NCBI GenBank assembly: GCA_905236755.1
Contig: CAJOCR010000004.1
Span: 62,001 to 126,000 of the forward strand
Direction of reading: 5' to 3'
Length of the DNA stretch: 64,000 nt
Origin: an uncultured Prevotella sp.
Lineage (GTDB): Bacteria; Bacteroidota; Bacteroidia; Bacteroidales; Bacteroidaceae
Below, one piece after another: positions 1 through 64,000 of the stretch (the stretch's first letter is position 1; each line of letters opens with the position of its first letter). The notes beneath the pieces were generated by a model. That model made no database searches, was not told the origin of the DNA, and worked only from the letters and a program-made list of their open reading frames with translations. The translations under genes were made by a program, and so were the position numbers.

Positions 1-65
1 GGATGGTCGAACTCCTGTTCGGATGTCCGTTCTGCCTTCAAGGTTGCTATTAGAATTATAATTCA
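1..65 (-). CDS. Possible 5' end of a minus-strand gene running off the left edge (MNYNSNSNLEGRTDIRTGVRPS...)
   Basis: Minus-strand ATG at 65..63 opens a frame with no stop to the window edge (about 21 codons); too short to identify. Confidence 0.25.
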
Positions 66-279
66 TGATGGAATATTCTTCTTTGACAGCGAAATTAATA
101 AAAATAATTGTAACAAAGGTGTATATGCTTTAAAAAATGGTTGTGAACGGACAAAAAGGTCAGGTTGGAAGGGATAATAGTATTGAAAGCTGACTAAGAA
201 ATATTTTAACTTTTGTATCGAGACCATTACGAAGGGTTACCGAAGGCATATCGAAGGATGGCGAAAAGAAAAGTTTTAC

Positions 280-310
280 TTTGAAGTTTGATGTTTTTCT
301 GTTAACTTTG
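280..310 (+). promoter_or_regulatory. Bacteroidetes-type promoter TTG-N19-TAACTTTG upstream of the MATE gene
   Basis: TTG 281-283 and TAACTTTG 303-310, spacing 19, matching the Bacteroidetes -33/-7 (TAnnTTTG) consensus; ATG at 330. Confidence 0.6.
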
Positions 311-329
311 CAAAATTAACGGGAAGAAA

Positions 330-1712
330 ATGTTTAATTCAAAAAAAAGCGAAGCTCTCTTGGCTCGCATTCGTAATGGACTTGAAATGAGCCGCAAGGA
401 GAAACTCAACCTTATTGTAGCGTTGAGTGTGCCTTCTATGCTTGCTCAGGTCACTTCGGTGCTTATGTTCTTTATAGATGCTTCTATGGTAGGACATCTT
501 GGCGCCAACGCTACTGCAAGCATCGGACTTATAGAGTCAACAACATGGCTCATGGGCTCGGTTATGAGTGCTATGGCTATGGGATTTAGCGTGCAGGTGG
601 CTCATTTCATAGGTGCCAACGACTTTGTGAAAGCTCGTCAGGTGTTCCGTCATAGTTTGGTTTGTGGTGCTATTTTCAGTCTTGTAATGATGCTTATAGG
701 CATAAGCATTCATAATCCGTTGCCACATTGGTTGGGTGGAGGAGAAGAAATTGTGGGCAATTCATCACGCTATTTTCTTGTTTTTTCCTTCGCTTTACCT
801 TTTGTGCTGCTCTTTCATCTTTCGGCATCTATGTTGAAATGTGCAGGCGACATGCGCACACCTTCCTTTATGGCTATAGCCAACTGTTTGCTTGATGTAA
901 GCTTCAACTACCTATTTATATATATACTTGATATGGGTGTTATAGGTGCAGCCTTAGGCACTTTGTTGAGTTATATTATTGTGTCGTCTGGTTTGGCATA
1001 TATGGCAATTTTCCGCAGTAAGATTTTGGCTTTGCGTCTTGATAAAGACAGATTTGTTTGGGTTTGGGATTATGTGCGTCATGCAGTAAAACTATCCACT
1101 CCTATGGCAATTCAGTCTGTATTGATGAGTGGTGCTCAGATTGTTTCAACGCTTATTGTGGCGCCTTTGGGTAGTGTGGCTATTGCTACTAATTCGCTTG
1201 CCATTACGGCAGAAAGCCTTTGCTATATGCCTGGATTTGGTATTGGTGAGGCCGCCACAACGCTTGTGGGACAGACTCATGGAGCTGGCAGAAACGATCT
1301 TTGTAGAAATTTCGCCTTTATGACAGTTGGGCTTGGCATGGCTGTTATGAGTTTTATGGGTTTGGTAATGTATATATTTGCCCCAGAGATGATAGGTGTT
1401 CTTTCGCCTGTAGAGGTAATCCGCGAACTTGGCACAACCGTATTGCGAATAGAGGCATTTGCTGAACCTTTCTTTGGTGCTGCAATAGTAACAGCTGCTG
1501 TATGCGTTGGAGCCGGCGATACTTTGAAACCAGCCATAATTAATCTTGGTTCAATGTGGCTCGTGCGCCTCACATTAGCCTATTATCTTTCACAAAGCAT
1601 GGGACTCAAAGGTGTGTGGATAGCTATGGCAATAGAATTAACATTCCGTGGCATAGCCTTCCTAATTCGCTTGAATAAAGGGCATTGGATGGATTTTAAA
1701 GTGACAGAATAA
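330..1712 (+). CDS. MATE family efflux transporter
   Basis: 460-aa polytopic membrane protein with MATE-like sequence (NLIVALSVPSMLAQVTSVLMFFIDASMVGHLG...). Confidence 0.9.
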   Translation: MFNSKKSEALLARIRNGLEMSRKEKLNLIVALSVPSMLAQVTSVLMFFIDASMVGHLGANATASIGLIESTTWLMGSVMSAMAMGFSVQVAHFIGANDFVKARQVFRHSLVCGAIFSLVMMLIGISIHNPLPHWLGGGEEIVGNSSRYFLVFSFALPFVLLFHLSASMLKCAGDMRTPSFMAIANCLLDVSFNYLFIYILDMGVIGAALGTLLSYIIVSSGLAYMAIFRSKILALRLDKDRFVWVWDYVRHAVKLSTPMAIQSVLMSGAQIVSTLIVAPLGSVAIATNSLAITAESLCYMPGFGIGEAATTLVGQTHGAGRNDLCRNFAFMTVGLGMAVMSFMGLVMYIFAPEMIGVLSPVEVIRELGTTVLRIEAFAEPFFGAAIVTAAVCVGAGDTLKPAIINLGSMWLVRLTLAYYLSQSMGLKGVWIAMAIELTFRGIAFLIRLNKGHWMDFKVTE

Positions 1713-1845
1713 AACAATTTCTGCCAAAGTGTCATATATGGCAGGCATGGCACATACTTTGTTATTTAGTAGGTGTCTTCGGAGATGAGTTCCGGAGACA
1801 CCTATTTTAATTTGATAATAATAAAAAAATAAAAAAAATACAATT

Positions 1846-3753
1846 ATGGGAAAGATTATCGGAATCGACTTAGGTACTACAAACAGCTGCGTTGCTGTAT
1901 TTGAAGGTAACGAGCCAGTAGTAATCGCTAACTCTGAAGGTAAGCGCACAACACCTTCAGTTATTGGCTTTGTAAAGGATGGTGAGCGTAAGGTAGGTGA
2001 CCCTGCTAAGCGTCAGGCTATCACAAACCCTACAAACACAGTTTATTCTATCAAGCGTTTCATGGGTGAGCCTTGGAATCTCGTTGAGAAAGAGGCTCAG
2101 AGCGTACCTTATAAGGTAGTAAACGAAAACGGTTTCCCTCGTGTAGATATCGATGGCCGTAAATATACTCCACAGGAAATTTCTGCTATGACTCTTCAGA
2201 AGATGAAGAAGACTGCAGAGGATTATCTTGGTCAGGAAGTAACAGATGCAGTTATTACTGTTCCTGCATACTTCTCTGATTCTCAGCGTCAGGCTACTAA
2301 GGAGGCTGGTACTATTGCTGGTCTTAACGTTCAGCGTATTGTTAACGAGCCTACAGCAGCTGCTTTAGCTTATGGTGTTGACAAGAGCGACAAGGATATG
2401 AACATCGCAGTATTCGACCTTGGTGGTGGTACTTTCGATATCTCTATCTTGAACTTCGGTGGTGGCGTGTTTGAGGTTCTTTCTACTAATGGTGATACTC
2501 ACCTTGGTGGTGACGACTTCGACCGTGTAATCATCGACTGGTTGGCTGATGGCTTCAAGGCTGACGAGGGTATCGACCTTCGCAAGGATCCAATGGCTAT
2601 GCAGCGTTTGAAGGAGGCTGCTGAGAAGGCTAAGATTGAACTTTCAAGCTCTACTTCTACAGAAATCAACCTTCCTTACATCTCTGCAGAGGGTGGTGTA
2701 CCAAAGCACTTGGTAAAGACTCTTACACGTGCTCAGTTCGAGCAGTTGGCTCACGAACTCATTCAGGCATGTCTTGTTCCTTGTCAGAACGCTATGCGTG
2801 ACGCAGGTCTTCAGACTTCTGAAATCGACGAGGTTATCCTCGTAGGTGGTTCAAGCCGTATCCCAGCAGTTCAGACATTGGTTAAGAACTACTTCGGTAA
2901 GGAGCCTTCAAAGGGTGTTAACCCAGACGAGGTTGTTGCTGTAGGTGCTGCTATCCAGGGTGCTGTTCTTAACAAGGAAGAGGGTGTAGGTAATATCGTA
3001 TTGCTCGACGTTACTCCTCTTACACTCGGTATTGAGACAATGGGTGGTGTAATGACTAAGCTTATCGAGTCTAACACAACTATCCCTTGCAAGAAGAGCG
3101 AAACATTCTCAACAGCTGTTGACAACCAGACAGCAGTAACAATCCACGTTCTTCAGGGTGAGCGTCCAATGGCTGCACAGAACAAGTCTATCGGTCAGTT
3201 CAACCTCGAGGGTATTGCTCCTGCACGTCGTGGTGTTCCACAGATTGAGGTAACATTCGATATCGACGCTAATGGTATTCTAAACGTAAGCGCTAAGGAT
3301 AAGGCAACAGGTAAGGAGCAGGCTATCCGTATTGAGGCATCAAGCGGTTTGAGCGATGAAGAAATCAAGCGTATGAAGGCTGAGGCTGAAGCTAATGCTG
3401 CTGCTGATAAGGCAGAGCGCGAGAAGGTTGACAAGCTCAATCAGGCTGACTCAATGATCTTCACAACAGAGAACTTCCTTAAGGATAATGCAGATAAGAT
3501 TCCTGCAGACCAGAAACCAGCTATCGAGAGTGCTCTCCAGCAGCTCAAGGATGCTCACAAGGCTCAGGATCTCGCTGCTATCGACACAGCTACAGCTGCT
3601 CTCAACCAGGCTGTTCAGGCTGCATCAGCTCAGATGTACGGTCAGGGTGGTCCTCAGGCAGGTCCTCAGGGCTTCCAGGGTGCACAGGGCGCTCAGCAGG
3701 AAGGTCCTAAGGCTGACGATATTCAGGATGCAGATTTCGAGGAGGTTAAGTAA
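1846..3753 (+). CDS. dnaK: Molecular chaperone DnaK (Hsp70)
   Basis: [34 protein letters not shown]-terminal DADFEEVK. Confidence 0.99.
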
Positions 3754-3786
3754 TCCGCTCACAAACCAATAGGTATATTAAATATG

Positions 3787-3822
3787 AAAATCCGTGTAGC
3801 TTATGTTACACGGATTTTTTTT
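3787..3822 (+). terminator. Rho-independent terminator after dnaK
   Basis: AAAATCCGTGTAgcttatgtTACACGGATTTTTTTT. Confidence 0.9.
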
Positions 3823-3966
3823 GCATATAAGTATTAAATAAAATATCTTCTTTACCCACTACACAAGTAGTTAAACTTACACGAATTTAGTTAATAAATG
3901 ATAGAATTTGAGAGGGAAGGAGAAAAATGATTATATTAGCTGCGAAATAATTAAAAACTGAATGGT

Positions 3967-4560
3967 ATGAATAAACTCTATGCTCAATTAATGACTTTAC
4001 CGTATGCTGATGATGCGTTAGAGCCGGTGATAAGTAAGCAGACAATAGGTTTCCATCATGGAAAGCATTTGCTGGCGTATGTTAATAATCTGAATGGTTT
4101 GCTGGAGGATAGTCCGTTAGCTGACCTGCCTTTGGAGGAACTGGTAGTGCAGGCTTCAGGTGGAATACTGAATAATGCAGGACAGATTCTTAATCACGAG
4201 ATGTATTTCAAGCAGTTTGCATCGCCTAAGGAGAATAATGTTCCAAAAGGACATATTGCTGAGGCTATAGTTCGTGACTTTGGCTCTTTCGACGCTTTTA
4301 AAGATGAGTTCCAAAAGAAGGGAGCAACTCTCTTTGGCTCTGGCTGGGTGTGGCTTTCTGCTGATAAAGATGGTAAACTTGTTATTACTCAGGAGGCGAA
4401 TGCTGCAAATCCTGTTCAGCGTGGCTTGAAACCTCTACTCACTTTTGATGTGTGGGAACATGCATACTATATTGACTATCAGAATCGTCGTCCAGATCAT
4501 TTGGTAGCCCTTTGGCAGATAGTAAATTGGGATGTTGTTGAACAGCGCTATTTGAAATAG
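3967..4560 (+). CDS. sodB: Superoxide dismutase (Fe/Mn family)
   Basis: LPYADDALEPVISKQTIGFHHGKHLLAYVNNLN; DVWEHAYYIDYQNRRPDHL metal-ligand motif. Confidence 0.95.
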   Translation: MNKLYAQLMTLPYADDALEPVISKQTIGFHHGKHLLAYVNNLNGLLEDSPLADLPLEELVVQASGGILNNAGQILNHEMYFKQFASPKENNVPKGHIAEAIVRDFGSFDAFKDEFQKKGATLFGSGWVWLSADKDGKLVITQEANAANPVQRGLKPLLTFDVWEHAYYIDYQNRRPDHLVALWQIVNWDVVEQRYLK

Positions 4561-4573
4561 TATAGAAAATATT

Positions 4574-4606
4574 AATCCGTGTAGCTTATGTTACGCGGAT
4601 TTTTTA
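4574..4606 (+). terminator. Rho-independent terminator after sodB, nearly identical to the dnaK terminator
   Basis: AATCCGTGTAgcttatgtTACGCGGATTTTTT. Confidence 0.85.
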
Positions 4607-4645
4607 TGTTACTCATCCCAAAATAAGGCTGTTTATCCCAGAAAT

Positions 4646-4676
4646 TTGGTAATAGAAGTTTTTTTGAGTAGTTTTG
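4646..4676 (+). promoter_or_regulatory. Promoter TTG-N20-TAGTTTTG upstream of the M13 peptidase
   Basis: TTG 4646-4648 and TAGTTTTG 4669-4676. Confidence 0.5.
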
Positions 4677-4755
4677 CAGAAAAGTTTGAGACTTTTGTGT
4701 TTAATTAACCCTGATGCGATTAATGCTCTGTATATTAACAACTAAAAATATAAGG

Positions 4756-6774
4756 ATGAAAAGATTTGTTATTTTTATTGCCTTGGCTATGACTTATGTT
4801 ATGGGCTATGCACAACATCATGTGAACAAGGCTAACATGGATCTTAGTGTAAAACCTGGTGATGATTTCTGGCAGTATGCTGTTGGTGGCTGGTTGAAGG
4901 CTAATCCACTTGACAAGCAGCATGCAGAGAATGGTGCTTTTGTTGATCTATCAGAGCTGAACAATAATCGTATCAACGATTTGATTCAGGAATATGCAAA
5001 GAAGCACATGCCACAGGGCACAGATGGACAGAAGATTGGTTCTTTCTATCGTATGTATATGGATTCTGTTAGTCGTAACCAGTTGGGCTATCAGCCAATT
5101 CTTCCTTATTTAAATAAGGTACGTGCCATAAAGACTCGTGAAGAGTTGCTCAAGGTGATGTATGAATTGGATAACAAGGGATTTAATACTGCTCCATTCG
5201 GTATTGGACTTTCTATGAATCCATTTAATTCGTCAGAGTTCATGATGGAGGCTGACTATGGTGCTGTTACTCTTGCTCAGGAGTATTATGCTAATCCAAA
5301 CGAAACTCAGAAGGTTGTTGTTGATGCAATAAAGAGTTTACGTAAGGATTTCCTTAAGATGATAGGACATAGTGATGCTGAGGCAGAAAAAATGATGGAG
5401 GCAGCATGGCAGATAGAGTATAGAATAGGTGTGAAGACTCTCGATCAGGTTGCACGTCGTGACCCTCATGCAACTATTCATATTATGCCTTGGGAGCAGT
5501 TATTGAATGATTTTAAGGGTATTGACTGGGTTACTTATCGTGATGTGATGGGGTATCCAAAGGATATTGATCAGATAAATGTTAGTCAGCTTGAGCCTCT
5601 GCACGAGGTAGAGAATATTCTGGCAACAACTTCTTTGGAAGATTTGAAGGCTTATATGGAGCTAAAGATTGTTGACTCTTATTCTGATTATCTGTCTGAC
5701 GATTTTACTGATCGTAGCTTTGAGGCACAAAAGATTATTTCAGGTGTTCAGGAACAGAAGCCACGTTGGAAACGTGCCGTGCGTACAATCAGTTCGTGTT
5801 TGAGTGAAACAATAGGTAAACTGTATGTGCAGAAGTATTTCCCAGAGAGTAGCAAGCAACGTGTTGTTAAGTTGGTTAAGGACTTGCAGCAGGCTTTCGA
5901 GGATCGTTTGAAGGAAAATACATGGATGAGTGATGTAACCAAGCAGAAGGCTTTGGAGAAATTGCATGCTATGCATATTAATGTGGGTTATCCTGATACA
6001 TGGGAAGACCTAGAGAAGTTTATCGACATCCGAGAGGATGAAAATATGGTTGAAAACTTCATCCGTATAAGTCAGGAAGCACGTTCGGCTTACTTGCGTA
6101 AACATTGGCGTAAGCCAGTTGACAAGACAATGATGCCTTGCTCTCCACAGACTGTAAATGCATTCTATCATCCTCTGTTCAATAGTTTGAATTTCCCAGC
6201 AGCTATTTTGCAGCCACCTTTCTTTGATCCAGAGGCAGACTATGTAACCAACTATGGTGCTATTGGTGTGGTTATTGGTCATGAAATGACTCATGGATTT
6301 GATGATCAGGGTTGTCAGTTTGATAAGGATGGAAACTTGGCTAACTGGTGGACAGCAGAAGATAAGGCTAATTATGACAAGCGTACAAAGGTTATAGCTG
6401 ATTGGTTTAGTGAGCAGGAGGCTATTCCTGGCTTGAAAGTTAATGGTCAGAAGACCTTAGGTGAGAATGTGAGTGATAATGGTGGTTTGAAGGTTGCTTA
6501 CCGTGCCTTTGAAAACCGCATGAAGGTAGAACCTTTGAAAACTATCGATGGTTTCACACCTGCTCAGCGTTTCTATCTTGCTTATGCTCGTGTGTGGGCA
6601 AGCAACGCAACATCAGAATATATTGCTGATATAACAAACTCGGATGTTCACTCACCAAGTCGCATTCGTGTATCGGCTGCTTTGCCTATGATTGATACAT
6701 GGTATGATGCATTTAATATAAAGAAGACTGATAAAATGTTCGTTCCAAAGGAGAAACGTGCTCTTGTTTGGTAA
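4756..6774 (+). CDS. pepO: M13 family zinc metallopeptidase (PepO/neprilysin-like), secreted
   Basis: Signal peptide MKRFVIFIALAMTYVMGYAQ; HEMTHGFDDQG zinc motif; ENVSDNGG. Listed ORF starts at 4714, but ATG 4756 fits the signal peptide better. Confidence 0.93.
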   Translation: MKRFVIFIALAMTYVMGYAQHHVNKANMDLSVKPGDDFWQYAVGGWLKANPLDKQHAENGAFVDLSELNNNRINDLIQEYAKKHMPQGTDGQKIGSFYRMYMDSVSRNQLGYQPILPYLNKVRAIKTREELLKVMYELDNKGFNTAPFGIGLSMNPFNSSEFMMEADYGAVTLAQEYYANPNETQKVVVDAIKSLRKDFLKMIGHSDAEAEKMMEAAWQIEYRIGVKTLDQVARRDPHATIHIMPWEQLLNDFKGIDWVTYRDVMGYPKDIDQINVSQLEPLHEVENILATTSLEDLKAYMELKIVDSYSDYLSDDFTDRSFEAQKIISGVQEQKPRWKRAVRTISSCLSETIGKLYVQKYFPESSKQRVVKLVKDLQQAFEDRLKENTWMSDVTKQKALEKLHAMHINVGYPDTWEDLEKFIDIREDENMVENFIRISQEARSAYLRKHWRKPVDKTMMPCSPQTVNAFYHPLFNSLNFPAAILQPPFFDPEADYVTNYGAIGVVIGHEMTHGFDDQGCQFDKDGNLANWWTAEDKANYDKRTKVIADWFSEQEAIPGLKVNGQKTLGENVSDNGGLKVAYRAFENRMKVEPLKTIDGFTPAQRFYLAYARVWASNATSEYIADITNSDVHSPSRIRVSAALPMIDTWYDAFNIKKTDKMFVPKEKRALVW

Positions 6775-6808
6775 AAAGTTGTTAGCGTTTAATCTCTCAA
6801 TAAATCCC

Positions 6809-6850
6809 AGCTCCTTCATAGGAAATTTTGCCTATGAGGGAGCTTTTTTT
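6809..6850 (+). terminator. Rho-independent terminator after pepO
   Basis: AGCTCCtTCATAGGaaattttgCCTATGAgGGAGCTTTTTTT. Confidence 0.9.
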
Positions 6851-7163
6851 GTGAATAAATGTGCCAAAAATGCCTATTTTATACTATTTGTAACATAAAA
6901 TAAAGTTTTTGTAACATAATACAAAATGCTTTGTTAGAATAATATCTATTTTTGCCACCAACTAAATCTTAAAAAAATCTATTAACAATCAAAATAACTC
7001 AAAACCAATTAAAAATTATCTATGCCTATGTAAACAAAGTAGAAAATGTAAAAACCAAATTATCTAACCTCTTTTAATTAACTTAAAGAGAAAAACCAAA
7101 TCAAAAAAACGTCTTTTCATTATTATATTAGTGAATTAGGCGAAATACCTTAATTTAAATTTC

Positions 7164-10100
7164 ATGAATCTAAATTTTAGAAAAACAACTTTTGTTGTTG
7201 GCGTATGCTCTATGTTAGGGCTTATGTACGCTCCACAGGCTCAGGCTGCAGACGCTCAGAGTGTTTCTCCAGCCGTTCAGCAATCAAAGAAAGTTACTGG
7301 TCGTGTAAGCGATTCACAGGGTCCACTTATTGGTGCTACCGTAATGGTGAAGGGCACATCAAATGGTGTTGTTACCGATATTGATGGTAACTTCAACCTG
7401 AATGTTGCTCCAGGCTCAACCCTTGTTATTTCATACGTTGGCTATGTAACTCAAGAGATTACGGTTGGTAATCAGTCATTTATCAGTGTAAATCTTAAAG
7501 AAGAAGGTCGTGTACTTAACGATGTTGTTGTAATTGGTTATGGTACTCAACGTAAGGAGGCTGTAACTGGTTCCGTAGCTTCAGTAAAGGGCGATATGCT
7601 TCGTGAGGTTCCAGCTGGTGATGTAACAAATGCTCTTCAGGGACGTGTTGCTGGTGTTCAGATGATGCAGACTTCATCAAAACCAGGTGCTTCAATGCAG
7701 ATTCGTGTACGTGGTTCTCGTTCGTTGACAGCCAGCAACGACCCACTTATTGTTCTTGATGGTATTCCATTTGCAGGAACAATCAGCGATATTGATCCTA
7801 ACAATATTAAGGCTATGGACATCCTTAAGGATGCTTCTGCAACAGCTATCTATGGTTCTCGTGGTGCCAATGGTGTTATCATGATTACTACCTACAAGGG
7901 AATGCAGGATCAAGAACCTGTTGTGAAATATAATATGTATGTAGGCTTTAAGAAGAATTTTGCCCGCTACCCAATGATGAATGGCGATCAGTTGAAACGC
8001 CTTCGTGAGGTAAGTGGATTGTATAAGCCTGTTTACACCAATGGTGATGAAGAGGAAGGTATGAATACCGATTGGCAGGATATGCTCTTCAAGACAGCTT
8101 TCACCACAAATCAAGATCTATCTGTTTCAGGTGGTACTGCAAAGAGCGCATATAATGTAGGTATTTCTTATTTCAAGGATGAGGCTACTATTCCAACTCA
8201 GAACTTCAAGCGTTATGCTATGCATGCTGCTCTCGATCAGGAGATTGGTAAGTATTTGAAGGTTGGTTTCTCAACAAATACAAACTATAGCATAACCAAC
8301 AATGCCAACCTTGGTATTTATAATACTCTGAGTTGTTCTCCACTTATCAATCCTTATAATGCCGACGGCACATTGAAGCCTGTTGTTCACATGGAAAAGG
8401 ATAACCAGTGGACTTACACACGCGATCGTATTGAAAACCTTGGCGATTCATATAAGGATCAAACCACAGGACTTGGTACGTATAACAACTTCTATGGCGA
8501 AATCAAGTGTCCATGGGTTAGTGGTTTGAAGTATCGTGTAAACCTTGGTTTGAACTATCGTCACAACAAGAATGGTTCTTATACAGGTACTGGTGTATTC
8601 TCAGATTCTCCTTCTGCAAACTCAAGTGCTGGAAGTGGTAATTCTACTATGTGGAACTGGGCAATTGAGCACATGTTGACATATGATAAGACATTTGGTG
8701 ATCACACCATTAATGCTGTTGCTTTGTATTCTGCAGAAAAGAATCACTATGAGTCAACTTATATGAGTGCTTCTCAGCTTTTTGATGACAGACTTCTTTG
8801 GTATAATCTTGGTTACTCAGAGTCAACATCTATTAATCCAGGTAACCAGAACTATAATGAGAGCGGACTTGTATCTATGATGGCTCGTGTTATGTATAGC
8901 TACAAGGACAGATACATGATTAGTGCAACTGTACGTCAGGATAAATCTTCACGTCTAGCTCCTGGTCATCGTGTACATACATATCCTGCTGTAAGTCTTG
9001 GTTGGAATATTGCTAAGGAAAACTTTATGCAGAATGTTAAGTGGGTTGATAACTTGAAACTCCGTGCCGGTTATGGTGAAACTTCTAACCAATCTGTAGA
9101 TCCTTATAAGACACTTGGAAGACTTGCAAGTCGTCCTTATAACTTTGGTCCAACAGGTTATGCAACAGGTTTCTATGTGTCAGAACTTCCTAATGAGGAA
9201 CTTGGATGGGAGTATTCTCAGACCTATAACTTTGGTGTAGATTTCTCATTGTTTAATGGTCGCTTGACTGGTACTGCAGAGTATTATACTCAGAAAACCA
9301 AGGATTTGTTGATGAGTGTTGGCCTTCCTTCAACCTCTGGTGTAGGTTCTTATATGGCTAATGTTGGTAAAACAGAGAATAAGGGCTTCGAACTTTCTCT
9401 CAATGGTGTAATCATCGATAACCTTAACGGTTGGACATGGGAGGCTGGTATTAACTGGTACACCAATAAAAACAAGATTGTAGAACTTGCCGATGGTTCT
9501 GAAAGAGATGAGGGTAACGGTTGGTTCGTTGGTCACTCAATCAATTGCGTTTACGATTATGAGAAGATTGGTATCTGGCAGAAGGACGAAGAGGAACTTC
9601 GTCAGATTATGGAACCAGGTGGTTCTGTTGGTATGATCAAGGTAAAGGGTGGATATAATGAGGATGGTACTCCTCGTGCTATCAACTCAAGCGACCGCCA
9701 GATTATTGAGCTTGACCCATCTTGGGAAGGTGGTTTCAATACACGTGTAGCTTATAAGAACTGGGATCTCTCAGCTGTAGCAAGCTTCCGTCATGGTGGT
9801 AAGCTCATCTCTACTCTCTATGGTTCTTCAAGTTATCTGAATATGATGACAGGTCGTCGTAACAATGTTGATGTTGACTACTGGACAGAGGATAACCCAA
9901 CAAACAAGTTCCCTAACCCTGCTGGTCCTATCAGCAACGATAACCCTAAGTATGGTACAACTCTTGGTTTCTTCTCAGGTTCTTATTTGAAGTTCCGTAC
10001 CATCACTCTCGGTTACAATTTCAAGGGTGAGTGGATGAAGAAGGCTGGTATCTCTGCTCTCCGTGCTTATGCAACAGTTACCAATCCATTTGTGCTCTTC

Positions 10101-10256
10101 TCACCTTATCATGATGAGAGCGGTATGGATCCAGAGACCAACTCTCGTGGTAATGAGAACCAGGCATCAGCTGCATATGCTTCAAAGGTGCTTGTTGTAG
10201 GTTTCAACACTCCTACCACACGTAACTATCTCTTCGGTCTTAATGTAACATTCTAA
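7164..10256 (+). CDS. SusC-like TonB-dependent outer membrane receptor
   Basis: CarboxypepD-like N-terminal domain (KVTGRVSDSQGPLIGATVMVKGTSNGVVTDIDGNFNL), TonB box/plug VVVIGYGTQRKEAVTGSVASV, 1030 aa. Confidence 0.97.
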   Translation: MNLNFRKTTFVVGVCSMLGLMYAPQAQAADAQSVSPAVQQSKKVTGRVSDSQGPLIGATVMVKGTSNGVVTDIDGNFNLNVAPGSTLVISYVGYVTQEITVGNQSFISVNLKEEGRVLNDVVVIGYGTQRKEAVTGSVASVKGDMLREVPAGDVTNALQGRVAGVQMMQTSSKPGASMQIRVRGSRSLTASNDPLIVLDGIPFAGTISDIDPNNIKAMDILKDASATAIYGSRGANGVIMITTYKGMQDQEPVVKYNMYVGFKKNFARYPMMNGDQLKRLREVSGLYKPVYTNGDEEEGMNTDWQDMLFKTAFTTNQDLSVSGGTAKSAYNVGISYFKDEATIPTQNFKRYAMHAALDQEIGKYLKVGFSTNTNYSITNNANLGIYNTLSCSPLINPYNADGTLKPVVHMEKDNQWTYTRDRIENLGDSYKDQTTGLGTYNNFYGEIKCPWVSGLKYRVNLGLNYRHNKNGSYTGTGVFSDSPSANSSAGSGNSTMWNWAIEHMLTYDKTFGDHTINAVALYSAEKNHYESTYMSASQLFDDRLLWYNLGYSESTSINPGNQNYNESGLVSMMARVMYSYKDRYMISATVRQDKSSRLAPGHRVHTYPAVSLGWNIAKENFMQNVKWVDNLKLRAGYGETSNQSVDPYKTLGRLASRPYNFGPTGYATGFYVSELPNEELGWEYSQTYNFGVDFSLFNGRLTGTAEYYTQKTKDLLMSVGLPSTSGVGSYMANVGKTENKGFELSLNGVIIDNLNGWTWEAGINWYTNKNKIVELADGSERDEGNGWFVGHSINCVYDYEKIGIWQKDEEELRQIMEPGGSVGMIKVKGGYNEDGTPRAINSSDRQIIELDPSWEGGFNTRVAYKNWDLSAVASFRHGGKLISTLYGSSSYLNMMTGRRNNVDVDYWTEDNPTNKFPNPAGPISNDNPKYGTTLGFFSGSYLKFRTITLGYNFKGEWMKKAGISALRAYATVTNPFVLFSPYHDESGMDPETNSRGNENQASAAYASKVLVVGFNTPTTRNYLFGLNVTF

Positions 10257-10289
10257 ATTGAGGAGATCGAAAACTATTTTCAATGTTTA

Positions 10290-12278
10290 ATGAATAAGAA
10301 TATGAAATCAAAGATATTTTTTGCTGGAGCAGCAATGGCGTTAATGGGACTCACCTTTACATCATGTGAGGATGTCCTTAACGAGACTCCACGTGCTTCG
10401 TTCACTCCAGAATATTTTAAGACAGAAGCAGGTGTAAAGGCAGGTATGACAGCTTTATACGCTAACCTTCGTAATGTTTATGGTCAGGCATACTATTGGA
10501 ACTCATGTGAAACAGGTACAGATGAATACACCTATGGCGAATCTGGTCACGATGAGAACTTTATGGTGCTTGATATGACTCCAGAGTCAGCGATATTGAA
10601 ATCAACAAACTGTCGTGCTGATGTTCTTTGGGGAAGTGCATTCCCAGATATTAACACAGCAAATGGTGTTATTGAAAATGGTGAGGCTGCAGGTATTGAT
10701 GCCGCTTTGCTCGCTGAGGCTCATTTCTTCCGTGCTTTCGACTATTTCCAGTTGGTTCAAACATACGGTGGTGTACCATTGGATTTAGGTGCTGGTGAGT
10801 TGAAATTTAATACCTCTACCGTTCGTGGTTCTGTACGTAACACAGTTGTTGATGTTTACGAGAAGGCTATATTCCCAGATCTTGAAAAGGCAATGGAGGA
10901 ACTTCCTACAACACCACGTCTTACAGGTACTGTAACAAAGACAACAGCTGCTCTTGTGCTTGCAAAGGCTTATCTCACATACGCTTGGTGGTTGCAGAAT
11001 CCTAAGAATATTCCAACCTATCCTGAGTGCCAGCGCGATGCGTCTAAGGCTGCTGGCTATTTCCAGAAAGCTTATAACACAGCTGTTAACGCAATTAAGA
11101 ATCCTGGTCCTTACGGACTTTGTGAAACCTTTATGGATATTCACTATGGTCCAAACGACCGTAACAAGGAGATTCTTCTCTATGCCGACCACACAGCTCA
11201 GGATGAGTTGTTCAATGGTGGTGTAGGTTATGGCTATGGTAATGGTGGCGCTCCTGATAACTTTGTTAACTGGATTGCTCACTGGAACTATCCTACAATG
11301 AATGGTGGTGTTCTTGTTCGTGATGCACGCCAGAGCTATGGTCGTCCTTGGACTCGTATGGCTACTCCAATGGAAGTACCTTTGAAGTTTACCGATAAGG
11401 AAATCGACTATCGTTATGAAGGTACTTTCGTAACTGCATTCCGTGGTAACTGGAATCATGGCGGTGACAAGGCAGCTACAAAGACCAATGCTAATGGCTT
11501 GTCTGTTAAGCCTAATGATATTGTTCTGATGTTCCAGGGTGAGAATCAAGCTGAAAATCTTCCAGATGATAAGAAAATTAAATACCCTGCAGAAAATGAG
11601 GGTGGTGGTAGCGGTCTTGGTGCTGGTACACTTGATGGTGAGTCTTATTATGTAATGACTCCAGATCATCTCAGCCGTCGTGTTTACTTGAACATTTGGA
11701 AGTGTGGTTACTATAATGAGAAGACTGTTGCTGATGAAACATCAGTTGGTATGCCTAATGGTGCTACTCCTCGTCCATTCAACATTCTTCGTTTTGCCGA
11801 ACTCTACTTCGTAGCTGCTGAGGCTGCAGTCAAGGGCGCTACAACTGAGGCTGGTTATACAGCTCGCGAGTTGATGCAAGTTATTCGCGGTCGTGCTGGT
11901 AAGTGGCGTTTAGCACCATACGCTTACAAGGATTATGGAGTTGATTTGAGCGAGGGTAAGCTCTATGCTGATCATAGTCAGGAAATGAAAGATGCTACTC
12001 CTCAGGATATCACTATCGATTATATTCTTGATGAGCGTTTCCGTGAGTTCTATGGCGAGGGCCTCCGCTGGTTCGACCTTGTTCGCACTCAGGAGTGGGA
12101 AACAATGGCTAAGACTTATCATATCTGTGGTGATGGCGTTGGTTCTGCTCAGCAGGCTAAGACTCGTACAATCGAGAAGCATCATTATCTCCGCCCAATT
12201 CCTGTAGGTCAGCTTGATGCTCTCCAGATGAGTAAGGAAGAGAAACAAGCATATCAGAATCCTGGATATCGTGAATAA
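10290..12278 (+). CDS. SusD/RagB family outer membrane lipoprotein
   Basis: Lipobox LTFTSCEDVLNETPRASFTPEYF; C-terminal RPIPVGQLDALQ...NPGY; directly follows SusC. Confidence 0.96.
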   Translation: MNKNMKSKIFFAGAAMALMGLTFTSCEDVLNETPRASFTPEYFKTEAGVKAGMTALYANLRNVYGQAYYWNSCETGTDEYTYGESGHDENFMVLDMTPESAILKSTNCRADVLWGSAFPDINTANGVIENGEAAGIDAALLAEAHFFRAFDYFQLVQTYGGVPLDLGAGELKFNTSTVRGSVRNTVVDVYEKAIFPDLEKAMEELPTTPRLTGTVTKTTAALVLAKAYLTYAWWLQNPKNIPTYPECQRDASKAAGYFQKAYNTAVNAIKNPGPYGLCETFMDIHYGPNDRNKEILLYADHTAQDELFNGGVGYGYGNGGAPDNFVNWIAHWNYPTMNGGVLVRDARQSYGRPWTRMATPMEVPLKFTDKEIDYRYEGTFVTAFRGNWNHGGDKAATKTNANGLSVKPNDIVLMFQGENQAENLPDDKKIKYPAENEGGGSGLGAGTLDGESYYVMTPDHLSRRVYLNIWKCGYYNEKTVADETSVGMPNGATPRPFNILRFAELYFVAAEAAVKGATTEAGYTARELMQVIRGRAGKWRLAPYAYKDYGVDLSEGKLYADHSQEMKDATPQDITIDYILDERFREFYGEGLRWFDLVRTQEWETMAKTYHICGDGVGSAQQAKTRTIEKHHYLRPIPVGQLDALQMSKEEKQAYQNPGYRE

Positions 12279-12332
12279 AGGGTAAAAGATTGTTTAAAAT
12301 GTCGTAAAGACTTGGATAAAAACTTATATATG

Positions 12333-12369
12333 GGCTGCATCTGAATTGTTTCAGGTGTAGCCTTTTTTT
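12333..12369 (+). terminator. Terminator after susD-like gene
   Basis: GGCTgCAtCTGAattgtTTCAGgTGtAGCCTTTTTTT. Confidence 0.8.
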
Positions 12370-12384
12370 ATGTGTATTTGGACG

Positions 12385-12419
12385 AAAAAAAAGAAGTCAC
12401 TCGTGGCGAGTGACTTCTT
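12385..12419 (-). terminator. Terminator after rubrerythrin (minus strand)
   Basis: AAAAAAAAGAAGTCACTCgtgGCGAGTGACTTCTT; U-tract on minus strand. Confidence 0.85.
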
Positions 12420-12470
12420 GGCTCATGCAATAGTATAATGTACTAAACTATTTTTATCTCTTTTTGCTGA

Positions 12471-13013
12471 TTAATAGTTTTCAGCGTTTATTTCAAAGTA
12501 GCTTTGTGGGTGGTTGCATACAGGGCATACCTCTGGCGCTTTCTTGCCGATAACAATGTGTCCGCAGTTGCGACACTTCCAAATGCAATCGCCATCACGA
12601 CTGAATACAATAGCGTCTTCGATGTTCTTCAAGAGCTTGCGATAGCGCTCTTCGTGGTGCTTCTCAATAGCAAGCACTCCACGGAATTTAGCTGCAATTT
12701 CTGTGAATCCTTCTTCTTCGGCTTCCTTTGCCATACGCTCATACATGTCAGTCCACTCGTAGTTCTCGCCGTTGGCTGCATCCTCAAGGTTTTTGAGTGT
12801 TTCTTTTATAGCGCCTCCTTCAAGATACTTGAACCACAGTTTAGCATGTTCTTTCTCGTTTTGGGCTGTCTCTTCAAATATGGCTGCAATCTGCTCAAAG
12901 CCGTCTTTCTTAGCTTTGCTTGCATAGTATGTATATTTATTTCTTGCCATACTTTCTCCTGCAAATGCTTCGAGGAGATTCTTCTCGGTTTTTGTTCCTT
13001 TAAGTTCTTTCAT
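12471..13013 (-). CDS. rbr: Rubrerythrin
   Basis: [37 protein letters not shown]-terminal rubredoxin-like [23 protein letters not shown]. Confidence 0.97.
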
Positions 13014-13138
13014 AATCAGAAATGTTTTTGTTTAATATGTTAATAGTGATTTAATGTAGCAAATATAGTGTTTTCGTGGTAATCTGGTATAATTTTTTTC
13101 TTAAAAATGATAAAAATAGGGAAGGTTGTAGGAAGTAA

Positions 13139-13385
13139 GAAGGTAAAAGGTAAAGAGTAAAGTAGATGTAATATTGATTTTGTTTGTGAGTTAGTGACTT
13201 TGTGAGTTAGAACTAATAAACCTACTAACTCATAAACTTATTCTAATTAATCGATATATTTATATAGTACGCGCGCGCGATATATAATAATGTAACTATG
13301 TAAAAGGGTAGAAAGTAAATGAGTAAGTATGTGTATGTGCAAAATCAGTTTCTATCGACTTTACTCTTTACCTTTACCTTTTTTA
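13139..13385. repeat. Inverted-repeat-bounded non-coding block with internal alternating purine-pyrimidine tract
   Basis: Left arm aaggtaaaaggtaaagagtaaagt (13140-13163), right arm actttactctttacctttacctt (13358-13380); internal gtacgcgcgcgcgatatata (13267-13286). Confidence 0.6.
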
Positions 13386-13531
13386 CTTGTTTCTCTTTAT
13401 TCATTAGGGTCTTTGTTGAATAAAAAGGGCTGTTGGCTGAAAGTTTGGATAATTGGACTTTACTTTTTTATTTGCTGTGCGTCAAAAGGATAAATGATTT
13501 GTTATTATAAACTTTAAAAAACAAGAGAATT

Positions 13532-13969
13532 ATGAAGAAAATCGTTTTAACTATGGTAGCTTTGCTGATGATGTCAGCGGCTATGGCACAGAATGCAACA
13601 TGTGAGTGTAAGGATAACCACAAAGGTCATAAGGGTTTCTCACCTGAGAAGCGTGTGGAGATGTTGGCTAAGAAACTTGCTCTTACAGAAGAGCAGAAGG
13701 CTAAGGTGCTTGCTCTTGATAAAGAGATGATGGCTGATATGAAAGCTAACAAGGATGCTGATGAGAAGAATAAGAAAGAGCGTTTTGAAAAGCGTATGGA
13801 GAAGCAGAAGGAGATGGACAAGAAGATGAAAGAGATTCTTACTGCTGAACAGTATGCTGAATATCAGAATATGAAACCAAAGATGGGCAGACATCATGGT
13901 CATCGTCCAGGTATGAAATCTGCTATGTTTGGTGGTGGTCAGCCTGGTTTCCCTCCTCATCAGGAATAA
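13532..13969 (+). CDS. Secreted Spy/CpxP-like protein (DUF4890-type) with His-rich tail
   Basis: Signal peptide MKKIVLTMVALLMMSAAMAQ; LALTEEQKAKVLALDKEM, ILTAEQYAEYQNMKPK; RHHGHRPG tail. Confidence 0.75.
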   Translation: MKKIVLTMVALLMMSAAMAQNATCECKDNHKGHKGFSPEKRVEMLAKKLALTEEQKAKVLALDKEMMADMKANKDADEKNKKERFEKRMEKQKEMDKKMKEILTAEQYAEYQNMKPKMGRHHGHRPGMKSAMFGGGQPGFPPHQE

Positions 13970-14038
13970 GTATGGTGTTTCTTCCCATTTCATGGGAAAT
14001 GAAAATATAGGTAAAAGATTGTTTTGGGATTAAATATA

Positions 14039-14075
14039 AGTAACGTGGGTTCTATGGGACTCACGTTACTTTTTT
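14039..14075 (+). terminator. Terminator after Spy-like gene
   Basis: AGTAACGTGgGttctatgggaCtCACGTTACTTTTTT. Confidence 0.8.
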
Positions 14076-14523
14076 GAAATTAATTTACTTGATTATATAC
14101 CGTGAAAAAGGTGCTTAGTTAGAGAGATTTTTTTTCCTAGTTAGAGAATTTTTTTTTCTGACTGGAAAGTTTAAATTCGCCGTTTTATGCCTTTTGTGGT
14201 TCGTTGCTTTTAACAATCAAAAAAGATTACTAATGAGTTTCTTGTTACTACTTAACTCATCAAATTATCAGTAAGTTAGGTTTGTTTTTTAGAATTTATG
14301 GTTGAAGAAAAAGATAACTTTTTGGTTAACTTTTTGTGGGTGAAAAATCGAAAAGTTTCCCAAAACTTTTTGTAACTTATTGGTTATCAATGAATTGACA
14401 TTTGTTAACACGCAAAAAGTTGTCCAAAATGATTTTTTATTGGTAATATTATGTATCTTTGCAGTATAAGATTTAAGCAATCAAAATAAACATTTAATAA
14501 TCAACTTTAATCATTAAGCATTT

Positions 14524-16746
14524 ATGATTCAGACTGTAGTAAAACGTGACGGTAGAATAGTCGGTTTTAACGATTTAAAAATACAAGCAGCCATTAGAAA
14601 GGCCATGATGCACACCGAAAAAGGCGAGGACGAAGCTCTTATCAGTCGCATCACAGACCATATTGCTCAAAAGGGTAAGCCACAGATGAGTGTTGAGGAC
14701 ATTCAGGATGCTGTGGAGATTGAGCTTATGAAGAGTGCTCGCAAGGATGTTGCACAGAAGTATATTCAGTATCGTAACCAACGTTCTATAGCACGTAAGG
14801 CAAAGACCCGTGATGTGTTCATGGAAATTGTGAACATACAGAATAACGAGGTTACTCGCGAAAATGCCAACATGAATGCCGACACTCCTGCTGGTATGAT
14901 GATGAAGTTTGCATCAGAGGCAACAAAGCCATTTGTTGACGACTTCCTGCTGTCTGAAGATGTTCGTGATGCCGTGAAGCATAATTATCTGCACATTCAC
15001 GATAAGGATTATTATCCTACAAAGTCGCTTACCTGTGTTCAGCATCCTCTTGATCATATTCTTCAGGGAGGTTTTCAGGCAGGTCATGGTTCAAGCCGTC
15101 CAGCAAAGCGTATAGAGACAGCTTCTGTGTTGGCTTGTATCAGTATGGAGACAGCTCAGAACGAGATGCACGGAGGTCAGGCTATTCCTGCTTTTGATTT
15201 CTATTTGGCTCCTTTCGTGCGTTCAAGTTATAAGGAGGAGATTCATAATCTTGAGCAGTTGACAGATAAGGATCTTACTCATTTGCTTGATGCTGATATT
15301 GACGATTATGTTATTAAGCCTCTTGACACTCTTGAGGGTGATGAACGTTTGAAGCAGCATGCTATCAACAAGACTGTTAATCGTGTTCATCAGTCTATGG
15401 AGGCGTTTATTCATAACATGAATACAATTCACTCTCGTGGTGGAAACCAGGTGGTGTTCTCTTCTATCAACTATGGCACAGACACCTCTGCAGAAGGTCG
15501 TTGTGTGATGCGCGAGCTCTTGAAGTCAACCTACGAGGGTGTGGGTAATGGCGAAACAGCTATTTTCCCTATTCAGATTTGGAAGAAGAAACGTGGTGTG
15601 AACTATCTGCCTGAGGATCGTAATTACGATTTGTATCAGTATGCTTGCAAGGTTACGGCTCGTCGTTTCTTCCCTAACTTCCTTAATCTGGATGCTACTT
15701 ACAACGTGAACGACAAGTGGAAGGCTGACGATCCTGAGCGTTACAAGTGGGAGATTGCAACTATGGGTTGCCGTACACGTGTGTTCGAGAATCGTTTTGG
15801 CGATAAGACATCTGTTGGTCGTGGTAATCTTAGTTTCACAACAATAAATATTGTTCGTCTTGCTATCGAGAGCATGAATATTGAGAACAAGGAGGAGCGT
15901 ATTAATGCTTTCTTTGCTAAGCTTGACCACATGCTTGAACTTGCTGCAAAGCAGCTTGACGAGCGTTTCCAGTTCCAGAAGACCGCTTATGCTAAGCAGT
16001 TCCCATTGTTGATGACAAAGTTGTGGAATGGTTGCGAGCAGCTTGGTCCTTGCGACACTATCGAGAGCGTTATCAATCAGGGTACATTAGGTATTGGCTT
16101 CATCGGTTTGGCAGAGTGTTTGAAGGCTCTTGTCGGACATCATCATGGTGAGAGTGCTGAGGCACAGGAACTTGGTGTGAAGATAGTTACCTATATGCGT
16201 GATCGTGCAAACGATTTCTCTGAGAAATATCTGCATAACTATAGTATCTTGGCAACACCAGCCGAGGGCCTTAGTGGACGATTCACAAAGATTGACCGTA
16301 AGGAGTTTGGCGTTATTGAGGGTGTTACCGATCGCGACTACTATACAAACTCTAACCATGTACCTGTATATTACAAGTGTTCTGCCCGTCATAAGGCAGA
16401 GGTAGAAGCTCCTTATCACGATCTTACTCGTGGTGGTCACATCTTCTATGTAGAGATTGATGGCGATGCTACTCATAATCCACAGGTAATCATGAGTGTT
16501 GTTGACATGATGGATCAACTCAATATGGGATATGGTTCTGTTAATCACAATCGCAATCGTTGTATGGATTGTGGCTACGAGAATGCAGATGCTCATCTCG
16601 AGGTATGTCCAAAATGTGGAAGCAAGAATATTGATAAGCTTCAGCGTATCACCGGATACCTTGTTGGTACAACCGACCGTTGGAACAAGGGTAAGCTTGC
16701 CGAACTCAATGATCGCGTAACACATATTGATTCTCCAAAAGCCTAA
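14524..16746 (+). CDS. nrdD: Anaerobic ribonucleoside-triphosphate reductase (class III)
   Basis: ATP-cone N-terminus; CMDCGYENADAHLEVCPKCGS zinc site; glycyl-radical tail RITGYLVGTTDRWNKGKLAEL. Confidence 0.98.
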   Translation: MIQTVVKRDGRIVGFNDLKIQAAIRKAMMHTEKGEDEALISRITDHIAQKGKPQMSVEDIQDAVEIELMKSARKDVAQKYIQYRNQRSIARKAKTRDVFMEIVNIQNNEVTRENANMNADTPAGMMMKFASEATKPFVDDFLLSEDVRDAVKHNYLHIHDKDYYPTKSLTCVQHPLDHILQGGFQAGHGSSRPAKRIETASVLACISMETAQNEMHGGQAIPAFDFYLAPFVRSSYKEEIHNLEQLTDKDLTHLLDADIDDYVIKPLDTLEGDERLKQHAINKTVNRVHQSMEAFIHNMNTIHSRGGNQVVFSSINYGTDTSAEGRCVMRELLKSTYEGVGNGETAIFPIQIWKKKRGVNYLPEDRNYDLYQYACKVTARRFFPNFLNLDATYNVNDKWKADDPERYKWEIATMGCRTRVFENRFGDKTSVGRGNLSFTTINIVRLAIESMNIENKEERINAFFAKLDHMLELAAKQLDERFQFQKTAYAKQFPLLMTKLWNGCEQLGPCDTIESVINQGTLGIGFIGLAECLKALVGHHHGESAEAQELGVKIVTYMRDRANDFSEKYLHNYSILATPAEGLSGRFTKIDRKEFGVIEGVTDRDYYTNSNHVPVYYKCSARHKAEVEAPYHDLTRGGHIFYVEIDGDATHNPQVIMSVVDMMDQLNMGYGSVNHNRNRCMDCGYENADAHLEVCPKCGSKNIDKLQRITGYLVGTTDRWNKGKLAELNDRVTHIDSPKA

Positions 16747-16749
16747 AAC

Positions 16750-17250
16750 ATGATTTCAGTATTAGATATTGTTGAAGACACTATGGTGGATGGTCCAGGG
16801 TTCAGAACCTCCATCTATTGTGCTGGTTGTCCAAATGCCTGTCCTGGATGTCACAATCCACAGTCATGGGATATAAATAGCGGTCACATGATGACTACCG
16901 ACGAAATCATGGCAGTTATTAAGGCCGATCCCTTTGCGAATGTTACATTCTCAGGTGGCGATCCAATGTTTCAGGCAGAAGGGTTTACAGAACTTGCCGA
17001 GGCTATTCGCAAAGAGACAAACAAAACAATATGGTGCTGGAGCGGTTTTACGTTTGAATATCTGTTGCATAAGCCCGCTCAACGTCGTTTACTTGAACTT
17101 GTTGACGTGCTTGTTGATGGGCCTTATGTAGAAAAGCTTCGTGATACCGATTTGGTTTTTCGTGGTTCAAGCAATCAACGCATCATAGATGTGAAAGCTT
17201 CGTTGAAAAAAGGAGAAGTTGTTTTGTTTAAGCTTGATATTGCTGCATAA
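16750..17250 (+). CDS. nrdG: Anaerobic ribonucleotide reductase activating protein (radical SAM)
   Basis: VDGPGFRTSIYCAGCPNACPGCHNPQSWD; TFSGGDPMFQ; 4 bp after nrdD. Confidence 0.97.
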   Translation: MISVLDIVEDTMVDGPGFRTSIYCAGCPNACPGCHNPQSWDINSGHMMTTDEIMAVIKADPFANVTFSGGDPMFQAEGFTELAEAIRKETNKTIWCWSGFTFEYLLHKPAQRRLLELVDVLVDGPYVEKLRDTDLVFRGSSNQRIIDVKASLKKGEVVLFKLDIAA

Positions 17251-17270
17251 AAGTTAGTTGTAATCCATAT

Positions 17271-17304
17271 AAAATCCACTCACTTGTTTGAGTGGATTTT
17301 TTTT
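17271..17304 (+). terminator. Terminator after nrdG
   Basis: AAAATCCACTCActtgttTGAGTGGATTTTTTTT. Confidence 0.85.
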
Positions 17305-17314
17305 ATTATCTTTG
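17284..17314 (+). promoter_or_regulatory. Promoter TTG-N20-TATCTTTG overlapping the nrdG terminator
   Basis: TTG 17284-17286 in the hairpin; TATCTTTG 17307-17314. Confidence 0.5.
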
Positions 17315-17332
17315 TAGTCTAATTAATTGTTT

Positions 17333-17704
17333 ATGGGAAGAAATAAGTATTCGCAAGACGAAGTAAAAGAAATAGCTAAGTTGCTGAGGTTGAAGAATGC
17401 TGGTAATCGCTTGCAACAGAAGCAGGTGCGCCACACTTTGCGTACAGAGTTTGAGTTTAATATCTCAGACTTCAATGAGCCAGGTAAGGCTTTTGGCGAT
17501 GCTGAACTGTATGCGGCTATTGATCGTGGCGCTATAGTTATTCTTGATGATGCCACAATCGCCGATATGAAGGCTAAACGTGCTCGTGATAAGGCAAAAG
17601 ACGAGGCTCTGCGCCAGAAAGAAGCTATTGAGAGCGGCGAGCAGACCGACTGGCAGCAGGCTATGAAAGAATGGCAAGAGTGGGAGAGGGGTAAGGAAGA
17701 TTGA
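17333..17704 (+). CDS. Conserved-looking hypothetical protein, highly charged (MGRNKYSQDEVKEIAKLLRLKNAG...)
   Basis: ORF 17327-17704; ATG at 17333 follows the promoter; no opposing gene. Confidence 0.7.
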   Translation: MGRNKYSQDEVKEIAKLLRLKNAGNRLQQKQVRHTLRTEFEFNISDFNEPGKAFGDAELYAAIDRGAIVILDDATIADMKAKRARDKAKDEALRQKEAIESGEQTDWQQAMKEWQEWERGKED

Positions 17705-17800
17705 AAAATTGAAAGATTGAAAGATTGAAAAATTAAAAAATTTCCATTCTTCCATATTTCAATATTTCAATATTTCCATATTTCAATCTTCCATCTTCCT
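17700..17800. repeat. AT-rich tandem + inverted repeat between convergent genes
   Basis: attgaaagattgaaagattgaaaaatt... facing ...ccatatttcaatatttcaatatttccatatttcaatctt. Confidence 0.7.
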
Positions 17801-17806
17801 TCTTCC

Positions 17807-19048
17807 TTATTTCCCTGCGTTTATAAACTTTGCAATGTCTTGAATAACGTTTTCTTCAACATGCTGATTTGGGCGAAGGGTGTCGTCGCTTGTTGCCATT
17901 CCTTCGTGGTTTATCTTGAAGAAGAGGTGGTTGAGTTTTGGATATCTCTTGAAAATCACGTTCTTATGGTCTTTTAATGCCGTTTTCCAGTTGTTGAAAT
18001 CTTCCATTGTTACATTATAGTCGCTCTCGCCTTGCATCACAAGCATAGGGATATTCAGTTTTCTGGCTGTTTCGGTAGGCGAATACTGGTTGTCGAAATC
18101 AAGATAGCCGGCAGGTAGCAAACTTAATTGTGTGTTTGCCATGTTTTCGATGTCTTTTTCGGCAATACCTAAGTATCTGATTTGCTCGTAAAGTGTGGTC
18201 TTTAGTTTTCTGGTGTTTCCAGCCCAAATAATTATTCCTTTAATCTTGTTACACTTTTCGGCAATTCGTGGAGCGAGTTGTCCGCCCAAGCTGTGTCCCA
18301 ATACGTATATTCTGTTGTTGTCAATTTCGTGCATCTGTGCAGCAAGTTCTACAGCAGCAACAGCATCGTTCACAGTTTCAGAATCATAGTCCTTTACGCT
18401 TGTGGCATCAACAAGAGAACGTTTGTTGTAGCGTATTACGGCAATGCCTTTTTCATTTAGTCCTTTTGATAAATCTCTGAAAGGAGCATTGGCACCAATA
18501 GTTTCATTCATGTCGTTGGCTCCTGAACCATGCACCAGAATTACTACAGGTAGTTTGCCTTTGCTGTCTTTTGGCAAAGAGAGGCGGGCTGGCAGTTCTG
18601 GTCCATCACTTTTTATAGTTATCTCTCTGTCGTTTTCATCTTTAGGAACAGTTATAGGCTTTTGTTCTGTAATCATATAGGTTTCTATAATGCCTTCCTG
18701 ATTTAGAACAATTGTGAACTTGGCTGTGTAATGTGCAAATGTAAGGTCACGACTGTAAATCTTGTATCCCTCTTGTTCTTCCTGTTTCCACATTCCTGTT
18801 TCCACAGGTTTGCCCAGAACTTGGTCGAGCATTGCAAATTGCTGTCTCAGATTGTCTGCCGTAAGCACCTGTTTCACCGTGCTCGACAGATGAGAATAAA
18901 TGCTATCAGATTTTCCGCTTGTATAGAAATCGAAGTATTTGTCGGGCAGTTCATACGTCTTGTTCACGTATTTCATTAAGTTTGTTTGTGCCTGTGTGGT
19001 AACAGCTGCAAATAGAGCTATGGCTAAGAAAAAAAGTTTCTTTTTCAT
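17807..19048 (-). CDS. Secreted alpha/beta hydrolase with N-terminal DUF3887-like domain
   Basis: Signal peptide MKKKLFFLAIALFAAVTTQAQ; LPVVILVHGSGANDMNETIG; nucleophile elbow GHSLGG; C-terminal LNHLFF. Confidence 0.88.
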   Translation of the reverse strand: MKKKLFFLAIALFAAVTTQAQTNLMKYVNKTYELPDKYFDFYTSGKSDSIYSHLSSTVKQVLTADNLRQQFAMLDQVLGKPVETGMWKQEEQEGYKIYSRDLTFAHYTAKFTIVLNQEGIIETYMITEQKPITVPKDENDREITIKSDGPELPARLSLPKDSKGKLPVVILVHGSGANDMNETIGANAPFRDLSKGLNEKGIAVIRYNKRSLVDATSVKDYDSETVNDAVAAVELAAQMHEIDNNRIYVLGHSLGGQLAPRIAEKCNKIKGIIIWAGNTRKLKTTLYEQIRYLGIAEKDIENMANTQLSLLPAGYLDFDNQYSPTETARKLNIPMLVMQGESDYNVTMEDFNNWKTALKDHKNVIFKRYPKLNHLFFKINHEGMATSDDTLRPNQHVEENVIQDIAKFINAGK

Positions 19049-19081
19049 GTTTTTTAAATGGTTTTTATATAAAATGCGTTA

Positions 19082-19110
19082 CAAAGGTAATGAAAAAATT
19101 AGTATCTTTG
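19082..19110. promoter_or_regulatory. Back-to-back divergent -7 boxes
   Basis: CAAAGGTA (minus-strand TACCTTTG, 19082-19089) and TATCTTTG (19103-19110), 13 bp apart. Confidence 0.45.
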
Positions 19111-19255
19111 CAGATAAGCAAGGCAAATATTTCTGATAAAATATACATACAAATTGTGTCGCTTGCTCGTACAATGAGGCTTCGGGATGCCTTTTGGATG
19201 CCTTTAGGATGAGTTCGGGATGCTGATATTTGAAATTTTTTAATATATTATACAG

Positions 19256-20590
19256 ATGAAAAGAAGAATAGTATTGTCTTTGGCTCTTGCGGCAATGACA
19301 TTTGTTCCGATGAACGGCTTTGCTCAATGGGCGCCTCAAAAGGATTTTGATGATAAGTATGCAACAGAACTTGTGAAGCCGGGAACTAAGGCTCCAGATT
19401 TCAAGCTCAAGACTTCTGATGGAAAGAATCTCAAGTTGTCTAATTATAAAGGTAAGTATGTTGTGCTTGATTTCTGGGCTTCTTGGTGCCCAGACTGTCG
19501 TAAGGATATTCCTGAGGTACAGCGTATGTATAATAAGTTTCATGCCAAAGGCGTAGAGTTTATTGGTGTGTCGTTTGATACAAATAAGGACGCATGGGTT
19601 AATGCTCTGAAGAAATATGGTATTGTTTATCCACAGGTTAGCGAGTTGAAGAAAATGCGTGAGTCGGCTGTTGCACAAAGTTTTGGTGTGAAGTGGATTC
19701 CTTCTATGGTGCTTGTTAATCCAAAGGGCGAGGTTGAACTTTCAACTGTTCTCTCTTATAAGATGGAGAAGAAGCTCACCGAGCTTACTGCTTCTCAGAA
19801 CAGGCCTTTGGCTAATGTGTGTCAGGACGTTACTATTGATGGCGCCAAGGGCAAGTTGGCTGCTTATCTTGTAAAGCCTGAAGGCTTGAAGGAAGGTGAG
19901 AAAGCCCCTCTTGCAATACTTATGCATGGCTTCAGCGGAAACAAAGAAGGTCAGCTTGAAAAGCTTATTGCCGACTCTTTGCAGAAATATGGCGTTGGCT
20001 CTATTCGCTTTGATTTCAACGGTCATGGAAAGAGTGAAGGAAAGTTCTCTGAGATGACTGTTCCTAACGAGATTGAAGATGCCAAGAAGGTTTATGAGTA
20101 TGCTTGCTCTTTACCTTGGGTTGATAATACCAAGATAGCTATTGCCGGTCATTCTCAGGGTGGAGTAGTAACAAGTATGCTTGCTGGCGAACTTGGTGCA
20201 AGCAAGATAAAGGCTGCTGTGTTGTTGGCTCCAGCAGCCGTATTGCGCGATGATGCTATTCGTGGCGCTACTATGGGTGCACAATACGATCCGCTCGACC
20301 CTCCAGCTGAAGGCGTAAAGCTATATGGTAATCTTGTTCTCGGAGCCGATTACATTCGTACAGCCTTCTCTTTGCCTATTTATGAAACGGCTGCAAAATA
20401 TACAGGTCCAGCTTGTATTATTCACGGAACGGGCGATAAGGTAGTGCCTTACACCTATGGTGAGCGCTATCATGGAATATGGCCAAACAGCGAACTTCAT
20501 ATTCTCGACTTCTATGATCATGGGTTCTCTCAGAACGTGTATCATGCAGCCGAAATAGCATCCGATTTTATTATCCGAAGCGTGAAGTAA
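19256..20590 (+). CDS. Secreted thioredoxin (TlpA/AhpC-TSA-like) - alpha/beta hydrolase fusion
   Basis: N-terminal LDFWASWCPDCRKDIPEVQ; C-terminal LMHGFSGNKEGQ, GHSQGG, HGTGDKVVPY, DFYDHGFS; single uninterrupted 444-aa ORF with signal peptide. Confidence 0.9.
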   Translation: MKRRIVLSLALAAMTFVPMNGFAQWAPQKDFDDKYATELVKPGTKAPDFKLKTSDGKNLKLSNYKGKYVVLDFWASWCPDCRKDIPEVQRMYNKFHAKGVEFIGVSFDTNKDAWVNALKKYGIVYPQVSELKKMRESAVAQSFGVKWIPSMVLVNPKGEVELSTVLSYKMEKKLTELTASQNRPLANVCQDVTIDGAKGKLAAYLVKPEGLKEGEKAPLAILMHGFSGNKEGQLEKLIADSLQKYGVGSIRFDFNGHGKSEGKFSEMTVPNEIEDAKKVYEYACSLPWVDNTKIAIAGHSQGGVVTSMLAGELGASKIKAAVLLAPAAVLRDDAIRGATMGAQYDPLDPPAEGVKLYGNLVLGADYIRTAFSLPIYETAAKYTGPACIIHGTGDKVVPYTYGERYHGIWPNSELHILDFYDHGFSQNVYHAAEIASDFIIRSVK

Positions 20591-20600
20591 GCCTATAAGA

Positions 20601-20640
20601 AAAATGCCTGTTTGAATAATTGTTCAAGCAGGCATTTTTT
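20601..20640 (+). terminator. Terminator after thioredoxin-hydrolase gene
   Basis: AAAATGCCTGtTTGAAtaattgTTCAAgCAGGCATTTTTT. Confidence 0.9.
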
Positions 20641-20653
20641 CTTGAATGTTTTT

Positions 20654-20683
20654 TTGCAGAAACATTTTTATTTAGTATATTTG
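20654..20683 (+). promoter_or_regulatory. Promoter TTG-N19-TATATTTG of the lplA-gcv-lpd operon
   Basis: TTG 20654-20656; TATATTTG 20676-20683; first gene at 20726. Confidence 0.6.
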
Positions 20684-20725
20684 CAATCAAAGTCATAAAA
20701 AACAATAGTTTACTACTAACCTATT

Positions 20726-21433
20726 ATGGTGTATATCGACTTACCAGAAAAACAACCCCGACTCCTGTCATTCTATTTGGCTATGGAGGAATATGTAGCT
20801 CGCTATTTGCCTATTGATGATGCTTTCTTCATGTGGCAGGTTGAGCCAACGGCTATCTTTGGCCGCAATCAGGTGGTGGAGAACGAGGTGAATATAGAAT
20901 ACTGTAGAGAGCATAATATAAGAACTTATCGAAGAAAGAGCGGTGGCGGATGTGTGTATGCCGATATGTCGAATGTGATGCTTAGCGTTATCACTCGCGA
21001 AGGCAATATTGATGAGATTTTCTCTGATTATCTCAGTTTGCTTGCCAAGGCCTTGCAGCAGTTAGGCTTTCAGGCAAAGCAAAACGACCACAACGACATC
21101 ATGCTCGATGGACGAAAGATTTCGGGTAATGCTATCTATCATCTTCCAGGAAGAACCATAGCTCATGGCACCTTGCTCTACGATACAGATATGGAGAACA
21201 TGCTTCATGCTATTACTCCACCTCATGAAAAACTGGCACGAAACGGAGTTAAGAGCGTGCGGCAACGGGTAGCCTTGCTGAAAGACTATACCTCTCTCTC
21301 GTTAGACGAGATAAAGACTGGCTTGAGGAAAGGCATCTGCAACAGTACATTAATGCTTGAACCCTCGGATATAGAAAAAATCGAGGCGATAGCAAAAGAA
21401 TATGAAAGTCCTGAATTTATATACTCAAAATAA
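20726..21433 (+). CDS. lplA: Lipoate-protein ligase A family protein
   Basis: RRKSGGGCVYADMSNVMLSV; KQNDHNDIMLDGRKISGNAIYHLPGRTIAHGTLLYDTD. Confidence 0.92.
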   Translation: MVYIDLPEKQPRLLSFYLAMEEYVARYLPIDDAFFMWQVEPTAIFGRNQVVENEVNIEYCREHNIRTYRRKSGGGCVYADMSNVMLSVITREGNIDEIFSDYLSLLAKALQQLGFQAKQNDHNDIMLDGRKISGNAIYHLPGRTIAHGTLLYDTDMENMLHAITPPHEKLARNGVKSVRQRVALLKDYTSLSLDEIKTGLRKGICNSTLMLEPSDIEKIEAIAKEYESPEFIYSK

Positions 21434-21442
21434 TACTGACCT

Positions 21443-22528
21443 ATGAACAAAAGAACCTGTCTATATGACAAACACGAAGCTCTTGGAGCCTTGATATCGC
21501 CTTTTGGCGGTTTCGATATGCCTATACAATATACGTCTATCATGGAAGAGCATCATGCCGTGCGCCAACATTGTGGCGTGTTTGATGTGTCGCACATGGG
21601 CGAGGTGTATGTTACGGGCGATGAGGCTGAGAAATATGTTAATCACATTTTTACCAACGATATTACCGATGCACCAATAGGCAAGATATACTATGGTATG
21701 ATGTGTTATCCCGATGGAGGAACCGTTGACGACCTGCTGGTTTACAAGATGGGCGAAAAAGAATTTTTCATAGTTATTAATGCTGCTAACATAGACAAGG
21801 ATGTGGAATGGATGCGCCACAATGCTGAAGGCTTTCAGGTGGCTATAGACCATTGCTCTGACTACTATGGACAGCTGGCTGTTCAAGGTCCAGAGGCTGA
21901 GGCTGTGGTTGAACAGGTGCTTGGATTGCCTTGCAAGGAACTCTCTTTCTATACCGTAAAGACTATTGATGTTGCTGGCGAAACTGTTATTGTTAGCCGT
22001 ACTGGATATACTGGTGAAGATGGCTTTGAAATATACGGTTCTCACGAGTTCATCCGTGACCAATGGGACAAGCTTATGGCTTCTGGTCGGTGCAAGCCTT
22101 GTGGACTAGGCTGTCGCGACACCTTGCGCTTTGAGGTGGGCTTGCCTTTATATGGTGATGAACTCTCGGCAGATATTACGCCTGTAATGGCTGGCTTGAG
22201 CATGTTTGTGAAGTTTGATAAGCCAGAGTTTATTGGAAAAGACGCTCTGTTGAAGCAAAAGACCGAAGGCGTAGAGAAATGTCTGCGTGGAATAGAACTC
22301 GAAGACAAAGCAGTTCCTCGTCACGGGTATGCTGTTCTTAAAGACGGAAAGGAAGTTGGCGAGGTAACCACAGGCTATCGTTTGCTTTCTGTTGAAAAGA
22401 GTTGTGCTGTAGCCTTAGTTGAATCTTCTTTGAAGTTAGGCGATAAGGTGGAAGTGCAGATAAGAAAGAAAACATTCCCGGGAACTATCGTGAAGAAGAA
22501 ATTCTACGATAAGCATTATAAGAAATAA
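21443..22528 (+). CDS. gcvT: Glycine cleavage system aminomethyltransferase (T protein)
   Basis: GVFDVSHMGEVYVTG; SRTGYTGEDGFEIY; ~361 aa in operon context. Confidence 0.98.
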   Translation: MNKRTCLYDKHEALGALISPFGGFDMPIQYTSIMEEHHAVRQHCGVFDVSHMGEVYVTGDEAEKYVNHIFTNDITDAPIGKIYYGMMCYPDGGTVDDLLVYKMGEKEFFIVINAANIDKDVEWMRHNAEGFQVAIDHCSDYYGQLAVQGPEAEAVVEQVLGLPCKELSFYTVKTIDVAGETVIVSRTGYTGEDGFEIYGSHEFIRDQWDKLMASGRCKPCGLGCRDTLRFEVGLPLYGDELSADITPVMAGLSMFVKFDKPEFIGKDALLKQKTEGVEKCLRGIELEDKAVPRHGYAVLKDGKEVGEVTTGYRLLSVEKSCAVALVESSLKLGDKVEVQIRKKTFPGTIVKKKFYDKHYKK

Positions 22529-22531
22529 GCA

Positions 22532-22563
22532 GCCTCTCCCCAGCCCTCTCCAAAGGGAGAGGG
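22532..22563. repeat. C-rich/G-rich hairpin (dispersed family), intra-operonic
   Basis: GCCTCTCCCCAGCCCTCTCCaaaGGGAGAGGG between gcvT and gcvH. Confidence 0.8.
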
Positions 22564-22607
22564 TACATTTATAGAAAACATTTTCAATAACTAATAACGA
22601 GAAAAAT

Positions 22608-22991
22608 ATGGCAAAAGTAATTGAAGGACTCTATTATAGCGAGAGCCACGAGTATGTAAAGGTTGAAGGCGAGTATGGTTATATTGGCATTACTGATTAT
22701 GCTCAGCATGAGTTGGGTAATGTGGTGTATGTTGATATGCCTGAAGTAGATGATGAAGTATCAGCAGGCGAGGAGTTTGGAGCTGTAGAAAGTGTGAAGG
22801 CTGCCAGCGACCTCATGTCGCCTGTCAGTGGTACTGTTGTAGAGGTGAACGAGGCTCTTGAAGACGAGCCAGAACTCGTGAACAAAGACGCATTCGAAAA
22901 CTGGATTATCAAGGTGAAGCTCGATGACAAGAGCGAACTTGATGATTTGATGGATGCTGCTGCATATGCATCGTTTACGGAGAAATCTTGA
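22608..22991 (+). CDS. gcvH: Glycine cleavage system H protein
   Basis: Lipoyl motif GAVESVKAASDLMSPVSGTVVEVNEAL. Confidence 0.98.
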   Translation: MAKVIEGLYYSESHEYVKVEGEYGYIGITDYAQHELGNVVYVDMPEVDDEVSAGEEFGAVESVKAASDLMSPVSGTVVEVNEALEDEPELVNKDAFENWIIKVKLDDKSELDDLMDAAAYASFTEKS

Positions 22992-23016
22992 TGAATTCAC
23001 CTTAACCTTTTAATCT

Positions 23017-24363
23017 ATGTATAAGTATTTTCCCCATACCGAGGAAGAGATAGCCGAGATGCTTAGGAAGATTGGCGTGAAGAGTCTTGACGATCTTTAT
23101 GCCGATATTCCAAAGAGCATGCGTTTCAAGGGTGATTACGAGTTGCCCGACTCTATGAGCGAACTTGAAATACGCAGGGTGTTCGATGTTCTCGGTAATA
23201 TGAACGACCAGCTTGTATGCTTTGCTGGAGCTGGTATATACGACCATTACACGCCTTCTGTTGTACCTAATCTTATAGAGCGTTCTGAGTTTCTGACAAG
23301 CTACACCCCTTATCAGGCTGAAATATCGCAAGGCACTCTGCATTATATCTTTGAATATCAGAGCATGATGACCGAACTCACAGGTATGGATGTGTCGAAT
23401 GCGTCAATGTATGATGGTGCAACAGCTACAGCCGAGGCTATGCTTATGGCTTACAACAATAATAAGAAAGCTGAAAAGGTTCTTATTAGTGAAACTGTTG
23501 ACCCAAAGGTGCGTCGTGTTGTTGAGACTTATGCCAAATATCATGGAGTGCGCATAGTTTCTATTTCGGAAAAAGAAGGCGTTACCGACCGTGAAGACTT
23601 GCATAAGTTGCTTTCGCAAGGCGATGTGGCTGGAGTTATTGTGCAGTCGCCTAACTACTATGGTATAATAGAAGACTATACTGGTTTTGCTGACGCTTGT
23701 CATGACCAGAAAGCTCTTTTCATCATGAACAGTATAGCTGCCGACTTGGCTATATTGAAAACCCCGAAAGAGTGGGGGGCTGATATAGCTGTTGGCGATG
23801 GACAGTCGTTGGGCATTCCTATGACTTTCGGCGGACCTTCTATTGGATATATGTGTGTTACCGAGAAGCTAATGCGAAAGATGCCCGGACGTATTGTTGG
23901 CATGACTAAAGATGCTGAAGGAAAACGGGTTTTCGTGCTTACATTGCAGGCTCGTGAACAGCATATCCGTAGGCAGAAAGCCACATCAAACATCTGTTCT
24001 AACGAGAGTCTTATGGCTTTGTTTGTTACTATATATATGTCGCTTATGGGCAAACAAGGTCTTAAGGAAGCTGCAGAACAGTCTTATGCCGGCGCTCATT
24101 ATCTGCAGCAACGACTGCTTGAAACGGGGCGTTTCACGCCAACATATAATCAGCCTTTCTTTAATGAGTTCTGCGTTGATTATCATGGTGATGTGGCTGC
24201 CTTGCAACAGGCATGTATAGAACAAGGGTTTCTTGCTGGCGTGAAGGTGGGAAGCAACACCTTGATGTTTGCTGTTACAGAAAAGCGAACTATTTTTGAG
24301 ATAGACAAGCTTTTGGAAACTATCCAGGATGTTATTAAAACACAGAAAGGAGGCAAGCGATGA
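23017..24363 (+). CDS. gcvPA: Glycine dehydrogenase (decarboxylating) subunit 1
   Basis: FAGAGIYDHYTPSVVPNL; SEFLTSYTPYQAEISQGTLH. Confidence 0.97.
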   Translation: MYKYFPHTEEEIAEMLRKIGVKSLDDLYADIPKSMRFKGDYELPDSMSELEIRRVFDVLGNMNDQLVCFAGAGIYDHYTPSVVPNLIERSEFLTSYTPYQAEISQGTLHYIFEYQSMMTELTGMDVSNASMYDGATATAEAMLMAYNNNKKAEKVLISETVDPKVRRVVETYAKYHGVRIVSISEKEGVTDREDLHKLLSQGDVAGVIVQSPNYYGIIEDYTGFADACHDQKALFIMNSIAADLAILKTPKEWGADIAVGDGQSLGIPMTFGGPSIGYMCVTEKLMRKMPGRIVGMTKDAEGKRVFVLTLQAREQHIRRQKATSNICSNESLMALFVTIYMSLMGKQGLKEAAEQSYAGAHYLQQRLLETGRFTPTYNQPFFNEFCVDYHGDVAALQQACIEQGFLAGVKVGSNTLMFAVTEKRTIFEIDKLLETIQDVIKTQKGGKR

Positions 24364-25838
24364 ACAACATGTTATATGGGAAACTGATTTTTGAGCTTTC
24401 GCATAAAGGACGCATAGGTTATTCTCTTTCTGAGAATGAATACGAGGGCTTTTCAACAGCCGATATCCCTGATTATCTGCGTCGTGCAGAAGATGCGGCT
24501 CTTCCTGAATGTGACGAGATGACTGTTGTGCGCCATTATACTAATCATAGCGCAAATAACTTTGGTGTGAACAACGGGTTCTATCCGTTGGGCTCGTGCA
24601 CCATGAAATATAATCCTGTTATTAATGAGGAAGTGGCTGCCTTGCGTGCTTTTGCCGATCTTCACCCTTTGCAGCCTGCTGAAACTTGTCAGGGCGCACT
24701 CGAGGTTTATTACAATCTTCAGCTCTGGCTGTCGGCATTAACAGGTATGAGTGAGTTTACTTTAAACCCTTGTGCCGGTGCTCATGGAGAGCTTACTGGT
24801 TTGATGACTATCAGGGCTTACCACAAGAGTCGTCATGATGATAAGCGCACAAAGGTTATCATTCCTGATTCGGCTCATGGCACCAATCCTGCTTCGGCTG
24901 CTGTGTGTGGTCTCGAAGTTGTTGAGGTGAAGTCAACTCCAGAAGGATTGGTTGATGTGAACGATCTGAAACCTCTTCTGGGCGATGATGTTGCAGCTAT
25001 GATGATGACCAATCCTAATACTCTTGGATTGTTTGAAAAGGAGATTCCTGAGATTGCCCGTCTTGTTCACGAATGTGGAGGACTTATGTATTATGATGGT
25101 GCTAACCTCAACCCATTGTTGGGCGAATGTAGGCCTGGCGATATGGGTTTTGATGTGCTGCACGTTAATCTGCATAAGACATTCTCTACACCACATGGTG
25201 GCGGCGGTCCAGGAAGTGGTCCTGTAGGTGTTCGTCCTGGTTTGGAATCATTTTTGCCTACTCCTCGTGTTGTGCTTGATGAAGATACAAATTATCTTTA
25301 TGTTGAGACAGACGATTTTGGAAAATCGTTGGGTTCAGTAGGCTCTTTCTTTGGTAATTTTGGAGTTGTCTTGCGTGCTATCACGTATATTCTGTCATTA
25401 GGAAGTGAGAATATAAAAAAGGTAGGTGCGCTTGCAACTTTGAATGCCAACTATATCAAGGAATGTCTGAAAGACGATTACGAACTGCCTATTGACGGAT
25501 TGTGCAAGCATGAGTTTGTTTTCAACGGATTGAAGGATAAGTCAACGGGAGTAACAACTATGGATGTTGCTAAGCGTCTGCTTGATTACGGTTATCATGC
25601 TCCTACTATTTATTTCCCTCTTTTGTTCCACGAGGCTTTGATGATTGAGCCTACCGAGAACGAGAGTAAGGAAACGTTGGATGCCTTTATTGAGGTTATG
25701 CATAAGATAGCTGAAGAGGCTCGCACTAATCCTGAGTTGGTGAAGACTGCTCCTCATAACACCCCAATCAAGCGTGTTGATGATGTGCTGGCAGCCAAGC
25801 ATCCGGTATTGACGTATAAACAGTATGCAGAAAGCTGA
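24360..25838 (+). CDS. gcvPB: Glycine dehydrogenase (decarboxylating) subunit 2
   Basis: FYPLGSCTMKYNP; PLB-lysine motif HVNLHKTFSTPHGGGGPGSGPVGV; overlaps gcvPA by 4 nt. Confidence 0.97.
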   Translation: MNNMLYGKLIFELSHKGRIGYSLSENEYEGFSTADIPDYLRRAEDAALPECDEMTVVRHYTNHSANNFGVNNGFYPLGSCTMKYNPVINEEVAALRAFADLHPLQPAETCQGALEVYYNLQLWLSALTGMSEFTLNPCAGAHGELTGLMTIRAYHKSRHDDKRTKVIIPDSAHGTNPASAAVCGLEVVEVKSTPEGLVDVNDLKPLLGDDVAAMMMTNPNTLGLFEKEIPEIARLVHECGGLMYYDGANLNPLLGECRPGDMGFDVLHVNLHKTFSTPHGGGGPGSGPVGVRPGLESFLPTPRVVLDEDTNYLYVETDDFGKSLGSVGSFFGNFGVVLRAITYILSLGSENIKKVGALATLNANYIKECLKDDYELPIDGLCKHEFVFNGLKDKSTGVTTMDVAKRLLDYGYHAPTIYFPLLFHEALMIEPTENESKETLDAFIEVMHKIAEEARTNPELVKTAPHNTPIKRVDDVLAAKHPVLTYKQYAES

Positions 25839-27174
25839 TTTGATAATTATAGGCTCGGGACCAGGTGGTTACCGAGCCGCAGAATATGCGGCAAAGAAAG
25901 GCCTGCAAGTGGTTGTCTTTGAAGGCAAAGCTGTTGGGGGTACTTGTCTTAACGAAGGCTGTATTCCTACTAAGTCTTTTGCCCGTAATGCCGAGGTTCT
26001 TCTAACCTTGGCACAGGCAGAGGACTTTGGTATTGAGGATGCGCATTTCAAGTTTGATTTCTCAAAGGTTGTTGCCCGAAAGAATCAGGTTATAGAAACC
26101 TTGAGTAATGGCATCACCACTCTTTTGTCTCAGCCTGGAATAACTCTTGTAAAGGAGCGTGCTTCTTTTGTTAGCGATAAGATAGTGAAGGCTGAACTCT
26201 CTGGCGAAGAATACGAGGCCGACAATATTATAATTGCAACAGGTTCTGAATCGAAGATGCCTCCGCATTGTGATATTGACGAAGATGCTATCATAGACTC
26301 GTCGGGTTTGTTGTCTGTTACTTGTGTGCCAGAACGCCTATGTATTGTTGGTGCAGGTGTTATAGGTATGGAGTTTGCAAGTATCTTTAACGCTTTTGGG
26401 AGTAAAGTAACAGTTGTTGAGTTCCTAAAAGAATGTTTGCCTGCTGTTGATGATGATATTGCCAAGCGCTTGCGTAAGAACTTGGAAAAACAAGGTGTAG
26501 AGTTTTTTATGCAATCGGCGGTAAAAACAGTAAAAAATTATTCAGATTCTTCTAAGACTGTTGCCTATGAGCGTAAAGGCAAGGAAGATTCTTTAGAGGC
26601 TGATGTTGTGTTGATGGCCGTCGGACGAAAACCTTCTGTTGCAATAGTTGAAAACACGTCTATTGAATATGATGAGCGCTCAGGCATACATGTTGATGAT
26701 CATTTCGAGACAAATGTGAAAGGCGTGTTTGCTATAGGAGATTGTAACGGCAAGCAGATGTTGGCTCACGCTGCAACCATGCAAGGCATTCATGTTGTGA
26801 ATCATATTCTTGGCATAGCCGACAATATTCGTTTTGACATTATGCCTGCAGCCGTTTTCACTCATCCCGAAGTGGGATGCGTGGGCAAGACAGAACAGCA
26901 ACTCAAAGATTCTGCTCTTGCCTATAAAGCGCTAAAGGGCTATTATCGTGCCAACGGCAAGGCTCTTGCTATGAACGAAACAGAGGGCGTTGTGAAACTT
27001 CTTGTTGACGATTCTTCTGAAGGTAAACTTCTTGGCTGTCATATCATGGGTGCTCATGCTGCCGATCTTGTTCAGGAAGTTTCGGCTTTGATGAATTTCA
27101 ACGCCACCCTTGCAGATATACATAATATAATACATATTCATCCCACACTGGGTGAAGTGTTGTTTGATGTTTGA
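25825..27174 (+). CDS. lpdA: Dihydrolipoyl dehydrogenase (E3 / L protein)
   Basis: IIGSGPGGYRAAEYAA; GGTCLNEGCIPTKS; IHIHPTLGEVLFDV. Confidence 0.97.
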   Translation: MQKADLIIIGSGPGGYRAAEYAAKKGLQVVVFEGKAVGGTCLNEGCIPTKSFARNAEVLLTLAQAEDFGIEDAHFKFDFSKVVARKNQVIETLSNGITTLLSQPGITLVKERASFVSDKIVKAELSGEEYEADNIIIATGSESKMPPHCDIDEDAIIDSSGLLSVTCVPERLCIVGAGVIGMEFASIFNAFGSKVTVVEFLKECLPAVDDDIAKRLRKNLEKQGVEFFMQSAVKTVKNYSDSSKTVAYERKGKEDSLEADVVLMAVGRKPSVAIVENTSIEYDERSGIHVDDHFETNVKGVFAIGDCNGKQMLAHAATMQGIHVVNHILGIADNIRFDIMPAAVFTHPEVGCVGKTEQQLKDSALAYKALKGYYRANGKALAMNETEGVVKLLVDDSSEGKLLGCHIMGAHAADLVQEVSALMNFNATLADIHNIIHIHPTLGEVLFDV

Positions 27175-27212
27175 AACCTCCCCCCAGCCCCCTCCGAGGG
27201 GAGGGGGAGTGT
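27175..27212. repeat. C-rich/G-rich hairpin (dispersed family)
   Basis: CCTCCCCCCAGCCCCCTCCgagGGGAGGGGG. Confidence 0.8.
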
Positions 27213-27234
27213 AGCACACGCATAAACAGAAACT

Positions 27235-27402
27235 CTGTCCGACTGCTCGGACGATGAGAAAAAACTCTCTGACGGACCGTCAGCCGCAGCTGATGAAGCA
27301 AAATGGTAGTCCGAAATGCCGTCAGCCGCAGCTATCAATGAAAAATTGCTCTCAGACAGAGCGTCATCCGCAGCTGATAGAGCAAAATGAAAGCAAAATA
27401 TA
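27235..27402. repeat. 42-bp tandem repeat, three clear units plus a degraded upstream unit
   Basis: CCGTCAGCCGCAGCT at 27277 and 27319 and GCGTCATCCGCAGCT at 27361: exact 42-bp spacing. Confidence 0.85.
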
Positions 27403-27575
27403 TTAAACCAACTGTGCTCACCATAGAGTTGGAAGTACAAAGCAGTATTCTTGAAGGTAGCATGACCAACGCCAACACTAACGATATATTAGATCCTGTT
27501 ATAGAACCAGGCAGCGGCAATGCTCATGCCCGTGAATGGATAGTAGAACAAATTGAGAATGTTGATATACAATAG
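27387..27575 (+). CDS. Small protein (62 aa) MKAKYIKPTVLTIELEVQSSILEGSMT..., unknown function
   Basis: ATG directly after the repeat; no gene on the other strand; followed by terminator; N-terminus resembles the 'MKxKYIKPT..E.Q' small proteins common in Bacteroidales (recollection, not searched). Confidence 0.6.
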   Translation: MKAKYIKPTVLTIELEVQSSILEGSMTNANTNDILDPVIEPGSGNAHAREWIVEQIENVDIQ

Positions 27576-27579
27576 AATA

Positions 27580-27616
27580 AAAGAATCACGAGACATTCCG
27601 TCCCGTGATTCTTTTG
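27580..27616. terminator. Bidirectional terminator between small ORF and GH9 gene
   Basis: AAAAGAATCACGaGacattccgtCcCGTGATTCTTTTG. Confidence 0.85.
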
Positions 27617-27639
27617 TTTAAAAGCTTTGCTTGTGGAGT

Positions 27640-30174
27640 TCAGTGTGTAATTATACTCTTTAGCGCTTCTCCAAAGATAATATATTGTGTGTTGCCAGCG
27701 ATAGTTCCCTCGTTTTGTCCCCAGAGGAAAGGCCAGTCATCAAAATTCTCGAAATGGTCTGGCTTACGGAAAAGCAAACCAGGTGCAACGTTTCCAGGAA
27801 TAGCTGCGAAATCAGCTCTGTTGTTGCCGTAGAATACTTGCTTTGGACGGGCAGCTCCTAATGTTGCAACAAAAGAATAGTTGTGGTAAGGATGACAGCC
27901 ATAGAGCCAGTTGGCAGCACGAAAAACTTCGTCCTTATTTATTATGTCAGGGAAATAGATATGGGCAAAGCATACTGTTGTGCCAAAACTCAAGACCTGA
28001 TTACTGCCAGCCCAGTTGCCAAGTCCAATAGGTACTCCGTATGGGTTATCATTATCGAAGTCTTTGATGTATTGAGCAAATTTCTCTACGTAAGGACGAA
28101 GTTTCTTTTTATATGCTTCATCCATATATGGAATAGCGTCAAGAGCTGTTTGTATGTTCCATTCCAGATTAAGTTTCAGCTCGTTCCATATCTCTTTCTT
28201 GAAGCTGTCGAGATATTTCTTTTCGTGTGTTGCAGCATAAAGTTGTAAGTAGCCTGCCGACAAACCGTAATACATGCGGTAGTTATTTGTTGAAGAAACA
28301 TCCTTCTTGGTTTTACTCATTTGTTCGATGAGTGTTGATGCTTCTTGCATAAGACGCTTTGATTGTGTTAACGCTCTTGTAGCAAGACTGTCGTTAAAGC
28401 CTTTTAATACGTTGTTTGCTGCAGCAAATGTGGTAGCTGCCTGTAAATCAAGCATAGGATTTCTTGTTGTGAAAGCCCACATATCATCGGGTGTTCCGCT
28501 ACTTTTTCCATCAGCTGAAACTTCGAACGGCTTTAATGTTGGATCATAATGCAGTCCATCAGTTATGGATGCTGCATCACCTAAATGATGATAGTTCCAT
28601 AGAACAGAGTTTGAAAGGGTAGTGGCCATGTGGCCTATCTGTTCAGCCTGAGCCACAAGGTTGAGAGTTCCATGTTCTATGTATTGCAGAATGTCGGGTG
28701 TGCCATCAGGACGATGAAGTTCAACATATCTTTGTTTCTCGCTGACGAAGGTTTCATCTCGTTGAGGCTTAAAGAGGTTCCATGCTCTAATGAAGTTCTG
28801 CACAACACTTATGTTTGAACCAGTTTCTATGTCAAAGTCGCCAGCATCAAAATAGCCACCAACATTTAATCCAGGAATAAGTTCAAGCGGTTTGTATTTC
28901 GTGTCTATTTCCTTTTGGTAATGCATGTCAAAATGGTCGCTTGGAGGTGCTTGTAGATAACCCTCTTTAAATGGTTCTCCGTGCCACACTCTATAGCCTT
29001 CTTTTACATACATGTGGTCCATGTGTATAGGCACCCATACATCGGTTGTTGCATCGGTTATCTTGTTATACACATTCTCGTCTATGATGAAATTGTTTGT
29101 TTTCGTAGTATCATATTGTATATAGTATATTCCTGGGGTGGTTACTTCTGAAAAGTCAAATTTAGCATAGTTATATTTGTAGTATGTTCCCCAGTTCTGT
29201 ATCTTTCCCTCGTATGCTTTACTAATAGTTCCGTCGTTATTTATTCGCATAAGCGAAGCCGTCTCTTTTATCTTGGCATTCTTGTCTAACTCAATAACGC
29301 TGACCTTCTTTTGAGTAGGTGTGTAGCCCACTTGTGAAAAACCAATATTAGGTTTGCGAATCCAGTTAGGCATAGCGTGAGGCTCAACTATCCAGCTAAC
29401 CACTTTTCCTGTTTTGTTGGCAGGAAGCACACTACGCAATACATACCAGCCATTCTGAGCTAATATTCTTCCATCAAAGAGTTGTAATTCTGCATCGTTG
29501 CTCGTTATATTAACCATGCGTTCTGCATCATCAATAGCCATTGATATGTTATGTCCTTTCTCAAGCGGTAGAGGGTCAACAAACTGTTGTGTGCCTCTAT
29601 CGTTATATGTTTTAAACCCTTTGAACTGCATAGGCTTCTCTTTCTCAGGAAGGGCAACAGTAGCGCTTGCTGCATAGCGTGGAAAACGGTTTATTCTTCC
29701 ATCCATGCAGAATGTTTTCAGCCAATAACGTGATGGTAGGAATTCAAGATTAAGTCCTGCTTTGCCTGCAAGTTTCTCAGGCACAGGTTTGTCAAGCCAT
29801 ACTGCTATTTCTACCGCTTTTCCTTTGCCAGTAACAGTAATCTTGCTATTGAAGTCATAGTTGTCGTATCGCAATTCAACCTCAATACTCTGTTTTTCTT
29901 TGTCAACCTTTCGGTTAACCATCTTTGGTACAAGATCCCATTGCTCAGGTGTGTTGTTCAGTCGGATAGCTCCTCCTTGAATGGCACGCACTCCATGTTG
30001 GATGATTTCAATTCCCGAGTTTTTCTCGTCGTTGAAAGCTCCATCAAAATTGTTACTAAACACCATTACGTTGACGCCTTGCCGTTCAAAGTAATCTTTG
30101 TCATTCAGTAGTAGATTTTGTGCATTTACAGACATAGTTCCGAATAGTCCCAGCACGATCAAAAGTGTTTTCAT
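27640..30174 (-). CDS. Glycoside hydrolase family 9 (cellulase-like), secreted
   Basis: Signal peptide MKTLLIVLGLFGTMSVNAQN; Ig-like domain; GGYFDAGDFDIETGSN; WLYGCHPYHNYSFVATLG; WGQNEGTIAGNTQYI. Confidence 0.9.
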   Translation of the reverse strand: MKTLLIVLGLFGTMSVNAQNLLLNDKDYFERQGVNVMVFSNNFDGAFNDEKNSGIEIIQHGVRAIQGGAIRLNNTPEQWDLVPKMVNRKVDKEKQSIEVELRYDNYDFNSKITVTGKGKAVEIAVWLDKPVPEKLAGKAGLNLEFLPSRYWLKTFCMDGRINRFPRYAASATVALPEKEKPMQFKGFKTYNDRGTQQFVDPLPLEKGHNISMAIDDAERMVNITSNDAELQLFDGRILAQNGWYVLRSVLPANKTGKVVSWIVEPHAMPNWIRKPNIGFSQVGYTPTQKKVSVIELDKNAKIKETASLMRINNDGTISKAYEGKIQNWGTYYKYNYAKFDFSEVTTPGIYYIQYDTTKTNNFIIDENVYNKITDATTDVWVPIHMDHMYVKEGYRVWHGEPFKEGYLQAPPSDHFDMHYQKEIDTKYKPLELIPGLNVGGYFDAGDFDIETGSNISVVQNFIRAWNLFKPQRDETFVSEKQRYVELHRPDGTPDILQYIEHGTLNLVAQAEQIGHMATTLSNSVLWNYHHLGDAASITDGLHYDPTLKPFEVSADGKSSGTPDDMWAFTTRNPMLDLQAATTFAAANNVLKGFNDSLATRALTQSKRLMQEASTLIEQMSKTKKDVSSTNNYRMYYGLSAGYLQLYAATHEKKYLDSFKKEIWNELKLNLEWNIQTALDAIPYMDEAYKKKLRPYVEKFAQYIKDFDNDNPYGVPIGLGNWAGSNQVLSFGTTVCFAHIYFPDIINKDEVFRAANWLYGCHPYHNYSFVATLGAARPKQVFYGNNRADFAAIPGNVAPGLLFRKPDHFENFDDWPFLWGQNEGTIAGNTQYIIFGEALKSIITH

Positions 30175-30312
30175 ATAGAATCAATTTGGTTATAATTCGC
30201 TTTTCCTTTTGATGCAATATCAGGCAGTTAAGTATAATCCCACTTCATTTTTTTAGTATTAATTAACTGAAAAGGTAGAGTATATGATAGAAAAAAAGGA
30301 TGAAAAAGTATT

Positions 30313-30375
30313 TGCAACCAAGTTGCATTCTATTCTTCATATCTTTGCAGCAGAAACAAATGAGACAAAGATATG
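30313..30375 (+). promoter_or_regulatory. Promoter/operator region of metal ATPase: TGCAACcaaGTTGCA palindrome and CATATCTTTG-N18-CAAAGATATG inverted repeat
   Basis: 15-bp palindrome 30313-30327; 10-bp perfect arms 30338-30347 (contains -7 TATCTTTG) and 30366-30375 (contains start ATG). Confidence 0.6.
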
Positions 30376-32250
30376 AAAAGGAAAGTTATTAGGATTATAG
30401 TTACAGCCTTGCTGTTGGTAGCGGCATGGGGAGTGAGTGAAGTATTGTCGTTGGCTGTGTGGCAGCAGCTATTGCTTTTCCTGTTACCTTATATTATTAT
30501 CAGTTATGATGTACTTTGCGAAGCGTGGGAAGGCATTATGGAACGTGATCCGTTTAATGAGGATTTCCTTATGTCGGTAGCTACTATTGGCGCTTTGCTC
30601 ATAGGTTTTATTCCTGGTGCAGAAACACAGTTTCCTGAGGCCGTATTCGTGATGTTGTTTTTCCAGATAGGCGAGGTCTTTGAAGATTATGCTGAGGACA
30701 AGAGTCGTGATTCTATTTCTGAAATGATGAATATTCGTCCTGATAAAGCTAATCTTGAGAAAGATGGAAAGATAGTTGTTGTTGACCCATCGGAAGTAGA
30801 GATTGGAAATATCATCATGGTAAAACCAGGTGAGATAGTTCCTCTTGATGGAGTGGTTATTAATGGAAAATCAAGTTTGAATACAGTTGCCTTAACAGGT
30901 GAGAGTATGCCTCGGGAGATACAAGAGGGTAGTGAGATTCTTTCAGGCTGCGTGAATCTCTCAGGCGTATTGAATGTACAAGTAAAAAAGTTGTTTGGTG
31001 AGTCAACAGCTTCAAAGATTATAAATCTTGTAGAGCAAGCAGGCGAACGTAAGTCAAAGAGCGAGAATTTCATCCGTAAGTTTGCTCATGTATATACACC
31101 AATTGTTGTGTTTGCAGCTATTGCTCTTGCTGTTATTCCATCTATTATAACAGGCGATGTAGCCTTGTGGGTGTATCGTGCTTTAACCTTCCTTGTAGTC
31201 AGTTGTCCTTGTGCACTTGTTATTTCTGTTCCTCTAACGTTCTTTGGTGGAATAGGTGGTGCAAGTCGTCATGGCATACTTATCAAGGGTTCAAACTATA
31301 TGGATACTCTTGCCAAGATTGGTACTATTGTCTTTGACAAGACAGGAACACTAACCAAGGGTGTTTTTGCTGTTGATGCTGTGCATCCTGAGAAATATGA
31401 CGAGAAGGAACTTCTTCATATTGCAGCTGTTGTAGAGCAATATTCTACTCACCCTATAGCTGTTGCCCTTCGTGCGGCTTCTTCTGTTGAGGCTGATAGT
31501 AAGATAGAAAAAGTGGAAGAGATTGCTGGTCATGGGATAAAGGCTTTAGTAGATGGAAAGACTGTTTGTGTGGGTAATGAAAAACTTATGAACAGCCTCG
31601 GCATTACCTTGAATGCTTGTGAAGAGTGCAAGCACCATGTAGGAACAGTTATCCATGTGGCTATTGATGGCATTTATGCAGGACATATTGTTATCTCTGA
31701 CCAGATAAAGGCTGATTCAAAAGAGGCTATAGCTGCTCTTAAGAAATTGGGTGTTGAAAAAACTGTTATGCTTACAGGCGATCAGCAAGCTGTTGCCGAC
31801 CATGTGGCTACAGAATTGCTGCTTGATGAATATTATGCTCAGCTGTTACCTGCCGACAAGGTAAGCAAGGTGGAGCAGATGTTGAGTGCAAAGTCTCACG
31901 ACAAGCATCTTGCCTTTGTCGGCGATGGAATTAACGATGCTCCTGTTCTTGCACGTGCTGATGTGGGAATAGCTATGGGAGCTTTGGGAAGTGATGCTGC
32001 AATAGAGGCTGCTGATATAGTTCTCATGGATGATAAACCATCAAAGATAGCTCAGGCCATACGTATTGCCCGTAAGACTATTCTTATAGCTAAAGAGAAT
32101 GTGCTTTTTGCTATTCTTGTGAAAGTGGCAATCTTGATTCTCACAGCAACAGGTGTGTTAGGCGGTCTGGCTATGGGAATAGCTGTCTTTGGTGATGTAG
32201 GTGTTATGGTGCTTTGTGTGCTTAATGCCACACGAGCGTTGAAATATTGA
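30373..32250 (+). CDS. P1B-type heavy-metal-translocating ATPase (Zn/Cd/Pb-like)
   Basis: SCPCALVISVPLTFFGGIGGASRHGILIKG; DKTGTLT; HPIAVAL; GDGINDAPVLA. Confidence 0.95.
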   Translation: MKRKVIRIIVTALLLVAAWGVSEVLSLAVWQQLLLFLLPYIIISYDVLCEAWEGIMERDPFNEDFLMSVATIGALLIGFIPGAETQFPEAVFVMLFFQIGEVFEDYAEDKSRDSISEMMNIRPDKANLEKDGKIVVVDPSEVEIGNIIMVKPGEIVPLDGVVINGKSSLNTVALTGESMPREIQEGSEILSGCVNLSGVLNVQVKKLFGESTASKIINLVEQAGERKSKSENFIRKFAHVYTPIVVFAAIALAVIPSIITGDVALWVYRALTFLVVSCPCALVISVPLTFFGGIGGASRHGILIKGSNYMDTLAKIGTIVFDKTGTLTKGVFAVDAVHPEKYDEKELLHIAAVVEQYSTHPIAVALRAASSVEADSKIEKVEEIAGHGIKALVDGKTVCVGNEKLMNSLGITLNACEECKHHVGTVIHVAIDGIYAGHIVISDQIKADSKEAIAALKKLGVEKTVMLTGDQQAVADHVATELLLDEYYAQLLPADKVSKVEQMLSAKSHDKHLAFVGDGINDAPVLARADVGIAMGALGSDAAIEAADIVLMDDKPSKIAQAIRIARKTILIAKENVLFAILVKVAILILTATGVLGGLAMGIAVFGDVGVMVLCVLNATRALKY

Positions 32251-32285
32251 AAAATGGAAATATTGAAAAATGGAAAAATTGAACC
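32241..32285. repeat. 16-bp tandem repeat overlapping the ATPase stop codon
   Basis: gaaatattgaaaaatg gaaatattgaaaaatg gaaaaattgaa. Confidence 0.75.
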
Positions 32286-32355
32286 GAAGCTCACTGGCTG
32301 AGCGTTTGCTGTCGACGAAGTCAGTGCAAACATTAAAGCGAAGGAAGTAAAGGTG

Positions 32356-32390
32356 AAAAAAAAGGTGCGTCATTTCTGATGCACCTTTTT
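32356..32390. terminator. Bidirectional terminator between metal ATPase and recA
   Basis: AAAAAAAAGGTGCgTCAtttcTGAtGCACCTTTTT. Confidence 0.85.
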
Positions 32391-32394
32391 AAGT

Positions 32395-33414
32395 TTATTC
32401 TTGGTTTTCGTTCAAATGTTGCTTTATGATACCTTCGAGTTCTTCGCATAATTCAGGATTATCACGAAGTAAGCTCTTAACAGCCTCGCGACCTTGACCT
32501 AACTTAGTGTCGTTATAGCTGAACCAGCTACCACTCTTCTTGAGAATGCCAAATTCAACACCAAGGTCAATAATCTCGCCAACCTTGCTGATACCCTCTC
32601 CAAACATAATTTCAAATTCTGCTTTGCGGAAAGGAGGAGCAACCTTGTTCTTAACAACCTTTACCTTTGTGAGGTTTCCTATAATCTCATCGCCATCTTT
32701 GATAGCGCTTGATTTACGAATGTCAAGACGTACAGAAGCATAGAATTTCAAAGCGTTACCACCTGTAGTTGTTTCTGGATTACCAAACATAACGCCAATC
32801 TTCTCACGCAACTGGTTGATGAAGATGCAGCAGGTGTTAGTCTTTGATATTGTAGATGTGAGCTTGCGTAAAGCCTGACTCATCAAACGAGCGTGCAAAC
32901 CAACAACGTTGTCGCCCATATCGCCTTCAATCTCTTTCTTTGGTGTTAAGGCTGCAACAGAGTCAACAATCAAAAGGTCGATAGCGCTTGAACGAATGAG
33001 TTCATCGGCAATCTGTAGTGCCTGCTCTCCATTATCAGGCTGTGACATAAACAGGTTGGCAACATCTACGCCTAATTTTTCTGCATAGAAACGGTCGAAG
33101 GCGTGCTCTGCATCAATAAATGCAGCAATACCACCTGCCTTCTGACATTCTGCAATAGCGTGAATAGCTAATGTTGTCTTACCTGACGACTCAGGGCCAT
33201 ATATTTCTATGATACGTCCTTTAGGAAAACCACCTACACCAAGGGCAGCGTCTAAGGCAATACTGCCAGTAGGGATAACGTCAACGTTTTCCACATGATT
33301 GTCGCCCATGCGCATGATAGAACCTTTACCAAAGTCCTTTTCTATTTTTGCCATTGCAGCTTGAAGGGCTTTTAATTTACCCTCTTTAGCTGACAGTTCT
33401 TCTTCTTTTGCCAT
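32395..33414 (-). CDS. recA: Recombinase A
   Basis: [59 protein letters not shown]. Confidence 0.99.
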
Positions 33415-33440
33415 AATATAAAATGTGCTTTATTATGATA

Positions 33441-34679
33441 TTATAACTCCAAGTCTTTGTCAAACTCCTCGTGCCAAGGCAAACCTTGCTCGTTGAGTAC
33501 CTGCAAGAATGGATCTGGATCGAAATCTTCTACATTCCATACACCTGGTTTCTTCCAGATTCCTTTGAGGAACATCATTGCTCCAGCCATAGCTGGTACA
33601 CCTGTGGTGTAGCTTACACCCTGCATACCTGTTTCGTTATAAGCATCCTGGTGCTTGCAGTTGTTCCAGATGTAGTAAGTGTGCTCTTTTCCATCCTTGA
33701 TACCACGAATACGACAGCCAATACTTGTTTCGCCATCGTAGTTTGAGCCAAGGTCTTGTGGGTTAGGAAGCACAGCCTTGAGGAACTGCAAAGGAACGAT
33801 ATTCACCTTTACTGTCTTTGTAGGATCATCAGCCAATGGAGCCTCGTATTCAATCTCGTCAATACGGCTCATGCCAAGGTTCTGAATGCAGTCAAGGTAT
33901 GTGAGATACTGCTGACCGAAAGTCATCCAGAAACGTCCACGCTTGATGGTAGGATAGTTCTTGACAAGGCTCTCCAATTCCTCGTGGTGCATAAGATAAC
34001 TCTCACGACCGCCGATATTTGGATATGTCAGCTCTTTGTGAATCTCCAATGGTTCTGTCTCTACCCATTTGCCATCTTCCCAATAGAGTCCCTTCTGGGT
34101 AATCTCTCGGATATTGATTTCTGGGTTGAAGTTTGTTGCAAAGGCATGATGGTGATTACCAGCGTTGCAGTCAACGATGTCAAGATAGTGAATCTCGTCA
34201 AAGTGATGCTTTGCTGCATAAGCTGTATAAGCCTGTGAAACGCCAGGGTCGAAACCACATCCAAGGATAGCTGTCAGTCCAGCCTTCTCAAATTTATCTT
34301 TGTATGCCCATTGCCATGAGTATTCAAAGTGTGCCTCATCCTTAGGTTCGTAGTTAGCTGTGTCCATGTAGTTGCAGCCACATGCCAAGCATGCGTCCAT
34401 GATGGTGAGGTCTTGGTAAGGCAGAGCCAGATTGATGACCAGTTCAGGCTTGTAGCTGTTGAAGAGTTCTTTCAACTGGTCAACATCATCGGCATCAACC
34501 TCTGCTGTTTTGATGTCCATATTATACCCCTTGTCGTGAATGCTCTTAACAAGGCGATCGCATTTCTCAACGTGATGACTTGCGATCATAAACTCGGTGA
34601 AGACGTCCTGATTCTGGACAATCTTGAATGCGCAAACGGTAGCCACGCCACCGGCGCCAATCATTAAAACTCTGCTCAT
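33441..34679 (-). CDS. Saccharopine dehydrogenase family; carboxy(nor)spermidine dehydrogenase/synthase (CASDH)
   Basis: MSRVLMIGAGGVATVCAFKIVQN; ACGCNYMDTANYEP; ILGCGFDPGVSQAYTAYA. Confidence 0.9.
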   Translation of the reverse strand: MSRVLMIGAGGVATVCAFKIVQNQDVFTEFMIASHHVEKCDRLVKSIHDKGYNMDIKTAEVDADDVDQLKELFNSYKPELVINLALPYQDLTIMDACLACGCNYMDTANYEPKDEAHFEYSWQWAYKDKFEKAGLTAILGCGFDPGVSQAYTAYAAKHHFDEIHYLDIVDCNAGNHHHAFATNFNPEINIREITQKGLYWEDGKWVETEPLEIHKELTYPNIGGRESYLMHHEELESLVKNYPTIKRGRFWMTFGQQYLTYLDCIQNLGMSRIDEIEYEAPLADDPTKTVKVNIVPLQFLKAVLPNPQDLGSNYDGETSIGCRIRGIKDGKEHTYYIWNNCKHQDAYNETGMQGVSYTTGVPAMAGAMMFLKGIWKKPGVWNVEDFDPDPFLQVLNEQGLPWHEEFDKDLEL

Positions 34680-34682
34680 ATA

Positions 34683-35291
34683 TTATTTCAGTTCATCGGC
34701 TCTGATGCCTAATGCATTCATCAGGCTAAAGCCAAGTATTTCTTGTTTGAAGTTTCCACCTTGCATAGGCTGCATGGCAAAAACGGTTATTCTTTGTTTC
34801 TCGTCGTCAGCATTTCTTAATGCAGCACGAACTCTATTATAGCTTTCGCCTTCTTCTCCGTTAGGGATAACCATTATGCGTTTCACTTCGTCATGCTGTG
34901 TGAGCATAAGTAGAAGGTCGTCCATAACATCGTCTTTCTGCGAAATCTCTTCGCCTGTAGCAATACAGTTGATAATAAATTCTCCAAGCTTGTCGTCTTT
35001 GAAAGCCTGTCCGTTGAGTTCATTGTCGTATTTCGCAGGAATGAAGTTCTGCAATTCGATATTCTGTCCTTCGTGAAGCAACACTACCTGTGTTTCGTGA
35101 TTTCCTTCACGCATACGTCCGTCCAAGGCTATGTTTACAATCCATTTACTTAGGTCGGCTTTGGGAATTCGTCTTCCCAGCATGCGTTCAAACTGAATAC
35201 TGAGTTGGAAAGCTACATAATCAATGTAGTCGCCATCTGCAATAATGACGTTTTCGCTCCAATGTATTTTATTCGCTTCCTGTTGATTCAT
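34683..35291 (-). CDS. Conserved-looking hypothetical protein, 202 aa
   Basis: Uninterrupted ORF co-directional with CASDH, 3-nt gap; no recognised motif. Confidence 0.75.
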   Translation of the reverse strand: MNQQEANKIHWSENVIIADGDYIDYVAFQLSIQFERMLGRRIPKADLSKWIVNIALDGRMREGNHETQVVLLHEGQNIELQNFIPAKYDNELNGQAFKDDKLGEFIINCIATGEEISQKDDVMDDLLLMLTQHDEVKRIMVIPNGEEGESYNRVRAALRNADDEKQRITVFAMQPMQGGNFKQEILGFSLMNALGIRADELK

Positions 35292-35328
35292 ACTGCAAAT
35301 ATAGATAAAAATATTTATCTGTGCAAGT

Positions 35329-36723
35329 TTACATAGCAGTTGCGAATATAAATGTGCGAATAGCCCAATAGCTTAAAATACCTGCTACATAGCCCACGAA
35401 AGCTATCCATGTTATTCGTTTCATGTACCAGCCGAAGGTAATCTTTTCCAATCCCATGACAACGACACCTGCTGCACTGCCGATGATGAGCATAGAACCG
35501 CCTACACCAGCACAATATGCAAGAAGCTGCCAGAAAATGCCATCGACAGCCATATCGCCAACAGCCTGTACAGGATACATACCCATACAACCAGCTACCA
35601 ATGGCACATTATCAACTATGCTTGAGAGTACTCCGATAATACCTGTTACCATATAGTGATTGCCGTTGAATGTGGTGTTGAGTCCTTGTCCCAGAGCTGT
35701 AAGAGCGCCAATTTCCTCAAGGCAGGCTACAGCCATAAGGATGCCGAGGAAGAAAAGAATGGTGCTCATGTCTATGCGGCTCAGCAAGTTGCTCACACGC
35801 TTGCGGAAGGTGTGTCCCTTGCTTGTGTGCTTATGCATCTGACGATAGAAAACTTCTGTAACAATCCACAATGTGCCCAGTACAAGCAGGATGCCTGTGA
35901 ATGGAGGCAGGTGAGTGATGCTCTTGAATACAGGAACGAGAATCAAACCGCCAACGCCTACGCAGAAGATAATCTTGCGTTTGGTGCTGTCAAACTCCAG
36001 CAGTTCGGTGTCGGCATCACTTTCCAGTACATTGTTGCTCTGCTCGTCTTCGTTGAGTTCGCCTTTCAGATAAGTGCTTAAGATAGCGGCAGGGATAACC
36101 ATAGAAACAACCGATGGAATTAATATCTCAGAGATAACGCCAACAGCAGTTATCAGTCCCTTGTTCCAAAGCATGATGGTGGTAACATCGCCAATAGGTG
36201 AGAAGGCACCTCCCGAGTTGGCTGATATTATCACAAGTGAGGCGTATATGATTCTGTCTTCGTGATTCTTAACGAGTTTGCGAAGAATCATAATCATCAC
36301 AATACTTGTGGTAAGATTATCAAGGATTGCTGATAGGATGAAGGTCATAACGGCAATCTTCCAAAGCAGCGAACGCTTGCTTTTTGTCTTCATGACTTTT
36401 CTTACCCAGTCGAAACCTCCGTTTTGGTCAACGATTTCAACAATGGTCATAGCTCCCATGAGGAAGAATAGTGTTGTTGATGTGCTTCCCAGGTGGTGCT
36501 CAATAAGTCCGTTTACAAAGTTTGCTATGCCGTCGGTCCCTCCTGTAAAGTCAGGGTGCATGAGTTGAATAAACGGAGCTGGATCAATCATGTACAGAGT
36601 CCAGCAAACTACGAACATAAACAGAGCAATGGCTGCTTTGTTGATTTTTGTAATGCTTTCTAAGGCAATGAAGAGATAGCCAAGAATGAAAGCGCTAATG
36701 ATAGTGATTGTAAGTAATGACAT
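35329..36723 (-). CDS. nhaD: NhaD-type Na+/H+ antiporter
   Basis: SAILDNLTTSIVMIMILRKLV; SANSGGAFSPIGDVTTIMLWNKG; multi-TM. Confidence 0.92.
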   Translation of the reverse strand: MSLLTITIISAFILGYLFIALESITKINKAAIALFMFVVCWTLYMIDPAPFIQLMHPDFTGGTDGIANFVNGLIEHHLGSTSTTLFFLMGAMTIVEIVDQNGGFDWVRKVMKTKSKRSLLWKIAVMTFILSAILDNLTTSIVMIMILRKLVKNHEDRIIYASLVIISANSGGAFSPIGDVTTIMLWNKGLITAVGVISEILIPSVVSMVIPAAILSTYLKGELNEDEQSNNVLESDADTELLEFDSTKRKIIFCVGVGGLILVPVFKSITHLPPFTGILLVLGTLWIVTEVFYRQMHKHTSKGHTFRKRVSNLLSRIDMSTILFFLGILMAVACLEEIGALTALGQGLNTTFNGNHYMVTGIIGVLSSIVDNVPLVAGCMGMYPVQAVGDMAVDGIFWQLLAYCAGVGGSMLIIGSAAGVVVMGLEKITFGWYMKRITWIAFVGYVAGILSYWAIRTFIFATAM

Positions 36724-36892
36724 TTGTCTTTTTCTTTGTTTTTAGATTTCTTTCCTGCAAAGATAATAGTTTTGTTCTAAACAAGAAAACTTAAGGTCTT
36801 AAAATGTGGGAATATAAAAAATGAAGGCACAAATTCATTGAATTTGCACCTCCGAATCTCTCTCGTTTATTTTTGAATTATAATTCCACATT

Positions 36893-37840
36893 CTAAAGTG
36901 GGTATTCTTCGAATGCGTAAAGCACGGTAGATAGATACCTTTCGCCAGTGTCAGGCAGTAATGCAACTATGTTCTTGTTTTCGTTTCCTGGACGCTTGGC
37001 AATCTCGGTAGCGGCAAAGGCTGCTGCTCCAGAAGAGATGCCTACGAGGATGCCGTCAAGTTGAGCTATTTCTCTACCTGCACGAATGGCATCGTCGTTC
37101 TCTATATCGAGCACCTCGTCAATATATTTTGGACTGTAAGTATCTGGAATAAAGCCTGCGCCAATACCCTGAATCTTGTGAGGCCCGCTCTTGCCGCCAT
37201 TAAGTACAGGCGAGGTGGCTGGCTCTACAGCTATTACCTGGATATTAGGGTTCTGTTCTTTAAGGAATTTTGCAATACCTGATATTGTGCCACCTGTGCC
37301 CACGCCAGCAACAATAATGTCGATCTTGCCGTCTGTGTCGCGCCAAATCTCAGGCCCAGTAGTGTCGTAGTGCTTCTGTGGGTTGGCAGCATTGACAAAC
37401 TGTCCAAGAATGATAGAGCCAGGAATGCTGTCGCGAAGTTCCTCTGCTGCCTTTATTGCTCCAGGCATACCGTCTTTGCCACTTGTGAGTCGCACCTCAG
37501 CACCGTATGCCTTTACAAGATTTCTGCGCTCCACACTCATGGTCTCAGGCATGGTAAGTATAAGGTGGTAGCCCTTTACAGCAGACACCAATGCAAGTCC
37601 AACGCCTGTGTTACCACTTGTTGGTTCAATTATAGTTGCTCCTGGTTTCAGCAGACCTTTCTTCTCGGCATCTTCAATCATAGCCAAGGCTATACGGTCT
37701 TTTACGCTACCTCCTGGATTAAAGAATTCCACTTTAGCCACAACAGGCTTTTTCAATCCTCTCTTTTCTGAATATTTACTCAACTCAACTAATGGAGTGT
37801 TACCTATTAAATCGGTAATCTGCTTGAAAATTTTTGCCAT
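36893..37840 (-). CDS. cysK: Cysteine synthase A
   Basis: VELSKYSEKRG...KVEFFNPGGSVKDRIALAMI; EPTSGNTGVGLA; GVGTGGTISGIAKFLK. Confidence 0.97.
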   Translation of the reverse strand: MAKIFKQITDLIGNTPLVELSKYSEKRGLKKPVVAKVEFFNPGGSVKDRIALAMIEDAEKKGLLKPGATIIEPTSGNTGVGLALVSAVKGYHLILTMPETMSVERRNLVKAYGAEVRLTSGKDGMPGAIKAAEELRDSIPGSIILGQFVNAANPQKHYDTTGPEIWRDTDGKIDIIVAGVGTGGTISGIAKFLKEQNPNIQVIAVEPATSPVLNGGKSGPHKIQGIGAGFIPDTYSPKYIDEVLDIENDDAIRAGREIAQLDGILVGISSGAAAFAATEIAKRPGNENKNIVALLPDTGERYLSTVLYAFEEYPL

Positions 37841-37887
37841 AGTGATATAATTATGTTTTATTTATTGTTTGTTGAATTACACATTTG

Positions 37888-37931
37888 CAAAGGTACGGCA
37901 AAAATCTTGAATGGGCAATCCCATATATGGG
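37888..37931 (-). promoter_or_regulatory. cysK promoter (-7 TACCTTTG) with upstream CCCATATATGGG palindrome
   Basis: CAAAGGTA 37888-37895; perfect 12-bp palindrome 37920-37931, 24 bp upstream of the box. Confidence 0.5.
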
Positions 37932-37988
37932 GCATTTTGCATACCATATTTGTGGTAGAAGAGGCGCACAGCTGAACGCTGTGCTATT

Positions 37989-38016
37989 GAATATTGAATA
38001 ATGAATATTGAATAAT
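37989..38016. repeat. 14-bp tandem repeat gaatattgaataat x2
   Basis: gaatattgaataat|gaatattgaataat. Confidence 0.8.
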
Positions 38017-38070
38017 GGGGTGGAAAGGTAAAAAAAAGCTGGGAAAGTGATACAACGTATCAAACTTTTA

Positions 38071-38084
38071 CTTACCTTTGTAAG
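38071..38084 (+). promoter_or_regulatory. -7 box TACCTTTG inside hyphenated palindrome CTTAC-CTTT-GTAAG
   Basis: Sequence cttacctttgtaag 25 nt upstream of the ATG at 38105. Confidence 0.45.
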
Positions 38085-38104
38085 ACAACATCAATTTTAC
38101 AGTC

Positions 38105-38920
38105 ATGCAAAAGTACGCTAATTATATAAGACAGATAGAGATCGATTCGCTTTGGAGTGGCACAAAGCACATAAAGTGGAATCTTGATCGAAGGGTTAAT
38201 ATCCTTAGTGGCGTGAATGGTGTGGGTAAATCTACAATCCTCAATAAGCTTGTCAAGAGTCTTAATGCAGGAGGCGAGTATCTTAGCCATTTGTTGAAAG
38301 GAGTGCATGTAAAAGTAGAACCTTCTGATGCAAAATGGATTCGTGTAGATGTTATCCGCTCTTTCGATCGTCCATTGATGACTTCCGACGCGTTGGCAAA
38401 GATGGATGCATCGCTAACAACAGAACTCGATTGGCAGTTGTTTAATCTTCAGCGCAAATATCTTGATTATCAGGTGAACATTGGCAATCGCATTATCAAG
38501 GTGCTGCAGAGTGGCAAACCTGATGCTGCTGAGCAGGCTGCCGAGATTTCAAAGCCTAAGAAGCTGTTCCAGGATATTGTTGACAATCTTTTTTCCGATA
38601 CAGGAAAGACCATCATTCGTGAAGAAAACGAGATTCGTTTCTCTCAGATAGGCGAGACGCTTGTGCCTTATCAGCTGTCGAGTGGTGAAAAACAGATCCT
38701 CTGTATCCTGCTCACTGTATTGGTTGAAGACAACACTCCTTACGTTCTCTTTATGGATGAGCCTGAGGTGAGTCTGCATTTCGAGTGGCAAAAGCAACTC
38801 ATTGATTTAGTGTTGAAACTCAATCCTAATGTGCAGCTGATAATGACCACCCATAGTCCAGCAGTAGTGATGGCAGGCTGGGGAGAGAATGTAACCGAAG
38901 TAACTGATATCACCGTTTAA
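38105..38920 (+). CDS. AAA/ABC-type ATPase (SMC/OLD-like), first gene of an AAA + DUF4435-like pair
   Basis: Walker A GVNGVGKST; signature LSSGEKQIL; Walker B YVLFMDEPEVSLH; TTHSPAVV. Confidence 0.9.
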   Translation: MQKYANYIRQIEIDSLWSGTKHIKWNLDRRVNILSGVNGVGKSTILNKLVKSLNAGGEYLSHLLKGVHVKVEPSDAKWIRVDVIRSFDRPLMTSDALAKMDASLTTELDWQLFNLQRKYLDYQVNIGNRIIKVLQSGKPDAAEQAAEISKPKKLFQDIVDNLFSDTGKTIIREENEIRFSQIGETLVPYQLSSGEKQILCILLTVLVEDNTPYVLFMDEPEVSLHFEWQKQLIDLVLKLNPNVQLIMTTHSPAVVMAGWGENVTEVTDITV

Positions 38921-38938
38921 GGAAGAACCTAAAACCCA

Positions 38939-39955
38939 TTGGCACGCCGACTTGTAGATAACATAAATTCAGCCTATGTAGAGGCAGCAAACAAACTAAC
39001 CTCGAAGAAGGCACCACATAAAATAGTTGTTTATGTGGAAAGCTATGATGATATCTTCTTTTGGCGTTCCGTTCTTACTCCTTACGAAAACGAGAAGCGT
39101 TATTTCGAGATTCTCCTTCCCTCAAAGGGGCAGCAACTTGAACGAGGGAAGAAGGCTGCTATAAGCAATATCGTGGAGAGCGTAGGGCCCAATATGATAG
39201 CCTGTGTAGATGCCGATTACGACTATCTCATACAAGGCGCCTCGCCCACATCACGAACAGTGCTCAGCAATCCATACATCTTTCACACCTATGCCTATGC
39301 CATCGAAAACCTGCAGTGCTATGCTCCTTCGCTACATGGAGTAGTAGTGGCCTCAATACTCAATGATAAACGCACATTCGATTGTGTGGAATATCTCACT
39401 CATTTCAGTCGTATTATCTGGCCTTTGTTTGTGTGGAGCGTGTGGTTCTATCGTAGCACTCACTATGGGCAGTTCACCATCACCGATTTCAATCAAGTTA
39501 TAGAGCTTGGAAAAGTATCAGCATCTCGAGACCATCTCGAAACCTTCTCGAAGCTAAAGCAACACGTAAACCGAAAGGTTCGTCAGCTTGAAAGTAAATT
39601 TCCCGGCACTCAGGAACAGCTGAAAGCATTAGCTCAGGAACTGAAAGAAATGGGCGTACATCCTAATAACACCTACATGTATATCCAAGGGCATCATCTT
39701 TTCAATCACATTGTAGTGCCATTGCTCATCTCTATCTGTGACCGCCTGTACAATGAGCGAATTCGTGAGCTGAAAGAACTGTCGCAGCACATAGCTCAGT
39801 ATCACACCGAATTAGCCTGCTATGAAAAAAGCACCGAGAGCATTCCGTCTATGCTTAAAAAGAACACTGGCTACATGTTGTCGCCCGAATTTAAAAAGAT
39901 ACAACATGATATAGAAGAATACTTGGCCAATAATTTCTCTATATCGTCTCTATAA
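38939..39955 (+). CDS. DUF4435-like (Toprim-like) protein partnered with upstream ATPase; apparent TTG start
   Basis: HKIVVYVESYDDIFFWRSVL; NMIACVDADYDYL; YAYAIENLQCY; in-frame TAA at 38930 leaves TTG 38939 as the start. Confidence 0.8.
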   Translation: MARRLVDNINSAYVEAANKLTSKKAPHKIVVYVESYDDIFFWRSVLTPYENEKRYFEILLPSKGQQLERGKKAAISNIVESVGPNMIACVDADYDYLIQGASPTSRTVLSNPYIFHTYAYAIENLQCYAPSLHGVVVASILNDKRTFDCVEYLTHFSRIIWPLFVWSVWFYRSTHYGQFTITDFNQVIELGKVSASRDHLETFSKLKQHVNRKVRQLESKFPGTQEQLKALAQELKEMGVHPNNTYMYIQGHHLFNHIVVPLLISICDRLYNERIRELKELSQHIAQYHTELACYEKSTESIPSMLKKNTGYMLSPEFKKIQHDIEEYLANNFSISSL

Positions 39956-40146
39956 TGCGTCTATATCGGCGCCTCGCAAAGCGAGGCTATGAACATTGAA
40001 CATTGAATTTTGAAGTTTATGATTTGATTTACTACTTTTGAGCCGTTCAAACAAAAAGTAATCATAATGATCAAACATCAAAGTTCAAACTTCAAAGATT
40101 AAAATCAATCGCCCTTCACCCTATATACTGAAAAAAGGCATTTTTC

Positions 40147-40170
40147 GTGTTTACCCGATGTTTACCCAAA
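40147..40170. repeat. Direct repeat GTTTACCCgat GTTTACCCaaa
   Basis: gtGTTTACCCgatGTTTACCCaaa. Confidence 0.6.
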
Positions 40171-40286
40171 TTACATAACTCATTGAAACGGCAATAGTTA
40201 CAACGCTGATTTTTTTTAGAAAACGTCAACGTTCTTAGGAAAAGAGTAAACTAAATCAGGAGAAGGAATCAACTAAATCCGTATGA

Positions 40287-40330
40287 CAAAGCATAACATA
40301 ACAGCATAACAGTAAAATATGCACACACTA
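40287..40330 (-). repeat. GTTATG element copy A
   Basis: Reverse complement: TAGTGTGTGCATATTTTACTGTTATGCTGTTATGTTATGCTTT. Confidence 0.9.
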
Positions 40331-40361
40331 ACTTGAACAATGAAAGGATGAGTATAGGATA

Positions 40362-40399
40362 CTATTTATATATATAATTATAATTATATATATAAATAG
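40362..40399. repeat. Perfect 38-bp AT palindrome
   Basis: ctatttatatatataatta|taattatatatataaatag, no mismatch. Confidence 0.95.
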
Positions 40400-40430
40400 A
40401 ATTAAAATATCTATCTTCTCTTGAAGCGGG

Positions 40431-40475
40431 TACGTGCATATTTTACTGTTATGCTGTTATGTAACGTTATGCTTT
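40431..40475 (+). repeat. GTTATG element copy B
   Basis: TACGTGCATATTTTACTGTTATGCTGTTATGTAACGTTATGCTTT. Confidence 0.9.
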
Positions 40476-40517
40476 AAATGTAAAAAAAATAGTAATGTGT
40501 TGCTCAGGTAATCATAG

Positions 40518-40560
40518 GGCATAACATAACAGCATAACAGTAAGAATATGCACATACATA
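40518..40560 (-). repeat. GTTATG element copy C
   Basis: Reverse complement: TATGTATGTGCATATTCTTACTGTTATGCTGTTATGTTATGCC. Confidence 0.9.
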
Positions 40561-40604
40561 TTCTTGATGTTTGAGGATTATTATAGAGAAAACTTAGAGA
40601 TTTA

Positions 40605-40647
40605 GCGTTACAAATTTTATTGTTATGCTGTTATGTAACGCTGTTAT
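40605..40647 (+). repeat. GTTATG element copy D
   Basis: GCGTTACAAATTTTATTGTTATGCTGTTATGTAACGCTGTTAT; GCGTTAC/GTAACGC arms. Confidence 0.85.
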
Positions 40648-40707
40648 ATAAATAACGTTATACATTTGAGTTGTGTGATATTGTTTAGATTATTTACCAC
40701 AGATAAA

Positions 40708-40749
40708 AGCGTTACATAACAGCATAACAGTAAAATATGCGCACGCATA
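40708..40749 (-). repeat. GTTATG element copy E
   Basis: Reverse complement: TATGCGTGCGCATATTTTACTGTTATGCTGTTATGTAACGCT. Confidence 0.9.
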
Positions 40750-40758
40750 GTAGTGATA

Positions 40759-41115
40759 TTACTCTGCTAAACATCTTATTTCGGCAGGTAGTTGCACATT
40801 GTCGCAGGTAATGGTTGATAGTAGATCTTTGCCTTTATCGCTGATGCTGAATTTCATGCAGCGCAAGTCTTCTTTGCAGTAATGTCTGCAAATGAGTTTC
40901 TTTTTCTCAAGCGACGAGATAACCTTTGATGTGTTTGAGTTGGTTAACCCCATTTCTTCGGCAATCTCTCCACACGAAATATTATTTTTGTCATTTACAA
41001 CACAAAGCAGCATGGCCTCGTTGACGTTGAGGTTAAACTGCTTTTGTAAACTTTGTTCAAAAGCACCTATCGCTCGATAGATGCTTCTGATTTTGCATAA
41101 ACATTCTTTTTTCAT
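40759..41115 (-). CDS. MarR family transcriptional regulator, Cys-rich
   Basis: ISCGEIAEEMGLTNSNTSKVISSLEKKKLICRHYCKEDLRC; wHTH pattern; 9 Cys in 118 aa. Confidence 0.85.
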   Translation of the reverse strand: MKKECLCKIRSIYRAIGAFEQSLQKQFNLNVNEAMLLCVVNDKNNISCGEIAEEMGLTNSNTSKVISSLEKKKLICRHYCKEDLRCMKFSISDKGKDLLSTITCDNVQLPAEIRCLAE

Positions 41116-41597
41116 TTCAACAGAATAGTTTTAATGGCATTCTCAAGATCAGCACGTCCCATAGCACCAACCTGCATCTGTGGCTGTCCGTCCTTAGGTA
41201 TAAACAAAAGTGAAGGTATAGAGCGAATGCCAAACATTGCAGCTAACTCTTCCTGTTTGTCAACGTCAACCTTGTAGAAGTCAACTATTCCGTCATATTC
41301 TGTTGCCAGAGAGTCGAGAATAGGAGCTGTTGCCTTGCAAGGTCCACACCATACTGCATAAAAATCGATTATTGCAGGTCGCTCGCCTTTGTATTTCCAC
41401 TCTTTAGGATTAGCTTCGTAATCCATAATACTATTCTTGAACTCTTCTAATGTCAAATCTTTTACTTCCATTTTCTTTGTCTCCTTTTCAATTTTTGATT
41501 TACTTATTTCTTTTTTACTATCTTTTCTTGTACTGCAACTAACAGTAAAAAGAACTGTTGACAACAGCAACGCAATTATGTATTTCGTCTTAACCAT
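41112..41597 (-). CDS. Thioredoxin-domain lipoprotein
   Basis: Lipobox LFTVSCST; FYAVWCGPCKATAPILDSLA; overlaps the MarR start by 4 nt. Confidence 0.92.
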   Translation of the reverse strand: MVKTKYIIALLLSTVLFTVSCSTRKDSKKEISKSKIEKETKKMEVKDLTLEEFKNSIMDYEANPKEWKYKGERPAIIDFYAVWCGPCKATAPILDSLATEYDGIVDFYKVDVDKQEELAAMFGIRSIPSLLFIPKDGQPQMQVGAMGRADLENAIKTILLK

Positions 41598-41781
41598 ACT
41601 TTATATTTATAGAATTATATTCCAATGGAAAACATTTGCAAAGATAGATATAAATCCTTACCAAACAAATTTCCAGTGGAAAATAAATCTATTTTTAAAT
41701 ATAATTAACTAATTCTTGCGATAGTAACTGAAAAATAAACTTGCTAAACTTAAATAAAAATAAAGCAAAACTTGAATTTAT

Positions 41782-41812
41782 TTGCATAAAACGTAAATAA
41801 GTATTACCTTTG
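41782..41812 (+). promoter_or_regulatory. Promoter TTG-N20-TACCTTTG
   Basis: TTG 41782-41784; TACCTTTG 41805-41812; ATG at 41862. Confidence 0.55.
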
Positions 41813-41861
41813 TGTCAAACAAACAAAAAATAATCAGAAATAGTACATTAACTTTATTAAC

Positions 41862-42314
41862 ATGAAAAAGCAATTCCTATTACTTGTGGCGTTATTTGCC
41901 TTTTTGCTAAATGTAAATGCTCAAAATAATGTAAGTAAAAACGATGAGTCAACCCGTCTGTATCAAGTTGTTGAGCAAATGCCAGAGTTTCCTGGTGGAC
42001 AAAAGGCACTTTTAAAGTTTCTTGAAAATAATGTGAGATATCCTGCTTTTGCTTTTGCAAACAAAATTCAGGGTAGAACGGTTGTTTCTTTTGTTGTTGA
42101 ACCTGATGGTAGTGTAGATAATGTTGAAGTAGCTAAAAGTTCATCAAGTGTTCTTGATGAAGAAGCTGTAAGAGTTGTGAAAAAATTTCCTAAATGGAAA
42201 CCTGGTATGATTGATGGAAAACCTGTTAGAGTGAAATATTGTGTGCCAGTGACCTTTAAGTTGCAAGAAGTAAAGGAAGAAAGAAATAATATATTTTGGG
42301 GAAGAGAAAGATAG
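41862..42314 (+). CDS. TonB C-terminal-domain protein, secreted, no TM-Pro linker
   Basis: EQMPEFPGGQKALLKFLENNVRYPAFAFANKIQGRTVVSFVVEPDGSV...VRVKYCVPVTFKL. Confidence 0.88.
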   Translation: MKKQFLLLVALFAFLLNVNAQNNVSKNDESTRLYQVVEQMPEFPGGQKALLKFLENNVRYPAFAFANKIQGRTVVSFVVEPDGSVDNVEVAKSSSSVLDEEAVRVVKKFPKWKPGMIDGKPVRVKYCVPVTFKLQEVKEERNNIFWGRER

Positions 42315-42341
42315 AGGACGATTGTCCTCTATCTCCCTTTA
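42310..42341. terminator. Terminator hairpin after TonB-like gene
   Basis: GATAGAGGACgattGTCCTCTATCtcccttt. Confidence 0.65.
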
Positions 42342-42372
42342 TTTCTTTTTAACTTCCTTTAATTCCTTAAAA

Positions 42373-43335
42373 TTAGATGTAAGTTTCAAGGAATTTCATA
42401 GTTCCGCTTGTCTTTATTGACTTTGTTGTTGCAGGGATGAGAACTGTTTCGCCAGCAGCAAGAGTGAAGGTGTTGCCCTCGTTGTCGGTGACTGTTCCTT
42501 CGCCTTTCATGCCAATGAGGATAACGAAGCTGTCGAGTTCGCTATAGTCGATGGTCATTGGCTCTGTGAGGTCGTAGAGCGATGTGGTGAAATAGTTGCA
42601 TTGAACAAGGCTCACGCCACGATCTTTCTCTGCAATATAGTTTGTGCGATAGTCGCTTTCTACATGATAGTTGATGCATTCTGCAGCCTCTTTAGTGTGA
42701 AGCTGGCGTTCGTTGCCATCTTTATCCCTACGCTTGAAATCGTAAATACGATAGGTTACATCGCTTGTCTGCTGGATCTCAGCAAGGAAACAGCCTGTAC
42801 CGATAGAGTGAATGCGACCTGCTGGCAGGAAGAAGCAATCGCCCTCCTTAACGTTATATTCAGCCAAAGCGTCAGTGATAGTGTCGTTTTCTACCATTGC
42901 CTTGTACTCTTCAGGAGTGATGGCTTTCTTCAGACCGCTACGCAGCTTAGCGTCTTTATCAGAATCCATGATGTACCACATCTCGGTCTTGCCACGTTCC
43001 TTACCGCGTTTCTGTGCCAGTTCGTCAGTAGGATGAACCTGAATAGAAAGCTGCTGACGTGCGTCGATGAACTTGATTAGTAAAGGAAATTCATTGTCGA
43101 AACGCTTGTAGTTTTCTTCACCAATGAGTTTGCCTTTGAGTTCGGCAACTACTTCATTAAGTTTCTTACCAGCGAAAGCACCGTTTTTTACGATTGTTTC
43201 GTTGTCTTTTACACCTGAGATTTCCCAACTTTCGCCTACGTTCTCCTGTGTAGAGTCGAGGTGCTTGAAAGGAATAATCTTGTTACCTCCCCAAATAGTT
43301 GACTTGAGTAATGGTTGAAATTTTATTGGTTCCAT
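42373..43335 (-). CDS. manA: Mannose-6-phosphate isomerase, class I
   Basis: KSTIWGGNKIIPFK; LLIKFIDARQQLSIQVHPTDELA; KTEMWYIMDS. Confidence 0.94.
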   Translation of the reverse strand: MEPIKFQPLLKSTIWGGNKIIPFKHLDSTQENVGESWEISGVKDNETIVKNGAFAGKKLNEVVAELKGKLIGEENYKRFDNEFPLLIKFIDARQQLSIQVHPTDELAQKRGKERGKTEMWYIMDSDKDAKLRSGLKKAITPEEYKAMVENDTITDALAEYNVKEGDCFFLPAGRIHSIGTGCFLAEIQQTSDVTYRIYDFKRRDKDGNERQLHTKEAAECINYHVESDYRTNYIAEKDRGVSLVQCNYFTTSLYDLTEPMTIDYSELDSFVILIGMKGEGTVTDNEGNTFTLAAGETVLIPATTKSIKTSGTMKFLETYI

Positions 43336-43403
43336 TTTTTTTATATAATGTTGATAATATATTTTCCTTTAACTTCTATATCTTCTTATACTTCTTATCT
43401 GAT

Positions 43404-44858
43404 TTATTTATTCCAGAACTGTGGGGTGAAGATAATGAGTACTGAGAATATTTCCAAACGGCCAACAAGCATGAAGAATGAGCATATCCATTTTACATGT
43501 ATTGGTAGTTCAGACCAGCTCATAGTAGGACCTATCTCTATACCCAGCGTCGGACCTACATTTCCTACGCAGCTGAGGATTATAGTTATAGAGTTGGTAC
43601 TGTCTATGCCTGATGCAATGAGCACAAACGACATTACAAGACAGATGAGCAGATACACGGTGAGGAAAGCCAGAAGGGTTACCCTTTTCTGTTGTGGCAC
43701 GTTCTGTCCATCTACTTTAAGTGGTAGTACGGCATTTGGATGTAGAAGCTGTTTGAACTGATTGCGTACAACCTTGAAAAGCATTACACCTCTTATACAT
43801 TTGAATCCTCCAGCCGTGCTTCCTGCACAGCCTCCAATAAACATACACACAGCCAGCAAAACCCATGTTATGTGTGGCCATCTTGCAGCATCATCGTTGA
43901 AAAGACCTGTTGTTGATATGAATGACACTACTTGAAAGAGCGCCACCCTAAATGCTTTTTCCAGTTCATAATGGTTGCGTGCAATCAGCTCAACCATGAT
44001 GAATACTGTGAACGAGAGGACTACTATTAGGAAGAACTTAAATTCTGTGCTTTTAAGCAACTGCCCTGGACGTCGTTTGATGACGGCTAAGTAGAGTAGG
44101 GTGAAGTTGATGCTTGAAAGGAAGCAGAATAAAATACAGATGTATTCTATGAAAGGTGAATGGAAGAACTCTGCCGAATCATTATGCGGTGAGAAACCAC
44201 CAGTAGCGGTGGTACACATGGCGTAGTTTACAGAGTCGAAGAAGTGAGCACCTCCAACATAATAGCATGCTGCACATGCCACGGTGAGAAGGATATATAT
44301 GCTCCATATCCATTTGGCGTTAGTAGATAGGCGCGGGTGCAGACGACTTCGCATAGGACCTGTTGCCTCGGCAGCGAATATCTTTACCGAACCTCCTACA
44401 AACGATGGAAGAATGGCTATAGTGAAGAACACTATTCCCAATCCGCCTATCCATTGTGTCATAGAACGCCAGAAAAGCAGTCCGTGGGGTAGTCGTTCCA
44501 CATCATCGAGAATGGTGGCACCAGTAGTGGTGAAACCACTCATCGTTTCAAAATAAGCATCGGTGATATTCGGGATGTAACCGCTTATAAGAAAAGGCAG
44601 CATTCCGAAGAAACTGAATATTACCCATGTGAGCGATACTACAAGGAAAGAATCCTTGCGCGACATGGAGTTGTCTGACTCTCTTCCCTTGTATTCAAGC
44701 ACTATTGCTGTGAGCAAGGTTAGCACAATGGTGATGACAAAGGCTAAGGTGTCGTCTTCGCCGTAATAGAAGGCAACGGCAGCACATAGCGTCATCAGCA
44801 TTGTTTCTATGCCAAGCAATGCACCTATAATCTTATGTATGGTTTTCCAGTTGATCAT
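43404..44858 (-). CDS. trkH: Trk-type K+ uptake membrane protein
   Basis: ETMSGFTTTGATIL; CTTATGGFSPHNDS; multi-TM. Confidence 0.95.
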   Translation of the reverse strand: MINWKTIHKIIGALLGIETMLMTLCAAVAFYYGEDDTLAFVITIVLTLLTAIVLEYKGRESDNSMSRKDSFLVVSLTWVIFSFFGMLPFLISGYIPNITDAYFETMSGFTTTGATILDDVERLPHGLLFWRSMTQWIGGLGIVFFTIAILPSFVGGSVKIFAAEATGPMRSRLHPRLSTNAKWIWSIYILLTVACAACYYVGGAHFFDSVNYAMCTTATGGFSPHNDSAEFFHSPFIEYICILFCFLSSINFTLLYLAVIKRRPGQLLKSTEFKFFLIVVLSFTVFIMVELIARNHYELEKAFRVALFQVVSFISTTGLFNDDAARWPHITWVLLAVCMFIGGCAGSTAGGFKCIRGVMLFKVVRNQFKQLLHPNAVLPLKVDGQNVPQQKRVTLLAFLTVYLLICLVMSFVLIASGIDSTNSITIILSCVGNVGPTLGIEIGPTMSWSELPIHVKWICSFFMLVGRLEIFSVLIIFTPQFWNK

Positions 44859-46204
44859 TAGTTGAACAGGTTTTCTATTTTTTTCATCTCTACATGATGG
44901 CAGAACACCATTACTGAATCGCCTGCCTCTATCTGGGTGTTACCAGAGATAAGGTAGCCTTCTCCGTTCCTTACCAGTCCGCCAAGAGTCATACCAACAG
45001 GCAGTGACAGGTCTTTAACTTTTTTCTTTGTTATCTTGGCTCCTTCAACAGGGATGAACTCTGCAATATCAGCGTCGGCAGTCATGAGGAAACGCACGTT
45101 GTGAACGTTTGCGTCAAGCATCATCTGATAGATGTGGCTTGCTGCTATCTCTTTCTTGTTGATGATAGTACCAATATCAAGGTTGCCAGCCATGCTGACA
45201 TAATCAACATTCTCAACCATGGCAACTGTTTTTCTCACACCTAAGCGTTTTGCGGTGAGGCAAGCAAGAATGTTTGTTTCGGCATTGCCCGTGAGGGCTA
45301 CGAATGCCTGTGTGTTGCGTATTCCTTCTTCTATGAGGAGCGAGATGTCGCGTCCGTCGCCATTGATGACAAGAGCATTCTCGCCGTCGAGAAGCTCGTT
45401 CAGGCGTTCGCAACGCTGTTCGTCTTTCTCTATGATTTTAACATCCATGTATTCAGGCATGGTCTTCACAGCTCTTACTGCTGTGCGTCCGCCTCCCATC
45501 ACCATTACGTTCTTCACGTCAACATAGTGCTCTTTGCCCACTATCTTGCGAATGTATGGTATGTATTGGCGGGTGGTCATGAAATAGGCCATGTCGTATA
45601 GCTTCAGAATGTCGTTACCTCCAGGAATGATAGTGTCGGCTCCTCTCTTGATGGCTACTACGTGATATGGGTCGTCAGGGCCACTTATATCTTTCAATGG
45701 TTTGTTGAGAATTTCGCAGGTTTCGCGAAGTTTTATTCCCAAGAGTACAAGAGCACCATTATGTACATCCCAGCGTTGGCGCACCCACGACATTTTCAGT
45801 CCGTTATTGATGTCTTTGGCTGCCAGCATCTCAGGATAAATCATAGAGTTGATGCCTAATTTCTCATGGAAGAAGCTCTCCAACTCTGGCGACACCATCT
45901 CGTAGTTATCTACCTTGGCAACAGTTTTCTTTGCACCAAGAGCTTTTGCCAATGTGCATGCTGCAAGATTCTTGCTTTCATCAGGGGTTACGGCAATAAA
46001 GAGGTCGGCCTTGTCGGCACCTGCTTCCTTCAGACTCTTAGGACTTGTGCATGAGGCATTCATAGTCATAAGGTCATAGTCTGATCCGATTTGCTCCAAG
46101 TGTTCAAGGCTCTCATCCATCAGCACAATGTTCTGATTATTGCGAGAGAGAAGTTTTGCCAAATATGTTCCTATGGCATAGGCACCAGCAATGATGATTT
46201 TCAT
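44858..46204 (-). CDS. trkA: Trk system K+ transport regulatory protein (tandem RCK)
   Basis: MKIIIAGAYAIGTYLAKLLSRNNQNIVLMD; two NAD-binding repeats; adjacent to trkH. Confidence 0.95.
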   Translation of the reverse strand: MKIIIAGAYAIGTYLAKLLSRNNQNIVLMDESLEHLEQIGSDYDLMTMNASCTSPKSLKEAGADKADLFIAVTPDESKNLAACTLAKALGAKKTVAKVDNYEMVSPELESFFHEKLGINSMIYPEMLAAKDINNGLKMSWVRQRWDVHNGALVLLGIKLRETCEILNKPLKDISGPDDPYHVVAIKRGADTIIPGGNDILKLYDMAYFMTTRQYIPYIRKIVGKEHYVDVKNVMVMGGGRTAVRAVKTMPEYMDVKIIEKDEQRCERLNELLDGENALVINGDGRDISLLIEEGIRNTQAFVALTGNAETNILACLTAKRLGVRKTVAMVENVDYVSMAGNLDIGTIINKKEIAASHIYQMMLDANVHNVRFLMTADADIAEFIPVEGAKITKKKVKDLSLPVGMTLGGLVRNGEGYLISGNTQIEAGDSVMVFCHHVEMKKIENLFN

Positions 46205-46220
46205 ATAGTGTTTCCTTTCA

Positions 46221-48170
46221 TCATTTTATCCAAGCCAAAATGGCTGATTTTATAGAATTGTGATCAATACCTGCGATGGTCTTTAGCTCGTTGATGGCTC
46301 CATGCTCCACAAAGCTGTCAGGCAGACCTAATCGCTTGATATGTGGGGTGTAGTCGTTGTCGCTGAACCATTCCATAACAGCTGAACCCATACCTCCATT
46401 GCGCACACCGTCTTCAATGGTGATGATGTGGCTGAAGTGGGTGGCTATCTCTTTGAGAAGCTCGCTGTCAAGAGGCTTCAGGAATCGCATATCGTAGTGT
46501 GCATATTCCTTAGCCCATTTGTTTCCGTTTGTGCGTGCTTCTTCGTTGAGTTCCTTTATGATGGCTTCTACATCGTTTCCTATCGGACCAATGGTAAGTA
46601 CAGCTACAGCATTCTTGTTGGTGTCTTGTAGCTGAAAACCATCTGAGGTGCTGAGTCTGCGGCCTGTACCCACTTCCACTTCTTCTAATGGACAGCGCCA
46701 GTCTTGGTTCACGCCTCGTCCTCTTGGATAACGAATAACGAATGTGCCCTTGTCAGGCAGCTGTGCTGTGTACATCAGTCGGCGAAGCTCTGGTTCGTCC
46801 ATAGGCGATGCTATGGTGAGGTTAGGGATAGGGCGGAGAGCTGCCATATCAAAGGCTCCGTGATGCGTAGGACCGTCCTGACCTACCAATCCTGCTCTGT
46901 CGAAACACAGAACTACTGGAAGATTAAGCAGGGCTGCATCGTGAATAATATTGTCGTAAGCACGTTGTGCAAAGGCGCTGTAGATATTACAGAATGGCTG
47001 CAGACCGTCTTTTGCCATACCTCCTGAGAAGGTTACGGCATGCCCCTCGGCAATGCCCACATCAAACACTCTCTCAGGCATGGCTTTCTGCATGATATTC
47101 ATAGAACAGCCTGTTGGCATAGCAGGAGTAACACCCACAATTCTTGGGTTTTGCTGTGCCAGTTCAAGAAGTGTTTCGCCAAATACATCCTGATAGCGTG
47201 GAGGCATATTGGTGGTGTCCTGAACAATGCGCTCGCCTGTCTCTGGGTCGAACTTTCCTGGGGCGTGCCAGATTGTGGCTTCTTTTTCAGCAGGCTCATA
47301 GCCCTTGCCCTTGGTAGTGTGCAGATGCAACAGTTTTGGGCCTTTCATGTCTTTGAGCTGCTTTAGTATTTTCACGATGTCTTTCACGTTGTGACCATCG
47401 TAAGGACCAAAGTAGCGTATGTTCATTCCCTCAAAGATGTTTTGCTGATGACTGAGCGCACTCTTTATGGCGTTGTTCAAACGAATGATGCCTTTTCTGC
47501 GGTCATCGTTCAGATAGCCTTTGCTGTGTAGCCATGTGCTTGCCTTGAAACGCAATTTGTTGTATGTTGCGTTAGTGTCGAGGTTTAGCAGATACTGTTC
47601 CATACCTCCAACGGCTCTGTCTATAGACATATCATTGTCGTTGAGAATAATGAGCAGATCGTTTGGGGTGCTTGATACGTTGTTCAAACCCTCAAAAGCA
47701 AGGCCTCCGCTCATTGCACCATCGCCAATAACAGCTACTACATGTCGTTGTTTGTTTTCTTTCTCAGCAGCAACAGCCATGCCTAAGGCTGCTGAAATAG
47801 AATTAGAAGCATGACCACAGGTGAAGGTGTCGTATTCGCTTTCCTTTGGTGAAGGGAAAGGCATCACACCATGAAGTTTGCGATTAGTGCAGAACTGCTC
47901 TCTGCGTCCTGTCAGAATTTTGTGTCCGTAAGCCTGATGTCCCACATCCCATACAATACGATCTTCTGGTGTGTTATAAACATAGTGCAGGGCTACGGTT
48001 ATTTCAATGGCGCCAAGCGACGACGCAAAATGTCCAGGGTTGACACTCACCTCATCTATGATGTCAGCTCTGAGCTCTTTGCATACCTCAGGAAGTTGTT
48101 CTTCCTTGAGTTTTCTCAGGTCATCGGGATAGCGTATATTGCTTAATAGTCCGAATTTATTCTTATCCAT
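46221..48170 (-). CDS. dxs: 1-deoxy-D-xylulose-5-phosphate synthase
   Basis: [52 protein letters not shown]; start set to MDKNKFG (listed ORF begins at 48188). Confidence 0.96.
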
Positions 48171-48222
48171 AATATTACAATAATGCAAAATTACAAAAAA
48201 GAATTTTAATACACAAATAAAA

Positions 48223-48272
48223 AGACCTCTCCCCCCGCCCTCCCCTGCAGGCGAGGGCGGGGGGGAGGTCTT
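48223..48272 (-). terminator. Very long GC-rich near-perfect palindrome, likely terminator of the metallophosphoesterase gene
   Basis: AGACCTCTCCCCCCGCCCTCCCCTGCAGGCGAGGGCGGGGGGGAGGTCT; minus-strand T-run follows. Confidence 0.75.
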
Positions 48273-49259
48273 TCAATGTCTTACCAACGTTATTTCATTT
48301 ATCTCAGGCCAAGCTCCTAAACGGAAAGGCATAGTGCCGCCAACCCCCAGACTAACGTGAAGCATACTGCCTTCCTCAACGTATTTTCCACCCCATTCGT
48401 GATACATCCACTTGGCAGGTGAGAACCTGCCCAGTTTTATTTGTCCTGCATGAGTGTGTCCGCTCAGCGTGAGAGCAATATCTGTTTGCCCTAAAACTCC
48501 TCTGCGCCAATGACTTGGGTCATGAGTGAGCAGAATCTTAAACGTGCCTATCCTCATGCCTTCCATAGCCTTTGTCATGTTGCCATAGTCTTGGAAAGGA
48601 GGTTTGGATATATTCTCAACACCTATCACGAAAATACTTTCTTCCTTGTTGTATTCGTTCTGTCGAGTAATCTTCACGTTCTCGTTCATAAGCAGATTCC
48701 AACCCATCTGTCGTTGCAGAAACATAAGAGCATGCTGATTGCGTATTGCCCATCTTTTCTTAGTGAAATCGTTGAAATTTTTATCAGCAGGAATACCATA
48801 TTCGCAATAGTCGTGATTGCCCAGGACACTGTAAACGCCATCTTTGGCTTTTAAATTTTTCAGTATCTTTACAAAGGGCACCACTTCTGTTGCCTTGATA
48901 TTCACAAGGTCGCCTGTAAACACAATAAGATCAGGAGAGAGCGAATTTATTTTTTCAACCAGTTTCTCCACAAAACTGGGTGATTCAAGGAATGTGCCAA
49001 CATGCAAATCACTTATCTGTAAAATTTTGTAGCCCTCAAAAGACTTGGGAAGCAATAATGATTTACAGGTGCATTTCTTTACAACTAAATGTCTCCATCC
49101 GTATAGTGTGCCATAGAGTTCTACTACTATCAGAAGGACAGGAAGAATGAAAGCCAACTTCCATCCCATAAAGAGCACACCTACTGCATATAATAGGCCT
49201 GGCATAACAACCAACATCATCAATGCTGCACTAAATCTTATTCTCGTGTTATGCTTCAT
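48273..49259 (-). CDS. Membrane-anchored metallophosphoesterase
   Basis: LQISDLHVGTF; FTGDLVN; LGNHDYCEYG; LSGHTHAGQ; start set to MKHNTRIRFSAALMML (listed ORF begins at 49382). Confidence 0.92.
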   Translation of the reverse strand: MKHNTRIRFSAALMMLVVMPGLLYAVGVLFMGWKLAFILPVLLIVVELYGTLYGWRHLVVKKCTCKSLLLPKSFEGYKILQISDLHVGTFLESPSFVEKLVEKINSLSPDLIVFTGDLVNIKATEVVPFVKILKNLKAKDGVYSVLGNHDYCEYGIPADKNFNDFTKKRWAIRNQHALMFLQRQMGWNLLMNENVKITRQNEYNKEESIFVIGVENISKPPFQDYGNMTKAMEGMRIGTFKILLTHDPSHWRRGVLGQTDIALTLSGHTHAGQIKLGRFSPAKWMYHEWGGKYVEEGSMLHVSLGVGGTMPFRLGAWPEINEITLVRH

Positions 49260-49490
49260 GTTGCGTATTCTTTTTGTCATTCGAGCATGAAAACATGCTG
49301 ACATGCACATTAATAAATGCGAATATATAAATAAAGAACGAAACTGCAAGCATTTTCCTCTTTTTTCTTTAGTTTTACGCATTTATTTGTGTGCGCAATT
49401 TACAAACATTTAATTAAATTAATTCGTTGAGATTAAACTTTTTAGTAACTTTGCAGTCGAATTATAGAGAAAGAAATAAACGCAAGAAAT

Positions 49491-49877
49491 ATGAAGTTAA
49501 CAAAAATTTTAGCAGCAACAGCTGTTGTCGCTTTCATGATTAGTGCTATGCCAGGCGACGAGGTAATCTCTAAGGATAACGATACAACAATCGTAAACAC
49601 CACTTCTCTTAGCAAAGGCGTAAGAGGATTCAAGGGTGCTACTCCTGTGAAGATTTATATCAAGAAAAATAAGGTTGTAAAGATTGAGGCTCTTCGCAAT
49701 CGCGAAACTCCTGCTTATCTTAACATGGCTAAGACTCTTCTTGCTAAATATGAAGGCAAGACAGTTAAGAAGGCTGCTTCTATGGACGTTGATGGCGTGA
49801 GTGGTGCTACTTACACCAGCAAGGCCTTGAAGAAGAATGTTAAGCTTGGTCTTGATTATTATAAGAGTCATAAATAA
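49491..49877 (+). CDS. Secreted small FMN-binding-domain protein (RnfG/FMN_bind-like)
   Basis: Signal peptide; VRGFKGATPVKIYIKKNKVVKIEALRNRETP; DGVSGATYTSKAL (SGAT flavinylation-type motif). Confidence 0.82.
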   Translation: MKLTKILAATAVVAFMISAMPGDEVISKDNDTTIVNTTSLSKGVRGFKGATPVKIYIKKNKVVKIEALRNRETPAYLNMAKTLLAKYEGKTVKKAASMDVDGVSGATYTSKALKKNVKLGLDYYKSHK

Positions 49878-49878
49878 A

Positions 49879-49915
49879 AAGCCCCTCGCATCCTCCCCAA
49901 TAGGGGGAGGAGCTT
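49879..49915. repeat. C-rich/G-rich hairpin (dispersed family)
   Basis: GCCCCTCGCATCCTCCCCaataGGGGGAGGAGC. Confidence 0.8.
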
Positions 49916-49920
49916 ATTCC

Positions 49921-51435
49921 ATGAAACCACAACTCTCTTTTATCCGACTTACAATAGCATTTATTGCAGGCATTATTTTGGGTGATGCTTGTTGCAGTTT
50001 CATGTCTGTATGGCTATGGTTAGTCTTGTATGCTCTTTCTTTAGCAGCTTATTTTGTTTTTCGAAATCTTTCGATAAAAGGGACTATTATTATAGTTAGC
50101 TTCTGTATGTTAGGAGGTTTGATATTTTCGTTTAATGGGCGAAAAACAAATATTAGTCTGCCCCAAAAACAAGTCGGCTATGAAGGAATAGTTGTAAGCC
50201 AACCGCTTAAACAAGGAAGAGTGATGCGTTTTGACGCTGTACTAACCAAAATCGAAGGGCGAAAATTAAAGAGAAATATTCATACTAAGGTTACACTCTT
50301 TACGGATAGCGTTAATCGTGAGTTGAGATTAGGTGATGGGTTTGAAGGTTGTTCTCTTCTTAAAAATCATAATAATTATTTTAACAAAAGTAATTTTGAT
50401 TATGAGCGGTGGACACGTGTTCATGACTTTCTGGCAACAACCTTTGTTGAAAGCTATAAATTTAGAAGCACAACAGTAGGGATGAGTCTTTCACTTGGTG
50501 AAGAAATAAAACTGAAAGCAATGAAAATACGCCAGCGTCTTGTTGAGGGCATAGGTAGTGAAATATCCGACCGTGAAACGCTTGCTTTGCTTGCAGCAAT
50601 GAGCTTGGGCGACAAAACACTATTGGGCAAGAACACCAAAGACGAATTCTCACAATCAGGAGCATCACATGTGCTTGCTCTTTCGGGTTTACACATGAGT
50701 ATAATCTTTGCAGTATTGCTATTGCTTTTCAGTAATAGTTTTGTGGGTAGAATTCTATGCATTCTGAGCCTTTGGTTCTTTGTTGTTTTGTTCGGGATGC
50801 CTTCGAGTTCCGTTCGAGCTGCAACTATGTTGAGCATTTATGCTTTTGGCAGTATTTTGCATAGAAGCAAAAAACAAAATATTCATACTCTTGCTCTATC
50901 AGCCTTTGTCATACTACTCTTCAATCCACTTTCGCTTTGGGATGTTGGTTTTCAGATGTCGTTTATTGCCATATTATCAATCTTTATTTATTACAAACCT
51001 TTCTATGATAGATTCAAACCAAACTTCAAACCTCTTAGATGGCTTTATGCCTCTGTTTGTCTTTCTATGGCTGCCCAAATTGGTACAGCTCCTTTAGTGG
51101 CATATTATTTCGGGCGTTTCTCTTGTTATTTCATACTTACCAATATCTTCGTAATTCCTTGTACCACAGCAATTCTTTATTTTATGATGTTGGCTCTTGT
51201 ATTGCTGCCTATAAAGGTTATTTCGCTTTTTATGCTTAGTGCAGGTGCTTATGTGGTTAAGTTAATGTATGAAATGGTGAAATGGGTGGCTCAATTACCA
51301 GGTTCATCTATAGATGGTATTCATATTAATTCTGTTCAGCTTATAGCCATATACCTTGTTATTATTTCAATAACTTATCTTTTTCCTTATTATATAAAGG
51401 TAAGAGATTTAAGAAGTTTGCGTAAAGATACCTAA
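49921..51435 (+). CDS. comEC: ComEC/Rec2 family competence protein
   Basis: LALSGLHMSIIFAVLLLLF; FGMPSSSVRAATMLSIYAFG; N-terminal DUF4131-like region; ATG 49921 chosen. Confidence 0.92.
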   Translation: MKPQLSFIRLTIAFIAGIILGDACCSFMSVWLWLVLYALSLAAYFVFRNLSIKGTIIIVSFCMLGGLIFSFNGRKTNISLPQKQVGYEGIVVSQPLKQGRVMRFDAVLTKIEGRKLKRNIHTKVTLFTDSVNRELRLGDGFEGCSLLKNHNNYFNKSNFDYERWTRVHDFLATTFVESYKFRSTTVGMSLSLGEEIKLKAMKIRQRLVEGIGSEISDRETLALLAAMSLGDKTLLGKNTKDEFSQSGASHVLALSGLHMSIIFAVLLLLFSNSFVGRILCILSLWFFVVLFGMPSSSVRAATMLSIYAFGSILHRSKKQNIHTLALSAFVILLFNPLSLWDVGFQMSFIAILSIFIYYKPFYDRFKPNFKPLRWLYASVCLSMAAQIGTAPLVAYYFGRFSCYFILTNIFVIPCTTAILYFMMLALVLLPIKVISLFMLSAGAYVVKLMYEMVKWVAQLPGSSIDGIHINSVQLIAIYLVIISITYLFPYYIKVRDLRSLRKDT

Positions 51436-51490
51436 TTCACCAAATCAAAACTCAAAAACTCCACAACTTATAAACTTACAAACTTAAAAC

Positions 51491-54400
51491 TCACCTCGTA
51501 AGACTGAACTTAATGCTCAAGCCAAAATCTTGTGTTATCGTAGGATAGCTACTGCTTGCAAGTAAAGGAGTATTACTCTGGCGATCGTAATAGAAACTCA
51601 TAGTAAGCATTTTACTCAATGTGTAGTCGGCAATAAAGCTAAACTTGAAAGCTGTATTTCCGCTACTCGCCATACTCTGTATCATAGCAATATCTCGGGT
51701 TATAGAAGCTTGTTTGCGATAGCTCACGTCAAGACGCAAGTTAAGGTCGTGATTAACACCATTCTTTCTGTTAGTTGATGTATTGTTCTTGTTTTTATCG
51801 TTATTATTTTTGCTTTGAGCTTTCACCTTACTGCGGCTACCATAGCCAAAAAGGTTGAAGTTGTTAAGTTTATATGCAAGTCCCACAACCCAGTCACGGC
51901 TTAAAGCCTCGTTTATCTGCACACTCGTCATACTGAGAATAGTTGCTCTTGTTGTGCGATATTCTACCTTGGCTGTTAGGTTGTTTTGGAAAGTCATGTC
52001 AACACCCAATAAAGGAGAGAAAGCCTCGTTAATACTTACAGTTGACACATTATACATACTGTTAGGTGTTGGCATTCCTGTAACTGAATTACTGATAAAT
52101 CCCAATCCATTCATAAATTCCTGATAGGTGCTATAAGTGTTGTAGGCACCTACTGCATAAATACTCTTATATGAATGGTTGATATTAAAACTCTTAAACA
52201 CGTCTTCAAACCAAGGAAGCTTGCCCAATCCACTATAGCGTAAGCTCCAGTTAGGCAGCATACGTGTAATAGTTGGGAAGATATCAAGTGAACCTCCACC
52301 CATATTAGTGTATGCTTTAAGGAATGCAGGCACCATAACATCAGCACTATAAGGGTCTACACCGCCATTGGCAGCATCAAAGTGTTTTCCTGCAAGAGTA
52401 GTTCCTGCAGGGTAAGTGGCGTTGGCATATTGTGCCTCAACCTTCTGCTGATATTGAGGCAACAGCTTACAGAAATTCTCAAACACGCCACTCTTATATC
52501 CGTTGTTAGCATCGCCTATTCCATCAAAAGCACTTTTTAGCGAGATTGTTGTCATAGTAAAACTACCACTCTCTGTTGTTGGATTGCCTACATACATATA
52601 TTGCATGCTTCGTGCACGTGTTCTTGTTCTGTTTGCATTAAGGTCTATCTTCACATCTTTCCAAGGCTCAAGAGTCATACGAATCTGCAAATCTTCCGTG
52701 TTATTGGTTGTTGCTGGAGTAGCCACAGAATCATTATTAAGCAACCAGCCTTTGTTTTTGGCTTTGTCTATGTATGAATCATCAACAAGACCAAAAGCAA
52801 AGTCAAGACCAGGAGAGAGAAGACCCGTACTTCGTGTCTGGCCAAAAGCGTCGCCAATGGTAGGCATGAATCCAGGCAACGCCATAGAATACTGGTTACG
52901 ATAGCTTATGCTCACGTTTCTCACCATCATAGCAACACGAGCCACAACCTGAGCAGCCTTATACCATTTAAAGTTGTCAAGAGGTTCCTTTGGCATAACT
53001 GTAACCTTTAGCTTCATGGCAGAATCCACCTTGTTCTTTATAACGATGGTATTTTCGTTTTTCTTGCTATATTTCAGTTTAAACAGTTTACCGTCCTCTG
53101 TTCGTCCTGTCACCACAAGTCGTTTACTCTTCTTGCCATGATTAACGCTGATGGTTGTGTCGGGCAATAGAGTAATCTCCTTTTCAAATCCTCGCTGATT
53201 TTTAGGCAGTTCCTTCTTTTTCTTTTCTTCCTGTTTCTGGTCTTTGTTCTTTGTATTATTTCTATTTTGTTGCGTATTAGTATTCTTGCGAACATTTCTC
53301 ACATTGCTCTTGTTAAATCTGTCGTTAGCCTTTTTCAGGAAAGCAACATGATTATATAGTTTTTCCAGATTGAGTGTGCTTGAGATATTCAAGTCGCGAT
53401 TATTAGTGATTGTATTTCCAAGCGATGTGCCGTCATCAAGTTCTGTACCACGCACCCAGTTGTAGGTAGCTGTATAGTTAGCATTTGCATTTACCCAATC
53501 AAATACCGGGATAAGGTTTATTGGTAACTGATAGCTCAATGTGAAGTTCTGTTGATAGTCAAGCGGAGTTCCCATGTGCTTAATACTTGTCCACACAGAA
53601 TCCTTCCATGCAGAATAGCGATCAGGATAAAGATCTTTGTTCACAGGAGTGTAAGGTTCTTCAATCTGAGCATTTGTTGCACTCTGGAAATTCATGTGCA
53701 GGTTTTTAGTTAAATCCCACCTGAGAGAGAATTGTCTGTTCCACAGGAATTGTTCCGAGAAGGTGAGTGGTAAGGCAGTGTTTTCAGTACTCTCCATATC
53801 ACGCTCTTGTAATTCGTAGTAGTTACGAGTCATCTCTGTGTTGAAAGCCACACTCTGTGGAAGCCAGTTCAATCCAAATTTCTTTAGAATGTCAAACCAC
53901 TTACTCTTGGTCTTTATCTTTTTGAAAGGTTCCCATGCTTTATATACTGGGGTCCAGTTATAGTTCATTGACCCACGCCAGTTATCTTCATTTTCATATA
54001 CAGTAGTCTCTCCCTGAGTGTGGTGATGAGAATGACTGTATGAGAATGAGAAGTTAGCTGGATCGTAAGGCATAGGATGACGTTTGGTTTGTATACCTAC
54101 ACGCACATTCGACAATGAGAAATTCTTATCTATAGTCTGTGTTATAGCTATGTTTGAAATAGAATCGCGCTCTTGCTTGTTGGCTGCAGCATCTAGTGCA
54201 TCCTTTAGTTCCATATCAGTGTCAAGAGGATTGTAGCGAGGTTTCTTCTTCTCTTTTGTTACGCTGTAATAGAGTGGGGCGCTCACCTTAGCTTTCTCAG
54301 GGAAAAACTTACCTAACTCTACGTTCGCTGTGAAACTGTAGTTAGTGTAATCGTCTTTTGCTCGTTCGGCAACACTACTTTCAAGCCCGCCAAAGCCATT

Positions 54401-57400
54401 AGACATATATTTGCCCAATACATTAACCGTACCAAGGTCGCTCAACTGCATATTAAGGTTTCCTTGAGCAGCCCAACCACCTTTGTTATTATAGTCTTTA
54501 AGTCGTAATTCGTTAATCCACACCTCACCACTCTTGCTGTCGCCTGACAGGTTGCGCACACCAATAATCATGGTCTTTATCTCACCCAGAGTAGGATTAC
54601 CCATCACAGTAACCTTGTTGGCAGGATGATTCTCATCATAATCTGAGAAAGCTCTTGTAAACGAAGCTATACCCTGTGCTTTTGCCTGATTGCGTTTCTT
54701 CTTTAGTTTAGTGAAAATGTCAAGAGGAATATTTATCATGTTCTCCTCAGGCCATACGGCTTCACATCCTGTACGCGAATAACCGTCATAATGTCCAGGA
54801 GGTGTTACCTTCAAAGGAACCAAATACTCATAGTAGTTGTTTTTATAGTCACTACCCAAACGCAAGAATACTGCTAACTGACCATCCTTCAATGCTGTTT
54901 CATTAGTTTCTGTTGCGTTAGCATGAGTAAACATCTGAAGCTGCTTATATTGGCGCATGTCAATAGTTGTGTTCTTATAAACACACTTTGCTTCGTTGGT
55001 GGCAAGATTACTGACGTCAATCTTCAAAGCTTGCTCATTCTGTTCTGTTAGTTGAGGCTGACTTGGGTCTTGTTCACGAGTAATGCCTGGAGGAAGGGTG
55101 TAGTTTACAGGTGTTTTGTCACCATTTTCCTCAATGCTTACTGCGCTTACTGCCATCTTGCCTGCTCCAGAAGTGCTGTTGTCAAGATTCTGCTCATATA
55201 CTCGCCACTCACTTCTCACAAGGTCAAGACTACCAAAGCGCATCACTATAGGATGTTCAAAACCAGTGAGGAACATACGCATGAAACGAATGCTCGACAA
55301 GTCTGTTATACCACCCACATTTTTCTCGTAATCGCTGATAGGTATTCTAAACTGATACCATCTCACCTTTTCAGTCTTGCCATTTCTCAGTTTAGGTTCA
55401 GCCTCATGAACATCAACGATGAAATTATGTCCTACCTGCATATCATTAGGACGAATGCTCACATGATACTGATAGTATTTCTCGTATTCGTTGAGGGTAT
55501 AGTCCTGATTGATATCTTCAACGTCAGGGGTAGTCTTGTATGAGGTGTCGTAGTTCTCAGGACGATTCTCGCTATCTGGCGAGTTACCTTGAGGATTATT
55601 GATGTATTTATAACGGCGAAGAATACTTGCCTCCATCTGGTCATAGTCACGACCTCTGAAATAGTGGTAATCATCGTTGGCTACATCGGCCATAATACTA
55701 TCAAAGACAGCTGCATTCACTTTACCTTGAATAGATGAAAGGAAACTCTGATAGCCTTGGAATGTGCGTTCCTCGTCATCAGTCAAACCATTATAACCTA
55801 CATCCTGCAAGGCTCTTGAACCACTTGTTGTAGCAAAGGCGTAGGTCACATTTGACTGTGTTGGCACTTTTCCCCATTGTGTCCATGTAAAATTCTGACT
55901 ACCATCAACAGGCATACCACTTTCGTAGAATTTCTTTCCATCGCGAAGCACATCCTCGCTAATCTCTCCAAGGTTTATATAGAAATCACCACCATAGCTG
56001 TTTGCATCTTCCTTTTCGTTTGAATAAAGAAATGGATCAAGAAGCCAGAATTCAATATACTGTATGTTAGCTGCTTCAAAATCGTTGGTATCAAGTTTGC
56101 GCATCATTCCTCCCCAATGCTGTTGAGGGTTAGGCAGAGTTCCGTTGGCATTAAGGTTTGGATTGAAGTTATACGGACCTCTTTCATTAGGATAATATGC
56201 AAGGTTAAGAATACTTAGTGTGTTGCTCTGTCCTGAATAATTGCTGTAGTCGCGATTAGGGAAAAGCTCACGCATATACACCTCTCTCACATAGTGGTTC
56301 GACAGTTGTTCAAGATCACTCTTTATGTGTCCTGGGGTAAGACTACTGCTACGTCGTGTGAACAATGGGTCTATGGTGTACCACGATAGCAGCGAACGGT
56401 TATAGCCACTTGTCAAACCAGTCTTATCAGTACTCTCTCTGAACATCGAAGGAGCACTTGATATAATCCAGTTTGTAGGCGTCATAACATCAATAGCTGA
56501 CTTGCTGTTTTCAAAGTCATCAAGATATGAAGCGTTATCCTGTGTATTGTGGCTACGTCCAGCAATGAGTTGTGCAAACTCACCTGTGAATGAAATCTGT
56601 GAGGGTTGAGACAGATGCAGTAAAGGCAGTTTGTCAAGCATATCCGTAAGCCATTGACTTTCTTTTTTCCAGTTAATGTTCAATCCCCAAAGAGTATTGT
56701 TCAGCGGTTCTGAACCCATAGTTACCTTTGTGGTCATAGCCTGTTCCTGCAAATGCTGCAATGTACCACTTATCTGGAAGTTTTTACTGAAATCATATTC
56801 CCAGTTCATTCCTAACATGGTCTTACGCATTTGCCCATAGTCACTGTTACTTTCAAGCGACACATTTACTTGAGTACCTGCATCTATGATGCTCTGGTTC
56901 AGTATAGTCACCTCTCCTGCACTATAGTCAACACTATAGTCAGCACCTTCGGTTAACTTCACACCACCCGCAGTAACAACAACGCTACCTTGAGGCACAT
57001 TATATGCACCTAAAGAAATAACGTTGGCTGCTGTACCACGGAATTGTCCTACAAGATTAAATTTATCTTTTTCGGCTATCTGTTTAGCAACAGTCTTTGT
57101 AGAGTCATAAAGTTCGGTAAATGCATATTTGCTTGCATTTTCTGCACTCACACCTTTACTAACCAGATAGTCGTATAGATACTTTCCAAACGGCTCTGTT
57201 TCAGGGAAGAACACTCTACCATTGCTCACGGTATAGCCCTCTACAAAGTCAAAATATCCATTGCTATGTGGTTTGTTGTTATTATCCAAGCGGTCAGCTC
57301 CCAACAACTTTATTATTGTCAGGTCTTTCACCTGTGCCTCTGGAATATAGCTTAGATACACACCTGTAGTGTCGCTTTGGTATTTCACATCCAGACGGAA

Positions 57401-58936
57401 TTTTTCTCTTTCTACTGATGATGCAAGATAATACACGTTCTTCATCATCAAATCCCAGTTGCCTTGCTTTGGATTGTTACTGGTGTTCTTAAGCGATTTA
57501 ACAAACAATGCTTTGTCGGTATCAGTAATATCAGATGCAAATTCGCCCACCTGATAGGTTTTTCCACCGTATGTGTATTCATAGGCAACAGCCAGTACCA
57601 TGTCGGTTTGTATTCCTGATTTAAGCGATACGTAGCCCAGTGCTTTGTTCACTATATATTCTGATGAATTAAGCATACGGGCACTCTCCAATTTTTCATA
57701 GTCGCTGCCTCCAACAAGTCCTGCACCGTCAAGAACAGTCGATGTCTGATCAATCCTTCGTGCATCAGCATACATGCTTGTCATCTGTTGATACTCGTCA
57801 TTGGCAGTATTCTGTGGTACAATAGTTCCTGTGGAACTCCATCTGTTATTGCTTATTTTTGTACTTTCGCCTAAGTCGGTAAGAGCCACAATATCTCGGG
57901 TGTTGCTTGTTGCAGCAGTTTTGTTAGTTACCCAAATCTCTACACGATTAATATTCACACCTGTAGTAAGATTAGGCAATGTCTTCATGCCAGCATCATA
58001 GTGGTCGCGGAAATATTGCGATAGAAAGAAGTGGCGGTTTTCCTCATAGTTGGCAGCATCAATCTCAAAAGGAGTAAACTGAGTACCTCCTTTGCTCGAC
58101 ACACTCTTTGATGAACTCTTCTTTTGTGAAGCCACGAGCTGCAATTTCAACTTTCCGAATTGCATATCTGTTCTCACACCAAACAGCGAGCTTGCTCCCT
58201 GTATCAACGAAGAGTTAGATGGGAAGCTCACATTTCCAGCCTCTACCAGTTTTATGGTTTCATCTTCCTTGCCTTCATATTTCAGTTTCAGGTTTTGTGC
58301 ATCAAAATCAAAGGTTGCGTCTGTGTTGTAGTTCAGATTCATGTTTACCTTGTCACCCACCTTACCATTGACATTGAGATTTATCTTTTCGTCAAAGTCC
58401 ATAGTAGTAGTTTTACGATGCCTAAGGGGTAGGGCTGGGTTATCAATCTTCTTCACTGTACCACCAAACTTCAATTCTGCTGTTCCCTGAGTACGAATAC
58501 GAACACCACCAGGACCGAATATCTTTTCTGCAGGTCCAAGGTCAAAGTGCATATCCGAGAAATCAAATTTCTCTTTGCCTTTATTCTGGAAAATCTCGCT
58601 GTTCTTCTGTCTGAAATATTTTCCCCAACCTTTCTTGTTCACCCATTCCATATATTCCTTTGGAGTCATCATGATAGGTGTTTGAATATACACGCCATCA
58701 ATCTTGTTACCAATGATATACATGTCGAGTTTCTCGTCATATTCCACATTATATGGCAAGTTCTCAGGGTTTCTTAAGTCAATGGCAAAAGTGTCAAGGT
58801 CGTTATATGTAATAGGCAGAGTGCGTTTCACACTCCATTTTAAAGGCTTGTCGTCTTGAGCCATAGCAAACACTCCCGCACTTATAATAAGCATGAGTAA
58901 AAGTGAGAAATATTTGTTATAGCTCTTATTTTTCAA
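51491..58936 (-). CDS. sprA: SprA/Sov, T9SS outer-membrane translocon / gliding-motility protein
   Basis: 2481 aa, signal peptide, DMHFDLGPAEKIFGPGGVRIRTQGTAELKFG; large beta-rich outer membrane protein; adjacent to ruvA. Confidence 0.95.
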   Translation of the reverse strand: MKNKSYNKYFSLLLMLIISAGVFAMAQDDKPLKWSVKRTLPITYNDLDTFAIDLRNPENLPYNVEYDEKLDMYIIGNKIDGVYIQTPIMMTPKEYMEWVNKKGWGKYFRQKNSEIFQNKGKEKFDFSDMHFDLGPAEKIFGPGGVRIRTQGTAELKFGGTVKKIDNPALPLRHRKTTTMDFDEKINLNVNGKVGDKVNMNLNYNTDATFDFDAQNLKLKYEGKEDETIKLVEAGNVSFPSNSSLIQGASSLFGVRTDMQFGKLKLQLVASQKKSSSKSVSSKGGTQFTPFEIDAANYEENRHFFLSQYFRDHYDAGMKTLPNLTTGVNINRVEIWVTNKTAATSNTRDIVALTDLGESTKISNNRWSSTGTIVPQNTANDEYQQMTSMYADARRIDQTSTVLDGAGLVGGSDYEKLESARMLNSSEYIVNKALGYVSLKSGIQTDMVLAVAYEYTYGGKTYQVGEFASDITDTDKALFVKSLKNTSNNPKQGNWDLMMKNVYYLASSVEREKFRLDVKYQSDTTGVYLSYIPEAQVKDLTIIKLLGADRLDNNNKPHSNGYFDFVEGYTVSNGRVFFPETEPFGKYLYDYLVSKGVSAENASKYAFTELYDSTKTVAKQIAEKDKFNLVGQFRGTAANVISLGAYNVPQGSVVVTAGGVKLTEGADYSVDYSAGEVTILNQSIIDAGTQVNVSLESNSDYGQMRKTMLGMNWEYDFSKNFQISGTLQHLQEQAMTTKVTMGSEPLNNTLWGLNINWKKESQWLTDMLDKLPLLHLSQPSQISFTGEFAQLIAGRSHNTQDNASYLDDFENSKSAIDVMTPTNWIISSAPSMFRESTDKTGLTSGYNRSLLSWYTIDPLFTRRSSSLTPGHIKSDLEQLSNHYVREVYMRELFPNRDYSNYSGQSNTLSILNLAYYPNERGPYNFNPNLNANGTLPNPQQHWGGMMRKLDTNDFEAANIQYIEFWLLDPFLYSNEKEDANSYGGDFYINLGEISEDVLRDGKKFYESGMPVDGSQNFTWTQWGKVPTQSNVTYAFATTSGSRALQDVGYNGLTDDEERTFQGYQSFLSSIQGKVNAAVFDSIMADVANDDYHYFRGRDYDQMEASILRRYKYINNPQGNSPDSENRPENYDTSYKTTPDVEDINQDYTLNEYEKYYQYHVSIRPNDMQVGHNFIVDVHEAEPKLRNGKTEKVRWYQFRIPISDYEKNVGGITDLSSIRFMRMFLTGFEHPIVMRFGSLDLVRSEWRVYEQNLDNSTSGAGKMAVSAVSIEENGDKTPVNYTLPPGITREQDPSQPQLTEQNEQALKIDVSNLATNEAKCVYKNTTIDMRQYKQLQMFTHANATETNETALKDGQLAVFLRLGSDYKNNYYEYLVPLKVTPPGHYDGYSRTGCEAVWPEENMINIPLDIFTKLKKKRNQAKAQGIASFTRAFSDYDENHPANKVTVMGNPTLGEIKTMIIGVRNLSGDSKSGEVWINELRLKDYNNKGGWAAQGNLNMQLSDLGTVNVLGKYMSNGFGGLESSVAERAKDDYTNYSFTANVELGKFFPEKAKVSAPLYYSVTKEKKKPRYNPLDTDMELKDALDAAANKQERDSISNIAITQTIDKNFSLSNVRVGIQTKRHPMPYDPANFSFSYSHSHHHTQGETTVYENEDNWRGSMNYNWTPVYKAWEPFKKIKTKSKWFDILKKFGLNWLPQSVAFNTEMTRNYYELQERDMESTENTALPLTFSEQFLWNRQFSLRWDLTKNLHMNFQSATNAQIEEPYTPVNKDLYPDRYSAWKDSVWTSIKHMGTPLDYQQNFTLSYQLPINLIPVFDWVNANANYTATYNWVRGTELDDGTSLGNTITNNRDLNISSTLNLEKLYNHVAFLKKANDRFNKSNVRNVRKNTNTQQNRNNTKNKDQKQEEKKKKELPKNQRGFEKEITLLPDTTISVNHGKKSKRLVVTGRTEDGKLFKLKYSKKNENTIVIKNKVDSAMKLKVTVMPKEPLDNFKWYKAAQVVARVAMMVRNVSISYRNQYSMALPGFMPTIGDAFGQTRSTGLLSPGLDFAFGLVDDSYIDKAKNKGWLLNNDSVATPATTNNTEDLQIRMTLEPWKDVKIDLNANRTRTRARSMQYMYVGNPTTESGSFTMTTISLKSAFDGIGDANNGYKSGVFENFCKLLPQYQQKVEAQYANATYPAGTTLAGKHFDAANGGVDPYSADVMVPAFLKAYTNMGGGSLDIFPTITRMLPNWSLRYSGLGKLPWFEDVFKSFNINHSYKSIYAVGAYNTYSTYQEFMNGLGFISNSVTGMPTPNSMYNVSTVSINEAFSPLLGVDMTFQNNLTAKVEYRTTRATILSMTSVQINEALSRDWVVGLAYKLNNFNLFGYGSRSKVKAQSKNNNDKNKNNTSTNRKNGVNHDLNLRLDVSYRKQASITRDIAMIQSMASSGNTAFKFSFIADYTLSKMLTMSFYYDRQSNTPLLASSSYPTITQDFGLSIKFSLTR

Positions 58937-58958
58937 TTTACAAAATCAACATTCAACA

Positions 58959-58973
58959 TCGCACGAAGTGCGA
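58959..58973. repeat. TCGCACGAAGTGCGA hairpin copy 1
   Basis: TCGCACgaaGTGCGA between ruvA and sprA. Confidence 0.75.
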
Positions 58974-58998
58974 CCAATTACACACTCCACCTTCGGGA

Positions 58999-59619
58999 TT
59001 ACTTGATTCTCTTTAATGCTTCTTTGATAACCTGTTCAACAGGCATGTCTGGCTGTTCAGTAAGTATGGCAACAACAACTTTCTGACTTGGAGCAGGAGC
59101 AAATCCCAACATAGTCATGGCTGCTACAGCCTCGTCGCGTGTGCCAGTATTCACCATTGCTGCGGCACCACTCTGAGTACCCACATGCAACTCGTCAGCA
59201 ATTCCGCTTGACATTATCTTGTCTTTCAGGTCAACGATAACGCGCTGTGCCGTTTTTAAACCAATGCCCTTAACGCTCTTTATCATTCTCTCATCGCCAT
59301 TGGCAATAGCATTACACAGTTCTGATGGCGACATGGACGAAAGCATCATGCGGGCTGTGTTAGCACCTACACCACTAACAGTGATAAGCATGCGATAAAG
59401 TTCGCGTTCCTTCTTGCTTTGAAAACCGTAAAGGGTATAAGAGTCATCACGACCGCCAGTTTGAATAGCCTCGTGAACATACAACTTAGTCTCTTTCTTG
59501 CCTTGGATGGCAGTATATGTAGATAATGAAATATTCATTCCATAGCCCACACCTGCTGCTTCAACCACAGCATAGGTAGGGGTGAGCTCAGTCAATTCTC
59601 CTTTGATATATTCAATCAT
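58999..59619 (-). CDS. ruvA: Holliday junction branch migration protein RuvA
   Basis: [67 protein letters not shown]. Confidence 0.98.
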
Positions 59620-59661
59620 TTCTTAAATTATTATCTGTTATGTGCACAAAACATCATGTTT

Positions 59662-59708
59662 ATGTGTGCGTATATTTACTGTTATGCTGTTATGTTATGT
59701 AACGCTTT
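59662..59708 (+). repeat. GTTATG element copy F (distal single copy)
   Basis: ATGTGTGCGTATATTTACTGTTATGCTGTTATGTTATGTAACGCTTT. Confidence 0.9.
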
Positions 59709-59790
59709 CACATTAAATAACGCACGCACGCGTATATTTATTGTGCATCCCTTATTTTATTATTCAATATTCAATAATCACTATTTAATA

Positions 59791-59807
59791 GCATTGCATT
59801 GCAATGC
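59791..59807. repeat. GCATTGC-att-GCAATGC hairpin
   Basis: Perfect 7-bp arms. Confidence 0.75.
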
Positions 59808-59939
59808 GTTTTCTGCTTACAATTTGTTACTTTTTGCTATTTTTTAGATAAAAACAAAAGAAAAGTGTAAAACGTTTCATGGAAAAAGTGTAAATTTGCG
59901 CCAAAGAAATAGATTTTATAAACCAATTACACTATAAAA

Positions 59940-60839
59940 ATGAAGAAGATTAGAGCTGCCGTAGTAGGTTACGGTAACATCGGACGTTACAGTGTTGAGG
60001 CTCTCGATGCTGCGCCTGATTTTGAGATTGCAGGTATTGTTAGTCGTCATGCTGCTGGTAACAAGCCAGCTGAGTTGGCACAGTATGAGGTTGTTGACGA
60101 CATCACTAAGTTGAAGGATGTTGACGTTGCTATCCTTGCTGCTCCTACTCGTCTTTGCCCAGAATATGCTGAGCAGATTACTAAGCTTGGTATCAACACA
60201 GTTGATAGCTTTGATATTCACGGACAGATTCGTGATTACCGTGCTTCACAGATGCAGAAGAATAAGGCTACAAACACAGTCAGCGTTATCTCAGCTGGTT
60301 GGGATCCAGGTTCTGACTCTGTAGTACGTGTGCTCCTCGAGGCTATTGCTCCAGAGGGTTTGAGCTACACTAACTTCGGTCCTGGTCGTTCTATGGGACA
60401 CTCTGTTGTTGCTCGCAGCAAGAAAGGTGTTAAGGATGCATTGTCAATGACTATTCCATTGGGCGAGGGTATCCACCGTCGTATGGTATATGTTGAACTT
60501 GAGGATGGTGCAAACCTTGAGGAAGTAACAAAGGAAATCAAGGCTGATGACTATTTCGCACACGATGAGCTTCATGTGTTTGCTGTTCCTTCTGTTGACG
60601 CTCTCAACGATGTAGGTCATGGTGTTCACATGGTACGTAAGGGTGTGAGCGGTAAGACTCACAACCAGCGTTTCTCTTTCGATATGAGTATCAACAACCC
60701 AGCCCTCACAGCACAGGTATTGGTATGTGTTGCTCGTGCTACATTCCGTTTGCAGCCAGGCTGCTACACTATGCCTGAGATTCCTGTTATCGACCTCTTG
60801 CCTGGTGAGCGTGAGGAGTATGTAGGTACATTGGTGTAA
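59940..60839 (+). CDS. ddh: meso-Diaminopimelate D-dehydrogenase
   Basis: MKKIRAAVVGYGNIGRYSVEALDAAPDFEIAGIVSR; SAGWDPGSDSVVRVLLEAI. Confidence 0.97.
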   Translation: MKKIRAAVVGYGNIGRYSVEALDAAPDFEIAGIVSRHAAGNKPAELAQYEVVDDITKLKDVDVAILAAPTRLCPEYAEQITKLGINTVDSFDIHGQIRDYRASQMQKNKATNTVSVISAGWDPGSDSVVRVLLEAIAPEGLSYTNFGPGRSMGHSVVARSKKGVKDALSMTIPLGEGIHRRMVYVELEDGANLEEVTKEIKADDYFAHDELHVFAVPSVDALNDVGHGVHMVRKGVSGKTHNQRFSFDMSINNPALTAQVLVCVARATFRLQPGCYTMPEIPVIDLLPGEREEYVGTLV

Positions 60840-60846
60840 AGGCCAA

Positions 60847-60963
60847 CCTCTCCCCCCAACGCTTCGCTATTGAAGATTGAAGATTGAATATTAAATATTA
60901 AATGCCTACGGCATAAAAGCTTTCCATCTTTCAATATTTCAATTTTCTTGGGGAGGGGGCCTC
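60847..60963. repeat. Composite inverted repeat: GC-rich outer arms, AT-rich inner arms
   Basis: CCTCTCCCCCCAA (60848-60860) ... TTGGGGAGGGGGCCTC (60948-60963); inner attgaagattgaagattgaatatt / atctttcaatatttcaatttt. Confidence 0.7.
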
Positions 60964-61029
60964 ACTACGTTCATTCATTGCTAATTTTAGCTATTGATAT
61001 TTATAGCTACTATTTCAATTGAGAATATA

Positions 61030-61072
61030 AAAAAACTAACTTGCGAAAGTATATAATCGCAAGTTAGTTTTT
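61030..61072. terminator. Bidirectional terminator
   Basis: AAAAAACTAACTTGCGAaagtatataaTCGCAAGTTAGTTTTTT. Confidence 0.85.
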
Positions 61073-61106
61073 TGTTTATATAAACTTGTTATGAATCTGT
61101 AAATAT

Positions 61107-61152
61107 GAGCCTGCGAGGCTCCCTCCCACTCGGGGGAGGGCGGGGGGAGAGG
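61107..61152. repeat. C-rich/G-rich hairpin (dispersed family) abutting the peptidase stop codon
   Basis: CCCTCCCactcgGGGGAGGGCGGGGGGAGAGG. Confidence 0.8.
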
Positions 61153-62547
61153 TTAGAACAGTGGATCTTCAGGTGATAGTAGTGTAGGCTTACTTTCAGC
61201 AGCCTTCTTCACTTTCTCTGAAGCATATTTCTTGTTTACAACAAGGCGGAACATATACTCTTCAAACCAACGGTTTGTCATTATGATACAGCCGTTCATA
61301 CCGCTGTCTTCACCCCAGCTGTTCTCTACCTTCCATTTCACAGGGTTGCCCTTCTTGTCGAGGTCAACAGCAGCAAGAGTCATGGCATGAGTAGAACCAC
61401 TCTCAAATGTTGCTATGCGTTCAGCCTTTGTCATAGGGAACTCAGTATCGAAAAGAGACTCGTACTTAAAGTTGTCAACATCCAGATAGCCTAATTTTCT
61501 ATCCAGCTGCTTACCCACATCATAGCTTGAATACATCTTTCTGCCATCTTTAAGACTGGCAATAGCCAATTTTTCAATCTCCTCCATTGGAAGGTTAAGA
61601 TAAGTCCAGTTATGACCATCGTAGGTGTGACGGTCGTATTCTATCTCATAAGTCTTCCAGTATTCATGACGAGGGTCGTTCATCACCATGATGAAACTAC
61701 CGTTCAGCTTGCCGCCAACAGTTTCTTTGTAGAATTCCTGTGGAGTGTATTTCTTAGCTTCGCCAACAGCATTTCCATCTTTATCTCTGAACTGATAAGT
61801 GAACTCCTTCACAGGCTCGCCCAATGTCAAGACAAGAATATTGTAAACCTTGGCAAGCATCTCGCCCTTGCGCTTTTCAATCACTTTCTTGTCCTTGCCT
61901 TCGTTTGTCATACGGCGCAGTTCCAAGCCATATTCTCTCAGCTTTGATTTCAGAATCTTAGCCATGCGACTTGTGTTCTCGCTTGAATAAGTCTCTGGTT
62001 GAGCTGACTGAGGAACAACACCATATTTCTCAGCTAAGTCGGCAACACCACAGAAAGTGCCACCATCGTTGATAGGATTCTTAAAGAAGAATTGCAGTCT
62101 TATATCGTCTAAAGGTTTCTTGGCGTTGTCGATAACACCCTGAAGCATCAGGTTAGCTTTCTCCAGCTGGTCATAGAAGAACAGATAATCCTGTGAAAAC
62201 TCAACAATACGCTTCTGCTTGTCCTGCAAGGCAAAGTTAGAACGCAGCACGTTCAATCCTGAGAACATCCAGCATCTGCCCGAACTCTTCTGATTGTGAA
62301 TACTCTGCTTTGGAGTCTCAACAGAAAAACTCTGCAAGTCCTTCTTGTTAAGTCCCTTCAACTGAGGGTTACGCACCAAAGCATCAATATCGTTTGATGC
62401 AATAGCCAACTGCAGAGCCTTGTTAGCTGTGCCCTGCTCAGCCTCTATTTGTTGTAACAGGTGTTTTGAGATGCCACCATCCTTTGTCTGTGCATTAGCA
62501 GCTCCCGCCATCATTATACACATTGCAAATAATACTGTTTTGTTCAT
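61153..62547 (-). CDS. C1-family cysteine peptidase (PepC/bleomycin-hydrolase-like), secreted
   Basis: Signal peptide; KSSGRCWMFSGLNVLR; GSTHAMTLAAVD; KVENSWGEDSG. Confidence 0.94.
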   Translation of the reverse strand: MNKTVLFAMCIMMAGAANAQTKDGGISKHLLQQIEAEQGTANKALQLAIASNDIDALVRNPQLKGLNKKDLQSFSVETPKQSIHNQKSSGRCWMFSGLNVLRSNFALQDKQKRIVEFSQDYLFFYDQLEKANLMLQGVIDNAKKPLDDIRLQFFFKNPINDGGTFCGVADLAEKYGVVPQSAQPETYSSENTSRMAKILKSKLREYGLELRRMTNEGKDKKVIEKRKGEMLAKVYNILVLTLGEPVKEFTYQFRDKDGNAVGEAKKYTPQEFYKETVGGKLNGSFIMVMNDPRHEYWKTYEIEYDRHTYDGHNWTYLNLPMEEIEKLAIASLKDGRKMYSSYDVGKQLDRKLGYLDVDNFKYESLFDTEFPMTKAERIATFESGSTHAMTLAAVDLDKKGNPVKWKVENSWGEDSGMNGCIIMTNRWFEEYMFRLVVNKKYASEKVKKAAESKPTLLSPEDPLF

Positions 62548-62639
62548 TTTCTTTATAAGAAGTTATAAGAAGATAAAAGAAGATAGAAGCCAAATGTTTT
62601 GTTGTTGAAATTCATAATTGAATAATTCTTAATTCTTCA

Positions 62640-62654
62640 TCGCACGAAGTGCGA
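62640..62654. repeat. TCGCACGAAGTGCGA hairpin copy 2
   Basis: Same 15-mer as 58959-58973. Confidence 0.75.
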
Positions 62655-62682
62655 CTAATTCTACATTCAACATTCCTAATTC

Positions 62683-64000
62683 CTAATTCTTTTTATCATA
62701 CGCGTGATGCGGGTAGTCAACGGTATAGTGCAAACCACGACTCTCCTTGCGTTCAATAGCCATACGAGTAATGAGATAGCCCACGTTTATCATATTGCGA
62801 AGCTCGCATAAATCACGACTCACCTTAACACGCTTGAACAGCGATTCTGTCTCTTCATACAGCAAGTCAAGACGATCCCAGGCACGTTTCAGTCGCAGGT
62901 CAGAACGCACAATACCCACATAGTTAGCCATAATCTCACCCACCTCTTTGTTAGCCTGAGTGATAAGAATATGTTCCTCGTTGGTTAGTGTTCCCTCATC
63001 ATTCCAGCGTGGCACCTTATCGTTAAAATCATAATCGTTAACATGCTCAATACTATGCTTGGCTGCAGCATCAGCATACACCACAGCCTCAATGAGCGAG
63101 TTGCTTGCCAAACGGTTACCGCCATGCAATCCTGTACAAGAACATTCGCCTAAGGCATACAAACGCTGAATGCTCGACTGACCGTTCAAGTCAACCTGAA
63201 TACCACCACACATATAGTGAGCAGCAGGGCGCACAGGAATCATCTCCTTAGTAATGTCAATACCTATCGACATACACTTAGCATAGATATTTGGGAAATG
63301 ACGCTTTGTTTCTTCAGCATCCTTATGAGTAACATCAAGATACACATGATCAATACCGTTGAGCTTCATTTCCTTGTCAATGGCACGAGCCACAATATCG
63401 CGAGGAGCCAAAGAACCACGCTCGTCATATTTCTCCATGAACGACTCACCGTTAGGCAGTTTCAATATACCGCCGTAGCCACGCATAGCCTCAGTAATGA
63501 GGAATGCAGGATGAGTCTCACCGGCATGATAAAGTGAAGTAGGGTGGAACTGCACAAACTCCATATCCTTCACAGTACCCTTGGCACGATATACCATAGC
63601 CTCGCCATCACCAGTAGCAATAACAGGGTTGGTAGTAGTGTTGTAAACAGCACCGCAACCACCTGTACACATCACAGTAACCTTACTGAGATAAGTGTCC
63701 ACCTTCTGAGTCTTAGGATTCAGAACATAAGCACCATAGCAGTTAATATAAGGAGTACGGCGAGTAACGCGAGCGCCCAGATGATGTTGAGTGATTATCT
63801 CTACAGCAAAATGATTTTCCTTGATGTCAATATTGGGATTAGCACGCACAGCAGCCATCAACGCACGCTGAATTTCTGCACCAGTGTCATCAGCATGATG
63901 CAATATACGAAATTCCGAGTGACCACCTTCGCGGTGAAGGTCAAAACGACCATCCTGCATCTTGTCGAAGTTAGTACCCCAGTCCACAAGTTCCTTGATT
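62683..64000 (-). CDS. nadB: L-aspartate oxidase, N-terminus beyond the right edge
   Basis: CTGGCGAVYNTTTNPVIATGDGEAM; EFVQFHPTSLYH; RPAAHYMCGGIQVDLNGQ; LHGGNRLASNSLIEAVVYA. Frame appears to continue to the edge. Confidence 0.95.
   Translation of the reverse strand, partial: IKELVDWGTNFDKMQDGRFDLHREGGHSEFRILHHADDTGAEIQRALMAAVRANPNIDIKENHFAVEIITQHHLGARVTRRTPYINCYGAYVLNPKTQKVDTYLSKVTVMCTGGCGAVYNTTTNPVIATGDGEAMVYRAKGTVKDMEFVQFHPTSLYHAGETHPAFLITEAMRGYGGILKLPNGESFMEKYDERGSLAPRDIVARAIDKEMKLNGIDHVYLDVTHKDAEETKRHFPNIYAKCMSIGIDITKEMIPVRPAAHYMCGGIQVDLNGQSSIQRLYALGECSCTGLHGGNRLASNSLIEAVVYADAAAKHSIEHVNDYDFNDKVPRWNDEGTLTNEEHILITQANKEVGEIMANYVGIVRSDLRLKRAWDRLDLLYEETESLFKRVKVSRDLCELRNMINVGYLITRMAIERKESRGLHYTVDYPHHAYDKKN

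Follow-up and report, generated by a model that had tools for sequence, protein, structure and literature searches.

A BIME-like cluster of alternating GTTATG repeats in a Prevotella genome, with signs of recombination between its own copies

What kind of element places five copies of a short sequence, each reversed relative to the last, between two convergent genes of an uncultured Prevotella sp.? The cluster had been described from the letters alone in an earlier note on this DNA, and we examined it within the window, by which we mean the whole stretch of 64,000 nucleotides that was analysed. Five GTTATG-rich copies of about 40 bp were confirmed at 40286-40744 in strict alternation, scoring 42-46 bits (E of 7e-12 or less) against a profile, R1, that was built from 21 aligned copies. 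These are copy A (40286-40327, minus strand, 45.9 bits, E 3.5e-13, and recovered by the repeat search of the window too), copy B (40432-40473, plus strand, 44.0 bits, E 1.4e-12), copy C (40517-40556, minus strand, 43.4 bits, E 2.2e-12), copy D (40609-40647, plus strand, 41.9 bits, E 6.5e-12), and copy E (40704-40744, minus strand, 45.2 bits, E 6.1e-13). The sequence CTGTTATGCTGTTATG, allowing up to three mismatches, matches seven times in the window against 0.95 expected, a count reached by none of 100 shuffles. A sixth and solitary copy, F, which had escaped the earlier note, lies 5' of ruvA (59664-59705, plus strand, R1 42.1 bits) and has an orthologous copy in the genome UBA4376, while a head-only fragment sits just downstream of it at 59729-59744.

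Each unit is composed of a TGTGCATATTTTA head followed by 2-4 direct repeats of TGTTATG or TTATG. The core and consensus reported previously were correct, including the TATTG of copy D, and the block-wise differences among copies proved to be whole 5-bp steps (TTATG, TAACG) 3' of the core, where A and C carry TTATGC, D and E carry TAACGC, B carries TAACGTTATGC, and F carries TTATGTAACGC. We also identified two features new to the description of the array. The first is a perfect AT-rich palindrome, CTATTTATATATATAATTATAATTATATATATAAATAG, in the loop between A and B (within 40360-40401); in this genome it occurs at the window array only, and in UBA4376 only inside two A-B pairs, with one symmetric double change by which the palindrome is kept. 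The second is a left flank at 40224-40285 (AACGTCAAC ... AGTAAACTAAATC ... GTATG), which alignment with the loci L071 and L074 showed to be common to A-palindrome-B-C units elsewhere. Since the window, L071, and L074 have this flank and the order A-palindrome-B-C in common, we regard the whole as a multi-copy composite of roughly 330 bp.

Neighbouring copies can pair into large predicted hairpins, as had been proposed. The A/B pair folds as RNA at -74.9 kcal/mol (z -12.3) and the D/E pair folds as DNA with a z of -7.9, in both cases better than all 200 shuffles. Single copies, with a GC content of about 0.3, fold no better than shuffles (z mostly -1 to +1). Tail modules match within only three pairs (D/E and the pairs at C8 and C13a), which gives no clear support for quasi-palindrome correction between the arms.

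The earlier expectation of further copies was borne out across the genome. A profile search of the 3.0 Mb draft (G000) found 14 strong copies at seven intergenic loci, plus weaker ones: the five-copy window array, inverted pairs at C2:34.5 kb, C8:128.4 kb, C13:40.3 kb, and C13:55.0 kb (the last with a weak second arm), and solitary copies upstream of ruvA (window 59664) and in front of dnaG (C4:156.2 kb). Inversion holds for all eight pairs of neighbours in this genome (a chance of 1/256), inverted pairs also occur at L071, L074, L223, L229, and G146:C243, and every cluster seen is made of inverted neighbours. The gene contexts differ, being convergent at the window, same-strand at C8 and C13a, and upstream of ruvA and dnaG at the solitary sites, and this variety counts against one local regulatory role. 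The dnaG copy has a promoter-like site on one side and the start of dnaG on the other.

Across the genus the repeat is restricted. The profile search at E 0.001 returned no copy in most of 398 genus genomes, and UBA4376 (G270), with 13 copies, is the sole other genome among them with the same form. A match in Clostridia (L073) was taken as chance, about two chance matches being expected by our own estimate, as was a match in G273 that sits in a coding-looking stretch. Weaker R1 matches in G146 and G015 are to a variant with TTATTGTAATGCTGTAATTGTAATGC, in which GTAATG stands in place of GTTATG. A model of this variant also matches G363 and G095, which brings it to at least four further genus members, and scores two UBA4376 copies at 21-23 bits. 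Variant copies are likewise paired in inverted orientation: the pair in L223 is tail-to-tail, whereas in L229 the two copies are head-to-head and almost fused. The variant also makes up an 80-bp unit that has short GGGCAA...TTGCCC ends and lies next to an 11-bp array. A relationship between the GTTATG and GTAATG forms is likely, to judge from modest scores and a common layout.

These 11-bp arrays belong to a second dispersed family, also new relative to the earlier note. Its block in the window (TCTATATCGTC TCTATAATGCG TCTATA; 39939-39965, plus strand) is one instance of an intergenic tandem family (TCTATAATGCC ... TCTATAATCCGTCTATA) found at 38 loci across the genome as well. Such blocks lie within about 20 bp of the element at C2, C8, and C13a, and at L197 in UBA4376, and (TTCGTTCATCC)n arrays stand beside GTAATG elements in other genus members. 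The arrays at L181, L182, L185, and L187 were read directly from the sequence; in a scan of the window for perfect repeats, 11-bp periodicity did not rise above other periods.

Turnover of the array can be seen here, since two related genomes appear to capture one cluster on either side of an exchange between copies, next to genes of 99% identity. Between the window and the orthologous locus in UBA4376 (L072), the genes on the right-hand side of the array have identities of 99.2% (MarR) and 99.6% (thioredoxin). Identity in the left-hand genes, DUF4435 and AAA, is 80-84%, and at their third codon positions it is 57-61%. Identity to UBA4376 changes sharply at 39970-40224, from about 81% on the left to 96-99% on the right, and this contrast places a recombination junction between those positions, just left of the array; the flank at 40224-40285 forms the left edge of the near-identical tract. 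The pattern suggests recent interspecies recombination at the junction, with the caveat that the UBA4376 contig is possibly a chimeric assembly. Within the array itself, 14 of 227 positions differ (93.8% identical) versus 5 of 843 in the MarR and thioredoxin genes combined (Fisher p 1e-6), and in L072 the A-palindrome-B-C segment is replaced by one hybrid copy with an A-like tail and a C-like flank. Recombination of A with C, which are direct copies, would produce such a hybrid. The lower identity of the array, together with this collapse, indicates that the array is altered by recombination among the copies it contains. Since three loci have the common left flank and A-palindrome-B-C, the difference more probably arose by loss in L072 than by gain in the window.

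UBA4376 retains both solitary copies, those at ruvA and dnaG, in orthologous positions, and this retention could reflect a host function there. Empty sites sought in UBA4376 yielded no clean case, the flanks of C8 and C13a being rearranged and the ruvA and dnaG copies being present in both genomes, and no target duplications were seen, again with C8 and C13a flanks rearranged in UBA4376. We therefore infer movement of the unit from its dispersal alone.

We hypothesize, with a probability of about 0.6, that the cluster is a mosaic resembling a bacterial interspersed mosaic element (BIME), formed from a non-coding, non-autonomous interspersed repeat that is confined to Prevotella, is reshaped when its copies recombine, and is mobilised in trans. 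Solitary units, and inverted neighbours with arms that pair into extended predicted hairpins, may have been spread by a transposase or a replication-linked process acting in trans, possibly in the form of a single-stranded hairpin doublet, while recombination between the direct copies of an array would remodel it. The repeat would be mostly a genomic passenger, with a possible side effect on the two convergent genes through the stabilising or blocking of read-through transcripts at their 3' ends. The search for an enzyme that mobilises the repeat found none, which counts against this explanation, as do the low copy number of about 14 per genome, the lack of clean empty sites or target duplications, and the retention of the ruvA and dnaG copies in UBA4376. 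Descriptions of interspersed mosaic repeats are good for Gammaproteobacteria but scarce for Prevotella, and our literature searches found no description of this family, nor its core sequence in the papers searched. As a tentative and rather unlikely extension, the repeat might represent a BIME-like class of the Bacteroidota, with a direct-repeat unit (11-bp arrays included), a word that switches between GTTATG and GTAATG while the layout is kept, and a mobiliser other than a REP-associated tyrosine transposase (RAYT); were the mobiliser indeed not RAYT, this would constitute a second route to alternating repeat mosaics.

The nearest Bacteroidota parallel is BrickBuilt, a MITE of Porphyromonas gingivalis with about 19 copies, 23-nt tandem repeats, a leader, a tail, and terminal inverted repeats (TIRs) related to ISPg1/ISPg9 (PMC4596501). 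The present element resembles it in being intergenic, built of tandem repeats, expanding and contracting, and restricted in distribution (BrickBuilt is species-restricted), and differs from it in having no TIR or insertion sequence match in the stretches examined and in the alternating orientation of its copies. Each inverted pair could be read as a miniature transposon bounded by the TIRs of an insertion sequence, a reading we consider unlikely. The spacing of inverted pairs (20-120 bp), the low copy number, the AT-richness, the comparable combination of TIRs and internal tandem repeats in BrickBuilt (PMC4596501), and the 80-bp GTAATG unit with its GGGCAA...TTGCCC ends would all fit a MITE. 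However, head-out and head-in pairs, solitary copies, and odd-numbered groups all occur, which indicates that the copies do not act as fixed TIRs; no transposase adjoins the copies in the stretches examined, and target duplications were not seen.

An improbable alternative is that the copies are host regulatory or chromosome-organising sites, whereby GTTATG repeats bind a protein and the inverted array is looped or wrapped. The 2-4 direct repeats in each copy would suit such binding, as would a layout that stays constant while the word shifts from GTTATG to GTAATG in other species, and the copies upstream of ruvA and dnaG are kept in two species. Against it stand the small number of copies, their restricted distribution, the lack of a common class of neighbouring gene, and the fast change at the window locus.

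The cluster as an interspersed mosaic is most readily compared with the BIMEs and REP (PU) sequences of enterobacteria, pseudomonads, and xanthomonads, which are short intergenic repeats that alternate in orientation, occur as singles, doublets, and larger clusters, and pair strongly with their neighbours (PMC2817692). The element has in common with them the intergenic clusters, the alternation, the range from singles to clusters, and the strong pairing of neighbours. Unlike REPs, its unit consists of direct repeats with no internal GC-rich palindrome, it has no GT(A/G)G head, and it numbers about 14 copies per genome rather than the usual >100. An ordinary REP/BIME moved by a RAYT transposase is more doubtful still than host binding sites. 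Alternating orientation and doublets are as in BIMEs (PMC2817692), and the genome does have, as in RAYT-mobilised systems, one RAYT-like gene (411 aa; NCBIfam REP_Tyr_transpos E 3e-5, below the cut-off). But the single copies have no notable hairpin, no GTAG/GTGG head, and low GC, and the link to RAYT raised in the earlier note fails on two counts. A search of the flanks of this only Y1-like gene found no element copy, and the gene and the repeat do not co-occur: roughly one genus genome in four has a homologue, in most cases with none of these repeats, and the genus genomes with a close homologue, at least seven in number, include six that lack both variants. Homologues of about 50% identity in G226, G127, G358, G174, G317, and G112 are all in genomes without copies of either variant; conversely, no homologue at 1e-20 was found in UBA4376, G146, G015, or G363, all of which have copies (some of these genomes are incomplete). 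G095 has both a RAYT-like homologue and a GTAATG-variant copy. Because two defining REP features are lacking and both RAYT tests were negative, we file the repeat as an interspersed-mosaic variant and not as a REP. The RAYT-like gene (L056:655-1890, minus strand) is a single copy beside mutS with a long C-terminal extension.

The array does lie, as had been stated, between convergent genes, a DUF4435 gene (38939-39955, plus strand; Pfam E 6e-49) and a MarR-like gene (40759-41115, minus strand; E 1.4e-9), and a bidirectional RNA hairpin ending or protecting their transcripts would suit the very stable predicted hairpins there, but is highly improbable given that the array has no U-tract terminator, that other copies are in 5' regions (e.g. 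ahead of the dnaG start), and that an Rfam search gave only sub-threshold models, mostly miRNA hairpins, with none above gathering score. The earlier view that no ordinary terminator explains five copies agrees with our search for a terminator-like site at the array, which found none, and identity as a terminator or Rfam RNA was dropped. We also dropped a tRNA site, none having been found, and a phage, plasmid, or viral origin, for which there was no match among phages, plasmids, or viral contigs.

Several minor observations concern the surroundings of the copies. In the window, 38105-39955 encodes an AAA ATPase (PtuA/AbiEii-like, AAA_21 E 2.8e-21) and, after it, the DUF4435 protein (E 6e-49); together they look like candidate defence or OLD/TOPRIM-type gene pairs. 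Elsewhere in the genome, a weak copy at C2:117560-117589 has extended GTTATG tandem repeats that abut an ordinary terminator hairpin. Two element pairs, at C13:40.6 kb and 54.9 kb (L012, L023), adjoin paralogous glycine-rich proteins (LEVWGAQG...); their contig contains additional DNA matches to this stretch, with a tyrosine recombinase gene close by.
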